This document shows, piece after piece, positions 1 to 49,538 of a stretch of 49,538 nt of DNA. The notes below the pieces were generated by a model. It was not told where the DNA came from. It searched no databases and saw only the letters and a list, made by a program, of their open reading frames with translations. The DNA lies in assembly GCA_030603495.1 (NCBI GenBank), contig JAUVXR010000020.1:1-49538 (forward strand). Direction: 5' to 3'. Position numbers and translations under genes: made by a program. The stretch is from a bacterium (lineage in GTDB: Bacteria > Armatimonadota > Zipacnadia > Zipacnadales > Zipacnadaceae). Each line of letters starts with the position of its first letter. The stretch's first letter is position 1.

Positions 1-1526
1 CTCAAACCCGCTGATGTGGTGCAGGTAGTTGTGACGGATGATCGTACCACGCTGCGTCCAGTCACGCATACTGTAGATGGCGCCGGCATCATTGGACTCG
101 TAGCACACGCTATGGATCTCGTTGAACTCGATAACGTGGTCGTTCCCGAAAAAGCCTATCCCCATGTGAGGAGCATTGTGGATCAGATTGTGCGCAGCAC
201 GGTTGCCAACTCCCCGCAGCGTGATGCCCGGGCGGTAAACGTGGTTCCGCGGCTATAGTGGTGGATGTGGTTGTTCTCAGCGTAATGGCCGGCTGGTGTG
301 AGCGTTCGGCGGTCTCCGCCCCTCAAGATGATGCCGCCGTCGCCCATGTAGTAGATGTCATATCCGACAACGCCATGTACCTGGCCCCCGGATACTTCCA
401 CGGCCCATCTTCCGCAGTTGCGAATCGTGCACCCCGCCACCAGGTTCCCCTCGCCACCTCTTATGGTCACCGCCGCTCCCCGCGCCGCCTCAAGCATCAG
501 CCCGCGCACTGTCAGGTGAGAGCAGTTGTTCATCGTCAATAGGGTTGGCAGGACTGACACCACCGCCGTGCCTTCCTCGAGGGGCGCCGGCGGCCAGAAG
601 TAAAGAACTCCCGTCTCGCGGTCCAAATACCACTCCCCCGGCATGTCCAGCTCTGCCAGAACATCGAAGGCATAGTACCACTGGCCCTTGCGGTAGCCGT
701 AGGAATGGTAGGGTTGGACCAACGAGATGATGCGGTTTTCGGTGTCAATGGATTCGACCTTCTGGCGCTGGTCGGCCCAGTCCCAGAACCAGTAGCCGTG
801 TAGCCAGACGTCAGTCTCCTTGCCCCATCGCTGGGGACGGTCGCCCTCGTAGACGAACTTGCCGATCTTGTCACCCTTGGTGCCGCGGACGTTGATCGGT
901 TCGCCACCCACCACATCCACAATATTAACAAAGCCCTCGTTGGGCCAGCGCGCCAGCGTCATTGGCTTATCCTGGAAGAAAAGCTCCAGCCGATTGCTTG
1001 CGGTTGTCACTTCACCAGAGTCGGCGCCGCTGAAAAGCAGCTCTAGCCAATTGCCTGTGGCTATCATTTCACCAAAGTCGGTGATGCCCAGGGCCTTCAG
1101 GTCAGCTTGCAACACGTTGCCTCGGGCGGCTTCATCGAGCCGACTGAGAACGGCTGGATCCGTGATCGGTGTGAAGCTACTAACCTCTCGCCCGCCGGTC
1201 AGGCGTACTTCCTCGCCAGGATAGGCCCGATACACTATCGGCGCTGTCTCTGTACCGCTGTCTTCTTCCGTGAGGCGGAAAGTCCGGTCCCGGGGGTAGG
1301 TCCCGGCGCGCAGCCAGACTGTAGCCCCGCTTGTCAGCAATCCGTCACGCTTGAGCGCGCGAATGCGTTGTCGTGCTCGCTCGAGGCTTTTGAAAGGCTT
1401 TACTCTGGTTCCGGGATTATTGTCAGAGCCTTCCGTAGAAACGAATAGCTCCCACTCAGCTTCAGCGGATGCACCTGTTGCCCCGACAGCGATCACGACC
1501 AGAACAAGCAGAATCTTCCCAAGCAT
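1..1526 (-). pseudogene. secreted right-handed parallel beta-helix protein, frameshifted and cut by window edge
   Basis: The protein starts with a signal peptide (about residues 1-22, ending ASA), then a conserved opening with 'GSDNNPGT' and 'WLRAGTY'. This layout is known from secreted beta-helix proteins and polysaccharide-active enzymes related to family GH141. Asn/Gly/His-rich helix coils follow. The first frame runs from 1526 and stops at 183, but its last 20 or so residues look foreign after 'HIHHYSR' (near 250). In the neighbouring minus-strand frame the expected continuation is open from about 252 to base 1, including 'YRPGITLRGVGNRAAHN' and 'ESNDAGAIYS'. One missing base in the GG run near 248-252 would join them, so this is either a real frameshift or a sequencing error. 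The substrate cannot be told from sequence. It was probably exported and bound or cleaved a glycan. Confidence 0.8.
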
Positions 1527-1585
1527 TTTCGTCTTCTCATTCCTCCATGTGTTCGACCAATAATTCGGGCGGCGACGGCACTGTT

Positions 1586-1837
1586 ACCCGGCGCCGGGCC
1601 CTGTTGGTCTTAGCCTACAACCTGGGCCAGCTCCTGGGGCGCTTAGCCCTGCCGAAGAGCATGCGCCCGTGGTCCCTGCGCAGCATCCAGGCTAAGCTGA
1701 TCAAGATCGGGGCGAAAGTCATTCACCATGCTCGACACACAATCCTCCGGAGGGCGGAGGTGGCGCCGCAGTTGCGCCGTAATCCTCCGCGATCTGTAAG
1801 ACGGGCAATCCGTGTAGATCTCATCGATCCGCGCTAA
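1586..1837 (+). pseudogene. IS1380-like DDE transposase, C-terminal remnant
   Basis: Translation in this frame gives 'AYNLGQLLGRLALPKSMRPW', then 'LIKIGAKVIHHARH' and 'RRAEVAP'. This is the pattern at the C-terminus of IS1380-family (DDE group 1) transposases, where the last helices read like YNLxNxLRRLALP...WSL...LIKxGAxxVxHAR...AEVA. Upstream of about 1586 the frame shows no transposase features and no DDE catalytic core, so only the last 80 or so codons remain. The frame ends with TAA at 1835-1837, interleaved with the ispG stop codon of the opposite strand. No terminal inverted repeat was recognised. The identification is from memory of the family pattern. Confidence 0.6.
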
Positions 1838-2925
1838 ACGCTCTTTCTTTCCTTTTGGATTTCTCTTAAGAGCGCATCTGCTGCCTGGGACGTCTTCACC
1901 CTCTTGATGACCTCCCCCTGCCGGAAGATGACGGCGTAGTCGCCGCCGCAGGCCAGGCCGATGTCCGCCTCTCTCGCCTCGCCCGGGCCGTTGACCTCGC
2001 AGCCCATCACCGCCACCACAATCGGCGCATCAATCTCCTGCAGCGCCTCCTGGATCTCCTCGGCAATCGCGCGCAGGTCCACCTTGCACCGCCCGCAGGT
2101 GGGGCAGGAGACCAGCGTTGGGCCGGAGATCATCCCCAGCGACTGCAAAATCGTCCGGCCCGCCCGCACTTCCTCGACGGGATCGTCGGTCAGCGAGACA
2201 CGGATGGTATCGCCGATGCCCTCGGCCAGCAGCAGCCCCAGGCCCACCGCGGACTTCGCTATCCCGCTGGAGCCAAAGCCGGCCTCGGTGATGCCCAGGT
2301 GCAGCGGGACGTCGGACTCGCGGGCGAAGAGGCGGTTGGCGGCAACGGTGGTGGGCACGTCGGAGGCTTTGATGGAGATGACGATGTCACGGAAGCCCAG
2401 CGCCTCGGCGCGCTCGACGCTGCGCAGCGCGCTTTCGCAGAGAGCTGCGGCGGTGGGGTGACCGTACTTTTCGAGCAGGTCCTTCTCCAGCGAGCCGGCG
2501 TTGACGCCTAGGCGGACGGGAATGTCCGCTTCGGCGGCGGCCTCCAGCACCACCCCGAGGCGGTGGTCGTCGCCGATATTGCCCGGATTGATGCGGATTT
2601 TGGCCGCGCCGCGCTCGATGGCAGCAATGGCCAGCTTGTAGTCGAAGTGGATGTCGGCGACGATCGGCACCGGGCTGGCGGCAACTACCTCGGCGAACCC
2701 GTCTAGCGCCTTCTTCGCCGGGACCGCGATGCGCACAATCTGCGCCCCGGCAGCGGCAGCAGCGCAGACCTGGGCGAGGGTGGCCTCAGCGTCGGCGGTG
2801 TCGGTCTTGGTCATCGTCTGGACCGATACCGGCGCATCGGCCCCGATCTGCACCTCGCCCACGCGCACTGGGCGGCTGGGTCGGCGCTGGGGCGGAAAAG
2901 TTGTCGCACGCGGGGCTTCAGCCAT
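1834..2925 (-). CDS. ispG: 4-hydroxy-3-methylbut-2-en-1-yl diphosphate synthase (flavodoxin/ferredoxin)
   Basis: IspG reduces methylerythritol cyclodiphosphate to HMBPP, the sixth step of the MEP isoprenoid pathway, in the cytoplasm with a [4Fe-4S] cluster. The 363-residue protein is normal length for the compact bacterial form. An N-terminal TIM barrel ('VQTMTKTDT' near 35, 'RINPGNIG' near 111) is followed by a C-terminal cluster domain. The three expected cluster cysteines are C274 and C277 in 'SCPTCGRC' and C309 in 'MGCEVNGPGE', and the catalytic glutamate is E316. It is the last gene of dxr-rseP-ispG, so two MEP-pathway enzymes share an operon with a site-2 protease. The 227-base gap to rseP contains a palindromic repeat. 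Its stop codon abuts the transposase remnant on the other strand. Identification is secure. Confidence 0.97.
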   Translation of the reverse strand: MAEAPRATTFPPQRRPSRPVRVGEVQIGADAPVSVQTMTKTDTADAEATLAQVCAAAAAGAQIVRIAVPAKKALDGFAEVVAASPVPIVADIHFDYKLAIAAIERGAAKIRINPGNIGDDHRLGVVLEAAAEADIPVRLGVNAGSLEKDLLEKYGHPTAAALCESALRSVERAEALGFRDIVISIKASDVPTTVAANRLFARESDVPLHLGITEAGFGSSGIAKSAVGLGLLLAEGIGDTIRVSLTDDPVEEVRAGRTILQSLGMISGPTLVSCPTCGRCKVDLRAIAEEIQEALQEIDAPIVVAVMGCEVNGPGEAREADIGLACGGDYAVIFRQGEVIKRVKTSQAADALLREIQKERKSV

Positions 2926-2946
2926 AAGCCTAATCAGAAAGGTTCA

Positions 2947-3014
2947 GAAAGGCATTTTGCGGAAAACCCGCTTTTTGGAAAAAAGCCGGTTTTCCGCGCC
3001 TTTCCGGTAAAAAC
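2947..3014. repeat. dispersed palindromic repeat, copy 1
   Basis: A long hairpin lies between rseP and ispG. The left arm GCGGAAAACC (2959-2968) pairs exactly with GGTTTTCCGC (2988-2997). Inside it CTTTTT pairs with AAAAAG, and outside it GAAAGGC (2947-2953) pairs with GCCTTTC (2998-3004). A conserved tail CCGGTAAAAACTT follows. The same sequence occurs at 9200-9262 with two compensatory base-pair changes in the stem, so it is a repeat family rather than a chance palindrome. There is no T-run after the stem, so it is not a typical intrinsic terminator. Confidence 0.75.
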
Positions 3015-3152
3015 TTCGAAAGTTGAGTGATGTAACCGATAATTGCATCGTATCCTTCGTGACGCAGAACTCTACATTAGTGTTGATGGCTGTCTACGAC
3101 AACTTCGACGTTTCTAGGACATTCCTTCCCTCTTTATTGGCAATGAGCTGAG

Positions 3153-4580
3153 CTAAGGCGTCCCGTACATGATCAGATTAGAGATATCTTTGGCCATCAG
3201 CCAGGCGAATAAGAGTATTATCAGGAAGACGCCAGCCAGGCGGATGATTATCTCCGGCCGGGCGCGGATGCGCCTGCGGATGATCCCCTCGTAGCCAATC
3301 AGCACGATATGGAAGCCGTCGAAGGGCGGAAAGGGAAGGAGGTTGATAACCGCGAGGTTGGCGCTGATGAGACCGCCGAGCGACAGCACTGCCGCCCAGC
3401 CCGCTTCGGCGCGTTCGGCGGTCATCGCCATAATCCCGATAGGGCCGGCGGGCTCGGCGGCGATCTTGCCGGCGATCATACCGCGCACCGACTCAACGAC
3501 CATAATTACGGAGCCCACCGACTGCACTGCCCCAATCGTTAGGCCTTCGAGCAGGCCAGCTCTTCGCGTGCGCGGAGTGAGCAGGACGCCGATGCGGCCG
3601 AGCTTGCGGTGGGGCGCATCGAGCTGCCCTTCTGGTGTTACCGTCTCCATGCGGCCCCAGACCTCGCCGGGGTGGACGGTCAGGGTGATTTCGCGCTCAC
3701 CACGGACTACCGAGACGTCCATCTTTGTATTGGGGTGCAGTGACAGGTAGCGAACTACGCTGGCCTGGTCGAGCGGCTCAAAGGTCAAGCCGAGCTGCTG
3801 GCGCGCCACGGTGGCGGCCTGCTCGGGGCTGACTTGGCCCCCCGCTGTTACCTGCGGAAGTTGGATGGTAACCAGCGAGTCGGCGATGCTGCTGGCATTT
3901 GTATCTATCGCCCCGATCCTGACCGGTTGGCTCTGTGTGTCGCGTAGAATCTCGACTAGCTGCTGAGGGACAGCGATATCCTGCCCGTTGGCGGTGAGTA
4001 TGAAGTAACCGGGTTGGAAGCCAGCCTGTTCCGCGGGTGAGCCTGGCGCTACCTCCTCTATGGCCAGGTTATGCTGGTTACCGTCCACTGCGACGATCTC
4101 GTCGGCGACCTGGAATCCGGCTACCTCCGCCGGCTCACCGGGCATCACCTTGCCGATGATGGTAACCCGGCTGTCGGGGATGGCCACGCCGTGGAATACT
4201 GCAATGACCCAGAACAGGACCGTCGCCAGCACCACGTTCATAAAGACGCCGGCAAATATGGTCACGAACCGCTGCCAGCGCGGGCGGGTATGGAAACCGT
4301 CGGGCACGTCCTCCTGACCGGGTTCCATTCCCGCGATGTTCACTAGTCCCCCGAAGGGGATGGCTCGGATGGCGTAGACTGTCTCACCCCACTTCTTGCC
4401 AAAGAGCATCGGCCCCAGCCCGAAGGCGAACTCGTGTACGCGCATGCGCGAGAGCTTGGCCCCGATGAAATGGCCCAGTTCGTGGCTGTAGATACACAGC
4501 CCCAGGATGAAGACGATCCAGAAAACGCTATTTGCGTAGCTGCCAAGCTGCTCCAGCACTGCGTGAATTGGAGACGGCAA
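3153..4580 (-). CDS. rseP: RIP metalloprotease, site-2 protease family
   Basis: This inner-membrane zinc protease cuts transmembrane helices, typically of anti-sigma factors in envelope stress signalling and remnant signal peptides. The zinc motif HELGH is at residues 33-37 in the first membrane segment. The second conserved motif, 'NLLPFPPFDG', lies in the C-terminal membrane region and supplies the third zinc ligand. Between them are two PDZ-like segments ('PGEPAEVAGFQVADEIVAVDG' shortened here, and 'PGSPAEQAGFQPG'), separated from the C-terminal membrane segments by a long periplasmic stretch. At 475 residues it is slightly longer than E. coli RseP (450). It lies 6 bases downstream of dxr in the same operon, the common bacterial dxr-rseP order. 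No anti-sigma factor gene is seen nearby. Confidence 0.95.
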   Translation of the reverse strand: MPSPIHAVLEQLGSYANSVFWIVFILGLCIYSHELGHFIGAKLSRMRVHEFAFGLGPMLFGKKWGETVYAIRAIPFGGLVNIAGMEPGQEDVPDGFHTRPRWQRFVTIFAGVFMNVVLATVLFWVIAVFHGVAIPDSRVTIIGKVMPGEPAEVAGFQVADEIVAVDGNQHNLAIEEVAPGSPAEQAGFQPGYFILTANGQDIAVPQQLVEILRDTQSQPVRIGAIDTNASSIADSLVTIQLPQVTAGGQVSPEQAATVARQQLGLTFEPLDQASVVRYLSLHPNTKMDVSVVRGEREITLTVHPGEVWGRMETVTPEGQLDAPHRKLGRIGVLLTPRTRRAGLLEGLTIGAVQSVGSVIMVVESVRGMIAGKIAAEPAGPIGIMAMTAERAEAGWAAVLSLGGLISANLAVINLLPFPPFDGFHIVLIGYEGIIRRRIRARPEIIIRLAGVFLIILLFAWLMAKDISNLIMYGTP

Positions 4581-4586
4581 GAGAGA

Positions 4587-5744
4587 CTACCTCCTATTAG
4601 CGGCCAGGGCCGTTACATATTCCCTGGCCCATGTATCGGCTGCTTGGACGTCGGCTAAGTCGCCTATTGGGTGGGGTTCGTGCTCTTGCAGGGCTTGGTC
4701 AATGAATCGAGCCATATCGGCAAAGCCAATCTTACTGGCCAAGAACAGTTTGACCGCGATCTCGTCGGCTGCGTTGAGCACTGCCGGATAGCTCTGCCCG
4801 CTGCGCCCCGCCTGGTAGGCCAGGCGCAGGCAGGGAAATTTGTCCGTATCGGGTGCTGCAAAAGTCAAGGAGCCGGTGGCAGCGAGGTCGGGCCGCTCCA
4901 GGTCACTGGGTACGCGCTCGGGATAGAATAGGGCGTACTGTATCGGCAGGCGCATGTCGGGCAGGCCGAGCTGGGCCAGCAGGCTGCCGTCGCGGAACTG
5001 GACCAACGAATGGATGATGCTTTGATGGTGGATGACTACCTCAATCTGGTCGAACTCGAGTCCGAACAGCCATTTCAGCTCGAATATCTCGAAGCCCTTG
5101 TTCATCAGGGTCGCCGAATCAACGGTCACCTTCGGTCCCATCTGCCAGGTGGGGTGCTTGAGCGCCTGGTTGGCAGTGACAGCACTGAGTTGCTCTTTGG
5201 TATAACTGGCAAAGGGCCCACCCGAGGCAGTCAGCAGGACCTTCTCGATACTGCTGGGCTGCTCGCCCTGCATACACTGGAAGACAGCCGATATCTCGCT
5301 ATCAATGGGCAGAAGCTGGGCACCGGCGCGGCGAGCAGCCGTGGTGACTAGCTCGCCGGCGGCGACCAGCGGCTCCTTGTTGGCCAGGGCGACGTCGCAG
5401 CGCTGCTCCAGAGCAGTCATTACCGGCACCAGCCCAGCAACGCCGGAGATTGCTGCCACCACCAGGTCAGGCCGGCTATTCCTGACCAGGTTGTCGAGAC
5501 CATCCGGGCCGGCATAGACCTCGAGCGCGGCGGCGACATCTCGCAGCTCTCCTGCGGCCCGCTCGTCGGCCACGGCAACATCAGTGACCGCGAATTGCTC
5601 AGCCTGCTCGGCGAGCAGTCGCCAGTTGTGATTGGCGGCCAGCCCAGCTACTACGAGCTTGTCCGGGTGATTCTGGACGATGTCGAGTGTCTGACGGCCT
5701 ATCGAGCCGGTTGAACCTAGGATTAAGATGCGTTTTCGATACAT
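4587..5744 (-). CDS. dxr: 1-deoxy-D-xylulose-5-phosphate reductoisomerase
   Basis: Dxr converts DXP to methylerythritol 4-phosphate with NADPH and a divalent metal, the committed step of the MEP pathway in the cytoplasm. The NADPH-binding loop GSTGSIG is at residues 10-16. 'ANKEPLVAAGE' (K123) and the metal ligands of 'DSE' (D148, E150) match the family, as does the long 'HPTWQMGPKVTVDSATLMNK' segment. At 385 residues it is full length. It is the first gene of dxr-rseP-ispG, with a promoter at 5793-5821. ATG at 5744 is the natural start because it places the dinucleotide loop at the usual distance from the N-terminus. Confidence 0.97.
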   Translation of the reverse strand: MYRKRILILGSTGSIGRQTLDIVQNHPDKLVVAGLAANHNWRLLAEQAEQFAVTDVAVADERAAGELRDVAAALEVYAGPDGLDNLVRNSRPDLVVAAISGVAGLVPVMTALEQRCDVALANKEPLVAAGELVTTAARRAGAQLLPIDSEISAVFQCMQGEQPSSIEKVLLTASGGPFASYTKEQLSAVTANQALKHPTWQMGPKVTVDSATLMNKGFEIFELKWLFGLEFDQIEVVIHHQSIIHSLVQFRDGSLLAQLGLPDMRLPIQYALFYPERVPSDLERPDLAATGSLTFAAPDTDKFPCLRLAYQAGRSGQSYPAVLNAADEIAVKLFLASKIGFADMARFIDQALQEHEPHPIGDLADVQAADTWAREYVTALAANRR

Positions 5745-5792
5745 AGTTACCGGTACAGTTATTGGCTTCCCAGGTACGGTGGGGTAGGCTTC

Positions 5793-5821
5793 AGAATACT
5801 GTCTGCGGGGAGGCTTGTCAA
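5793..5821 (-). promoter_or_regulatory. sigma70-type promoter of dxr-rseP-ispG
   Basis: On the minus strand there is TTGACA (5816-5821), a 17-base spacer and TATTCT (5793-5798). It lies about 50 bases before the dxr start. Confidence 0.65.
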
Positions 5822-5952
5822 GCCGGGCACGGCGCTCGCGGAGAAGGAAAATCCCTGTTCGTATTGAATGTTACGAAGGAAACGAATTCCGGCGCAGATT
5901 CATCTACTGATACCCATCAGCCCACCTCACCTGCCGATGAAGGAGCAGACGA

Positions 5953-6450
5953 ATGATCAAATCTGCATTTCCAACTCGACCGATCAAGCTGCTGATACTC
6001 GACGTGGACGGCACGCTCACCGACGGTGGACTGTATTTCGCTGCGCAGGGCCTGGCGATGAAACGCTTCGATGTCCACGATGGCCTGGGGTTGGTGCGCC
6101 TACAAGAAGCCGGAGTAGAGGTCGCGTTGGTCAGCGCAGACGCCTCGCCGATTACGCGGGCGCGGGCGGACAAGCTGGGTATCCGGGCGGTCTTCACTGG
6201 TTGTGGCGACAAGGCGGACGTTGTGCAGCGGCTGCTCGAGGAGCGTGACTTGACTGCGGAGCAGGCCGTGTATATGGGCGACGACGTTACTGACCTGGCG
6301 GCAATGAGCAAGGTCGGCAATTCCGCTGCGCCGGCCAGCGCAATGGCGGAGGTGTGCGAAGCAGCGGACTACGTCACGACGAAAACCGGCGGGCATGGTG
6401 CAGTGCGGGAAGTCTGTGACCTGATTATCGCGCGGCTTGCCGGAGACTAA
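5953..6450 (+). CDS. kdsC: 3-deoxy-D-manno-octulosonate 8-phosphate phosphatase (HAD family)
   Basis: KdsC removes phosphate from Kdo-8-phosphate to give Kdo, a core sugar of lipopolysaccharide. The 165-residue protein is the small, capless HAD type that works as a tetramer. The nucleophile motif DVDGT is at residues 17-21 (D17 nucleophile, D19 acid/base). 'SADAS' follows as motif II and 'MGDDVTDLAAM' as motif IV. The C-terminal 'GGHGAVREVCDLI' matches KdsC, where a conserved tail reaches the neighbouring active site. The start follows AAGGAG by 8 bases. It is transcribed divergently from dxr and ends 9 bases from the convergent phosphate transporter. Its presence, with hldE2 at 38.3 kb, supports an LPS-bearing outer membrane. 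Confidence 0.9.
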   Translation: MIKSAFPTRPIKLLILDVDGTLTDGGLYFAAQGLAMKRFDVHDGLGLVRLQEAGVEVALVSADASPITRARADKLGIRAVFTGCGDKADVVQRLLEERDLTAEQAVYMGDDVTDLAAMSKVGNSAAPASAMAEVCEAADYVTTKTGGHGAVREVCDLIIARLAGD

Positions 6451-6458
6451 CCCCCGCC

Positions 6459-7487
6459 TCAGAAGAACCAGTTGAGCATCCAGTAGGAGAACGCCGCCAG
6501 TAAGGCAGTAATAGGTAGGGTCAGGACCCAGGCCAGGATGATCTGCCCGGCCACTCGCCAGCGCACCGCCCGCAGTGTTCGCGAGACTCCCACTCCCATA
6601 ATCGCCGAGGAGATGATGTGGGTAGTGCTGATGGGCGCGCCAATATGGGTGCAGGCCTGGATCACTAGGGCGCCGGAAGTCTCGGCGGCGAAGCCATGGA
6701 TGGGCTTGAGCGTGATGAGATTGCGCCCCAGGGTCTTGATGATCCGCCAACCTCCGGCTGCCGTCCCTAACGCCAGGGCGGCCGCGGAGATGACCTTGAC
6801 CCAGATCGGTATATGGAAGCTCCCGAGGTAGCCGCCCGAAACCAGGGCCATAGTTATGATGCCCATGGCATTCTGGGCATCGTTGCTGCCGTGACTGAAG
6901 GCCATAAAGCTGGCCGACAGTAGTTGGAGGCGGCGGAAGTAGCGGTTGAGGATGCTGGGGGTGCTACGCGCGAAGATGTGCATCAGGATGATCATGAGCA
7001 GGAAGCCGACTAGTAAGCCGAATATCGGGGATAGCAACAAGGCCAGGAAGATCTTCTTCAGACCGGCGAAGTTGAAGATGCCGTAGTTGTAACTCCAGCC
7101 CAGCACGCCGCCCCCGGCGGTCAACTGGATGCTGGCGGCGCTGGCGGCGCCGATGATGGCGCCGATGATGGTGTGTGAGCAGCTCGTGGGCAGGCCCAGA
7201 CGCCAGGTGATGAATAGCCAGATGACTGTGCCGACCAAGGCGGCGAGAATCATCTGCTCGTTCACGAAATCCGTGGGCACTATTTCCTTACCAATGGTGG
7301 TGGCGACGGCCTCGTTGACCATGGCACCCGCCAGATTCAAACCGGCGGCCAGGAGTATCGCGTGGGGGATGCTGAGCGCTCGCGTCAGCACACTGGTGGC
7401 GATGGCGTTGGCGGCATCGTGAAAGCCCGTCATAAAGTTGAAGGTCAGGCCACCGATGACGATGAGGACGATGGGGGTTCTACGCAT
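6459..7487 (-). CDS. pit: inorganic phosphate transporter, PiT family
   Basis: This is a low-affinity, cation-coupled phosphate permease of the cytoplasmic membrane. Family signatures include 'GFHDAANAIATSVLTRALS' near residues 21-39, 'LGLPTSCSHTIIGAIIGAA' in the first half and the matching 'HIGAPISTTHIISSAIMG' in the second half, the two inverted copies of the PiT signature. 'AFSHGSNDAQNAMGI' is also conserved. Length (342) fits the short prokaryotic form, and about ten hydrophobic segments are visible. It overlaps the end of the upstream DUF47 gene by 8 bases, so the two are translationally coupled, the usual pair for this family. Phosphate transport is a family-level prediction; sulfate or metal-phosphate transport are less likely. 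Confidence 0.93.
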   Translation of the reverse strand: MRRTPIVLIVIGGLTFNFMTGFHDAANAIATSVLTRALSIPHAILLAAGLNLAGAMVNEAVATTIGKEIVPTDFVNEQMILAALVGTVIWLFITWRLGLPTSCSHTIIGAIIGAASAASIQLTAGGGVLGWSYNYGIFNFAGLKKIFLALLLSPIFGLLVGFLLMIILMHIFARSTPSILNRYFRRLQLLSASFMAFSHGSNDAQNAMGIITMALVSGGYLGSFHIPIWVKVISAAALALGTAAGGWRIIKTLGRNLITLKPIHGFAAETSGALVIQACTHIGAPISTTHIISSAIMGVGVSRTLRAVRWRVAGQIILAWVLTLPITALLAAFSYWMLNWFF

Positions 7488-8148
7488 TCTTGGTTATCAC
7501 TTGCTCAATCAGGTTAGCGGCATCCTCGCACCGATCCATCGCCTCTTCGATGAACTCGTAGATCTCTTTCCACTTGATGATCTCGCGGGCATCCTCCTCG
7601 TACTCAAACAGTTCACCAAGCGCCTTTTTCAGCGCGACATCTCCCTCGTTCTCCAGCGTGTTTATCTGCCGGCAGTAGCGGTTATCACCGGGCTGCATCC
7701 GAGGCAGTTCGCGGATATTCTCGTGTAGCGCCTGGGTGGCACTAAGCAACAGTTCGGACATATCCTGCACATGTTCGGTGGGCGCGACTATCCTGAAGGA
7801 CTGGAACCGGTCAATTGTGCCCTTGATCATGTCAGTGATATCGTCAAGGCACTCCACCAGGCGGTAGATGTCCTCGCGGTCGAACAGCGCCGGGGTCACG
7901 AAGGTGGTGTTGAGTTTACGCACTACCTCGTGGACGATCTCGTCTGCCTCATGCTCGATCTTGTCAATATCCTCGACCGCCACCTCGAGGCGCTTGTAGT
8001 TATTCATCAGGTTGTGCAGACACCGGGCCGCTTCGACGGCCTTATCGCTGGCCAGGAGAAACAGTCCGAAGAAGTCTTCCTCCTGGGGCAGGAAGGCACG
8101 CATCACCCGCTGCAGGCGGCTGAGCACGGTGCGTTGGGACGTCTCCAT
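7480..8148 (-). CDS. DUF47 family PhoU-like protein, Pit accessory
   Basis: A 222-residue all-helical cytoplasmic protein resembling PhoU. The sequence shows 'LMPQEEDFF'-type opening features ('FLPQEEDFFGLFLLASDKAV'), a conserved 'IEHEADEIVHEV' metal-binding helix and a later 'TLENEGDVALKKALGELF' helix. These are the two acidic metal-cluster motifs of the PhoU/DUF47 fold. Members coded next to pit genes are thought to regulate the permease. The overlap with pit (stop inside its start region) supports co-translation. No phosphate two-component system or Pho box was seen around it, so control of the pair is unknown. Confidence 0.88.
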   Translation of the reverse strand: METSQRTVLSRLQRVMRAFLPQEEDFFGLFLLASDKAVEAARCLHNLMNNYKRLEVAVEDIDKIEHEADEIVHEVVRKLNTTFVTPALFDREDIYRLVECLDDITDMIKGTIDRFQSFRIVAPTEHVQDMSELLLSATQALHENIRELPRMQPGDNRYCRQINTLENEGDVALKKALGELFEYEEDAREIIKWKEIYEFIEEAMDRCEDAANLIEQVITKNA

Positions 8149-8367
8149 GAGAATCCTCCGTTGCTCTCGTGGCGGCTCCGCTCTCTATTACCTTCAGCCT
8201 TCTCCTTTCGTGCCCCATCTTCCTTCCTCATGTCGGCAAAAGACGGGTTAATCTTGGCTCATCATATCCCCCCGTAACCGGGTTTTTCCCCCTGAGCCTT
8301 CTGATGGCGGGCGAAATGTGGTATCTTGGTTACTGAGGCCGGACGGCGATGCACTTAGGAGGACTAG

Positions 8368-9177
8368 ATGGTGGGAACCAACAAGCCCATCAAGAACAAT
8401 AAGCTGAACGAGTTGACCGGCACCGAGTGGCTCAAGTTCCAGAAGAGCTGGTTCATCCACAATCCGCCACCGCGCGGGGACGATACGCTAGTCCATCCGG
8501 CGAAATTCCCGGAGGACCTCTGCCAGGAGTTTATCGGGTTCTTCACCAAGCCGGGCCAACTGGTGCTCGACCCGATGGCGGGCACAGGCAGTGCCCTGAT
8601 TGCGGCGGTACGGGCCGGACGCCGAGCTGTGGGCGTTGAGCTGAATCCCACTTATGCCGAGCTAGCTCAGAGCCGGCTGGAGGCGGAGGACGGCGGCGAG
8701 GCTGCCCGCATGATTTGTGCCGACGCCCGTGACATCGCTACGCTGGGACTGGAGCCAGCCGACTACGTAATCACTAGTCCGCCGTACTGGGATATGCTGC
8801 GCCGGGACGGCTTCGAGACTCAGCAAGAGCGGCGCGATGCCTCCGACCGGGATGTCTACTACTCGGCCAGCAACGGCGACCTGGGCAATATCACTGATTA
8901 CGAGCAGTTCCTTGATGAACTGGTGGCGATATACTGCGAGGTGGCTGCGCAGATGCGTCCTAAGGCCTACGCTACAATAATCGTCAAGAACATTAAGAAG
9001 GGCGGCTGTATCTATCCGCTGGCCTGGGATCTGGCCCGGCGGCTGTCTGCGTTTCTTGCGCTCAAGGATGAGAAGATCTGGTGCCAGGACAACCAGCGCC
9101 TCGCCCCCTACGGCATGGGCAGCGCCTGGGTCTCTAACACTATGCACCACTACTGCCTCAACTTCCGGCGGGAGTGA
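8368..9177 (+). CDS. site-specific DNA methyltransferase (N4-cytosine/N6-adenine type), no restriction partner
   Basis: This is an S-adenosylmethionine-dependent amino-methyltransferase acting on DNA. The AdoMet-binding motif I is 'DPMAGTGS' at residues 68-75, followed by 'GVELNPTYAELA'. The catalytic motif IV is 'SPPYW' at 137-141, the form most common in N4-cytosine enzymes though also found in some N6-adenine ones. At 269 residues it is full length for a stand-alone enzyme with a small target-recognition region near the C-terminus. The start is set by AGGAGG about 8 bases upstream. No endonuclease or specificity subunit lies on either side: the neighbours are the DUF47/pit pair and a mechanosensitive channel. 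It is therefore probably an orphan methylase with a regulatory or replication role, but the target site cannot be read from the sequence. Confidence 0.85.
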   Translation: MVGTNKPIKNNKLNELTGTEWLKFQKSWFIHNPPPRGDDTLVHPAKFPEDLCQEFIGFFTKPGQLVLDPMAGTGSALIAAVRAGRRAVGVELNPTYAELAQSRLEAEDGGEAARMICADARDIATLGLEPADYVITSPPYWDMLRRDGFETQQERRDASDRDVYYSASNGDLGNITDYEQFLDELVAIYCEVAAQMRPKAYATIIVKNIKKGGCIYPLAWDLARRLSAFLALKDEKIWCQDNQRLAPYGMGSAWVSNTMHHYCLNFRRE

Positions 9178-9199
9178 AGGCGGGTAACGGCGGACAACG

Positions 9200-9262
9200 G
9201 CAGATGCGGGGACCCCGCTTTTTGAAAAAAGCCGGTTCCCCACACCCCTCCGGCAAAAACTT
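9200..9262. repeat. dispersed palindromic repeat, copy 2
   Basis: The sequence aligns over about 65 bases with the copy at 2951-3014. It shares GGCA, TGCGG, the core CCGCTTTTTG and AAAAAAGCCGGTT, and the tail TCCGGCAAAAACTT. The stem arms GGGGACC and GGTTCCCC differ from copy 1, yet two A-T pairs are replaced by two G-C pairs on both sides. It lies between the convergent methyltransferase and MscS genes. Confidence 0.72.
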
Positions 9263-9337
9263 TCACTGTGGGGGCAGTGTCTGCAGCCTGATGCCTGTCG
9301 CGACCAGCCTTCGCCTCTGAAGCCAGGAATGACGCTC

Positions 9338-10408
9338 CTACCGTTGGGGGGCCGGCGGTGGCTCTTCGCGTATAATCACGGTGCGCATGGGGAAGGAGAT
9401 CTCGATACCCTCCTCATTGAAGCGGCGGAAGAGCGCCTTCATGAATTCGTGCTCGAGCAGGAATCTCTGCGTGGGGTCTGTGACGCGCAGGACGGTCACG
9501 AAGGTGATGTTGGAATCGGCGAATTCCTTGAAGCGCACCACCGGCTCCCACTCTCGGTTGGTGCCCTCGACGCGATTCTGCACCGCTTGCCCAACTTCCT
9601 TCGCAATGCGTTCCACCTCGTCGAGATCGCTGTGGTAAGCCACCCCGCACCGGATGTAGACCGACATCTCGGGGACGGGCTGGTGCCAGTTAATGATTAC
9701 GCTGTCGGCCAGCTTGGAGTTCGGGACTATCACCAGGTTATTGTTAAATGGCCGAATACGCGTGGCGCGCCAGCCGATCTCCTGGACAAAGCCCTCCTGG
9801 CCGCTGTCCAGTTGGATGTAGTCTCCGGGCCGGATAGGCTGATCGAGCATGAGATAGAAACCAGAAAAGAAGTTGCTCAGGGTGTCCTGCATAGCCAGCG
9901 CAACAGCCAGGCCGACGATACCGAGGCTGGCGAGCAGCGGGGTTATCTCCAAGTTGAGTTGACTAGCGATGAGCAGCGCGGCTACCACGATAATCACGAT
10001 GTTGATAATCTTGCGTAGGCCGCCGACGTATGCAGCCCGCGGATCATGGGCCTCGCGTAGGTTTTGGTGGTGGCCTCGCATGGCCGTATTGAATACGCGC
10101 AGACCTGCATAGACAAAGGCAAGGGTCAGCGCAATAGCCAGAGCCACAGTGACCTTGTCCGTGGACTCTTCAGACATCTCGAACTGGATGATCGTCGCGT
10201 ATATGCCGACTACAGCGATTATCCAGCACAACGGGGCGACAAGCAGGCGCCAGTAGGTCAACTTGATTTCGACCGGCGTCATCCGGTCGATGCGATTGAT
10301 GACCCTGGGCACTACCAGCAGTACGACCACGATCAACCCGCCGGTAACTCCCAGAGGAATGGCCAGGTCAATCCAGTGGCTGGCGACGAATTCCGCAAGT
10401 TGCGGCAT
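9338..10408 (-). CDS. MscS family mechanosensitive ion channel
   Basis: A small-conductance mechanosensitive channel of the inner membrane that opens on osmotic downshift. Four hydrophobic segments precede the pore (roughly residues 10-35, 55-72, 84-104 and 128-150). The pore-lining helix reads 'GIVGLAVALAMQDTLSNFFS' around 160-180. The beta domain follows with 'DQPIRPGDYIQLDSGQEGFV', 'IGWRATRIRPFNNNLVIVPN' and 'NWHQP', then the C-terminal alpha/beta cage domain. The 356-residue length is between E. coli MscS (286) and larger homologues. A four-helix N-terminus suggests a YnaI/YbdG-like layout. It is transcribed alone, divergent from the repeat-protein gene. Confidence 0.93.
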   Translation of the reverse strand: MPQLAEFVASHWIDLAIPLGVTGGLIVVVLLVVPRVINRIDRMTPVEIKLTYWRLLVAPLCWIIAVVGIYATIIQFEMSEESTDKVTVALAIALTLAFVYAGLRVFNTAMRGHHQNLREAHDPRAAYVGGLRKIINIVIIVVAALLIASQLNLEITPLLASLGIVGLAVALAMQDTLSNFFSGFYLMLDQPIRPGDYIQLDSGQEGFVQEIGWRATRIRPFNNNLVIVPNSKLADSVIINWHQPVPEMSVYIRCGVAYHSDLDEVERIAKEVGQAVQNRVEGTNREWEPVVRFKEFADSNITFVTVLRVTDPTQRFLLEHEFMKALFRRFNEEGIEISFPMRTVIIREEPPPAPQR

Positions 10409-10672
10409 CTTTGCTCACTCCTTTCGATCTATGTATGCTATATTACCCGCATAGCGAACATTTGGCAAAAGACCTGGCAGCTAGAGATGTCAGCTAAGGT
10501 GCTCGTTGGAGGTATGGCTGAAGCACTTGGCTGGGCATCTTTAGGCAGCAAGTCAGGAAATCCACTGAACAAAACCCAACTGGACTGTGTCTATCAGTAC
10601 GTAATCCGCCCAATAATAGGAGCCAGCGCCGGCTCCTGACGGGCAAATCTCACGGAAACGAGGAGGACGGAA

Positions 10673-11764
10673 ATGAAGACGAAGGTACTGTTAGTGACGA
10701 TGGTGACCGTAGTGGCCATGGTGGCCAGCATCGGAGCGTGGGCACACGAGGAGGGCTCCGATTCGTGTGAAGGGGAAGGCTCCACCTACGCGAAGCACGC
10801 TCGTATGCCTATGCTCACGCCTGAACAGCGTGAGGAAGTGAAGGCGAAGGTCGCGGAGATGGAGGAAGCTGGTGCCCGCCCCGAGGAGGTCCGCGAGGCT
10901 GTAGCCGACATGCTCAAGGCCTGGGGTATCGAGCGCCCGCAGCGGGGTGCCAACACAGGCGACCGCGTAGGTATACTCCAGCAGCTTACACCCGAGCAGC
11001 GCGAACAGCTCCAGGGCAAGACTGCTGAACTGCGCGAGCAGGGCGCCACCCCTCAGGAGATTCGCGAGGCCGTCGGCGATCTGCTGCAAGGCTGGGGCAT
11101 TCAGCCTGGGGCTGGCCAGGGCGGTCAGCAGGCTGCGCCGCCCCGTTGGGGACAGCGAGGAATGGGCATGATGCAGCAGGGACAACGAGGAATGGGCATG
11201 ATGCAGCAGCGGGGTCAGCAAGCTGCACCGTCGCGCTGGGGCCAGCAAGGGCCAGCTCCCCAGTGGGGCCAGCAAGCTGCGCCGCATCGTTGGGGCCAGC
11301 AGGCTCCGCCTTCCCAGTGGGGGCAGCAAGTCGCACCGTCGCGCTGGGGTCAGCGAGGAATGGGCATGATGCAGCAGCAGCGGGGCCAGCAAGCTGCACC
11401 GCATCGTTGGGGCCAGCAGGCTCCGCCGCCCTATTGGGGGCAGCAAGCCGCACCGCCGCATTGGGGACAGCAAGCTGGGCCGCCCCGCTGGGGGCAGCCA
11501 GCGTCACCTCCGCAGTGGGGTCAGCAAGGTCCACCTCCGCAGTGGGGACAGCAACAACAGGCCTGGCGTGGTCAACAGGGCCGCTATGGTCAGCAGGCCC
11601 AGCGCTCTGGGTGGCAGATGATGATGCAGCGTCTGACGCCTGAGCAGCGCGAAGAAGTTCGCGCCACGGTCAAAGAGCTGCACGAGGAGGGCGTTGAGCC
11701 CCAGGAGATCCGCGAGGCTCTCCGCGACTTGCTGGAGGGATGGGGCATCGCCCCCAAGCCGTAG
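10673..11764 (+). CDS. secreted repeat protein: three 39-residue LTPEQR modules around WGQQ nonapeptide repeats
   Basis: No family is recognised with confidence. A signal peptide (residues 1-24, cleavage after AWA) is followed by two helical modules at 48-86 and 105-143, and a third at 321-359. Each opens with LTPEQRE and closes with L(K/Q/E)xWGI. 'LTPEQR' recalls the LTxxQ motif of the periplasmic Spy/CpxP family, but the rest does not match closely. The middle (about 150-300) is low complexity: 'RGMGMMQQ' occurs three times, and a nonapeptide of the form WGQQxxPxx repeats with exact 9-residue spacing of tryptophans at 189-225 (five) and 246-291 (six). Arginine, histidine, methionine and glutamine are rich and lysine is absent. 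The start follows GAGGA by 8 bases. The gene stands alone, with a strong hairpin after it. A structural or metal-binding envelope role is a guess. Confidence 0.85.
   Translation: MKTKVLLVTMVTVVAMVASIGAWAHEEGSDSCEGEGSTYAKHARMPMLTPEQREEVKAKVAEMEEAGARPEEVREAVADMLKAWGIERPQRGANTGDRVGILQQLTPEQREQLQGKTAELREQGATPQEIREAVGDLLQGWGIQPGAGQGGQQAAPPRWGQRGMGMMQQGQRGMGMMQQRGQQAAPSRWGQQGPAPQWGQQAAPHRWGQQAPPSQWGQQVAPSRWGQRGMGMMQQQRGQQAAPHRWGQQAPPPYWGQQAAPPHWGQQAGPPRWGQPASPPQWGQQGPPPQWGQQQQAWRGQQGRYGQQAQRSGWQMMMQRLTPEQREEVRATVKELHEEGVEPQEIREALRDLLEGWGIAPKP
11213..11551 (+). repeat. 27-bp in-frame tandem repeats coding nonapeptides
   Basis: Units of 27 bases with core TGGGG(C/G)CAGCA recur in two blocks, about 11213-11356 and 11384-11551, inside the secreted repeat protein. 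The blocks are separated by a copy of the sequence coding RGMGMMQQ. Regular 9-codon spacing suggests growth by slippage or unequal crossing over. Confidence 0.8.
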
Positions 11765-11780
11765 GAGTAGCGCGCCTCAG

Positions 11781-11942
11781 TTAAGACCAGAGCAAATCAA
11801 TAGCGGGGGAGAAATGCCACCCAGATGGCATTTCTCCCCCGTTTGGTTTGCCTGTACAGTGCACGACCGCCACACCCCCACCGCGCATATCACAACCATC
11901 CGCCTGCGCCCCAAAACAAAGGATACGAAGCGGTTGTGGCAT
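11781..11942 (-). pseudogene. PIG-L deacetylase 5' remnant (copy A)
   Basis: From ATG at 11942 this minus-strand frame reads 'MPQPLRILCFGAQADGCDMR', then GGG and unrelated sequence, and stops at 11781 after 53 codons. It matches the start of PIG-L family deacetylases, whose zinc motif is AHPDD. Here that motif is decayed to AQADG. The downstream part runs into the hairpin at 11804-11841 and has no deacetylase features. It lies just downstream of the cupin gene. Confidence 0.6.
11804..11841 (+). terminator. strong hairpin after the secreted repeat protein gene
   Basis: A perfect 16-bp stem (11804-11819 with 11826-11841, arms CGGGGGAGAAATGCCA and its complement) has a 6-base loop, 40 bases after the stop codon. 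The tail TTTGGTTTG is T-rich but not a continuous T-run, so termination is likely but not certain. Confidence 0.6.
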
Positions 11943-12022
11943 ACTGATTATCACTCCCTGCGGACGATGTATCGGCCTGCCGGTGGGCGTTGTACCACAG
12001 GTCCAGGCCCGGCGGGCGGCGT

Positions 12023-12370
12023 TTATCGTATCATGACCAGTAACATCTTGAACTGGCGAGGGGCACTGACCGCGTGCGGCTGGTGGGCGGGCATGATGAG
12101 CATCTTACCCGCCGGCACGGTGAATAACTCGCCGGCGATGGTAATCTGGGCCTCGCCGTCCACCACATACACCAAGGCGTCGAAGGGCGCGGTGTGCTCG
12201 CTTAGTCCCTGCCCCTGGGCAAAGGAGAACAGGGTGACGGTGCCGGCTTCCTTATCAATCACGGTCCGGCTGACCACACTGCCCTCCTGATACTCCACCA
12301 GCCCCGCCAGTTCCACCACGCGCCCAATCAGCGCGCCCGAGTCTGCTCTAGTTCTATCCTCACTCATCAT
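12023..12370 (-). CDS. cupin domain protein
   Basis: A 115-residue single-domain cupin. The beta-barrel core reads 'GQGLSEHTAPFDALVYVVDG' and 'VPAGKMLIMPAHQPHAVSA', the two cupin motifs. The first has one histidine in place of the usual HxH, while the second keeps histidines in PAHQPH. Metal binding may therefore be weak or altered. Similar small cupins bind metals, sugars or small regulators, and the ligand is unknown here. The start at 12370 follows GAGGAG by 6 bases. The gene sits between two broken PIG-L deacetylase starts and downstream of a membrane protein gene, in what looks like a rearranged accessory stretch. Confidence 0.85.
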   Translation of the reverse strand: MMSEDRTRADSGALIGRVVELAGLVEYQEGSVVSRTVIDKEAGTVTLFSFAQGQGLSEHTAPFDALVYVVDGEAQITIAGELFTVPAGKMLIMPAHQPHAVSAPRQFKMLLVMIR

Positions 12371-12400
12371 CGCTTGCTCCTCTTTGTTTCATGCAATGCA

Positions 12401-12475
12401 CTAATTCCCACCACGGCGCAGGTCGCAGTCATCCGGATGCGCCCCGAAACAAAGGATGCGAAGGGGGGTTGCCAT
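12401..12475 (-). pseudogene. PIG-L deacetylase 5' remnant (copy B)
   Basis: From ATG at 12475 the minus strand reads 'MATPLRILCFGAHPDDCDLR' followed by RGGN and a TAG stop at 12401, 24 codons in all. 'GAHPDD' is the intact N-terminal zinc-binding motif of PIG-L family N-acetylglucosaminyl deacetylases. Real members run on for over 200 residues, so only the first strand and metal loop survive. It starts 2 bases after the stop codon of the upstream membrane protein gene and ends 31 bases before the cupin start. It resembles copy A at 11781-11942 at both DNA and protein level. Confidence 0.7.
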
Positions 12476-12476
12476 G

Positions 12477-13037
12477 TCAATCTCTCTCCTCTGTTGGCCG
12501 GCTCAGGGTGACCCCCGTTATCCAGCTTCCCTTGCGCTCGGTCAGCCCGGCGCGCTCGGCAATTAGTGCAAATAGCCGCCGGCCACCGATGATGCCGCCA
12601 GGGAAACCGATCTTCCCTTGTGCAGTGCGTAGCTGCGGCAGCCACAGGAAAGCCAGAGTGTACATGTCGTGCCATGCCAGCTCGTGGGGATCACCACGTT
12701 TGTCGGCTATACGCAGTTTGTCTGCACCCACTTCTGCACGCCAGTTGCGGACGCGATGGTAGGTGGCCCGAAGATCCCACACCGAGACTACAATGAAGCC
12801 AACGCACATCGCCACGCAGAGCAGCACGGTCCAAATGCTTTTGGCGCTGAGTGGTTCGGCAGGCCAGTCACGCAAGCGCGCGGCAAATGTCGCTTGCCAC
12901 AGCATCCCCAAGACGATGACTATCATTGCACCAAAGACTGCTACCACAAGCCAGCTCCCAACAACGGCAAGCACGCGCCACCAGGTCCACCCGCAGCGGA
13001 AGACAAGTTGTTCCTGATTCTCGCTCATCTCGCTCAC
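12477..13037 (-). CDS. hypothetical membrane protein
   Basis: I do not recognise this 186-residue protein. It has two hydrophobic segments, about residues 20-48 and 66-88, that would span the membrane as a hairpin. A soluble C-terminal part with alternating strand-like stretches follows ('RVRNWRAEVGADKLRIADKR', 'WHDMYTLAFLWLPQLRTAQG', 'WITGVTLSRP'). This arrangement resembles membrane proteins with a pleckstrin-homology-like bacterial domain, but that is only a suggestion. It is followed directly by a PIG-L remnant and the cupin gene, and preceded 20 bases upstream by an H-X9-DG protein gene, so the two membrane-protein genes probably form one transcript. Confidence 0.7.
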   Translation of the reverse strand: MSEMSENQEQLVFRCGWTWWRVLAVVGSWLVVAVFGAMIVIVLGMLWQATFAARLRDWPAEPLSAKSIWTVLLCVAMCVGFIVVSVWDLRATYHRVRNWRAEVGADKLRIADKRGDPHELAWHDMYTLAFLWLPQLRTAQGKIGFPGGIIGGRRLFALIAERAGLTERKGSWITGVTLSRPTEERD

Positions 13038-13057
13038 TCCCTTGCGCAGACTCCCTG

Positions 13058-13828
13058 CTACTCTTTCTTGTGCTGCTGTGTCGGAAGGGGTTCGTCCACG
13101 CCAAACGTTCTCACTGAGCCGTCGGCGAAGAGGATCATTATCGCGTTACGGTGGTTCGCGTCGATCACAAGACCTCGGTCAGGCGGTGGATCGCTAGAGC
13201 GCGGCGGGACGTAGAAGTAGTACTCATTGTCAAGCGGACAGCGCAGCACTTCGTCGTCTCTCTTTGTGTAGGTCTCGATGAGGTCCTCCAGCCGCTCCGG
13301 GAATCTGCCCTCGTGGTCTTCCCGATACATCTGGAGAGCGAGACCGATGGTCTCCAGATTGACTCGGCACTCAACGGCCTGTATGGCCTTATCTCGCGCT
13401 TTGGCCATCACCGGGGCAAAGAAGGCAGCCGGGCCCGCCGCGGTCACGACCGCCACCATCAGCGCGAGCGCGAGACGCCGGCGCCCCGGCAGCTTCGGCG
13501 TCCACGACCGTAGCAGGAACGCCCACAGTCCCAACGTGAGACCAGTCGTAAGCGCTGTGAACCACGCAGGGAAATCCAATAACCCTGGCCCCATCTCGAT
13601 GCCCCGCGATCGCGCCAGCCAGGCCAGCGGGATCGTTGCGATCATCATTGCCGTGGTACTCACACATACCAGCAGCGGCACAGTGACCCACGCCAGCACC
13701 CACGCGAGCAGCATCCACCAAAACCTCACCATTATCGTCCGCCGCAGCAACAGCCACAGGCAGAAAAGCAGCACCAGGCAGGTGGGCCCGGTCGTCCGGC
13801 TCAAGGTATATAGAAGCTCACTGTCCAT
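13058..13828 (-). CDS. multi-spanning membrane protein with C-terminal H-X9-DG pseudopilin-like module
   Basis: The 256-residue protein opens with several hydrophobic helices (about 12-30, 35-72, 88-106, 118-142). The last of these leads into 'AKARDKAIQAVECRVNLETI' and 'ALQMYREDHEGRFPERL', the pattern seen just after the helix of DUF1559/prepilin-like proteins. The C-terminus contains H-R-N-A-I-M-I-L-F-A-D-G, an exact H-X9-DG signature, followed by S-V-R. No type IV prepilin cleavage site (G before FTLIE) is present. The pseudopilin-like head is thus tethered by several membrane helices rather than a single processed one. Function is unknown. It belongs to the same accessory run as the gene at 12477. 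Confidence 0.75.
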   Translation of the reverse strand: MDSELLYTLSRTTGPTCLVLLFCLWLLLRRTIMVRFWWMLLAWVLAWVTVPLLVCVSTTAMMIATIPLAWLARSRGIEMGPGLLDFPAWFTALTTGLTLGLWAFLLRSWTPKLPGRRRLALALMVAVVTAAGPAAFFAPVMAKARDKAIQAVECRVNLETIGLALQMYREDHEGRFPERLEDLIETYTKRDDEVLRCPLDNEYYFYVPPRSSDPPPDRGLVIDANHRNAIMILFADGSVRTFGVDEPLPTQQHKKE

Positions 13829-13880
13829 CCCACATCACTCCCGCTTGTTATAGCGCTACGTCGGCCTTTCTCCGATATAC

Positions 13881-13934
13881 CCCGCTGCTCCTCCAGCTTC
13901 ATTGGCGCTTTGATCGGCGACGTGGTGTGTGTCT
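13881..13934 (-). pseudogene. degenerate duplicate of the mutS 3' end
   Basis: The minus strand here carries a stretch that aligns with the last codons of mutS at 14650-14710. GTCGCCGATC is identical, followed by matching positions through GCGC..ATGAAG.TG.AGGAG..GCGGG, roughly three quarters identical over about 50 bases. In the equivalent frame it reads SPIKAPMKLEEQR against SPIEALMKLKELR in MutS. It begins directly after the toxin stop codon, so the toxin-antitoxin pair lies between two versions of the mutS tail. Confidence 0.5.
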
Positions 13935-13936
13935 TA

Positions 13937-14266
13937 CTACTCATCAGCAGGCAACTCCAACAGCCCCTGGCGCAAGAGCTTGCGGGCGATTTGATATACG
14001 TCGCGGGACTTGCCCTCCGTTCGCATCCCCACGGCCAGCACAAACACCGTATCGCTCTCATCGTCTATCAGGTATATGATCCGGTAGCGCGACCAGTGCA
14101 GCGACCGGTAGCCGCCCAGGTTACCCTTCAGCGGCCTGCCCCGTAACTGCGGCTCATCGGCCAATTCGTCCGCAGCATCCAGCAGCTTCGCCTGTATTGT
14201 CCGGTCGGCAATGTCTTGCAATAGGCCAACGGCAGTCTCTGTCCACCTGACCTGGTAGGCCGCCAT
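13937..14266 (-). CDS. RelE/ParE family toxin
   Basis: A 109-residue protein of the RelE/ParE fold, which inhibits growth by ribosome-dependent mRNA cleavage (RelE branch) or gyrase poisoning (ParE branch). The pattern 'VRWTETAVGLLQDIADR' at the N-terminus, 'LRGRPLKGNLGGYRSLHW' and 'SRYRIIYLIDDESDTVFVLA' matches RelE-like members, with the GYR..(W)RYRI(I/V)Y core. 'GMRTEGKSRDVYQIA' replaces the usual HR..VY. ATG at 14266 overlaps the antitoxin stop as TGATG; GTG three bases upstream is an alternative. The two genes are transcribed from the operator-promoter at 14588-14625. Which branch of activity it has cannot be told from sequence. Confidence 0.88.
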   Translation of the reverse strand: MAAYQVRWTETAVGLLQDIADRTIQAKLLDAADELADEPQLRGRPLKGNLGGYRSLHWSRYRIIYLIDDESDTVFVLAVGMRTEGKSRDVYQIARKLLRQGLLELPADE

Positions 14267-14577
14267 CACAGGGCCAGCCGCTCTCTGACTTCGTCAGCGC
14301 TGTATGTCCTACCCGCCTCAATGTCGGCCAGGCTGGCCTGCAACGCCGCCATCAGGTCCCGATCGCCAAGCACCAGGAGCGTTTCGATGATGCTCTCGTA
14401 AAGCTCCCAGTTCATAATGGCCAGCACCGGCTCACCGCGCCGCGTCACTTCAAAGGTGGTATTGGGCTCGTCAGCCAGGCGCTCGCCCAGTTGCATCAAC
14501 TGATTTCGGGCCTCGCTGATAGAAATCGCTTTGGGGGCAGGAGTGACCGCCTCTGCGTCAGAAATCATCTGTTTCAT
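14266..14577 (-). CDS. Phd/YefM family antitoxin
   Basis: A 103-residue antitoxin. The N-terminal DNA-binding part has 'ISISEARNQLMQLGERLADE' and 'FEVTRRGEPVLAIMNWELYE', the Phd/YefM signature in which the protein dimerises over its operator. The C-terminal part ('LLVLGDRDLMAALQASLADI') would be the toxin-neutralising tail. The start follows AAAGGAG by about 5 bases. The gene overlaps the toxin by one base and is the first of the pair, as usual. The upstream TGTACA-type palindromes, which YefM of E. coli is known to bind, support autoregulation by the antitoxin-toxin complex. Confidence 0.9.
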   Translation of the reverse strand: MKQMISDAEAVTPAPKAISISEARNQLMQLGERLADEPNTTFEVTRRGEPVLAIMNWELYESIIETLLVLGDRDLMAALQASLADIEAGRTYSADEVRERLAL

Positions 14578-14587
14578 TGCTCCTTTC

Positions 14588-14625
14588 GTACATTTAATTG
14601 TACATTATAATGTACGGCTTGTCAA
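14588..14625 (-). promoter_or_regulatory. toxin-antitoxin promoter with overlapping palindromic operator
   Basis: On the minus strand TTGACA (14620-14625) and TACAAT (14597-14602) are 17 bases apart. Two 16-base palindromes ending in GTAC overlap: 14588-14603, imperfect, and 14600-14615, perfect (GTACATTATAATGTAC). They place three GTAC elements 12 bases apart, over the -10 and the spacer. TGTACA is the core of the YefM operator in E. coli, so repression by the antitoxin complex would block polymerase directly. Confidence 0.8.
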
Positions 14626-14641
14626 GGAGTTTCTTTAGCCC

Positions 14642-17338
14642 CTACTCTGTCTTATCCCGCAACTCCTTCAACTTCATCAGCGCCTCGATCGGCGACATTG
14701 TGTCGAGGTCGAGCGATTTTAGCTCCTCCACGATCGGGTCCGGGGCGGCGGCGAAGAGGTGTAGTTGGGTGGAGGGGGCGATCTTCTGGGTGGCTTCGGC
14801 AGACGGCGCGACGGCGATCTCCTCCTGCTCCAGGCGGCGCAGTACCTCCAGCGCCCGCTCGATGACCTCCCCGGGCAGCCCGGCCAGCCGCGCCACCTGT
14901 ATCCCGTAGCTCCGGTCGGTTCCTCCTGGCATTATCTTGCGCAGGAAGATGATCTCCTCGCCCTGCTCCTTGACCGCGATGCGGTAGTTCTTCACGCGCG
15001 GCAGAATCTGCTCCAGCTCGTTGAGATGATGGTAGTGGGTGGCGAAGAGGGTCTTGGCGCCGAGGCGGTTGACGATATACTCGCTGACCGCCCAGGCCAG
15101 CGACATCCCGTCCCAGGTCGAGGTACCCCGGCCAATCTCGTCGAGAATAACCAGGCTACGATCGGTGGCGTTGTGCAGGATATTGGCGGTCTCGACCATC
15201 TCGACCATAAAGGTCGAGCGGCCCGCGGAAAGCTCGTCGGCAGCGCCGACGCGGGTGAAGATGCGGTCCACCACGCCGAGCTGAGCACTCTTGGCTGGCA
15301 CGAAGCTGCCCATCTGCGCCATAAGCGAGATCAGCGCGACCTGGCGTAGGTAGGTGGACTTGCCCGCCATATTCGGGCCGGTGATGATGAGTAGTTGCTC
15401 CTCGGTGCAGTCGAGGTGGGCGTCGTTGGGTACGAACGGGTCGTCGGGCTGGGTGACCTCGACGACGGGGTGGCGACCGGCGGAGATAAGGATACGGGCG
15501 GAGTTGTCTACCTGCGGGCGGCAGTAGTTATGCTCGATAGCGGCATCGGCGAGGCTGCACAGGACATCCAGCGCCGCCAGCGCCCGAGCCGTCGCCAATA
15601 TTCGGGCCGAGTGCTCGGCAATCTGCTCGCGCACCTCGCAGAAGAGGTCGTATTCTAGCTCCTGGCTGCGCTCCTCGGCACCCAGGACCTTGGCCTCCTG
15701 CTCTTTGAGCGCCGGAGTGATAAAGCGCTCGGCATTGGTCAGCGTCTGCTTGCGCTCGTAGTCGTCGGGGGCGAGGTGGAGGTTGGTCTTCGTGACCTCG
15801 ATGTAGTAGCCGAAGACCTTATTGAAGCCGACCTTCAGCGACTTGATGCCGGTGCGGGTGCGCTCGCGGTCCTGCAGCTCGGCGATCCACTGCCGCCCTC
15901 CCGCCGCCGCATCGCGCAGCTCGTCAAGCTCAGCCGAATAGCCGGGCTTGATCAGCTTCCCCTCGGTGATGACTACCGGCGGATCGTCGGTTATTGCCTG
16001 GTCAATGAGCGCGGCTGTATCCTCGAGCGGGTCAATCTGCCCGCTCAAGTCTTTGAGCATGTCCGCCTGCGCCTCACTGAGTACCTCCAGCAGCGCGGGC
16101 AGCTTCTGCAGAGAATTACCCAATGCGCATAGGTCGCGGGCGTTGGCCGTGCCGGTTGCCACACGGCTGGTCAGCCGCTCCAGGTCATAGACGTCGCGGA
16201 GCTGCTCGCCCAGCCCCTCGGCGAGCAGGCGGTCGTCCACCAGGTTCTGTACCGCGTCGAGCCGGCAGTTGATCTGAGTTGTATCCAGCAGCGGCTGGAG
16301 CAGCCAGGTGCGCAGCAGCCGCTTGCCCATCGGCGTGTGCGTCTTGTCCAGCAGCCACAGTAGGCTGCCCCGAGTGGCACTATCGCGTGCGGTGCGCTCC
16401 AGCTCGAGGTTGCGCCGTGTGGTCGGGTCAATAAGCATAAACTGCTGCGTGCTGTAGGTGGTTAGCCCGGTGAGGTGGGGGAGAGCATCGAGTAGATTCT
16501 CCTGCAGGTAGCGCAGGGCCAGGGCGGCCGCAGCCTGGGCTGCGGGTAGCTCCGCACAGCCAAAGCCGGTCAGGCTGGCCACTGCAAAGAACTCCTGGAG
16601 CTGCTCAGCGGGCGAGCGGAACTCCAAATCGTCCTGCGCTACCGTGGTCACCTGTGCCTGGCTGACCTCGTGCAGCGTCGCCCGCAGCGTTTCGTCTTCC
16701 GCCAAGCCCTCGGGGAGTAGAATCTCGGTAGGCTGGAGTCGCGCGATTTCGTCCACCACTGCTTGCATCTCGGGCGCCAGTTGCTGGCTGGCGGCGCCGA
16801 GCAGGGGAGGCTTGTCATCATTGGCAGCCGGTGGGGCGGCTGGCTGAGGTTCGGTGATCAGGAAGTCGCCGGTGGAGACATCCACCACTGCCACGCCGTA
16901 ATTGTCACCGCTTCTGGCGACCGCGGCAAGGAAGTTGTGTTGGGCGCTGTCCAGAAGTTCATCCTCCAGCAGCGTCCCCGGCGTGACCACGCGCGTCACC
17001 TCGCGCCGCACCAGCCCCTTGCTCTTCTTGGGGTCTTCGGTCTGCTCGACGATGGCGACCCGGTAGCTTTTGTGCACAAGCTGGGCCAGGTACTTGTCCA
17101 GGGCATGGTGCGGGACGCCGCACATGGGGATGCGCCGGTCCTGTCCGCATTCGCGACTGGTCAAGGTCAACTCCAGCTCGCGCGCGCCGGTCTCGGCGTC
17201 GTCGCCGAACATCTCATAGAAGTCGCCCAGTCGGAACATCACCAGCACATCAGGATGGTCCTGCTTAATCGCCCGCCACTGCTTGAATAGTGGGGTCAGT
17301 TTGCTTTCGGGCGGTAGGGCCACACGAATCACCGACAT
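14642..17338 (-). CDS. mutS: DNA mismatch repair protein MutS
   Basis: MutS recognises mismatches and small loops in newly copied DNA and recruits MutL. The N-terminal mismatch-binding motif reads 'MFRLGDFYEMFGDDA', with the Phe-x-Glu that stacks on the mismatch. Connector, lever and clamp domains follow. The ATPase has Walker A 'GPNMAGKSTYLRQ', Walker B/signature 'DEIGRGTSTWDGMSLAWA' and 'FATHYHHL'. A C-terminal tail ends 'SPIEALMKLKEL'. From ATG at 17338 the protein is 898 residues; a TTG 16 codons upstream is possible but less likely, and the first recognised residues lie after the ATG. It is the last gene of the long minus-strand array, 57 bases after the L,D-transpeptidase. No mutL is in the window. 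A copy of its 3' end lies beyond the toxin-antitoxin pair. Confidence 0.97.
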   Translation of the reverse strand: MSVIRVALPPESKLTPLFKQWRAIKQDHPDVLVMFRLGDFYEMFGDDAETGARELELTLTSRECGQDRRIPMCGVPHHALDKYLAQLVHKSYRVAIVEQTEDPKKSKGLVRREVTRVVTPGTLLEDELLDSAQHNFLAAVARSGDNYGVAVVDVSTGDFLITEPQPAAPPAANDDKPPLLGAASQQLAPEMQAVVDEIARLQPTEILLPEGLAEDETLRATLHEVSQAQVTTVAQDDLEFRSPAEQLQEFFAVASLTGFGCAELPAAQAAAALALRYLQENLLDALPHLTGLTTYSTQQFMLIDPTTRRNLELERTARDSATRGSLLWLLDKTHTPMGKRLLRTWLLQPLLDTTQINCRLDAVQNLVDDRLLAEGLGEQLRDVYDLERLTSRVATGTANARDLCALGNSLQKLPALLEVLSEAQADMLKDLSGQIDPLEDTAALIDQAITDDPPVVITEGKLIKPGYSAELDELRDAAAGGRQWIAELQDRERTRTGIKSLKVGFNKVFGYYIEVTKTNLHLAPDDYERKQTLTNAERFITPALKEQEAKVLGAEERSQELEYDLFCEVREQIAEHSARILATARALAALDVLCSLADAAIEHNYCRPQVDNSARILISAGRHPVVEVTQPDDPFVPNDAHLDCTEEQLLIITGPNMAGKSTYLRQVALISLMAQMGSFVPAKSAQLGVVDRIFTRVGAADELSAGRSTFMVEMVETANILHNATDRSLVILDEIGRGTSTWDGMSLAWAVSEYIVNRLGAKTLFATHYHHLNELEQILPRVKNYRIAVKEQGEEIIFLRKIMPGGTDRSYGIQVARLAGLPGEVIERALEVLRRLEQEEIAVAPSAEATQKIAPSTQLHLFAAAPDPIVEELKSLDLDTMSPIEALMKLKELRDKTE

Positions 17339-17394
17339 TCTCTTCGCCAAGATAGGCGGTGAGACCTTGGGGATATCAGTGGGCAATGGCGGAT

Positions 17395-18339
17395 TCAGAA
17401 CACATACACCGGTGTTCCGACGGAGGCGAGGTCATAGAGGACACGGGCATCGGCGCGGTGCTGGCGGATGCAGCCGTGCGAAGCGGGCCGGCCCAGGTAG
17501 CGGTACATATTCGGATAGGTGGCGTGGATACCGTGGCTGCCGCTGGAGGTTATCGCCAGGTAGTAGCGCATCACCACGTCGTACATACGGCTGTGCGGCG
17601 CCCACGACTTGTAGAAGACCTGGCCCATCTGGCCGCGACCCGGGCTGTAGGAGTCCGGCTGCATAGTGGGCGTAGAGTAGGGAGGGATAGCTGTTGAGAC
17701 GATGTGCATACGCACAATTCGCCCGTCTTTGTAGTAATACAGGCGCTGTCTGCGCTTGATGACCGCCAGGCAAGTCTGGGGGACGTCAGCGAGTTCCCGG
17801 GAGCGAAAGCGCACGGTCCGCTCATACTCAGCCAGGCACTCGTCCTGGTCGTTGTAGCCGGCGAGCCTCAGGCGGAAGCTGGCCGCGTCAATCCAGGGGA
17901 CCTGCCAGCGATGAGCGCCCGTCTCCGGAACCATATCGGCGATGACCTCGCCGAAGCTGCCCCGGGAGCGACCGCCGACGGGACACATACCTCCGTAGTA
18001 GTAGATACGTACTTTCGTGATCGGTCCAGTCGTCGCATAGGCAATGGTCGCCAAGCTGCCCTCCACCCATTCCTCGTCTACCGTAGGGGAGGTCAATTCT
18101 ATGGAGGGGAACATCGCCGTGCGGTCTAGCAGTTCCGCGCCCAGGCCGAACTCATGGCGGGAGCAGAGCACGCTCAGGTAGTTGGGCCTATAGGCACCGT
18201 CCCGGTAGTCAGGCTGGGCCGGGCTGCTGGTAGTAGCCTCGGCGGTCGCTGACCCGCTTCCCCAGGACCCCGAGCCAGCCAGGAGTACAACCCCGACTAT
18301 GCTCACCAATCGCGCGGCGCTCGAGAGGCAGCAAGTCAT
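17395..18339 (-). CDS. L,D-transpeptidase (YkuD domain) with Ig-like segment, secreted
   Basis: The catalytic domain at the C-terminus contains HGIHAT and 'PASHGCIRQHRAD', giving the conserved histidine and catalytic cysteine of the SHGCIR motif. Such enzymes make 3-3 cross-links in peptidoglycan or attach proteins to it, in the periplasm. A signal peptide covers about residues 1-30. Between them, 'FPSIELTSPTVDEEWVEGSLATIAY' (shortened: SIELTSPTVDEEW) begins an immunoglobulin-like domain, and 'RRQRLYYYKDGRIVRMHIVS' opens the YkuD fold. Length is 314 residues from ATG 18339; GTG at 18342 is equivalent. It is coded in the long minus-strand array between an unknown gene and mutS. Confidence 0.9.
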   Translation of the reverse strand: MTCCLSSAARLVSIVGVVLLAGSGSWGSGSATAEATTSSPAQPDYRDGAYRPNYLSVLCSRHEFGLGAELLDRTAMFPSIELTSPTVDEEWVEGSLATIAYATTGPITKVRIYYYGGMCPVGGRSRGSFGEVIADMVPETGAHRWQVPWIDAASFRLRLAGYNDQDECLAEYERTVRFRSRELADVPQTCLAVIKRRQRLYYYKDGRIVRMHIVSTAIPPYSTPTMQPDSYSPGRGQMGQVFYKSWAPHSRMYDVVMRYYLAITSSGSHGIHATYPNMYRYLGRPASHGCIRQHRADARVLYDLASVGTPVYVF

Positions 18340-18411
18340 CACGTCTTCACCGAGACGAACTCGTCATAGGTGGTATCGCGCTGCTATATTGTGGGGGCTA
18401 GGGCTGGGCAG

Positions 18412-19020
18412 TCACGGTGCTCTGTGTCCGTCCACGCGCAGCCTAGCGTGGTGTTGGAGGCCCAGGTCCAGTCGCCAGTCGCTGAACCTATCCCGGAAGA
18501 ATCCCATCTTATCCAGATTCAGGGCCTGACTGTAGAGTTCGGTGTAGTCTGAGACGTTGGTTATCTTCCACCCCTGGTGATGAAAGAGGACAAAAGCCAG
18601 CTGTGCCGCGAGCGGCGTACTCCCAAAAGACGAGTCCGCCTCGCGCAGGATAACATCGTGGGCGATATTACGGGCCGTTCGCGTTACCGGGTTACTTATC
18701 CATTCATACGCATAGTTCTTGCTCATATACCGGGCCAATTCCACGGCTCGGTTCTGCAGGTTGGAGTCCGTGGCTATGGCCAGCGTCAGCATCATCCGCA
18801 AAAAACGTCTTTCGATTCTGCTGTGACGAGGCAATAGCAACCATTTGCGTCGGCAGATGGCCTTGCCAAAGGCCCGCTGAGCAGCTCGACGTCCAAGCTG
18901 GGTCATGCGCAGATCGCGCGCCTGCTCTGCCGTCCACTCCTCCATCCTCTTCATAGCCTGTTCGAGCTGCTCGCTAACGCGTCGGTTTTGTAGATCAGTC
19001 GGCGTTGCTCCGCTCTCCAC
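18412..19020 (-). CDS. hypothetical protein
   Basis: I do not recognise this 202-residue protein. It is basic, apparently soluble and mostly helical, with no signal peptide. 'LTLAIATDSNLQNRAVELAR' and 'MSKNYAYEWISNPVTRTARN' form the most ordered-looking part. The frame starts with GTG at 19020 without a clear ribosome-binding site; the methionine at residue 23 could be the true start, giving about 180 residues. It lies between topA and the L,D-transpeptidase on the same strand, with about 70 to 160 bases of untranslated sequence on each side. That it is a real gene rests on frame length and position only. Confidence 0.5.
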   Translation of the reverse strand: MESGATPTDLQNRRVSEQLEQAMKRMEEWTAEQARDLRMTQLGRRAAQRAFGKAICRRKWLLLPRHSRIERRFLRMMLTLAIATDSNLQNRAVELARYMSKNYAYEWISNPVTRTARNIAHDVILREADSSFGSTPLAAQLAFVLFHHQGWKITNVSDYTELYSQALNLDKMGFFRDRFSDWRLDLGLQHHARLRVDGHRAP

Positions 19021-19179
19021 CTTTGGGGACAGTCCTTACAATGGCATGATGAGTTCGTCAGCTGCCTTCGCTTCCACCAGATAGTTCACCTTTGTGGGTG
19101 ATGCGCTCAAAAGCCTGCTGCCCAGATTCGTAACCAAGCCGTTGGTTGTGTATTCCGACGAAGCCCGCAGCCAACGGAC

Positions 19180-21396
19180 TTACCTGCTTTCCTCGGTCCC
19201 ATCTACGGCACTTGCTTCAATTTGCTTGAGTTCCTCGGCAGTCACGTTGCGGGTGAAGCGGCATTTCGGGAACTTCGAGCAGCCCAAGAACGGCCCGCGT
19301 TTTCCGTACCGCAGGATTAGAGTCTTGCTGCACTGTTCGCACTCGAGATTGGTATCGATGGCCTTCTTCTGCGGCTTGGGTGTGCTGTCTTGGCCGAGTG
19401 TGCGGGTGTACTTGCATTGGGGGTAGCCGCTGCAGCCGACGAACTCGCCGCGGCGGCCGCTGCGCTTGAGCAGTGCTTCGCCACATTCAGGACATTTTTC
19501 CCCGATCTCTTCTGGCTCACTGCGGGGCATGATCTCCTCCAGTAGATCCTCGGTATACTTGCAGTTGGGGTAGTTCTCGCAGCCGGCGAACTTCCCGTAC
19601 GTGGAGTACCGTTCGTAGAGTTGCCCACCGCACTCCGGGCAGTTCTTGCCCGCCAGGAGTTTGGGGGATGCGGCGGCAGCGTTTTCTAGCTGTGCGGCGA
19701 ATCCCTCATAGAACTCCTGCAATAGTGCGACCCAGTCTCCCTGGGCTTGCTCGATTCGGTCGAGGCCCTCTTCGATATGGGCCGTGAACTCAACGTCCAT
19801 AATCTCAGGGAAGCGTTCGAGTAAGAAGTCGGTAACGGTCATGCCCAGCCGCGTGGGTAGGAAAGCGCGCTTCTGCATCCGGACATACTTGCGCTGGCGC
19901 AGGGTCTCGATGATGGGCGCGTAGGTACTGGGGCGGCCGATGCCGCTTTGCTCTAGCGCAGCGACCAGACTCCCCTCATTGTAGCGTGGTGGTGGTTGGG
20001 TGAAGTGCTGCTCCGGATTGAGTTGGTGCAGCGATAGCTGTTGGCCGGCCTCCAGGGGGGGCAACTGGGGCTGCTGCTGGTCTTTAGCGTCGGGCAGCAC
20101 GGCCAGGAATCCAGGAAATTTCAGTTTGGTGCTGATCACCCGCAGTTCGTATGGTCCCGCTTCGATGGTCACTGTGACCTGGTCAAAGGTGGCTGGCTTC
20201 ATCTGACTGGCCACGAACTGCCGCCAGATCAGTTCGTACAACGCGGCCTGGTCCTTGCTCAGGTGCGTCTTGACCTTCGCGGGTTCGCGTAAGACCGAGG
20301 TGGGGCGGATACACTCGTGGGCCTCCTGGGCTGCCTTTACCTGCTTGCCCCTCGCCCCGGGGCCCACGTACTCTTTGCCCCAGTGATCTGCAACAAACTG
20401 CCGCGCCTCGTCCTGAGCACTCTTGGCCACGCGGGTAGAATCGGTGCGCATGTAAGTAATCAGCCCGGTGGCCTCGCCGCTGATCTCGACGCCCTCGTAC
20501 AGTTGTTGGGCAACTTGCATTGTCTTGCGCGCCGAGAAATAAAGAGCGCCGGCCGCCACTCGCTGGAGTGTGGAAGTAATAAACGGTGGGTATGGCTTGC
20601 GCTGGCGGGTCTTGCGTTCGATTTCTGCAACACTGTACTGCTCTTGCTCAAGCTCCTCAACGAAGGCCTCAGCCTGCTCCTGGTTCTTCAGTAAAGCTTG
20701 TTCTTTGTCCTTAGGTAATAGCTGTTCGCCGTCTTTGGATTTGACCTCTGCCTCGAAGGTGGCTTCTGGTTGTTGCTGCGGACTGAGCGTTGTAGTGATG
20801 CTCCAATATTCCCTGGGCACAAAAGCAGCGATCTCGCGTTCCCGGTCGCAGATGAGCATCAGGGCTACTGACTGTACCCGTCCGGCACTGAGTGCCCCCT
20901 TGCCGCCGCCACCGCCGATCTTCTTCCACAGCAGCGGGCTGAGTTGGTAGCCGACGAGCCGGTCGAGAATGCGCCGGGCCTGCTGGGCATCAACGCGGTG
21001 GCGGTCAATCTCTCGTGGCTGCTCCAGTGCCGCCACGACGGCCTCCTTAGTTATCTCGTGGAACTCCAGACGCTTGACATCATCGGGCAGGTTCAGGGCC
21101 GCGGCCAGATGCCAGGCGATGGCCTCGCCCTCGCGGTCCGGATCGGAGGCCAGATATACAGTATCCACGCCAGCCAGATCTTTCTGCAGTTTCTTCAAGT
21201 GTTTGCCCTGGCGGGGAATGATCTCGTACTCGGGGGCAAAGTCGTGCTCGATGTCCACGCCTAGGTTCTTTTGCGGCAAGTCCCGGACGTGCCCCTTGGA
21301 GGACAGCAGCTTGTATTCGTCGCCCAGAATCCGGCCTAGGGTGCGTGTTTTGGTGGGAGATTCAACAATGATGGCTTTCTTGCCCAAATCATTCAC
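19180..21396 (-). CDS. topA: DNA topoisomerase I (type IA) with three zinc ribbons
   Basis: TopA relaxes negative supercoils by cutting one strand through a 5'-phosphotyrosine link. The TOPRIM domain has 'AIIVESPTKTRTLG' near 9-21 and 'ASDPDREGEAIAWHLA' near 83-98. The catalytic tyrosine is Y315 in 'GLITYMRTDSTRV', and 'IGRPSTYAPIIETL' is also conserved. Three C-terminal four-cysteine zinc ribbons follow, the first starting CPECGGQLYERYS, the second CPECGEALLKRS and the third CEQCSKTLILRYG, each closing in a C..YP.C or C..FP.C pair. At 738 residues it is a typical full-length enzyme. AGGTGA directly precedes the start. It is placed after dprA, a frequent bacterial neighbour order. Confidence 0.97.
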   Translation of the reverse strand: MNDLGKKAIIVESPTKTRTLGRILGDEYKLLSSKGHVRDLPQKNLGVDIEHDFAPEYEIIPRQGKHLKKLQKDLAGVDTVYLASDPDREGEAIAWHLAAALNLPDDVKRLEFHEITKEAVVAALEQPREIDRHRVDAQQARRILDRLVGYQLSPLLWKKIGGGGGKGALSAGRVQSVALMLICDREREIAAFVPREYWSITTTLSPQQQPEATFEAEVKSKDGEQLLPKDKEQALLKNQEQAEAFVEELEQEQYSVAEIERKTRQRKPYPPFITSTLQRVAAGALYFSARKTMQVAQQLYEGVEISGEATGLITYMRTDSTRVAKSAQDEARQFVADHWGKEYVGPGARGKQVKAAQEAHECIRPTSVLREPAKVKTHLSKDQAALYELIWRQFVASQMKPATFDQVTVTIEAGPYELRVISTKLKFPGFLAVLPDAKDQQQPQLPPLEAGQQLSLHQLNPEQHFTQPPPRYNEGSLVAALEQSGIGRPSTYAPIIETLRQRKYVRMQKRAFLPTRLGMTVTDFLLERFPEIMDVEFTAHIEEGLDRIEQAQGDWVALLQEFYEGFAAQLENAAAASPKLLAGKNCPECGGQLYERYSTYGKFAGCENYPNCKYTEDLLEEIMPRSEPEEIGEKCPECGEALLKRSGRRGEFVGCSGYPQCKYTRTLGQDSTPKPQKKAIDTNLECEQCSKTLILRYGKRGPFLGCSKFPKCRFTRNVTAEELKQIEASAVDGTEESR

Positions 21397-21423
21397 CTGC
21401 GTATAACGATGCCCAATACGGGC

Positions 21424-22512
21424 TTAGTTCAATCGCACATAGGTATTTCCGGCAAAGCGGCGCGCCAGCCCCTTGACCTCGAGCAACATTAGTGCCGAAC
21501 TGATTTGCGCAGGCGAGAGCTGGCACCGGCTGGCAATCTCGTCAACGTGCCGAGGCTCGTGGCTCAAGGCGTCGTAGACGATCTGCTCATCCCCGTGGAG
21601 CTCGACGTCTCTACGCTCGGGACGCGTCGGCACAGCCTTGAGCATGATACCCAGTCCGTCAACGACGTCTTCGGGTACTTCGACCAATTGAGCTCCGTCT
21701 TTGATCAGGGCATGGCAGCCCCGGCTGGTAGGACGGTTGATGTCGCCAGGGACGGCGAACACCTCACGCCCCTGTTCGCCCGCCAGCCGGGCCGTAATGA
21801 GCGCCCCGCTCTTGGCTGGGGCCTCCACAACTACTGTGCCCAGGCTCAGTCCGCTGATGAGCCGATTGCGGGCCGGGAAGCGCTCCCGCAGCGGCGCTGC
21901 GCCAAAGGCATACTCGGTTATCACCGCGCCCGACTGTACCAACTGCTGGCGTAGTTCCTTGTGCTGCCGGGGATAGGTGATGTCCGCTCCGCAAGCCAGT
22001 ACTCCGATAGTGCGTCCGCCGGCTTCCAGCGCGGCTCTGTGCGCCTCGCCGTCAATGCCCATGGCTAGGCCGCTGACTATGGTGAAGCCCCGCTGCGCCA
22101 GGTTAGCGGCCAGGTCGCTGGCGATGGTCCGGCCATATGGCGTACACTTGCGCGTGCCTACCAGGGCGATTGCCAATTCGTCGGCCTTGGTGAAGCTGCC
22201 CTGGACGAAGAGCAGGGGAGGCGGGAGGTCTATCTCCTTCAGCAGCGGCGGGTAGGTCTCGTCGGCGATGCTGACAATATCCACCTCGTACTCCGCGCAC
22301 TTGTTCTGCAACTCGGCAATGTCAACACTGCGCTGAGCAGCACGCAGCTTTTTGACGTGCGCCAGGGTAATCGGCCCTACTTCGGTGAGCTGACTGTCAG
22401 TGGCCCCGAGGATTTGGTCAGGTGACCCCAAGGCCTCCAGGAGTTGCAGTTGTCTTAAGGTGGAAAGCCCGCTGGCATTGAGCAGCAGCCAGGCATCTTT
22501 GTCGGACGGCAT
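21424..22512 (-). CDS. dprA: DNA-processing protein DprA (Smf)
   Basis: DprA loads RecA onto single-stranded DNA taken up in natural transformation. The N-terminal part is a helix-hairpin-helix-like region ('EALGSPDQILGATDSQLTEV'). The Rossmann-like DNA_processg domain has 'ALVGTRKCTPYGR', 'IVSGLAMGIDGEAHRAAL', 'GVLACGADITYPRQHKEL' and 'FPARNRLISGLS', all family landmarks. The C-terminus (about residue 305 on) is a winged helix, 'VYDALSHEPRHVDEIASRCQ'. Length 362 is standard. It lies 27 bases before topA on the same strand and 108 bases after the LapA-like gene, with a hairpin in that gap. No com pilus or ComEC gene is in the window. Confidence 0.96.
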   Translation of the reverse strand: MPSDKDAWLLLNASGLSTLRQLQLLEALGSPDQILGATDSQLTEVGPITLAHVKKLRAAQRSVDIAELQNKCAEYEVDIVSIADETYPPLLKEIDLPPPLLFVQGSFTKADELAIALVGTRKCTPYGRTIASDLAANLAQRGFTIVSGLAMGIDGEAHRAALEAGGRTIGVLACGADITYPRQHKELRQQLVQSGAVITEYAFGAAPLRERFPARNRLISGLSLGTVVVEAPAKSGALITARLAGEQGREVFAVPGDINRPTSRGCHALIKDGAQLVEVPEDVVDGLGIMLKAVPTRPERRDVELHGDEQIVYDALSHEPRHVDEIASRCQLSPAQISSALMLLEVKGLARRFAGNTYVRLN

Positions 22513-22558
22513 CTAGCGTAGCTCCGCTATTTGACGGTTGGTTCCTCACAAAACATCA

Positions 22559-22579
22559 CAAGAGGCTGCTAGCCTCTTG
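22559..22579 (-). terminator. hairpin between the LapA-like gene and dprA
   Basis: CAAGAGGCT (22559-22567) and AGCCTCTTG (22571-22579) form a perfect 9-bp stem with a 3-base loop. On the minus strand it is followed by TGATGTTTTGTG, which is T-rich but broken. It may attenuate transcription from the upstream envelope genes into dprA-topA. Confidence 0.45.
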
Positions 22580-22620
22580 CAGTGTTGTACTGGTCATGTT
22601 TTCGGGCCGGCCTCGGCCGA

Positions 22621-23013
22621 CTACATGGCTTCTTCCCCAGCCTCGGCTTGAGCTTGCTCATCTCCTGGTTCTTTTGGCCTGGGTTGCTTGAGTTCAGCGA
22701 TTTCCTGACGGTGCTGCTTGATGATATCGGCCAGCTCTTGGAGCTTGGTCTTGGCCTTGGCTACCTGTGCCTCAGCAGTGTCGGCACGGCGCTTCTGCAC
22801 CGCCCATTCCCCCCAGGTGAAGATCGCCATGACCAGTGCGCCAAGCACCGCGCCGATCAGCGCCAGAAAGCCCAGCGGCATCTCCTGTACGTATCTGTTA
22901 TCCAACAAGTCCAGGCCGACCACGGTAACGTACTGGCCGTTCCAGAATATGAACAGCGCACAGTAAGCGATGACCAACAGCAGGACCAGAACTTTCAGCA
23001 CTGCGCTACCCAT
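22621..23013 (-). CDS. LapA-like (DUF1049) membrane protein with coiled coil
   Basis: From ATG at 23013, preceded by GGGAGGG at a good distance, the protein has 130 residues. Two hydrophobic segments (about 4-23 and 45-65) are separated by a short polar stretch containing 'FWNGQYVTVVGLDLLDNRYV'. A coiled coil follows (about 75-105) and then an acidic, Pro/Glu-rich tail. This is the layout of the LapA/YciS domain (DUF1049), where LapA with LapB/YciM adjusts LPS synthesis in E. coli. A TPR protein is coded three genes upstream, but it is exported, unlike LapB. The LPS-related role is therefore inference. Longer frames upstream overlap the end of the propeller gene and lack a ribosome-binding site. 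Confidence 0.7.
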   Translation of the reverse strand: MGSAVLKVLVLLLVIAYCALFIFWNGQYVTVVGLDLLDNRYVQEMPLGFLALIGAVLGALVMAIFTWGEWAVQKRRADTAEAQVAKAKTKLQELADIIKQHRQEIAELKQPRPKEPGDEQAQAEAGEEAM

Positions 23014-23053
23014 TTTGCTATTGCCCTCCCTTGTAATTGCTGACGGTAGATAG

Positions 23054-24976
23054 CTACTGCCAGGGCGGTGGAGCATAGCCTGGCGGGTAGCCGCCAAGCT
23101 CCATCTCCTGCCCCGGCCAGCCCATTGGATACTGGGGCACGCCCGGTATCCGGGGGGTGGTCAGCGAGTTATCCACCACGAAGTAGACCCGACAGCCGCC
23201 CTCGTTACCGTACCAATCCGTAGCTTTGACCTCCAGGGTATGTATGCCGGCCGGATAATTCTGCGCCACCGCCGCGCGGGGCTGGTACGCCCACCAAACA
23301 GTGCCCTGGGTTGCGTCGTACATTATTTGGTCTTCGGGGACAGCCTGGCCGTCCATCAGGATCTGGACGGAGTCTGGGGCCACGCCCGAGCCGGAGTCTT
23401 CCACCTCGGCGGTCACGGCCAGCGGCGGCACCCCGGGAAGTTGGATGAGGTCTTGGGCCGGTGGCGGCGGGAAAAAGGCATCACTGGATTCGTTGGGGAT
23501 CGAGAAGCTGTACTGGGTGCCCGGCGTGGGGCCAGGAAATACAATAATCGAGTTACTGAACACCGGCTTCTCGTGGTCCACCGCTGCGGCAGCAAAGCCG
23601 TACAGAACGCCGTCGTCACCAACTGTGTAGACACTGCCCTGCGCAACAGCCAGGGCGGCGTCCACAAACTGGGTGTACGGATCGGTGTAGCCGGCCATGG
23701 CCCCTTCGCCTGCCGGTCCGACGCCTCCCGGTGGGAACATGCCTCCCGGTGGCATCATCCCCGGCTCTGGCATCATCCCACCCGGGTCCATCATCATCAT
23801 ATCCTCCTCCATCCCTGGCATGTAGCCAGGATACGCCGCTCCCCCGGGTGAGGCGGAGGGCTGCACGGGCTGGGGCAGGCGATACTCCCACAACAGCTTG
23901 CCTGTGGCAGGCGCCAGGCCCCAGACTGCGGCCGGAACGGTGTGCGCCTGGCCTGCGTTGGTTGACCCGAAGCCGGACTGGGAGGCAACTGCCGCTCCGC
24001 CCCCGCGGGCCAGCAAGACATTACCAGCCAGAACCGGTGAGGCTTGGACCGGACCGCGTGCGCCCTGCTCGGGGAAACGCCAGGTGGCCTTGCCGCGTGT
24101 TGTGTTGATGCCGTAGATTACGCCGTCGCGGCTGCCGATGAATGCCTGGCGCCCTTGCACCGCCGGGCTGCCGGTAATCAGGTCACCGGCAGTGAAGCTC
24201 CAGCGGCGGGTACCATTTTTCGCGTCGAAGCCGATGAGCTGATTGCCAGCCGATATCAGCACCTGGCCGCGATGGACCACTGGGGAGGCGAACAACTGAT
24301 TGCGTCCGCGGGCAGCCTGGGCGTACCACGCTAGTTGTCCGCTGGCTTTCCTGAGGGTGTAGATATTGCCATCCTGGGAGGAGACGAATAGGAAATCCTG
24401 CCAGATGGCCGGCGTGCTTTGCACCGCTCCGCCCGTCCGGAACCGCCAAAGGAGTCTGTCGCTATCCAAGTCATAGGCGTACAGGGTCTTGTCGTCGGAG
24501 CCGAAGTAGAGCACGCCCTGGTGAATCAAGGGGGCGGACTTAACCGGGGCGTCCGAGCGATACTTCCACTTGTGGGTACCAGTCGCCGCGTCTACCGCCC
24601 AAAGCTTGCCGTCGGCGGCACCAAAGTAGATAGTATCCTCCCAAAGTACCAGTGCCGAGTGGACCTGGGTATTCAGCTCGATCTTCCAGACCTGGGACCC
24701 GGTGGCCCGCTCAACTGCGTGGAGCTTGGTACCAAGCGCAAAGTAGATGCATTCGGGGCCCACCGCTGGGGTGGAGATGGCCTTGGCCATCTCCTCAGTG
24801 TCATACCGCCAGCTTAGGGATAGAGGGAGCTCCACTGGGTCAGCAGCCACTCCGGTGTGGGCAGCATCGCACAAGTACGTCCAGCTGGCTGGTTCCTGAG
24901 ATAGCCCGTTGGCCCCTGTCCCCACGACAACTATTCCGGCGATAAGACACATTGTGATAACTGTAAACCGTTTCAT
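23054..24976 (-). CDS. secreted PQQ/BamB-like beta-propeller protein with Met-Pro-Gly linker and Ig-like domain
   Basis: ATG at 24976 follows AGGAG and begins a signal peptide (MKRFTVITMCLIAGIVVVG). Residues from about 30 to 350 form repeated PQQ-like blades: 'YFALGTKLHAVERATGSQVW', 'YFGAADGKLWAVDAATG', 'YFGSDDKTLYAYDLDS' and others, each about 40 residues, as in BamB and PQQ enzymes. PQQ-binding catalytic residues are not evident, so a structural or assembly role is more likely than dehydrogenase activity. A segment rich in Met, Pro and Gly follows, with 'EEDMMMMDPGGMMPEPGMMP'. The C-terminal part ('AVTAEVEDSGSGVAPDSVQI', 'GIHTLEVKATDWYGNEGG') looks like a bacterial Ig domain. Total is 640 residues. 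It is in the operon with the M16 and TPR genes. Confidence 0.85.
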   Translation of the reverse strand: MKRFTVITMCLIAGIVVVGTGANGLSQEPASWTYLCDAAHTGVAADPVELPLSLSWRYDTEEMAKAISTPAVGPECIYFALGTKLHAVERATGSQVWKIELNTQVHSALVLWEDTIYFGAADGKLWAVDAATGTHKWKYRSDAPVKSAPLIHQGVLYFGSDDKTLYAYDLDSDRLLWRFRTGGAVQSTPAIWQDFLFVSSQDGNIYTLRKASGQLAWYAQAARGRNQLFASPVVHRGQVLISAGNQLIGFDAKNGTRRWSFTAGDLITGSPAVQGRQAFIGSRDGVIYGINTTRGKATWRFPEQGARGPVQASPVLAGNVLLARGGGAAVASQSGFGSTNAGQAHTVPAAVWGLAPATGKLLWEYRLPQPVQPSASPGGAAYPGYMPGMEEDMMMMDPGGMMPEPGMMPPGGMFPPGGVGPAGEGAMAGYTDPYTQFVDAALAVAQGSVYTVGDDGVLYGFAAAAVDHEKPVFSNSIIVFPGPTPGTQYSFSIPNESSDAFFPPPPAQDLIQLPGVPPLAVTAEVEDSGSGVAPDSVQILMDGQAVPEDQIMYDATQGTVWWAYQPRAAVAQNYPAGIHTLEVKATDWYGNEGGCRVYFVVDNSLTTPRIPGVPQYPMGWPGQEMELGGYPPGYAPPPWQ

Positions 24977-25055
24977 TGCTGGTCTCCTCTGCAAAGCTGG
25001 GTGCTCATTGTCTGCCATGATAACAGACACTGCTCCGCCGTCTCCACTGGCTGTC

Positions 25056-26402
25056 TCAGTTCATTAGGCTGTGCTCAGCCGCCGGTTGTTTGTTGCCCTC
25101 CACTATGACAGTGGCAGGCCTTGTGAATATATTGGCACACATCTGCTGGGCCTGCTCAGCAGATACCTTGGCTACCCGCGTAGGAAACTGCTGATAGGTT
25201 TCCAGACCTTCTGCGCCGGCCGTTCCGTAGAACATGGCCAGATAATGAGCTATGTCTGGATTACGCTGCTTGCTTAGCACGAATCGGTTTGTCACAAAGC
25301 GCTTGGCTCGCTCCAGTTCCGCATCGCTCACTCCGTCTCGAATGATGCTGCGGAGCTGCCGCCATATTTCGGCCTGCGCCGCATCCACGTCCACCTGTGA
25401 GCAGGTCACCAGTACATAGGCGTAACTGCATGCCCGCGAAGGCGTTAGCGCAGCCTGGATTGTATAGGCTAGATTCTGCTCGGCGCGTAGCGCCAGGAAC
25501 AAGCGTGAGCCCATCCCCGAGCCGAGCAGTGTACTCAGCACTGCGGCGGCCGGGTAGTCGGGATCAGCCAGCGTCGGTGCCCGGCCAGCAACCACCACGA
25601 CGGAATTGTCCACGCCATGCATTATCAGCCGTCGTGGCTCCTCGAGGGCCGCATGCGGCGAAAACTGTTCCGGGATATGTGCCATCTTCCCGGGCAAGAG
25701 GTCGCCGAAACAACTCTGCACCTGCGCCGTGACCTCGGTCGCCGGCAGGTCGCCGCTGACGCTCAGGACAACGGCGTTAGGCCAGAAGCTGTCCTGGTAC
25801 AGCCGCCGGACCTGCCCCAGCGTTATCGCTGACATGGAGGCGATTGAGCCATGCACCGGCCAGGAGCCAGGCTGCCGCGGATACAATTCCTCCACTATCG
25901 TGCTCCGGGCCAGCGCCACCGGCCGTCGGCGCGTAGCCTGGATCGCAGTGAGCGTCTCGCGGCGGGCCGCCTCGAATCTGTCGGGACTAAGTTGCAGCTC
26001 GAAGAGCTGTTGGCGCACGAGCCTGAGGACGGAAGGGAAATCGTGGGGCAGGCATTGAACCAGCAGCTCGACATGGTCACGGGTGGCGGCACTGTCAATC
26101 TGCAAGGCCGTCGGCGGCTCACTGGCTGCGTCCGACATCTGCCGTGGGCAGCCGAGCATCGTGGCGAGCAGATGTCTGATGCCGGCCGTTAGCCGGCTTT
26201 CCCGGCTGGCAGGCACCGCGATGGAGGCGGACACTGCGACCGTCGGGGTGTGGGCATTGGGTTGAAAAAGTGCGCACAGGCCGTTATCCAACAAGATCTC
26301 CTGAGGCGCAGCAGCTGTCGCCCCCTGCTCTGCTCCGCAGTCTCCCGCACCTAAGCACCACGCAACAATGAACAAGTTGAATGCAGCCGACAGCACTTTC
26401 AA
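25056..26402 (-). CDS. M16 family peptidase homologue lacking the zinc motif, exported
   Basis: The 448-residue protein has a signal peptide (1-25) and the two-lobed M16 (pitrilysin/processing peptidase) layout: 'LLDNGLCALFQPNAHTPTVA', then 'LRAEQNLAYTIQAALTPSR' and 'YAYVLVTCSQVDVDAA' in the second lobe. The zinc motif HXXEH should follow the glycine-rich turn, but here residues 77-81 are HLLAT: the first histidine is kept while the catalytic glutamate is Ala and the second histidine is Thr. It should therefore be catalytically dead, like the non-catalytic partner subunits in some M16 complexes. No active M16 gene is in the window. It lies between the TPR gene (37 bases) and the propeller gene (79 bases) on the same strand. 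Confidence 0.85.
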   Translation of the reverse strand: MKVLSAAFNLFIVAWCLGAGDCGAEQGATAAAPQEILLDNGLCALFQPNAHTPTVAVSASIAVPASRESRLTAGIRHLLATMLGCPRQMSDAASEPPTALQIDSAATRDHVELLVQCLPHDFPSVLRLVRQQLFELQLSPDRFEAARRETLTAIQATRRRPVALARSTIVEELYPRQPGSWPVHGSIASMSAITLGQVRRLYQDSFWPNAVVLSVSGDLPATEVTAQVQSCFGDLLPGKMAHIPEQFSPHAALEEPRRLIMHGVDNSVVVVAGRAPTLADPDYPAAAVLSTLLGSGMGSRLFLALRAEQNLAYTIQAALTPSRACSYAYVLVTCSQVDVDAAQAEIWRQLRSIIRDGVSDAELERAKRFVTNRFVLSKQRNPDIAHYLAMFYGTAGAEGLETYQQFPTRVAKVSAEQAQQMCANIFTRPATVIVEGNKQPAAEHSLMN

Positions 26403-26439
26403 GTAGTAGTTATCCTAGCCGGCTTGGTTGCTGCCCCTC

Positions 26440-28392
26440 TTAATGGTGGCTGAGGCGCGCGACGGCGTCGGCGGCTAGCGGGTTGTTGGGATCAATCTCC
26501 AGGGCAGCGCTGTAGGCCACAAGGGCCTGGTGGGTGTCACCTTCGGTCTCGTAGACCTGGCCGATCTGACTGTAGACATCGGCCTCCTGTTCGTCCGTGG
26601 GGGCATTTTGTATGGCAATCTCCAGAGCCCGGCGGGACGCCCGGTACTCGCCCTTGGCCAAGTAGGCCCGGCCCACCTGCCGATATGTGTCGAAATAAGT
26701 CGGATCCAGCGCCAGTGCCATATTCAGCGATTCGATCTCTTGGTCGTAGTCTTGCGTCTCGTGGTAGCTCAGCCCGATCATATAGTACATATAGGCCCGC
26801 TGGTATGCCGTATTGGCTAGCAGGGCTTCGGGAATACGTTCGAGCGCCCTCTTGTACTGACGGCGCGCCCGGTACCACGACTCCATCTGGAAGAAGGCAT
26901 TACCCAGGTTGGTATACGACTGGGCATACTTGGGGTTAACGCGAATCGCTTCCGTGAAGTAGCGGATGGCTTTCGGAGAATCGTTCATGTAGTAGGCGGC
27001 CAGGCCGGCGGCATTGAGCGCTGCGACGTCGGTCGGCGCCAGGCTCATGGCATGCTGCGCGGTCTCCAGAGCCGCCTCATAGTTCTCCTGGAGCAGTTCC
27101 GACCGTGCCATCGCCACGTACAGGTCGGCATTGGCTGGCTGTAGCTCCAGGCCCTGCTGGATCAGCCTGCTGGCCTGCTGAAGCGCAGCCAGCGCTTGGG
27201 CGCTGCCCGGCGGCAGGCGTTGAGCCTGGTCCAGATAAGTGTCGGCCATAGAGGTCATTGCGCCGACGTCGCGTGGGTCCTGGCTTAGTGCCTGGCTAAA
27301 CTCAGCCAGGGCATCCTCGTAGGTGTGGGAGACGATGTTGCGGTCCGGATCCGAGGTGTAGGTGTTGGCCTGAAGGGCATAAATAGCGCCGAGCAACTCG
27401 TGCGCCGGTGCGCAGTTTGGATCAAGCTCAAGTGCCTTGTTGGCCGCTTCGATTGCGCTCTTGGTCATGGGAATAGCACTGAACAGCAAGCCTTCGTCGT
27501 AGAACATCTCGCGGACGTCCTCCAGCAGTGCCCACCCCACCTGGACATAGACGTCCGGGTCCGAGGGGTTGCCCAATTCGCCCCGGTCCAGCGCTCGCCG
27601 ATAGGCGTTACGAGCATCGGTCCACTCGCGCATGCCTACGTAGGCATCGCCCACCGCCTTGTTCAGACTAGGCCATAGGCCCAGTTCCTGCGCAAAGACC
27701 TCCGCTCGGCTGTACTCCTGCGCCAGCAGCTCCTCGGTGGTCTGCTGCCGGCGCTGCTCAGGTACGGGCAGCCGTTGCAAGCGGACCTTCAAATCGCTCC
27801 ATTCCTGGAGAACTGCCTTGGCCTTTTCAAACTGCTCGAGGGCTTTGTCGGGCTGGCCCAGTTGCAAGAAGACCTGCCCATAATAATAGAGGGCTTCAAC
27901 GTAGTTAGGATCGTAGTAAACCGCCACCGCCAAGGTCTCGCGGGCCTGCTGAGGCTTGCCGGCTGCAATGAGGGTCTTCCCCAGGGCCACAAGAGGCTCC
28001 GCCTTCTGCGGGCCATAGAGCTTCATAATCTCTTGCTGGTAGGCGTTTATTGCCTCCTCGAACGCGCCTTGCCGGCTATAGATGTGGCCGATGTAGAGCC
28101 GCACCCCGGGCCGCTTAGGCGCCAGTTTCTCAGCTTCGCGGAAAGCCACTAGCGCCTCGGGGTACCGCTCCAGGAGGAAGTTGGCCACTCCCAGATAGTA
28201 CCGGGCCGCCTCATTGTCAGGCTGGGCCGCTACGGTCGTCTGGAGCTTGCCCACCGCCCCCTGGTAGTCTCCTGTGTTCAGCGCGTTGATGCCGGCGACG
28301 AAATCAGTGTTTGGCTGGTGCTGCGCGACGACGCTGGCAGCGCACACGACCGCCAGCAGCGCCACTAGTATACTGGCCCGACTGCATCTCAT
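26440..28392 (-). CDS. exported tetratricopeptide repeat protein
   Basis: The gene begins at ATG 28392, where GGGAG precedes it by about 9 bases and a signal peptide opens directly (RCSRASILVALLAVVCAASV); an ATG 10 codons upstream is possible. About 650 residues follow, almost wholly TPR units of 34 residues with the W/L-G-Y-A-F-A-P pattern, for example 'DNEAARYYLGVANFLLERYP', 'YAQSYTNLGNAFFQMESWYR' and 'DTYRQVGRAYLAKGEYRASR'. There are at least a dozen units in two blocks, split near the middle by a less regular stretch. TPR arrays scaffold protein complexes; here the protein would sit in the periplasm. It heads the long minus-strand array and has a consensus promoter at 28454-28482. Its partners are probably the M16 homologue and propeller protein downstream. 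Confidence 0.88.
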   Translation of the reverse strand: MRCSRASILVALLAVVCAASVVAQHQPNTDFVAGINALNTGDYQGAVGKLQTTVAAQPDNEAARYYLGVANFLLERYPEALVAFREAEKLAPKRPGVRLYIGHIYSRQGAFEEAINAYQQEIMKLYGPQKAEPLVALGKTLIAAGKPQQARETLAVAVYYDPNYVEALYYYGQVFLQLGQPDKALEQFEKAKAVLQEWSDLKVRLQRLPVPEQRRQQTTEELLAQEYSRAEVFAQELGLWPSLNKAVGDAYVGMREWTDARNAYRRALDRGELGNPSDPDVYVQVGWALLEDVREMFYDEGLLFSAIPMTKSAIEAANKALELDPNCAPAHELLGAIYALQANTYTSDPDRNIVSHTYEDALAEFSQALSQDPRDVGAMTSMADTYLDQAQRLPPGSAQALAALQQASRLIQQGLELQPANADLYVAMARSELLQENYEAALETAQHAMSLAPTDVAALNAAGLAAYYMNDSPKAIRYFTEAIRVNPKYAQSYTNLGNAFFQMESWYRARRQYKRALERIPEALLANTAYQRAYMYYMIGLSYHETQDYDQEIESLNMALALDPTYFDTYRQVGRAYLAKGEYRASRRALEIAIQNAPTDEQEADVYSQIGQVYETEGDTHQALVAYSAALEIDPNNPLAADAVARLSHH

Positions 28393-28453
28393 GCGAGCCC
28401 GCTCCCTTTTAGCATTTGCCATTATGCCGATATACGCTTATACGCTGGACTCT

Positions 28454-28482
28454 ATTATATTCTAAGCCGCCGGTGTTGTCAA
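28454..28482 (-). promoter_or_regulatory. perfect consensus sigma70 promoter of the TPR-M16-propeller array
   Basis: The minus strand has TTGACA (28477-28482), exactly 17 bases, and TATAAT (28454-28459), a match to the full sigma70 consensus. It lies about 60 bases before the TPR gene start. Confidence 0.85.
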
Positions 28483-28522
28483 CGCACCGGGCTCTCTCCC
28501 GGTTCCCCTGAGAACAGCAATG

Positions 28523-28531
28523 TGATATAAT
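28523..28531 (+). promoter_or_regulatory. extended -10 promoter of the folate cluster
   Basis: TGATATAAT is an extended -10 element (TGn then TATAAT at 28526-28531), 64 bases before folP. No good -35 is seen 17 bases upstream, which is usual for extended -10 promoters. It is divergent from the promoter at 28454-28482, with about 40 bases between the two. Confidence 0.6.
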
Positions 28532-28594
28532 GGCAGTCGTCTACCGCGGTTCCAGAGATTAGTATTGCTTCGTACTAAGAGGTAGCATAGCCTA

Positions 28595-29824
28595 ATGTCC
28601 GACCCCGGCGATATTGGTTTGGGCCACCGTGCCCGCGTGCTGGTGCTGCCTGCAACTGAGGACGCCAAGCGCGAAATAGAGAGAATCGGCCCGGTTCCCC
28701 CCGCTCTGCACTGGCTGGCTGCTAAGGCTGGCTCCCGGGGCGTCCGTCTGGAGAGGGTCCCGGGCCGGGCTGCTGCCCTGCTCAAGCAGGAGATGCTTGC
28801 CGTAGGCGGCGACTGTGCGATCTCCCCGAACGTGGCTCGCTTTGATGATACCCCCGCTCCCGTGATATTGCTGGGCACGCGCCGGCAATATGACCGACTG
28901 ATGGAAAAGCTCCAGCTTCAACCTCTGGGCTTGCGTCAGGTTGCCGACGAACTTGGCGCCTTGCTTACGCGTTATGAGCAGACTCCGCCCCCGCTCCAGC
29001 TTCCCTCGGGGGAGCTTAGCTTCGCCGAGCGCACGCTGGTTATGGGCATAATGAATATGACGCCGGATTCCTTCGCTGGCGACGGTCTGGCCGCCGACGC
29101 GGAGGCGGCTGCTGAGCAAGCCCGACAGTTCGCCGCAGGCCGTGCCGACATAATAGACATTGGCGGGCAGTCCACGCGTCCGGGCAGTGAAACGGTATCT
29201 ATCGAAGAAGAGCTGCGCCGAGTAATACCGGCTTTGCGGGCTATCCGTGCGGAAGTGGACTTGCCGGTTGCCATTGATACTAGCCGGGCTGAGGTGGCCC
29301 GCGTAGCGATAGACGAGGGCGCTGAGTTGATAAATGACATCAACGCCCTGCGCGGCGAGGGTATGGCCCAGGTCGCGGCCGAGGCCGGAGTACCCGTCGT
29401 GATAATGCACATGCAGGGCACCCCGCATACTATGCAGGATAATCCGCGTTATGATGACCTCATCACTGAGATCTACGATTTCTTCGCGCAGCAGATGGAG
29501 GCAGCCGTAGCTGCCGGTGTGCCGGTGGAGCAGATTATTGTTGACCCGGGATTTGGCTTCGGCAAGACGGTTGACCATAACCTCGAAATCCTGCGCCGCC
29601 TGCGCGAACTGCGCAGCCTGGGGCGGCCTGTGCTGGTGGGCACCTCGCGCAAGTCCACTATTGGCAAGGTGCTCGACCGGCCGGTTGACCAGCGCCAGTG
29701 GGGGACAGCCGCTACCTGCGCGGTTGCCATAGCCAACGGCGCCAATATGCTCCGGGTCCACGATGTAGCCGAAATGGTGCAGGTGGCCCGGATGAGCGAC
29801 GCAATTCTGCGAGGCTTTAGTTAA
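28595..29824 (+). CDS. folP: dihydropteroate synthase with N-terminal extension
   Basis: FolP condenses hydroxymethyl-dihydropterin diphosphate with p-aminobenzoate, the sulfonamide-sensitive step of folate synthesis. The TIM-barrel domain starts near residue 147 with 'VMGIMNMTPDSFAGDG'. 'DIGGQSTRPGS' (188-198), 'LINDINALRG', 'IMHMQGTPHTMQ' and 'IIVDPGFGFGKT' follow, and 'PVLVGTSRKSTIG' near 345-357 closes it. All substrate-binding loops are present. An extra domain of about 140 residues precedes it, containing 'ALLKQEMLAVGGDCAISP' and 'ILLGTRRQYDRLMEKLQLQP'. Such an extension is known in many clostridial and related FolPs, with no assigned role. It is the first gene of the folate cluster and lies 2 bases before the next. 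Confidence 0.95.
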   Translation: MSDPGDIGLGHRARVLVLPATEDAKREIERIGPVPPALHWLAAKAGSRGVRLERVPGRAAALLKQEMLAVGGDCAISPNVARFDDTPAPVILLGTRRQYDRLMEKLQLQPLGLRQVADELGALLTRYEQTPPPLQLPSGELSFAERTLVMGIMNMTPDSFAGDGLAADAEAAAEQARQFAAGRADIIDIGGQSTRPGSETVSIEEELRRVIPALRAIRAEVDLPVAIDTSRAEVARVAIDEGAELINDINALRGEGMAQVAAEAGVPVVIMHMQGTPHTMQDNPRYDDLITEIYDFFAQQMEAAVAAGVPVEQIIVDPGFGFGKTVDHNLEILRRLRELRSLGRPVLVGTSRKSTIGKVLDRPVDQRQWGTAATCAVAIANGANMLRVHDVAEMVQVARMSDAILRGFS

Positions 29825-29826
29825 AG

Positions 29827-30426
29827 ATGCGGGCGGTCGAAGACAGGCGCAAGACAAAGCTTCGCGGGGAGATCCTCAAGCAGCGCGATGCGCTCAGCGA
29901 AGCCGAGCGCCGCGACAAGAGCGATATCATCTGGAGCCGCGTGGTGCAGACCTGGGAGTACCAGCAGGCCGATTCGGTCATGCTCTATGCGGCCTTTGGT
30001 TCGGAGGTCTATACCGACCGGCTGATGCAGTCCACGCTCCAGGCGGGTAGAGGACTGATCTTGCCCAAGGTCAACCGGGCTTCGCCCGTTCTGGAATTGT
30101 ATTACGTCGTCGATCCCGTGCGGCAGCTGGTTCCCACCTACTGCGGGATACCTGAGCCGATACCGGAGCTTTGTGAACCTGCACTGCTGGATGAGGTCAG
30201 TTGTGTCATCGCTCCGGGCATTGCCTTTGACCCGCTGGGGGGGCGGCTGGGCTACGGCGGCGGCTACTACGACCGACTGCTGAACTCCCTCAGCCCCGCC
30301 CAGGCCCACGTATCAATTGGGCTGGCCTACGAGCTTCAGATTGTCGAGGAGATCCCCCAGGGCTTCTTCGATGCCCGCGTGGCGGTGATGGCCACCGAAC
30401 TGCGCCTGTTGGTCGAGAATCGCTGA
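29827..30426 (+). CDS. 5-formyltetrahydrofolate cyclo-ligase
   Basis: This enzyme (MTHFS, YgfA/FthC family) turns 5-formyl-THF into 5,10-methenyl-THF with ATP, returning the storage form of folate to the active pool. The 199-residue protein is full length. The N-terminal 'RRKTKLRGEILKQRDALSEA' carries the substrate-linked basic residues. The hallmark 'GGRLGYGGGYYDRLL' near 139-153 forms the ATP/phosphate loop. 'IAPGIAFDPLGG' precedes it. It is separated from folP by 2 bases and followed by folB after 24, so the three share a transcript. Its product feeds the FchA and FolD steps coded downstream. Confidence 0.93.
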   Translation: MRAVEDRRKTKLRGEILKQRDALSEAERRDKSDIIWSRVVQTWEYQQADSVMLYAAFGSEVYTDRLMQSTLQAGRGLILPKVNRASPVLELYYVVDPVRQLVPTYCGIPEPIPELCEPALLDEVSCVIAPGIAFDPLGGRLGYGGGYYDRLLNSLSPAQAHVSIGLAYELQIVEEIPQGFFDARVAVMATELRLLVENR

Positions 30427-30450
30427 CTACTTAGTGAACGGAGGACGACT

Positions 30451-30837
30451 GTGCCCAGAGATTGCATCCGCATCGTGAATATGAGCTTCTACGGACATCA
30501 CGGCGTCGAAGAAAGTGAGCGGGAGCTGGGAGGACGTTTCGCTGTGGATGTCGAACTATATCTGGACCTGGAACCGGCCGGCTCTACTGATGACTTAAGC
30601 AAGACGGTTGACTACAAGGCCGTCTACGAGCTGGTGCGGCAGATTGAGGGGGCCCGCAACTATAAGCTGGTCGAGGCGCTGGCCCACGATGTGGCCGAAA
30701 GTATCATAGCCCAATTCGCCGTGGACGAGGTGGTGGTCCGGGTCCGCAAGCAGAGCGTGCCGCTGGGCGGGCTGATTGACCATACCGAGGCCGAGATCCG
30801 GCGGTCCAAACCATTTTCAGAGCCAGGAGACGCCTAA
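30451..30837 (+). CDS. folB: dihydroneopterin aldolase
   Basis: FolB cleaves 7,8-dihydroneopterin to hydroxymethyl-dihydropterin and glycolaldehyde, supplying the pterin for FolP. The 128-residue protein starts with GTG and reads 'MPRDCIRIVNMSFYGHHGV'. The conserved 'GHHGVEESERELGGRF' holds the catalytic region with glutamate. 'SKTVDYKAVYELV' and 'KLVEALAHDVAESI' give the rest of the tunnelling fold, and 'VRKQSVPLGG' the C-terminal lysine. GGAGG lies upstream of the GTG. It is placed between the cyclo-ligase and fchA, one base from the latter. FolK, the next enzyme of the pathway, is not seen in the window. Confidence 0.93.
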   Translation: MPRDCIRIVNMSFYGHHGVEESERELGGRFAVDVELYLDLEPAGSTDDLSKTVDYKAVYELVRQIEGARNYKLVEALAHDVAESIIAQFAVDEVVVRVRKQSVPLGGLIDHTEAEIRRSKPFSEPGDA

Positions 30838-30838
30838 C

Positions 30839-31471
30839 ATGTCCTTAGTAGCTGAGACGGTAAGAGATTACACGCAGCGGCTGGCTTCTGATCAGCCGAC
30901 GCCAGGTGGGGGCAGTGCGGCGGCGGTGGTCGGCGCCCTAGCCGCAGCCTCGGCAGCCATGGCCGCTAACTTCACCATGGGCAAGAAGAAGTTCAACGAG
31001 GTCCAGGCGGATATTGAACGCATTCTGGAGGTGCTCAATACTCAGCAGCAGAGGCTGCTGGAGCTGGCTGATGCTGACGCCGACGCTTACAGCAAGGTCG
31101 GCGCGGCGTACGGTATGCCCAGGGATACTGACGAGGAGAAACAATCCCGACGCGAGGCCATCCAGGAAGCGCTGATGGCCGCTGCCGAAATGCCGATGGG
31201 CGTCGTCGAGGCTTGTGCGGCCCTTCTGGCGGCGCTGCCGGAGTTGGCCGACAAGTGCAATCCGAATCTCATCAGTGACGTGGGCGTCGGCGCCGAGTTG
31301 GGCTTGGCTGCCCTGCGCGCCGCCCAGCTCAACGTAGAGGTCAACCTGGCTCTAATCAAACACGAAGATTACAACTCACAGAAGCGTTGCCGCCTCAGCC
31401 AGTTGGCGACCGAGGCCGGCGAGGCGGCTGAGCAAGCCATTGAGAAGGTCAAAGAGGCCATTGTGGCGTAA
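30839..31471 (+). CDS. fchA: formiminotetrahydrofolate cyclodeaminase / methenyl-THF cyclohydrolase family
   Basis: The 210-residue protein begins at ATG 30839, 7 bases after AGGAG; longer frames overlap folB. The FTCD family signature 'PTPGGGSAAAVVGALAAASA' is near residues 19-38, and the family's active-site aspartate lies in 'DADADAYSKVGAAYGMPRD'. FTCD releases ammonia from formimino-THF to give methenyl-THF. Some members named FchA act instead as methenyl-THF cyclohydrolases in acetogens. The neighbours folD and metF support a one-carbon role but do not decide between the two reactions. No histidine-degradation or glycine-reductase genes are nearby. Confidence 0.9.
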   Translation: MSLVAETVRDYTQRLASDQPTPGGGSAAAVVGALAAASAAMAANFTMGKKKFNEVQADIERILEVLNTQQQRLLELADADADAYSKVGAAYGMPRDTDEEKQSRREAIQEALMAAAEMPMGVVEACAALLAALPELADKCNPNLISDVGVGAELGLAALRAAQLNVEVNLALIKHEDYNSQKRCRLSQLATEAGEAAEQAIEKVKEAIVA

Positions 31472-31519
31472 CATCATTTCCGGTGCCACTGTCACAATGG
31501 CCTTCCCCCAGTCAATTAA

Positions 31520-31538
31520 GACAGGCGGGACGCCTGTC
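31520..31538. repeat. GC-rich hairpin repeat upstream of folD
   Basis: GACAGGCG (31520-31527), a 3-base loop GGA, and CGCCTGTC (31531-31538) form a perfect 8-bp stem 30 bases before the folD start. The flanking GCCTGTCCTGCCGATA resembles GCCTGTCCCGCCGACA at 35418-35433, which lies in a similar place before yidD. It may be a small mobile repeat. Confidence 0.55.
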
Positions 31539-31567
31539 CTGCCGATATAAACAAGGAGGAAAATGCA

Positions 31568-32425
31568 GTGAGTGCAAAGATACTCGAAGGTGGACCAATT
31601 GCTGAACAGATCGAGGCCGAAATAGTTGCCGAAATCGAAAAGATGGACCGGCCGCCGCGGCTGGTTGCGGTGCTGGTCGGCGATAACGTCGGCGCGCGTA
31701 TGTACGCGAAGATGCAAGCCAAGTCGTGCGAGCAAGTCGGCATCGCCTACGAGCTGAAGGAATTCAGCGACGATATCTCCGAGGCGGACCTGCTCGGAGA
31801 AATCGAAAAGCTCAATGACGATGACTCCGTGGACGGCATGATCCTACAGATGCCGGTGCCTGAGCAGATCAACGCGCGCACCGTCCAAGCCAGCATCGCG
31901 CCGAAAAAAGACGTGGACGGCGTCAATCCAGCCAATCTAGGCCGGGTCGTTATGGGTCACCCAGAAGGTGTGCCCTGCACCGCGCAGGCGGCGGTGCGGC
32001 TGGTCGAGGAGACTGGTATTGACCTGTACGGAGCGGAAGTCGTCGTAGTCGGGCACAGCGAGATTGTGGGTAAGCCGGTCGCGCTGCTGCTGCTGGACAA
32101 GTTCGCGACGACCACGGTCTGCCACATCGGCACCAGCGACGCCGGCATGCTCGAGGAGCATACCACCAAGGCTGACATTCTCATCGTTGCTGTGGGTGTG
32201 GCCGGGCTTATCAAGGGTGATATGATCAAGCCGGGGGCGGCGGTGATTGACGTAGGCATCAACCGCGTCAAAGACCCGGAAACCGGCAAGCGCAAGACCG
32301 TCGGCGATGTGGCCTTCGATGAAGCAGTCGAGGTCGCGGGGATCATCACGCCCGTGCCGGGCGGCGTCGGGCCGATAACCACAGCGATGCTCCTGCACAG
32401 CACGCTGCTGGCGGCCAAGGCGTAA
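31568..32425 (+). CDS. folD: bifunctional methylene-THF dehydrogenase / methenyl-THF cyclohydrolase
   Basis: FolD interconverts 5,10-methylene-, methenyl- and 10-formyl-THF with NADP or NAD. GTG at 31568 follows AGGAGG, and the only in-frame alternative upstream is closed by a stop. The 285-residue protein has the catalytic segment 'YAKMQAKSCEQVGI' with the conserved lysine, 'ILQMPVPEQIN', 'KDVDGVNPANLGR', the nucleotide-binding 'VVGHSEIVGKPVALLLL' and the C-terminal 'PVPGGVGPITTAML'. All family landmarks are present. It sits between fchA and the metF-like gene, so formyl-, methenyl-, methylene- and methyl-level steps are adjacent. The intergenic hairpin repeat before it does not close off the transcript clearly. 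Confidence 0.96.
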   Translation: MSAKILEGGPIAEQIEAEIVAEIEKMDRPPRLVAVLVGDNVGARMYAKMQAKSCEQVGIAYELKEFSDDISEADLLGEIEKLNDDDSVDGMILQMPVPEQINARTVQASIAPKKDVDGVNPANLGRVVMGHPEGVPCTAQAAVRLVEETGIDLYGAEVVVVGHSEIVGKPVALLLLDKFATTTVCHIGTSDAGMLEEHTTKADILIVAVGVAGLIKGDMIKPGAAVIDVGINRVKDPETGKRKTVGDVAFDEAVEVAGIITPVPGGVGPITTAMLLHSTLLAAKA

Positions 32426-32505
32426 CCAGGCATTCACAGAGAAAAGCATGCGCCAAGTCTCGATGCAGTAAGCGTATGTTCCAACGAAAGTTCGGAGGAT
32501 AGGTA

Positions 32506-33384
32506 ATGAAGCTAACCCAGGCATTCCAGGAACAAGACTTTGTGGTAACCGGTGAAGTCGGGCCGCCCAAGGGCGCCACCGTCGAGGAGATTATGGAAGG
32601 CGCCCGCGTCATGAAAGACTATGTGACGGCGGTCAACGTCACCGACAACCAGAGCGCGGTGATGCGGCTGGGGTCGCTGGCCGTCGCGCGGCTGCTCAAG
32701 GAAGAAGGCATCGAGCCGGTCTATCAGATGACCTGCCGCGATCGCAACCGCATCATGCTGCAATCGGACCTGCTCTCCGCGGAGGTTCTGGACATTGACA
32801 ACGTGCTGATCATCACCGGCGATCACATGGCTATGGGGGACCATCCCCAGGCCAAGCCCGTCTTCGACCTGGACTCCGTGCAGCTCTTGGAGGCGGCTAA
32901 GGGGCTGAATGAGGGCCATGACATGGCGGGCAACGAGCTGGAGACGCCGACCGATCTATGCCTCGGGGCGGTAGTGACCCCGGCCAGTAGCTATCTGGAC
33001 CTGCAGATTATGAAGCTGGAGAAGAAGATCGCGGCGGGCGCGGAGTTCATCCAGACTCAGGCGGTCTATGATCCGGCGACCTTCGAACAGTTTATGAAGC
33101 GGGTGGAGGGCTTTGGGGTGCCGATAATGGCGGGTATTGTGCCGGTGAAGTCGGCGGGAATGGCCAAGTATATGAACGCCAACGTCGCCGGCGTCCGGGT
33201 GCCTGACGAGATAATCAAGCGTATGGCCGACACCCCCAAGGCGGAGCGTAAGCAGGTCGCCACGGAGATAACGGCTGAGTTCATCCGCGAGATCAAGGAT
33301 ATGTGCGAGGGTGCGCACATTATGCCCCAGGGCTGGGACGATATGATTCCTGAGGTGGTAAAGCAGGCGGGATTGGCTTCCTGA
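32506..33384 (+). CDS. metF: methylenetetrahydrofolate reductase (MetF family)
   Basis: The 292-residue protein is a MetF-type TIM barrel. 'FVVTGEVGPPKGATVEEIME' at the N-terminus has the catalytic glutamate. 'AVNVTDNQSAVMRLGSLAVA', 'QMTCRDRNRIMLQSDLL', 'VLIITGDHMAMGDHP' and 'GAEFIQTQAVYD' match MetF and the short MTHFR-like proteins of anaerobes. It reduces methylene-THF to methyl-THF, for methionine synthesis or the methyl branch of the Wood-Ljungdahl pathway. GGAGG lies 9 bases before ATG. The MetV partner found in some acetogens is not coded here, nor is formate-THF ligase. The electron donor cannot be inferred from sequence alone. Confidence 0.9.
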   Translation: MKLTQAFQEQDFVVTGEVGPPKGATVEEIMEGARVMKDYVTAVNVTDNQSAVMRLGSLAVARLLKEEGIEPVYQMTCRDRNRIMLQSDLLSAEVLDIDNVLIITGDHMAMGDHPQAKPVFDLDSVQLLEAAKGLNEGHDMAGNELETPTDLCLGAVVTPASSYLDLQIMKLEKKIAAGAEFIQTQAVYDPATFEQFMKRVEGFGVPIMAGIVPVKSAGMAKYMNANVAGVRVPDEIIKRMADTPKAERKQVATEITAEFIREIKDMCEGAHIMPQGWDDMIPEVVKQAGLAS

Positions 33385-33508
33385 GGCGGTATTCAAGCCA
33401 CAAGTCGTGCCTGCCTCTGATGCTACGAGTGTGGAAATGAGAAATCTCTAATACGAGGGAGGAGAAACAAGCAGCGACCGCGAATACTCCAAGCAAGGAG
33501 GTGTTCTC

Positions 33509-33955
33509 ATGACCAAGGACGTTAACGAGCAGACAGAAGCTGAAGAGATTGGGCAGGAAGCAAGCCCGGGGGTGGAGGGCCCTGGCCCGCGCTGCCAAGT
33601 AAGTGGATTCTGGGTAGTAACGACCGTGATTTTTGTAGTGTTTTGTGCGGTACTGGCCTGGCTGTACGCTGAGCAGATAGACCAGGTTCAAGTGCTAGAG
33701 AGGCAGGCTAACCTAGCAACCAGGCAAGCAGCCAGTCTAGGACAGGCCAATAGGCGAGTCTCGGCTGAACTTGCCGAAGTAGTAGGCAAGCTCAGAGAGG
33801 TCGTCAAAGTAATAGACGAGCTCGAGGGGGCCTATCCCGCCGCTGAGCAGCCTCCGGCCGAAAAAGAGCCAGCCGGGGCACCAGGTGAGGTTGCGGAGCC
33901 AGAAGCGGCAGCAGAAGAACTGCCGCCAGGGCCACCACCTGTTCTGGCGCCATAG
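33509..33955 (+). CDS. hypothetical single-pass membrane protein with coiled coil
   Basis: I do not recognise this 148-residue protein. It starts after AAGGAGG. An acidic cytoplasmic N-terminus (1-30) is followed by one membrane helix (about 34-54, 'FWVVTTVIFVVFCAVLAWLY'). A coiled coil runs from about 58 to 110 ('QVQVLERQANLATRQAASLG', 'LAEVVGKLREVVKVIDELEG'). A Pro/Ala/Glu-rich tail ends the protein. The layout recalls small membrane-tethered coiled-coil proteins such as FtsB/FtsL-like or LapA-like ones, but no family motif supports that. It is 124 bases after metF and 334 before the next start, so it may be transcribed with either. Confidence 0.65.
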   Translation: MTKDVNEQTEAEEIGQEASPGVEGPGPRCQVSGFWVVTTVIFVVFCAVLAWLYAEQIDQVQVLERQANLATRQAASLGQANRRVSAELAEVVGKLREVVKVIDELEGAYPAAEQPPAEKEPAGAPGEVAEPEAAAEELPPGPPPVLAP

Positions 33956-34289
33956 TGTGGAGGGCACACGGCGCGCCAGGTGTGTGTGGATGACTTGGCC
34001 AGGCGGGTAGCGGAGGCGTGCGGAATAGCGGAGTAGTAGTGTTCCCATTCTGCGCGACTCACTGGCGCGAAGACAGTGGCTACGTCTTTGCCAGCAGCGC
34101 TCTCCGATGTGGGGGGGAAAGTGTCGTAGCCCGTGAGGGGTGAGGCTGCTAGGATAGATGGCAGCAGAGGTGACTGGGAGGTGTTTCGCTGCGGGGTCAA
34201 GGGCGTTCGGCCCGCGAACATGCGGCGGAGTAGTGTCGGTGCTGCGAGCACAAGCACGCGCATTGAAGCGGTATGGGAGGAATGCTGCG
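33956..34289. other. gene-free stretch between two unknown genes
   Basis: No convincing start with ribosome-binding site, RNA gene or repeat was found in these 334 bases. The frame of the following gene stays open back to an ATG at 34158, but that ATG has only a weak AGGA just 3 bases before it. Confidence 0.5.
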
Positions 34290-34823
34290 ATGAGTAGTTT
34301 CTGGCAACAAACAAGAGAGTTCTGGGACCGACTGCTACGCGGCGGTAAACAATCGGGGGGGGTAATAGCTGAAAGGCTGTGCCGGCGGGCAACGATGCAA
34401 AAGGTGGCTGCACGGATTCGTGGGCTGAACCGGGAGCGTAGCCAACTAATCAGCACTATCGGCAAGAAGGTCTACTCTTTGCACACGCGCGGCAAGGTGC
34501 AGAACCGAGATGTGCTCAGTGATTGCTTGCGTATTGACGAAGCTGGACAGGAGATTGAAGCTCTTCAGCAGCAGATGGAAGAGCTCCGCCGCGAGGCAGC
34601 AGCTGGGGAGGAGCTAGTGGTGGATATTGAGGATGAAGCGCCCCTGGCCGAGGAGGCCGAAGAGGAGGCAAGTGCAGTTGAGCCTCCGGAGCAGGAGCCT
34701 GCGCAGCCCCGTGGCGAGGACCTCGTGATGGACGTGGAGGACGAAGCGGCAGAGCCCCAGCAGTTGCAACAAGAGGAATGCGCAGATCAGCCGCCAGGAG
34801 AGCAGGCCAGCCTGGCGGACTAA
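34290..34823 (+). CDS. hypothetical coiled-coil protein with duplicated acidic motif
   Basis: The start at 34290 follows GGGAGG by 9 bases, giving 177 residues; an upstream in-frame ATG at 34158 would add 44 residues without homology or a good ribosome-binding site. The first half is basic and helical ('ARIRGLNRERSQLISTIGKK', 'VYSLHTRGKV'). A coiled coil lies at about 75-105. The tail is very acidic and carries a duplicated motif, EELVVDIEDEA at 107-117 and EDLVMDVEDEA at 143-153. No family is recognised and there is no signal peptide. The charge split suggests that it binds nucleic acid or another protein. It is followed by a hairpin and then the rnpA promoter. Confidence 0.7.
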   Translation: MSSFWQQTREFWDRLLRGGKQSGGVIAERLCRRATMQKVAARIRGLNRERSQLISTIGKKVYSLHTRGKVQNRDVLSDCLRIDEAGQEIEALQQQMEELRREAAAGEELVVDIEDEAPLAEEAEEEASAVEPPEQEPAQPRGEDLVMDVEDEAAEPQQLQQEECADQPPGEQASLAD

Positions 34824-34884
34824 GGCGGGCTGAATCGAGCCAGCCGGCTTGTCGTTGAATAGTAGCCAGATCGGACGCACATTC

Positions 34885-34914
34885 CGAGCACGGCGCTCTC
34901 AAGCGTCGTGCTCG
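34885..34914 (+). terminator. hairpin before the rnpA promoter
   Basis: CGAGCACGGCGCT (34885-34897) pairs with AGCGTCGTGCTCG (34902-34914), a 13-bp stem with one G-T pair and a 4-base loop, about 60 bases after the preceding stop. CTTGTCTGGTT follows, so the T-run is poor. Confidence 0.5.
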
Positions 34915-34923
34915 CTTGTCTGG

Positions 34924-34952
34924 TTGCCACAAAGGCAGGTTTGTGCTATATT
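34924..34952 (+). promoter_or_regulatory. sigma70-type promoter of rnpA-yidD-yidC-jag
   Basis: TTGCCA (34924-34929), 17-base spacer, TATATT (34947-34952), about 70 bases before rnpA. Confidence 0.7.
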
Positions 34953-35023
34953 TATGGTGGGAGTGGCTGGGGTTGGCTGCTTATCCTTATGCGGCGTAGA
35001 CCGGAGAGCCGGGCCGAGCAGCG

Positions 35024-35365
35024 ATGGCGAAAGTTGTGACTCTGAGGCGACAGCGCGACTTCGAGCGGCTGTTCGCCGAAGGGAAGAGATATCACCACGA
35101 GCTGTTGATGATGGTGGTTTGCCCGCGCCCCGAGACAGACCCGGCGCGGGCGGCCTTTATCGTCGGTCGCCGGGTGGACAAGCGTGCAGTTGTCCGCAAC
35201 AAGGTCAAGCGGCGGCTGCGGGAGGCCTGGCGCCGAGAGCTGCCCAACATCAACAGGGGTGTTGACGTCGCTTTCGTTGCGCAGATAGCGGCGGCAGGGG
35301 CAAGTTATCACGAGCTGGCCGCGCTCATGCACAAGCATCTGACCGAGGCCGGGGTGGTAGATTAA
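35024..35365 (+). CDS. rnpA: ribonuclease P protein component
   Basis: RnpA is the basic protein subunit that helps RNase P RNA trim the 5' ends of tRNA precursors. The 113-residue protein opens with 'LRRQRDFERLFAEGKRYHHE' and has the RNR signature in 'VGRRVDKRAVVRNKVKRRLR' near residues 47-66. 'DVAFVAQIAAAGASYHELAA' closes it. In most bacteria rpmH (ribosomal protein L34) lies just before rnpA. Here the 200 bases upstream hold only a hairpin and a promoter, so L34 must be coded elsewhere. The downstream order yidD-yidC-jag is the usual one. The RNase P RNA gene was not found in the window. Confidence 0.93.
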   Translation: MAKVVTLRRQRDFERLFAEGKRYHHELLMMVVCPRPETDPARAAFIVGRRVDKRAVVRNKVKRRLREAWRRELPNINRGVDVAFVAQIAAAGASYHELAALMHKHLTEAGVVD

Positions 35366-35381
35366 AAGTTGGTTGTTGCGG

Positions 35382-35434
35382 CGGGCGTTCCGCCCGTCGG
35401 CTTTGGACAAGCGAAATGCCTGTCCCGCCGACAG
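35382..35434. repeat. GC-rich double hairpin repeat upstream of yidD
   Basis: CGGGCG and CGCCCG (35382-35396) pair around TTC, and CTGTC and GACAG (35420-35434) pair around CCGCC. The second part, GCCTGTCCCGCCGACA, resembles the sequence after the hairpin before folD at 31520. Both copies lie in the short gap just before a gene start. Confidence 0.5.
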
Positions 35435-35446
35435 AATGATGAGAAT

Positions 35447-35734
35447 ATGCACAGGTGGGCTCAACGACTGGTAATCGGTCTCATCAGGCTGTATCAGCGG
35501 ACCTTTTCAAGGGTACTGCCGTCGACCTGTCGCTACCAGCCGACCTGTTCTGAATATGCCGTCGGGGCTGTACGCATTCATGGTGTGCTGAAGGGCCTGG
35601 GGCTGGCAGGGTGGCGGGTAATGCGCTGTCACCCGTTTGCGACGGGCGGCTACGACCCGGTGCCCCTGCCCCACCCGCGGCTGGAGCACAATATTTCCCG
35701 GCAATCCACTACTGTAGAGTTGAGTGATAGATGA
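35447..35734 (+). CDS. yidD: membrane protein insertion efficiency factor YidD
   Basis: YidD is a small membrane-associated protein coded beside yidC in most bacteria and helps YidC-dependent insertion. The 95-residue protein has '[20 protein letters not shown]' with '[15 protein letters not shown]', followed by '[19 protein letters not shown]', all landmarks of the family (formerly DUF37). The start is taken at ATG 35447 because the family begins close to this residue; longer frames run back into the repeat before it and into rnpA. There is no strong ribosome-binding site. It overlaps yidC by 4 bases (ATGA), which implies coupled translation. Confidence 0.93.
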
Positions 35735-37458
35735 GAACCGTTAGCAATCTTTTCGCGGTGTGCCTGGTGCTAGCCCTGCCGGTGCTGGGTACGCCATCCT
35801 GGCTAGGCCAGGTCTGTGCTGAACCCCTTCCGGGCCAGGAAGGCCTGCCGCCGGAGCTAACGATCCCGGCGGAGCCAGAGTTGGATGACCAGATTGATGA
35901 CCTCGAGGACCTGGCCAAGTATGCCAAGAGAAACGCTCCTGAGACCGGCTTTGTTGCCAGCCTCAAGAATCTCTTTTCGGGCACGAAGAAGCCGCGGTTG
36001 ATAAATATTGATCTGCTGGCTGCTAACGTCTCCGAGTTGAAGGGCACGCAGATTGTGGTGGAGGGTATCTACGAAGTCCGGGGTGAAGAGGAGGCGATCT
36101 TCCGCAGCGAAGGCGCGACCTGTCATCTGACTCTGGCCGGTGGCACCCAGCCCGAGGGCTTTCCTGACTCGGGCCCCGATGGCTTGCCCGCCCGCGTCGA
36201 GGGCACCGTCGAGATGGGCGAGCAGGGCCTCCCGCTGATTCGAGTTCAGCAGCTCACTCCGGCGCTGGCACTCAGCTTCATTCGTCTGGGCCGCGCCTAT
36301 GAATTGGACGAAGAATACGAAGACGCCGTAGAGGCTTACTCAGCCGGCGCTGTGGCTGGAGTGCCGACCGGCTACAAGTACGCCGCCTTTGCCCGGATTC
36401 ATGCTGCCGAACTGGCGTTGGAGGAGCTTGACGACGGAGCCACAGCCCGCCGGCTCTATGATGCGGCTTGGACTGGATTCGCTGCCACCAAGACCAACGC
36501 GGAGACGGGCTACTACACCTGGACGCGACCGGCTAATGCGCAGACCTGGCAGAAGCAACCGGTCGGTGAAGCAATCCGTGAGCCGCTGGACAGTCTAAAG
36601 CGGGGCGGCTTCTGGTACGGTCTGGTCAACGCCTTCGTCAGAATAGCAGGCGGCAACCCGGCGTTCGGTGTGCTGCTGCTCGCCGTAGTCACCCGGCTGA
36701 TGATCTATCCCCTGACCAAGAAGCAGCTCGTCTCAATGCGGGCAATGCAGAAGATCCAGCCGCGCATTAAGGAGCTCCAGAAAAAGCACAAGGACAACAA
36801 GCAGAAGTTCCAGGAGGAGTTCTGGAAGCTCTGTAAAGAACACAACGTCAACCCCTTGGGGGGCTGTCTGCCCCTGCTTGTCCAGATGCCAATCTTGATC
36901 ATGATCTACCGGGGCATCCGTGACTATGCCGTCCAGTTCGATGGCGCCTCGTTCCTGTGGGTCAAGAACCTGGCGCAGCCGGACATCTATCTGCTGGTCG
37001 CCTACACCATCAGTATGATTGGCTTCCAGAAAATGACTCAGAGGATGAACCCGGCAGCGGCGATGGACCCCCAGCAGGCCAGCCAGCAGCAAATGATGAC
37101 CTACATGATGCCACTGTTGTTCTTCTTCATGTTCCAGTCGTTCCCGGCTGCGTTCATTCTTTATTGGCTGGGAACCAACCTCGTGTACTTCACCGAGCAA
37201 TACTTGTTTCTGCACCTCCACCGGGAGAACGGTGGCGACTCGGCTAACCGGGGGAACGGTGGCGACTCGGCTAGTGGTGGTAAGAAGACATCGGGTGGAT
37301 TTGCCGCCGCTATGGCGAAGATAGTCTCTGGGGCTGGCGCGAAGAAGGAAGCCAAGACCGAAGGCAAACCGCAGAGCTACGAAGAAACGAAGGCGGCTGC
37401 TGGAGGCAAGAAGGTTGGCAAGGAAGATAAACGCCGGCCGGCCAAGCGGCGGGGATGA
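35731..37458 (+). CDS. yidC: membrane protein insertase YidC/Oxa1 with unusual periplasmic region
   Basis: The insertase core lies at about 296-495 and has five-helix Oxa1 features. '[18 protein letters not shown]' carries the conserved groove arginine (R322). '[20 protein letters not shown]' is the cytoplasmic coiled hairpin, and '[20 protein letters not shown]' and '[12 protein letters not shown]' are membrane segments. A signal-like first helix (1-30) precedes a periplasmic part of about 260 residues. This part does not look like the beta-super-sandwich of Gram-negative YidC. It reads like an OB-type strand domain (about 88-175, '[20 protein letters not shown]') and then a TPR-like helical stretch (178-260). 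The C-terminal tail is basic with repeated NGGDSA. Total 575 residues. The context (yidD before, jag after) confirms the assignment. Confidence 0.93.
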
Positions 37459-37508
37459 GCTTGAGTGATTATCCGGTGTTGTTGCGTATTGCGGGAGGGT
37501 AGTTACCG

Positions 37509-38294
37509 ATGCGATTCGTAGAGATATCTGCTCCTACTCTGGAAGAAGCGCGGAAGGCCGCGGCGTTTCAACTGGGTGTCTCCGAAGAGGATGTCGAAAT
37601 CGAGGTCCTCGGGCAGCCGCGCAAACTGCTTGGTCTGATCGGCTCGGGCCAGTACAAGGTCAGAGCTACCTGCGAGGAGCCGCCGTCCGGCGACGTTGTG
37701 GTGGGGGAGGTTGAAGGCGAAGCCCCGGCAGCCGCGGGCATCGAACCGCCCGAGCCGCAGGTCATCACTGAGGTGGGCGCGCCAGTGCAGCCGCCGGCCC
37801 CGCCCCTCCAGGAGCCGGACCATCCTGCGCAGGCGGTCGCTGAGCGAGCCCAACAGCTCACGGAGCAGATCACCGCGCTGATGGGCATCGAGAGCCAGGT
37901 GAACATCACCGAGATCGAAGACGACCAGGTGAAGCTTAGCATTGACGGGGGTGAGAACACCGGGCTGCTCATCGGCCAGTATGGCGGCACACTCGATGCG
38001 CTCCAGTTGGTTGTGGCCATCGGGGCCAACAAGGGCATCAGGCAGGGATGTCGGGTGATTCTTGACACCGCCGAAGGCTATCGCGAGAGCCACGAAGAGC
38101 AGCTGCGCCGCCAGGCCTGCGAGGCTGCCCAAGAGGCTAAGGAGACTGGCCGAGAGGTGGTTATCCCTGATCTGAAGGGTTATGAACGACGCATAATCCA
38201 TATGGAGTTATGCGAAGACCCTGACGTCGAAACCTACTCTGAGGGAGACGAGCGCGATCGGCGGCTGGTAGTAACGCCGGTCAATCACGAATAG
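37509..38294 (+). CDS. jag: RNA-binding protein Jag/KhpB (Jag-N, KH, R3H)
   Basis: The 261-residue protein has the Jag N-terminal domain at about 1-55 ('ISAPTLEEARKAAAFQLGVS', 'IEVLGQPRKLLGLIGSGQYK'). A Pro/Glu-rich linker (about 60-115) follows. The KH domain ends in 'GLLIGQYGGTLDALQLVVAI' and the R3H domain contains 'GYRESHEEQLRRQACEAAQE', with the R-x-x-x-H motif in 'YERRIIHMEL'. KhpB with KhpA binds many RNAs and affects cell elongation in Firmicutes. It follows yidC by 50 bases, the usual order. mnmE and mnmG, which often come next, are absent. GGAGGG is about 9 bases before ATG. Confidence 0.92.
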   Translation: MRFVEISAPTLEEARKAAAFQLGVSEEDVEIEVLGQPRKLLGLIGSGQYKVRATCEEPPSGDVVVGEVEGEAPAAAGIEPPEPQVITEVGAPVQPPAPPLQEPDHPAQAVAERAQQLTEQITALMGIESQVNITEIEDDQVKLSIDGGENTGLLIGQYGGTLDALQLVVAIGANKGIRQGCRVILDTAEGYRESHEEQLRRQACEAAQEAKETGREVVIPDLKGYERRIIHMELCEDPDVETYSEGDERDRRLVVTPVNHE

Positions 38295-38328
38295 CTGCTA
38301 CGAAGTCCCGTCTTCTGAGGCCATCATA

Positions 38329-38823
38329 GTGAACAACCCACGCAAGCTGGTTGATCTGGCGCAACTGAGCACCATTATTGCCGACCTGCGCAGCGCTGGT
38401 CAACGGGTAGTCTTCACCAACGGCTGCTTCGATATCATCCACCCCGGGCATATTCTCCACCTTCAGCAGGCCCGGCAGGAGGGGGACGTCCTGGTTGTCG
38501 CCATTAACAGCGACGAGTCGGTGCGCCGGCTCAAAGGTCCCGACCGCCCCGTCTTCAGTGAGCAAGAACGAGCGATGATGCTCACCGCCCTCGAGCCAGT
38601 GGACTACATCGTCATCTTTGATACGCTGCGCGTCACCGGTCTGATCGGGGCAGTGAAGCCCGACACCTATATCAAGGGCGGCGACTACACCATTGACACG
38701 CTCATCCCCGAGGAGCGTCAGGCACTGGAGGACTGTGGTGCGCAGATTGTCATATTGCCGGAGATCGGCAGCTTCTCCACAACCGGCATTATTGAGCGAG
38801 TACGCAACAATAGTGGCGTCTGA
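38329..38823 (+). CDS. hldE: D-glycero-beta-D-manno-heptose 1-phosphate adenylyltransferase
   Basis: This is the stand-alone adenylyltransferase (RfaE2/HldC type) that makes ADP-heptose for the LPS inner core or S-layer glycans. The 164-residue protein starts at GTG 38329. It has the nucleotidyltransferase motif 'TNGCFDIIHPGHILHLQQAR' (H38-P-G-H41) and 'AINSDESVRRLKGPDRPV'. 'PDTYIKGGDYTIDTLIPEER' and the C-terminal 'STTGIIERVR' complete the family pattern. In E. coli the equivalent is the C-terminal half of HldE. The kinase partner (HldA) is not in the window. It follows jag by 34 bases. With kdsC it supports an LPS-type envelope. Confidence 0.9.
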   Translation: MNNPRKLVDLAQLSTIIADLRSAGQRVVFTNGCFDIIHPGHILHLQQARQEGDVLVVAINSDESVRRLKGPDRPVFSEQERAMMLTALEPVDYIVIFDTLRVTGLIGAVKPDTYIKGGDYTIDTLIPEERQALEDCGAQIVILPEIGSFSTTGIIERVRNNSGV

Positions 38824-38895
38824 CCGGGCCCGGATAAATTCGTGCCTAGGGGGAACAACCCTCAGCCAAGGGTGGAACCCCGCAACCGTTCTCGT

Positions 38896-39960
38896 TCACT
38901 CGGCAGATGGAGCTGTCTCGACGCTCTTTATCTGGTCACGCTTCAATTCGAACTGCTCCCCGCTCTCCGTGTTAAGCCACAGTGATGACAGGTCCAGGCT
39001 GCCCGACAACTTATCTCCGTTGGTACGTAGCAACGTGTCGGAGGGGTGTTCCTCGCTGGACAGCGTGATCTTCGCCACATCCCCTATTCCGACCGTGACA
39101 CTCCCATAAGAAGTTGTGATAGTTAGCTCCTCGGGGGCCATGATGGTCCCGCTAAGTCTATCGCCGTTTACTAGGAATACCAAGAATGTCGGCGGCTTGA
39201 GTGAGCTAGGGGCCTCAGCAACCGGAGGAGCTCCTTGACTGGCCTGCGGCTCCGCTAATATAGAGCGCACGATCGGGTGCACTTCCCGTGGCTCAGAACT
39301 GAAGAAGCGTTCGTACACATTCTTAAGCCCATTTTCTAGGGCCCTTGTCTCTGTCTTGCTGATGCTGCCGCCCATAAACAAAGCAAGCGGAAGACTCACC
39401 AACAGGCCGACGCCCTTTTGGAGGTCCGAGTCGTGATGATACTCCTCACTCTCATGCGGCGCGAACACAACAGCAGACTTCTCCGTGTCAACGATCTTCG
39501 TCTTAAGGAACACCTCTGATTTGGCGCGCGGACCGAATAGGTGCCACGTGCGCTTCGAACGGATGGCAATCTCTCCTGCAACCACGTACCTAGCTCCCAA
39601 GCTCTGTCCAACCGACAGCATACTGGTGTCAGGCAGCAGTCCCTCAGGCAATATACCGAGACGGGAACAGGCGTCCTGGACTTTTCGCGCGGACACGACT
39701 TCGAAACCTGCGTCCTGGAACACCTGCCTCGCTGTTGGATTGACGCGTTCCCGCGTGCCCTCACGTCCCCCTTCTATGCGAAAGGGCACTATCACAACCC
39801 TGTAACGCTCTGGCGTTGTGGGCGGGGGTTGGCCGGGCTCCAGCTGTTCTGTCGGAACAGGTTCCGCTGGACTCTCGGTTTCTGCCCAGGCGGTGCCCGC
39901 GTACAGTACACACCCCACTGCTGCGACTAGGACGAGACGTACGATCTGTTTGCATGCCAT
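38896..39960 (-). CDS. secreted CsgG/LpoB-like protein with duplicated C-terminal beta module
   Basis: A signal peptide covers residues 1-26 (ending AWA). A Pro/Glu-rich spacer precedes a domain at about 52-225 with 'YRVVIVPFRIEGG', 'VFQDAGFEVVSARKVQDACS' and 'SLGARYVVAGEIAIRSK'. This pattern of a lipoprotein-like CsgG/LpoB fold (a strand with two short helices and then 'YVVxGxI') is common in outer-membrane-associated proteins. There is no lipobox cysteine at the signal end. The C-terminal third holds two related units, 'VNGDRLSGTIMAPEELTI' and 'TNGDKLSGSLDLSSLWL', each leading to 'V..G.IAKI'-type endings. This looks like a small beta-barrel repeat of unknown role. It is convergent with hldE and has its own promoter at 40044-40073. 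Confidence 0.7.
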   Translation of the reverse strand: MACKQIVRLVLVAAVGCVLYAGTAWAETESPAEPVPTEQLEPGQPPPTTPERYRVVIVPFRIEGGREGTRERVNPTARQVFQDAGFEVVSARKVQDACSRLGILPEGLLPDTSMLSVGQSLGARYVVAGEIAIRSKRTWHLFGPRAKSEVFLKTKIVDTEKSAVVFAPHESEEYHHDSDLQKGVGLLVSLPLALFMGGSISKTETRALENGLKNVYERFFSSEPREVHPIVRSILAEPQASQGAPPVAEAPSSLKPPTFLVFLVNGDRLSGTIMAPEELTITTSYGSVTVGIGDVAKITLSSEEHPSDTLLRTNGDKLSGSLDLSSLWLNTESGEQFELKRDQIKSVETAPSAE

Positions 39961-40043
39961 GGCTCTACTCCCTCCCTGTTCTCTCGCAGCGTACGGGTAG
40001 CTTTACGGTTACATTGCATTGCGCGCACCTGGCTATCCACATT

Positions 40044-40073
40044 ATTGTAGCGCGGGTCAGCCAATTCTGTCAA
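40044..40073 (-). promoter_or_regulatory. sigma70-type promoter of the CsgG/LpoB-like gene
   Basis: On the minus strand TTGACA (40068-40073), an 18-base spacer and TACAAT (40044-40049), about 85 bases before the start at 39960. Confidence 0.65.
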
Positions 40074-40236
40074 GTTGCATGCTAAACGAGAAATGTCGCT
40101 ATGCAAAGGTACTACCTGCATTTGACGCGAGCGCGCGCCTATCGTACGCTTTGACCTTCTTGTCTTCCTGCGGGAAACGTGATACCATGCGCGTGATCGG
40201 AGATGATGTAGAAACAGTAGTGATTAGGTGCTAACT

Positions 40237-41148
40237 ATGACAGATCAGGCTGCACTAGCTGAGGAGATTGAGCAACTCAAAGCCGAGCGCAACGCCGTAA
40301 TCCTGGCGCATAACTATCAGTTACCCGAAATCCAGGACCTCGCCGACTTCCGGGGCGACTCGTTGGGCCTGAGTCAGGAGGCCGCGGCGACCGACGCCGA
40401 CGTCATCGTCTTCTGCGGCGTGCATTTCATGGCTCAGACTGCCAAGCTGCTCTCGCCGAAGAAGACGGTGCTAATGCCCGACACCAGTGCCGGTTGCCCG
40501 ATGGCCGATATGATCACGCCGGAGAGTCTCGCCGGGTTCCGCGAGCCTTACCCCGAGGCGCCGGTTGTGGCATACGTGAATACTACTGCCGAGGTCAAGG
40601 CTGGCTCCGACATCTGCTGCACCTCCTCGAACGCAGTGCGCGTGGTCGAGTCGGTGGACGCCGATACGGTGCTCTTTGTGCCCGATGCCAACCTCGGCGA
40701 GTGGGTGCAGGAGCAGGTTCCCGATAAGCAGATAATCCTCTACCCCGGCCACTGCCACGTGCACGTGACAATCCGGCCCGAGGCGGTGGCGCAGTTGAAG
40801 CAGGAGCACCCGGAGGCCGTGGTGATGGCCCACCCCGAGTGCGTCAAGGAAGTCCGGGACTCAGCGGACGTGGTCGCCTCCACCGGCGGAATGGTGAGGT
40901 TCGCGCGGGAAAGCGAGGCCCGGGAGTTCATCGTGGGCACCGAGCGGGGCTTGTGCTATCCCCTGCGGCGGGAGAACCCGGGTAAAGTATTCTACGAAAT
41001 AGAGGCCGCCCTGTGTCCTAACATGAAGAAGACGACGCTGCCGAAGGTACTGCACTGCCTGCGCGAGATGACCGGCGAGATTACCGTCCCCGCGGAGATT
41101 GCCGAGCCGGCTCGGCGCACCGTCGAGCGGATGGTGGCGCTGGGCTAG
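40237..41148 (+). CDS. nadA: quinolinate synthase
   Basis: NadA joins iminoaspartate and dihydroxyacetone phosphate to quinolinate in NAD synthesis, using a [4Fe-4S] cluster. ATG 40237 has AGGTG 7 bases upstream; GTG nine bases earlier is possible. The 303-residue protein is the short form without extensions. The cluster cysteines are probably C87 ('AGCPMAD'), C172 ('GHCHVHV') and C260 ('ALCPNMK'); their spacing of 85 and 88 residues agrees with the family. 'LAHNYQLPEIQDLADFRGDS' and 'MAHPECVKEV' bind substrate. No nadB or nadC lies beside it. It ends convergently and overlaps the next gene by 4 bases. Confidence 0.96.
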   Translation: MTDQAALAEEIEQLKAERNAVILAHNYQLPEIQDLADFRGDSLGLSQEAAATDADVIVFCGVHFMAQTAKLLSPKKTVLMPDTSAGCPMADMITPESLAGFREPYPEAPVVAYVNTTAEVKAGSDICCTSSNAVRVVESVDADTVLFVPDANLGEWVQEQVPDKQIILYPGHCHVHVTIRPEAVAQLKQEHPEAVVMAHPECVKEVRDSADVVASTGGMVRFARESEAREFIVGTERGLCYPLRRENPGKVFYEIEAALCPNMKKTTLPKVLHCLREMTGEITVPAEIAEPARRTVERMVALG

Positions 41149-41894
41149 TTCGCGCCGGGCAGCGTGTCTACCACTGTGACGTGCCCGTCCACGTAGCCCA
41201 CCGTGAACTGCCCCATGTGCGGCCCGACTAACCCCTCGGCGTCAACCGCCGGTTCCCACAGCATCGGCGTCCTGGCAGGGTCTTCGATATGCTTGATATC
41301 CATACCGCCGAGAGCCTCGTTGAAGACGTACCGCTTTCCCGTTTTGGGGCAGGTTAGAATTGCCGCGTCGCCGATATACTCGGCGATAGCTTCTTCCCAG
41401 GAGTCTGCCGGCGGCAGGACCTCTTTGCGCTCAGTTGCGTATATAAGCATCGCCATTTCGAGTTGCTTCAGATTGGACATACACTGTGTTTGTTGGGCTT
41501 TGTCCTTGGCCCGCCCAAAGACCGGCAGCAGAATCGCGGCAAAGATCGCCAATGCAGCCAACAGTACAAAGGCCACGCCGGCGATGACTACGGCAATGAC
41601 GAGAGTGTTGGAAGAGCGCCTGGCGGGCTGGGCGGGAGTGGGTTCGACTGCGGGGGTTGTCGTTAGCGTGGCGTGGCCTACCGGTGCCGGTTGCATCCCA
41701 GCTCCGGCCGGCAAGACATCGCCCGCCCGCAGCCACGGCCCGTCGCCTTGCTTGACGTAGTCATCGTCTACGATCCGGCCATCTTGGCGGCAATAGAGCA
41801 CGGTCTCGTAGTCATAGGGGCCGTAGACCTTGCCGTCGCGGCTGGACCACCAGTTTTGTCCGCTGCTGCTCTGCGGGCCATTGGCCATTCTCAT
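41145..41894 (-). CDS. GYF-like domain plus H-X9-DG pseudopilin-like membrane protein
   Basis: The 249-residue protein starts at ATG 41894, whose A is also the last base of the upstream stop (TGATG), so translation is coupled. The N-terminal part, 'NWWSSRDGKVYGPYDYETVL' and on to 'WLRAGDVLP', is a GYF_2-like domain of the kind found on membrane proteins of several phyla. A Pro-rich spacer and one membrane helix (about 97-124) follow. The helix leads into 'GRAKDKAQQTQCMSNLKQLE', as in DUF1559-type proteins. The C-terminus has H-M-G-Q-F-T-V-G-Y-V-D-G, an exact H-X9-DG signature, ending near 'VTVVDTLPG'. There is no prepilin cleavage site. Role unknown. Confidence 0.8.
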   Translation of the reverse strand: MRMANGPQSSSGQNWWSSRDGKVYGPYDYETVLYCRQDGRIVDDDYVKQGDGPWLRAGDVLPAGAGMQPAPVGHATLTTTPAVEPTPAQPARRSSNTLVIAVVIAGVAFVLLAALAIFAAILLPVFGRAKDKAQQTQCMSNLKQLEMAMLIYATERKEVLPPADSWEEAIAEYIGDAAILTCPKTGKRYVFNEALGGMDIKHIEDPARTPMLWEPAVDAEGLVGPHMGQFTVGYVDGHVTVVDTLPGAN

Positions 41895-42421
41895 CACCGC
41901 CCTGTTGTCATTAGTCCACCGAACGTGGCCTCGTCGAGCCACTGCACATGTCCGTCAAGGAAGACGACATTGAATCCGCCATTGTGGGGCCCGACGCTCC
42001 CATCCTGTGTTAGAGGCGCATCCCAAGCCAGTGGCACAGCCGTCGGCTGGTGCACCTCGGGGATCCGGCGCTCCCCGAGATGACCGTTAATCGTATACAA
42101 CTTGCCGGTTGCTGGGCAGCGGAAGTCACATCCAGGCTGCGAATGCGGCGCCAACGCGGCGTACCAGTGCGCCTGCGGAGGCAGTCGCCCATCGTTGTCC
42201 TCGGCGTAAGCCGTTGCTCCGCTGTACAGCATTCTCAGGTTCGCCAGGCAGAGGGACTGCGCCTTTCTCGCCTTCAACCGGGCGAAAGCCGGAAACAGGT
42301 AAGCCGTCCCTATCGCCACCAGCGGAATCAGCAGCAGTGATAGCACAATGTATTGCTGCCGCCCAATGCGCCAGCCGCGGTTAATGGGTTCGGCAGGTTT
42401 CCTATTTCTTTGCTCCTCCAT
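41894..42421 (-). CDS. H-X9-DG pseudopilin-like membrane protein
   Basis: The 175-residue protein has a basic cytoplasmic start, one membrane helix (about 24-46) and then 'RLKARKAQSLCLANLRMLYS' and 'ATAYAEDNDGRLPP', the pattern following the helix in DUF1559/pseudopilin-like proteins. The C-terminus shows H-N-G-G-F-N-V-V-F-L-D-G, an exact H-X9-DG signature. The prepilin motif (G/FTLIE) is absent, so it is probably not processed and assembled like a pilin. It is coupled with the GYF-containing gene downstream, and the two share the same C-terminal plan. Together they may form a complex. Function unknown. Confidence 0.8.
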   Translation of the reverse strand: MEEQRNRKPAEPINRGWRIGRQQYIVLSLLLIPLVAIGTAYLFPAFARLKARKAQSLCLANLRMLYSGATAYAEDNDGRLPPQAHWYAALAPHSQPGCDFRCPATGKLYTINGHLGERRIPEVHQPTAVPLAWDAPLTQDGSVGPHNGGFNVVFLDGHVQWLDEATFGGLMTTGR

Positions 42422-42465
42422 TCCTTTGCACCCCCAATTGCAGTTGGCCGGCCCTCAGTGACCCC

Positions 42466-43296
42466 CTAGAGCAGTGGGTCAAGCAGCTTCATCGCATGCT
42501 TGACATCGGCGACCTGCTGGGGCCCGGAGATTTCGCGTTCGATGGTCAGCGCACCGCTAAAGCCTCTCGCCTTGAGCTTGGGCATGAGCACCGGGAAGTT
42601 CGCGCGCCCCTCCCCCAGCGGCTTTTCCACACCCAACTTGGTGCCGTCGGTGGGGTATTCGCCGTCCTTGGCGTGGACGCCGCGCACGTACTGGCCGAAG
42701 ACATCCACAGCATCAATTGGATTGCCTTTACCGTACATCAGCAGGTTGGCCGGATCGAGGTTGATGCCGAGGTTGTCGGTGCCGATATCTTCAATGGTAC
42801 GCAGTAGCGTCACCGGCGTTTCCTGGCCGGTCTCGAACCAGAACTCGATGCCCTCCTCGGCGCAGGTAGCGACGACGGTCTTGAGCGCCTCGACGGTGCC
42901 CAGGTAGTTCTTGTCGGTAGGGTTCTCGGGGATGAAGCCGACGTGCGTGGTGATAGACTCCACGCCGATGGCGGCAGCGACGCGGGCGGCATTCAGGAAG
43001 ACAGGGGTTCGCTGATTACGGGTGGCGGAGGGGACCAAGCCAATAGTCGTGGGACCTTGGAGAAAATCCCAGACGGCACGACCGGGCGGGTGCACCCAGA
43101 GCGTGGTGATAGTGATCCCGCACATGTCAGCAGCGGCACGCAGTCTCTTTCCGTCTTCGAGGCTATTATCTCCCTGCCAGGCTACCTGGCAGGTGGGCAA
43201 GCCGAGGTCCGCCACCTTAGCCATCTCTGCCTCTGCTTTGTCCACTGAATCCATTATCGTTACGATAACGCCGAGTTCAAGCTTATCACTGGCCAT
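42466..43296 (-). CDS. sugar phosphate isomerase/epimerase family protein (xylose-isomerase-like TIM barrel)
   Basis: The 276-residue protein has the AP-endonuclease-2/xylose-isomerase TIM-barrel fold. Metal-binding residues are suggested by 'FWFETGQETPVTL' (Glu), 'GINLDPANLLMYG' (Asp), 'VRGVHAKDGEYP' (His, Asp) and 'GALTIEREISGPQ' (Glu), in the order seen in the family. 'TTHVGFIPENPTDKNY' adds a histidine. Such enzymes isomerise or epimerise sugars or inosose-type polyols, and the substrate cannot be told. AGGAGG precedes the start by about 6 bases. It is transcribed alone or with the H-X9-DG genes 45 bases downstream. Neighbours give no sugar-pathway context. Confidence 0.85.
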   Translation of the reverse strand: MASDKLELGVIVTIMDSVDKAEAEMAKVADLGLPTCQVAWQGDNSLEDGKRLRAAADMCGITITTLWVHPPGRAVWDFLQGPTTIGLVPSATRNQRTPVFLNAARVAAAIGVESITTHVGFIPENPTDKNYLGTVEALKTVVATCAEEGIEFWFETGQETPVTLLRTIEDIGTDNLGINLDPANLLMYGKGNPIDAVDVFGQYVRGVHAKDGEYPTDGTKLGVEKPLGEGRANFPVLMPKLKARGFSGALTIEREISGPQQVADVKHAMKLLDPLL

Positions 43297-43418
43297 TGTG
43301 AGCCTCCTGTAACGGATTGAAGCAAGGTGAAAACGATGCGTAGAGACTTCGCTGCGGGGGGTGTGAACTCCTGCCTTGGTGCTAAGAAGTTGGCCGCGTC
43401 CTGTTGGAAAAGCCCTGG

Positions 43419-45188
43419 TTAGGCTGCTGATCCCCGGCGGCGCAGCCGCGCCGCCAGGCCCACCAGGCCGAGGGTAAACAGTGCGGTAGTGGTTGGCTCC
43501 GGGATGGGCTCGTGGTTCTCGTCAGCCCACAGGATAGCACCGTAGGCATCCAGCTTCCCATAGCCGTAGTAGTCGTCATAGAGCGGGGCGCCCAGGTCCA
43601 CGGCGCTTTGCTGGAGATACTCACGGAATTGCTGGTAGGTCATACCTGGATAGCGAGTCTTTAGCAGGCCAGCAAAGCCGGAGACCACCGGTGCGGTGAA
43701 AGAGGTCCCGCCCAGTGTTACTTCGTAGGTATCTTCGCCCAGGGGGTACTGGACATCGTAGAGGTAAACGGAGCTATACCACTGGCCGGCATCGATCACC
43801 CCGGTGGACCAGGCCATATGCCCGGGTGCGACAATGTCCAAGACCTCGCCGAGCGCGGGATTAGCATAGCTGGAATAGTAGGCGCGTTCCCCGTTCCAAT
43901 CTATCGCTCCGACTGATATTGTCTCCGGCATGCAACCGGGAAAGTCTAGTCCGCCGCCCTGAGCGTCGTAGTCAGGGAAGTAGGTGGGATTGTCATCGGA
44001 GTTGCCGGCGGCAGCGACGATGATGACGCCCTGGGCCGCTGCGTACTCTATGGCATTCTTGACCAGATAGCCCTCGCCGCCTTCTTCGAACTCGGCGGGG
44101 TCAATGGAATACATCGGCCCGAAGCCAAAGCTACAGTTTATGACGTCGGCGCCGTGGTCGGCAGCGTAGATAATGGCGTCGGCAGCGTCAATACCCCAGC
44201 CCCAGCCTTCAGCGTTGATTACCCGCAGGGGCATCAGGCTAGAATTGAAGGCCATACCAGCGTATCCGGTAGCATTATCGGTGACTGCGCCGACGATACC
44301 GGCCACGAGGCTGCCGTGGGTAACCCCGCCGTCCCAGTCGAGCCCCATAAGGCTCATGTCATTGTCAACAAGGTCACCGATGGCCGGGTCATAGTTGGCG
44401 GCCCACCAGTTGGCTGTGTAGTCCGGTTCAAACAGAGGCAAAAACTCATCGTCAAATTCAGCGGTAGGAAATGGAGGGTCCTTGTCGCCGGGCTGGCCCC
44501 ACGCGGGGTCCCAGACGGTGGGGTTGTTGTCACCCACGGGGTCGGGTACATCGTCAGGCCATCCTAGATAGCCCATCCACCCCACGTTGGTTCCCACAAA
44601 GTCCCAGCCCGGGACAACATTAGCTGCCAGGTCCTCGTGGAAGGCGGTGATACCGCTGTCCACGATGGCGATCGTTGTGGATGGCGACCCCTGCTGCAAA
44701 TCCCAGGCCTGTGGGGCATTGACGTCGAACAGGTAGTACTGGTTCAGGGTTGCTTCTGGGTCAGTGTCCTCGAAATACGGATCATTGGGCGTGTATAACT
44801 GATGCAGCAGCAGATGCGGTTTAGCACTTTGCACCTGGGGTAACCCCACCAGATATTCTTGTACGACGTCCAGGGATAGACTCTGGGGCACAACTACCGA
44901 GATATAGTCCGGGAAGTTCTGATGGAACTTGACCCCCAAGCCCTGTGTCTGCAGGGTGCTGGTGACTTGTGCCGTGGGTTGGTCGGGAGCTAGTTTGACC
45001 AGCAGACTCGACGAAGAATAACGGGGTGTGGCCACACTGACCGGTCGCACTAGAAGCTGTTCCTCGATGGGCGACAGAACTGCGGCAGTCGAGACCGCGA
45101 CGTCCCCCAAAGCGGGGAGGAGCGGAGCAATAGAGCTGATTGCAGTAAGGAAGATGACAGTGACGGCGCGACGCGTTAGCTGTAGCAT
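43419..45188 (-). CDS. secreted subtilisin-like serine protease (S8) with PEP-CTERM anchor
   Basis: ATG at 45188, preceded by GAGGGG, starts a signal peptide (MLQLTRRAVTVIFLTAISSI). Longer frames overlap the promoter at 45285-45313. The protein is 589 residues. The pro-region is followed by an S8 domain with triad D177 ('TIAIVDSGI'), H291 ('HGSLVAGIVGA') and S496 ('GGTSFTAPVVSG'), with the oxyanion asparagine N396 ('AAAGNSDDN'). An acidic insert of about 80 residues rich in Asp and Trp lies between D and H and may bind calcium. The C-terminus reads 'PEPTTTALFTLGLVGLAARL' followed by RRR: PEP motif, membrane helix and basic end, the PEP-CTERM sorting signal cut by an exosortase. No exosortase is in the window. 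Confidence 0.92.
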   Translation of the reverse strand: MLQLTRRAVTVIFLTAISSIAPLLPALGDVAVSTAAVLSPIEEQLLVRPVSVATPRYSSSSLLVKLAPDQPTAQVTSTLQTQGLGVKFHQNFPDYISVVVPQSLSLDVVQEYLVGLPQVQSAKPHLLLHQLYTPNDPYFEDTDPEATLNQYYLFDVNAPQAWDLQQGSPSTTIAIVDSGITAFHEDLAANVVPGWDFVGTNVGWMGYLGWPDDVPDPVGDNNPTVWDPAWGQPGDKDPPFPTAEFDDEFLPLFEPDYTANWWAANYDPAIGDLVDNDMSLMGLDWDGGVTHGSLVAGIVGAVTDNATGYAGMAFNSSLMPLRVINAEGWGWGIDAADAIIYAADHGADVINCSFGFGPMYSIDPAEFEEGGEGYLVKNAIEYAAAQGVIIVAAAGNSDDNPTYFPDYDAQGGGLDFPGCMPETISVGAIDWNGERAYYSSYANPALGEVLDIVAPGHMAWSTGVIDAGQWYSSVYLYDVQYPLGEDTYEVTLGGTSFTAPVVSGFAGLLKTRYPGMTYQQFREYLQQSAVDLGAPLYDDYYGYGKLDAYGAILWADENHEPIPEPTTTALFTLGLVGLAARLRRRGSAA

Positions 45189-45284
45189 TACCAGTACCCC
45201 TCGCGGTACCCCTCCCTTCCAGCTACGAACATGCAGCATGAAGTGGCTAGTCCTGCGGTGACACGCATATCCATAATACCCTGT

Positions 45285-45313
45285 ATTATAGCACAGCGAA
45301 ACCACTTTGCCAA
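45285..45313 (-). promoter_or_regulatory. sigma70-type promoter of the subtilase gene
   Basis: On the minus strand TTGGCA (45308-45313), 17-base spacer, TATAAT (45285-45290), about 95 bases before the start at 45188. Confidence 0.75.
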
Positions 45314-45395
45314 CGGTTTATTGTGTTGGCCTGAAAAAGGTTGGTAACGGCCGGGGGGGAATCTACTCCCCACCGCACAACAGCTTCCCGGAAGG

Positions 45396-45424
45396 TTGAC
45401 AGGGACGTGCTGACGAAGTATCTT
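45396..45424 (+). promoter_or_regulatory. sigma70-type promoter of transketolase
   Basis: TTGACA (45396-45401), 17-base spacer, TATCTT (45419-45424). It leaves an untranslated leader of about 125 bases. The 366-base gap between the subtilase and transketolase starts holds only this promoter and its divergent partner. Confidence 0.6.
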
Positions 45425-45554
45425 ATGTCGGGTTTGGTTGTCCCTGGTTTTTAGGACGCGCAATGGATGACGGCCGGTTCTGTGTGCCACCGGCGCAGTC
45501 AACCAAGCCGATAGTGTCACACCATCATTGCATTATCAAACGGAGTGATTCTGA

Positions 45555-47648
45555 ATGCCGATTCTGGACTCAAAGACCGGAGAAGTCAGAGTAGATTACT
45601 CGGTGGCGGAGCTCGAAGCAAAAGCCCAAGAGATGCGCGCGTGGAGTATGATCGCAGTGACTGCTGCCAACTCGGGCCACACCGGCGGATGTATGTCCAT
45701 TATGGACATCACTACTGCGTTGTATCTTAAGCATATCCGCCACGATCCACAGAACCCCGAGTGGAAGGACCGCGATCGGATCTTCTGGTCAAGCGGGCAC
45801 AAGGCCCCGGCCCTGTACGTGGCCCTGGCAGCGTCCGGCTACTTCGACGACCGGCCGTTGACTTTCAACGATGAGTTTGTGCCCGGGCTCGAGCACGTCC
45901 GGGGCCTCGAGCAGACAGTGCTGCTCCGCAAGCTGGGGTCGGGGTTTGAGGGCCATCCCAATCGCTTCAAGCTGCCCGGCCTGGAGTTCTCCTCGGGATC
46001 GCTGGGGCAGGGACTGGGCGTGGCGATCGGCAGCGCTATGGATGCAAGGCTGCGCGGTAGGCACTGCAATGTCTACTGCCTGATGGGCGACGGCGAGCAG
46101 GATGAGGGGTCCATCTGGGAGGGGGTTATGTGTGCTGCCCACTACAAGCTGGACAACCTGGTGGGCATAATTGATCGTAACTTCCTCCAGATTGACGGGC
46201 CCACCTCGGAGATTATGGGGGTAGCCCCCCTGCGAGCCAAATATGAAGCGTTTGGCTGGGAAGTCCTGGAGATTGACGGTCATAATATGGGGGAGATTCT
46301 CGAAGCTCTTCAGCAGGCGGATGCCGTTCAGGGCCGCCCGGTCGTTATTATTGCCGAGTGTGTCAAGGGCAAGTGTGTGGACTTCGCTGAGCATGTCGTC
46401 GGATACCACGGCGTTCCGCCCAAAGATGGGCGTTGTGGCGAGGAGTCGCTGGACCAAGCGCTTATCTCGATCGGTGTCACCGACCAGTTCCCCGCCGAGC
46501 GTGTGGATGAACTGCTCGAAATTGCGGAAAAGTACCAGGCCTTTGCTGATCAGAAAGTGGCCGACTTAATGCCCAAGTTCAGCCGCGACTACTGGTGGAA
46601 CAGCGGCGACGCGATGAGCGTGGATATGATCCCGACCCGCAACGGCTTCGGCCACGCTATCGCTGAGTTGGGCGCTGATGAGAAAGTCGTCGCCCATGGC
46701 GCTGATATCACCGACTCGATCCGGATGGACTACTTCTACAAGCCCGACGGCAAAAACGAGGACCCCGAGCGCAAAAAGCGCTTCTTCAGCGTGGGGATCG
46801 CCGAGGCTAATATGGCCCTGGTTGCCTCGGGGTTAGCCAAAGAGGGGCGTACAGCATTTATTGGTTCGTATGGTGTGTTCGCGACTGGCCGCAACTGGGA
46901 CCAGTTGCGCACCACGGTTGGCTACAATGAGTATAACGTGAAGATCGCCGATGCTCACGGCGGCATTTCCGTCGGCCCCGATGGTGCCACGCATCAGGCG
47001 CTCGAGGAGATCAGCGTCATCACCTGCCTGCCTAATTTTAGGATGATCGTGCCCTGCGACGCGCTGGAGACGGATCGGGCCACCCGGGCGATTGCTGCGC
47101 TTGACGGCCCCGGTGTGGTCCGCTATGCGCGCGAAGCCACTCCGGTAGTGACCACCGACGAGACGCCGTTCGAGTTCGGCTTGGCCAATGTCATCCGGTA
47201 TCGCGGCGAGCAAGAGCGGTTCATTGATGCTTTCGAGACTAAGCTGGCTCGCGACTATGAGTCCGAAGACGAGAATCTGGCGATCATCGCCTGCGGGCCG
47301 ATGGTCCCTGAGGCGATGCGCACGGCCTGGATCCTGAAGGAGGATTATGACATCGAGACCCGGGTGGTGGACGTTCACACTGTCAAGCCGATAGATGCTC
47401 AGGCGATAATCGCAGCGGCGCGCGACACCGGCACCGTCATCACTGCGGAAGAGCACCAGGTGGGGGGCTTCGGCAACTGGGTGGCCGCTGCTATCTGTCG
47501 GGCTGAGCTAGGCGGGAACGTCAAGCTGGATATGGTCGGCGTCGAGGACCGCTACGGCGAGAGCGGCCAGCCCTGGGAGCTGATGAAGGTCTTCGGGCTG
47601 ACTGCCGAACATATCGCCGAGAAAGCCCGCGTACTGCTGGGTCTTTGA
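45555..47648 (+). CDS. tkt: transketolase, full length
   Basis: Transketolase moves two-carbon units between sugar phosphates in the pentose phosphate pathway, with thiamine diphosphate. The 697-residue protein has both halves in one chain. The N-terminal ThDP domain has 'TAANSGHTGGCMSIMDITTA', 'SSGSLGQGLGVAIGSAM' and 'MGDGEQDEGSIWEGVM' followed by the metal-binding 'IIDRNFLQIDG'. The pyrimidine domain has 'FFSVGIAEANMALVASGLAK', with the conserved glutamate, and 'HGGISVGPDGATHQALEEI'. The C-terminal domain ends near residue 697. GGAG lies 9 bases before ATG. The archease gene follows with its start 20 bases after the stop. A second, split transketolase is not seen. Confidence 0.95.
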   Translation: MPILDSKTGEVRVDYSVAELEAKAQEMRAWSMIAVTAANSGHTGGCMSIMDITTALYLKHIRHDPQNPEWKDRDRIFWSSGHKAPALYVALAASGYFDDRPLTFNDEFVPGLEHVRGLEQTVLLRKLGSGFEGHPNRFKLPGLEFSSGSLGQGLGVAIGSAMDARLRGRHCNVYCLMGDGEQDEGSIWEGVMCAAHYKLDNLVGIIDRNFLQIDGPTSEIMGVAPLRAKYEAFGWEVLEIDGHNMGEILEALQQADAVQGRPVVIIAECVKGKCVDFAEHVVGYHGVPPKDGRCGEESLDQALISIGVTDQFPAERVDELLEIAEKYQAFADQKVADLMPKFSRDYWWNSGDAMSVDMIPTRNGFGHAIAELGADEKVVAHGADITDSIRMDYFYKPDGKNEDPERKKRFFSVGIAEANMALVASGLAKEGRTAFIGSYGVFATGRNWDQLRTTVGYNEYNVKIADAHGGISVGPDGATHQALEEISVITCLPNFRMIVPCDALETDRATRAIAALDGPGVVRYAREATPVVTTDETPFEFGLANVIRYRGEQERFIDAFETKLARDYESEDENLAIIACGPMVPEAMRTAWILKEDYDIETRVVDVHTVKPIDAQAIIAAARDTGTVITAEEHQVGGFGNWVAAAICRAELGGNVKLDMVGVEDRYGESGQPWELMKVFGLTAEHIAEKARVLLGL

Positions 47649-47668
47649 GCGGAGTTGTTGATAACGGT

Positions 47669-48091
47669 ATGAGGCCGTTCGAGCAGGTTGAGCACACTGC
47701 CGATTACGCCATCATTGCCCGGGGATGCGACCTGCGCGAGTTGGTTGAGAACGCGGGCCGCGGCATGATCAGCCTGCTCGTCGAGGCCGAGGCGCTGACG
47801 CCCAGGCAGCAGTTGACGTACATCGTCCGGGCCGATTCTCCCGAGCGGCTACTCATCGAATCTCTGCGCGAGCTGCTCCACCTGGAAGAGGACGAGGGGC
47901 TGGTACCGATGGGGTTTGCAGTGGTGCGACTGAGCGAAGAAAGTCTGGAAGCAGAGTGTGATGTGGGTGTGGTCTCGCTTGATGAGGCCCGCCCGTATTT
48001 GCTTGGCGGGATCAAGGCCGTTACCTACCACGATCTGGTCATCAAGCCCACCCCCAGCGGCCTGGAGGTCCAGGTCGTGTTTGATGTGTGA
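47669..48091 (+). CDS. archease family protein
   Basis: Archease is a small metal-binding helper that, in organisms with RtcB, speeds tRNA and RNA ligation by promoting guanylylation of RtcB. The protein from ATG 47669 has 140 residues. 'FEQVEHTADYAIIARG' has the N-terminal aspartate of the metal site, and 'LLGGIKAVTYHDLVIKP' is the C-terminal signature with Asp/His. 'DSPERLLIESLRELL' fits the helix between them. A TTG eight codons upstream could also serve as start. No rtcB gene is in the window, so its partner is unknown. It probably shares the transketolase transcript. Confidence 0.88.
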   Translation: MRPFEQVEHTADYAIIARGCDLRELVENAGRGMISLLVEAEALTPRQQLTYIVRADSPERLLIESLRELLHLEEDEGLVPMGFAVVRLSEESLEAECDVGVVSLDEARPYLLGGIKAVTYHDLVIKPTPSGLEVQVVFDV

Positions 48092-48210
48092 TGTGGCTGG
48101 GTTTACTTGTCTGAAACTCTTATATAGGAGAGTTGAGCGGTGCCCGCAGATGCGGGAGGTCTTGGTGAGTTGTCGAAGAAAAACGAAATGCCAAATAGAC
48201 GGAGGTCGCT

Positions 48211-49308
48211 ATGACCCCACGAGAGCGGATCTTGATGACAATGGCCCATCGCCGCCCCGACCGCATCCCTACTGCCTATGTAGCGAGAGGCGAGGTTGAC
48301 AGGGCAATTATGGCCTACTATGCCGTTGAAACAATGACCGAAGTGCACGAGATACTGGGCACGGACGGATGGGAATTAGTTGACATTGGCATTCGCTTCC
48401 CCGAATGGGACAAGAAGCCCAAGGCTATTAAGCATGGCGACTGGTCCTATGCTGATAGAGAACTCTACTGGCACGACGAGCGGACGTTCGAGGACCAGTG
48501 GGGCACAGTACACCGGATTGGTCGGGATGGGAAGTACGTCGAGTGGATCAGTGGGCCGCTACAGGGCCTCGACGATGCCGACGACTATGCCTTCCCTACG
48601 GTGGATGACCTCATAGACGACGCTGACCTGCCCTGCAAAGTCCAGGCGCAGAAGGATCAGGGCCTGTTCGTGAGTACCGAGGTTAGCCAACCATACACGC
48701 TGGCCTGGGGACTGCGAGGAATGGAGCAATGGCTGATGGATTATCTGCTTAACCCTGACTTCGTCAACAAGCTGTACGACAAGATATATGGCCTGTTGAC
48801 TGAGATTGGGCGCCGGTGCGTGGCAGCTGGAGTGGACATGTTTCGAATCGACGGCGATATTGCAATGCACGATCGCATTATAATGGGTGCGGACACTTGG
48901 CGGCGCTTTGACAAGCCCCGGCTAGCGGCGATGTCCGCTGAACTGCGTAGCATCAACCCTGACCTCCACCTCTTTATGCACTCGGACGGTAACCTGATGG
49001 AGGTAATGGATGACCTCATCGAGGTCGGCTTTGATGTGATTGACCCTATTCAGCCGGAGTGTATGGACCCAGTTGAGGTTAAGCAGAGGTGGGGTGAGAT
49101 GATAACGCTGCACGGGTGTGGGAGTCTGCAGAGGGTGCTGCCATTCGGCACAACCCAAGACGTGCGCAATCATGTGATTGAACTGATCGAGAAGTGCGGG
49201 TACAACGGGGGTTTGGTGCTGCGCCCGAGCAACGTCATCAGCTTTGACGTACCTGTCGAGAACGTGGTAACCTTCTTCGAGACGGCGCGGGATTACCGGT
49301 TTGATTGA
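48211..49308 (+). CDS. uroporphyrinogen decarboxylase (URO-D) family protein
   Basis: The 365-residue protein is a TIM-barrel of the URO-D/MtaA/CmuA family. 'RERILMTMAHRRPDRIPTAY' at the N-terminus is the usual opening of the branch that is not true HemE. 'LHLFMHSDGNLMEVMDDLIE', 'VIDPIQPECMDPVEVKQRWG' and 'TLHGCGSLQRVLPFGTTQDV' follow. The residues that would bind porphyrin carboxylates are not clearly conserved, so a corrinoid-dependent methyltransferase-like role is more likely than heme synthesis. No corrinoid protein gene lies beside it. GGAGG precedes ATG by 6 bases. Promoter evidence is weak; it may be expressed alone. Confidence 0.85.
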   Translation: MTPRERILMTMAHRRPDRIPTAYVARGEVDRAIMAYYAVETMTEVHEILGTDGWELVDIGIRFPEWDKKPKAIKHGDWSYADRELYWHDERTFEDQWGTVHRIGRDGKYVEWISGPLQGLDDADDYAFPTVDDLIDDADLPCKVQAQKDQGLFVSTEVSQPYTLAWGLRGMEQWLMDYLLNPDFVNKLYDKIYGLLTEIGRRCVAAGVDMFRIDGDIAMHDRIIMGADTWRRFDKPRLAAMSAELRSINPDLHLFMHSDGNLMEVMDDLIEVGFDVIDPIQPECMDPVEVKQRWGEMITLHGCGSLQRVLPFGTTQDVRNHVIELIEKCGYNGGLVLRPSNVISFDVPVENVVTFFETARDYRFD

Positions 49309-49495
49309 AGGCTCAAGCGGAGCCTATCCAGCTTCTGACTAACTGAGCCGAAAGCATTCTACTGGAAAACTAAGTCGAATCTCAGCCGCTGATTGCTAGC
49401 CGGCAACTCCAAAAACCGGCCCCAGCATATGCTTGGCTGTAAAGGCTGGCCTTCTTAACGGTCTCTGACAAGCTAATGAACAATTCGGAGACGTA

Positions 49496-49538
49496 ATGTC
49501 GTATATTCATGTTGCAGATGGGCACGGCTCACCTAGGA
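49496..49538 (+). CDS. start of an unidentified gene, cut by window edge
   Basis: ATG at 49496 follows GGAG (49487-49490) by 5 bases, and the frame stays open for 14 codons to the edge. Only MSYIHVADGHGSPR can be read, too little to identify. The 187 bases between the URO-D gene and this start show no other feature. Confidence 0.35.
   Translation, partial: MSYIHVADGHGSPR

Follow-up and report, generated by a model that had tools for sequence, protein, structure and literature searches.

What might an exported bacterial protein do that repeats one LTPEQR-bearing module three times and places a long run of regularly spaced tryptophans between two of the copies? Such a protein is encoded in the window analysed here, which is the entire contig JAUVXR010000020.1 (49,538 nt) of a 2.67-Mb genome. 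The genome belongs to the Armatimonadota class Zipacnadia, whose members come from anoxic marine sediment (PMC10290634).

The gene and its predicted hairpin modules

The gene and its flanking signals lie at the following positions.

10661-10666, + strand: ribosome binding site AGGAGG, found in the sequence shortly 5' of the ATG
10673-11764, + strand: open reading frame of the 363-aa exported modular protein, with homologues under purifying selection
10673-10744, + strand: Sec signal peptide, residues 1-24, with a cleavage site between AWA and H, read by eye
11804-11841, no strand assigned: 16-bp perfect inverted repeat, terminator-like, found in the sequence 3' of the gene

The window gene is real and conserved. 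A check of codon use, suggested in the first-pass annotation of this DNA, gave a GC3 of 0.71, near the 0.72-0.82 of neighbouring genes; homologues exist, and dN/dS is 0.18-0.29 in the C-terminal block, which indicates purifying selection. Open reading frames of 260, 182 and 165 aa on the opposite strand or in another frame inside the gene overlap with the repeat and were set aside as shadows. The proposal that the protein is secreted agrees with its Sec-type signal peptide, recognised by sequence, and relatives also keep a hydrophobic N-terminus ending in WA.

The three modules were found where they had first been described, with LTPEQRE at residues 48, 105 and 321 and WGI at 84, 141 and 357.

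10811-10939, + strand: module 1, predicted two-helix hairpin (profile match 84 bits; AF2 helices 50-65 and 70-83)
10982-11107, + strand: module 2, predicted two-helix hairpin (profile match 83 bits; AF2 helices 107-122 and 127-140)
11630-11755, + strand: module 3, predicted two-helix hairpin (profile match 77 bits; AF2 helices 323-338 and 343-356; dN/dS 0.18-0.29)

Across these 43-residue modules, 20 of about 40 positions are identical in all three. The LTPEQ motifs lie at, or just ahead of, predicted helix starts, and the second helix carries a conserved EI..A....L..WGI pattern. From a 28-row alignment of the module pair, AlphaFold predicted two helical hairpins at a mean pLDDT of 74; for the full-length window protein (AF2), pLDDT was mostly 87-95 in the modules and mostly <50 in the linker. 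The modules are thus predicted to be tandem two-helix hairpins. In half-modules, seen at L039:461-1129 and as the first module of L031 and L032, helix 1 continues directly into the WGI end; the likeness of the module's two helices to each other may let recombination delete one turn there.

A tryptophan-rich linker and the spread of the module

Modules 2 and 3 are separated by a stretch of about 177 residues that includes 50 Gln, 32 Gly, 24 Pro, 14 Trp and 12 Met.

11102-11632, + strand: inter-module linker rich in Q, G, P, A, W, R and M, for the most part predicted to be disordered (pLDDT mostly <50; composition; Trp periodicity)
11156-11179, + strand: RGMGMMQQ copy 1, found in the sequence
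11186-11209, + strand: RGMGMMQQ copy 2, found in the sequence
11237-11371, + strand: nonapeptide block A, Trp 189-225, delimited by Trp spacing
11354-11377, + strand: RGMGMMQQ copy 3, found in the sequence
11408-11569, + strand: nonapeptide block B, Trp 246-291 plus tail, delimited by Trp spacing

The 11 tryptophans reported at nine-residue spacing are all present, five in the first block (189, 198, 207, 216 and 225) and six in the second (246, 255, 264, 273, 282 and 291), as are the three RGMGMMQQ copies, at residues 162, 172 and 228. Nine pairs of tryptophans stand nine residues apart; the linker was shuffled 100,000 times without once reaching this count (maximum 6). The nonapeptides had also been called exact; the period of nine stands, and the exactness does not, because W-G-Q alone is nearly constant, positions 5-9 being variable. 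All four GGN codons are used for the glycine of the WGQ units, so these are maintained at the protein level rather than being recent copies. A 117-bp internal duplication lies within the nonapeptide block.

Comparison within the genus bears out the suggestion that the number of units would vary between relatives that keep the modules: there are 12 WGQ units in the window protein, eight in the homologue from G004, nine in that from G006, and at least eight in a partial homologue from G002; the G001 contig stops within the gene. Unit number probably changes by unequal recombination. The G004 and G006 homologues have a truncated first module, with 17 residues missing between its two helices, and lack module 2, while the linker and module 3 are present. 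Both genomes also carry a second, shorter module paralogue 3' of the main gene (L032:6824-7345 and L031:12406-12951), which is missing from the window. Proteins from other genera of the same order contain two to five tandem modules and no WGQ block. One of them, from G009, has a GGGxGQ repeat at the same inter-module position, which indicates that linker expansion at this point has occurred repeatedly and has involved different peptides. In the G014 homologue (L063:2268-3723) the modules span two overlapping frames, which looks like a frameshift or an assembly error. The nonapeptide blocks, taken at first as the core of the protein, are instead predicted to form a disordered linker between modules that is confined to the window's genus.

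The module itself is far more widely distributed. Among 291 Armatimonadota genomes it is strong in one order only, and profile searches found it in 24 of 64 Latescibacterota genomes and 17 of 82 KSB1 genomes; no relative turned up in the viral contigs and plasmids searched. Every full-length relative inspected has a signal-like N-terminus, and most have two to six modules. Low-complexity linkers occur in all lineages and are rich in His and Met in KSB1; most Latescibacterota members start with an acidic segment of the DENADGIDDN type. Judged by sequence profile, the modules are the hallmark of a widespread, undescribed family with members in at least three phyla. We define this LTPEQR-WGI tandem hairpin family by a signal peptide and at least two 43-aa modules, both of which the window protein has. 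No family covering the modules was found in sequence searches of Pfam, NCBIfam and the PDB, and a limited search of the open-access literature found no description of this repeat. The initial statement that no described family has this architecture therefore holds for Pfam and NCBIfam.

Gene neighbourhoods and a putative envelope role

Beside the window gene lies a channel gene that is transcribed away from it.

9338-10408, - strand: MscS-family mechanosensitive channel, divergent neighbour (Pfam MS_channel, 1.5e-20; synteny)

All four members of the genus that could be evaluated have an MscS channel divergent from the module gene, and two members of a sister genus have one nearby. In G026 the gene for a PAS/HisKA/REC hybrid histidine kinase lies upstream of the module gene and stops 137 bp before it. 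The usual order in KSB1 is an ECF sigma factor, an anti-sigma-like protein, a CnrX-like anchored protein and, last, the module protein (for example L126:4772-8152, L119:5673-8765 and L128:6109-8755). Of 13 KSB1 loci, nine have this full order, one has it with intervening genes, and one has a divergent ECF gene only. An ECF gene lies within 5 kb at 11 of the 13, where ECF density would predict 0.54 (P ~4e-14, a value that ignores shared ancestry, the counted loci not being phylogenetically independent). The first gene of the KSB1 operon is certainly an ECF sigma factor; the second is called anti-sigma-like because of its position and a weak NCBIfam anti-sigma score (E 0.0028). The third encodes a membrane-anchored protein of 140-165 aa with two LT/TPxQ motifs; three of five cases scored weakly with LTXXQ or Metal_resist, and the profile of this protein aligns with that of Spy/CpxP/ZraP (probability 83). 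In Latescibacterota an ECF gene occurs within about 2 kb at eight loci, one of which (L130) also has zf-HC2 and Metal_resist-like genes; other loci have none. No ECF operon adjoins the module gene in Armatimonadota, and a search of the window's family, this genome included, found no CnrX-like gene, so that transfer of a role to the window protein rests on homology. The theme shared by these contexts appears to be sensing at the envelope.

These observations suggest that the window protein could act outside the cytoplasm as an envelope-stress effector, related or analogous to Spy, CpxP and CnrX but built of tandem repeats, the stress role being read from gene context. We put the probability of this reading at roughly 0.45; this figure and the weights given below to its rivals, chief among them a surface structural protein and generic convergent hairpins, do not sum to one, since the readings overlap. 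On this reading the protein and its relatives would be LTxxQ-type envelope-stress proteins in tandem-hairpin form: Sec-exported envelope proteins made of 43-residue hairpins, each of which opens with an LTxxQ cap and offers repeated amphipathic binding surfaces. The hairpins might hold damaged or unfolded envelope proteins, as Spy or CpxP would, or titrate the signal of a membrane sensor. In the window's genus, the flexible Trp/Gln/Pro linker would keep the hairpins apart and add many weak aromatic and cation-pi contacts.

A broader version of this proposal, which we advance tentatively and with rather less assurance, is that the module represents an undescribed extracytoplasmic domain family of at least three phyla, usually under ECF sigma/CnrX-type control in KSB1, that acts as a beads-on-a-string holdase or client trap. 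Its fast-evolving linkers, built of Trp nonapeptides here and rich in Gly or in His and Met elsewhere, might tune avidity or stickiness. If the holdase reading is true, the Spy/CpxP principle would also occur beyond Proteobacteria, in a modular, tandemly repeated form whose linkers diverge rapidly from one species to the next. The module provides a searchable feature for so far unannotated proteins of Armatimonadota, Latescibacterota and KSB1 that is tied to one regulatory operon, and this link to a specific operon makes function testable.

Resemblance to LTxxQ proteins and competing readings

Spy is an envelope-stress chaperone with four helices per monomer (PMC8144458), and CnrX acts with CnrY and CnrH (PMC4598750, PMC7689651). 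The module proteins share with Spy/CpxP/ZraP (LTXXQ, PF07813) their export, all-helical character, LTxxQ motifs capping helices and an envelope-stress gene context; however, Spy is a four-helix monomer that dimerises, whereas the module proteins consist of two to six separate 43-aa hairpins joined by linkers. The KSB1 operon is laid out like CnrYXH, with the module protein next to a CnrX-like (Metal_resist, PF13801) gene, but the module protein is a separate, unanchored repeat protein encoded downstream of that gene, and the window gene stands without the operon. In place of the CnrX anchor and the sigma/anti-sigma linkage, the window protein has a signal peptide that looks cleavable and, as its neighbour, an MscS channel, although its KSB1 relatives have the linkage.

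The likeness of the module starts to the Spy/CpxP motif, which the first-pass annotation had pointed out, persisted in profile comparisons with shuffle controls. In hhalign the module pair scored 36 against the CnrX-like profile of the KSB1 operon, over 64 columns in a two-motif register (block-shuffle maximum 21), and 30.6 against Spy/CpxP/ZraP (shuffle maximum 26.8); anti-sigma and sigma profiles, used as negative controls, gave probabilities <1. Against Spy the probability was 47-51 over 20 columns, the aligned part being 15-20 residues around LTPEQ, and with a single module 3 of 150 shuffles reached the score. The similarity to Spy and CnrX rests mainly on the LTxxQ caps and supports either a distant relationship or a motif in common, homology not being proven.

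Matches to individual families were sub-threshold. The N-terminal part of the window protein scored 12.0 bits with LTXXQ (E 0.37; gathering cut-off 24.3), for which the full protein gave no row, and 20.4 bits with Metal_resist (cut-off 29.2 bits); DUF3106 (PF11304) reached 24.1 bits with the N-terminal part and 15.3 with the full protein (cut-off 24.3 bits). Some multi-module relatives exceed the LTXXQ cut-off solely by summed weak repeats, and no single stretch does so; nor does a single module reach any curated Pfam cut-off. LTXXQ itself had no match in the seven genomes of the window's genus. Rows for CMD, TRIP4, Decapeptide, NPA and WHEP were set aside as weak or repeat-summed helical matches. 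The nematode polyprotein allergen ABA-1 and WHEP-TRS hairpins have a similar two-helix pattern with weak sequence scores, but they are eukaryotic, differ in architecture and lack the LTxxQ/WGI signature, and the likeness is probably convergent.

It is conceivable, though in our judgement doubtful, that the modules themselves are generic helical hairpins that arose by convergence and are unrelated to Spy or CnrX, in which case their function could not be read from those families. This would fit the PDB sequence matches, the best of which are mostly designed helical repeats, the shortness of the Spy alignment, and a Foldseek search that returned nothing at E <0.5; VIA-align likewise gave no convincing relative, the best rows being designed repeats or fragments (Z <=5.1). 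Spy was not among the structure matches listed, which excludes nothing about likeness of fold. The CnrX-like alignment argues the other way, as its two-motif register beats all shuffles while the negative controls fail.

A surface or extracellular protein with a structural or adhesive role, in which the hairpins are rigid beads on the sticky, flexible string of the W/Q/P-rich linker and serve matrix formation or adhesion rather than stress, seems unlikely, even though part of the KSB1 evidence favours it. KSB1 members carry a C-terminal FlgD_ig/Por_Secre_tail domain (of two proteins scanned, the better gave E 3.5e-15 and 1.1e-7), as do T9SS-exported repeat proteins, and the T9SS translocon component SprA was found in the KSB1 genomes tested; together these point to the cell surface rather than to a periplasmic chaperone and count against the envelope-stress reading. 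The variable module number, the low-complexity linkers of every lineage, the predicted disorder of the window's linker and the G009 repeat at the same site are also in keeping with such a role. The recurrent linkage to ECF sigma, anti-sigma-like and CnrX-like genes, however, would be unusual for a plain adhesin, and the domain is absent from Latescibacterota members and, by Pfam scan, from the window protein, which has no anchor; SprA was not found above the cut-off in the window genome (G000). One Latescibacterota genome also has SprA (G292:C1:3236145-3240854).

Distinctly less probable is a metal-binding or metal-stress protein, comparable to a soluble protein that works with a CnrX-type sensor and uses its Met-, His- and Trp-rich linkers as ligands. 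Metal_resist-like proteins in the same operons, the His- and Met-rich KSB1 linkers, the RGMGMMQQ copies and the HlyD and MacB efflux genes that adjoin the module gene in L124 would suit this role, but the G006 linker, with no Met and one His, has not kept the Met- and His-rich parts, and the modules have no conserved His, Met or Cys. The RNA-binding option raised at first, widened here to any low-complexity RNA- or DNA-binding protein, draws on the RG- and Q-rich stretches and is very improbable, since every lineage shows a signal peptide and a context of export and since Pfam and NCBIfam gave no convincing nucleic-acid-binding match.

Elsewhere in the window, two small overlapping open reading frames at 13937-14577 on the minus strand resemble, by eye, a RelE/ParE-type toxin and a Phd-type antitoxin, and the open reading frame at 35731-37458 contains two near-identical 27-bp tandem copies at 37220-37273.
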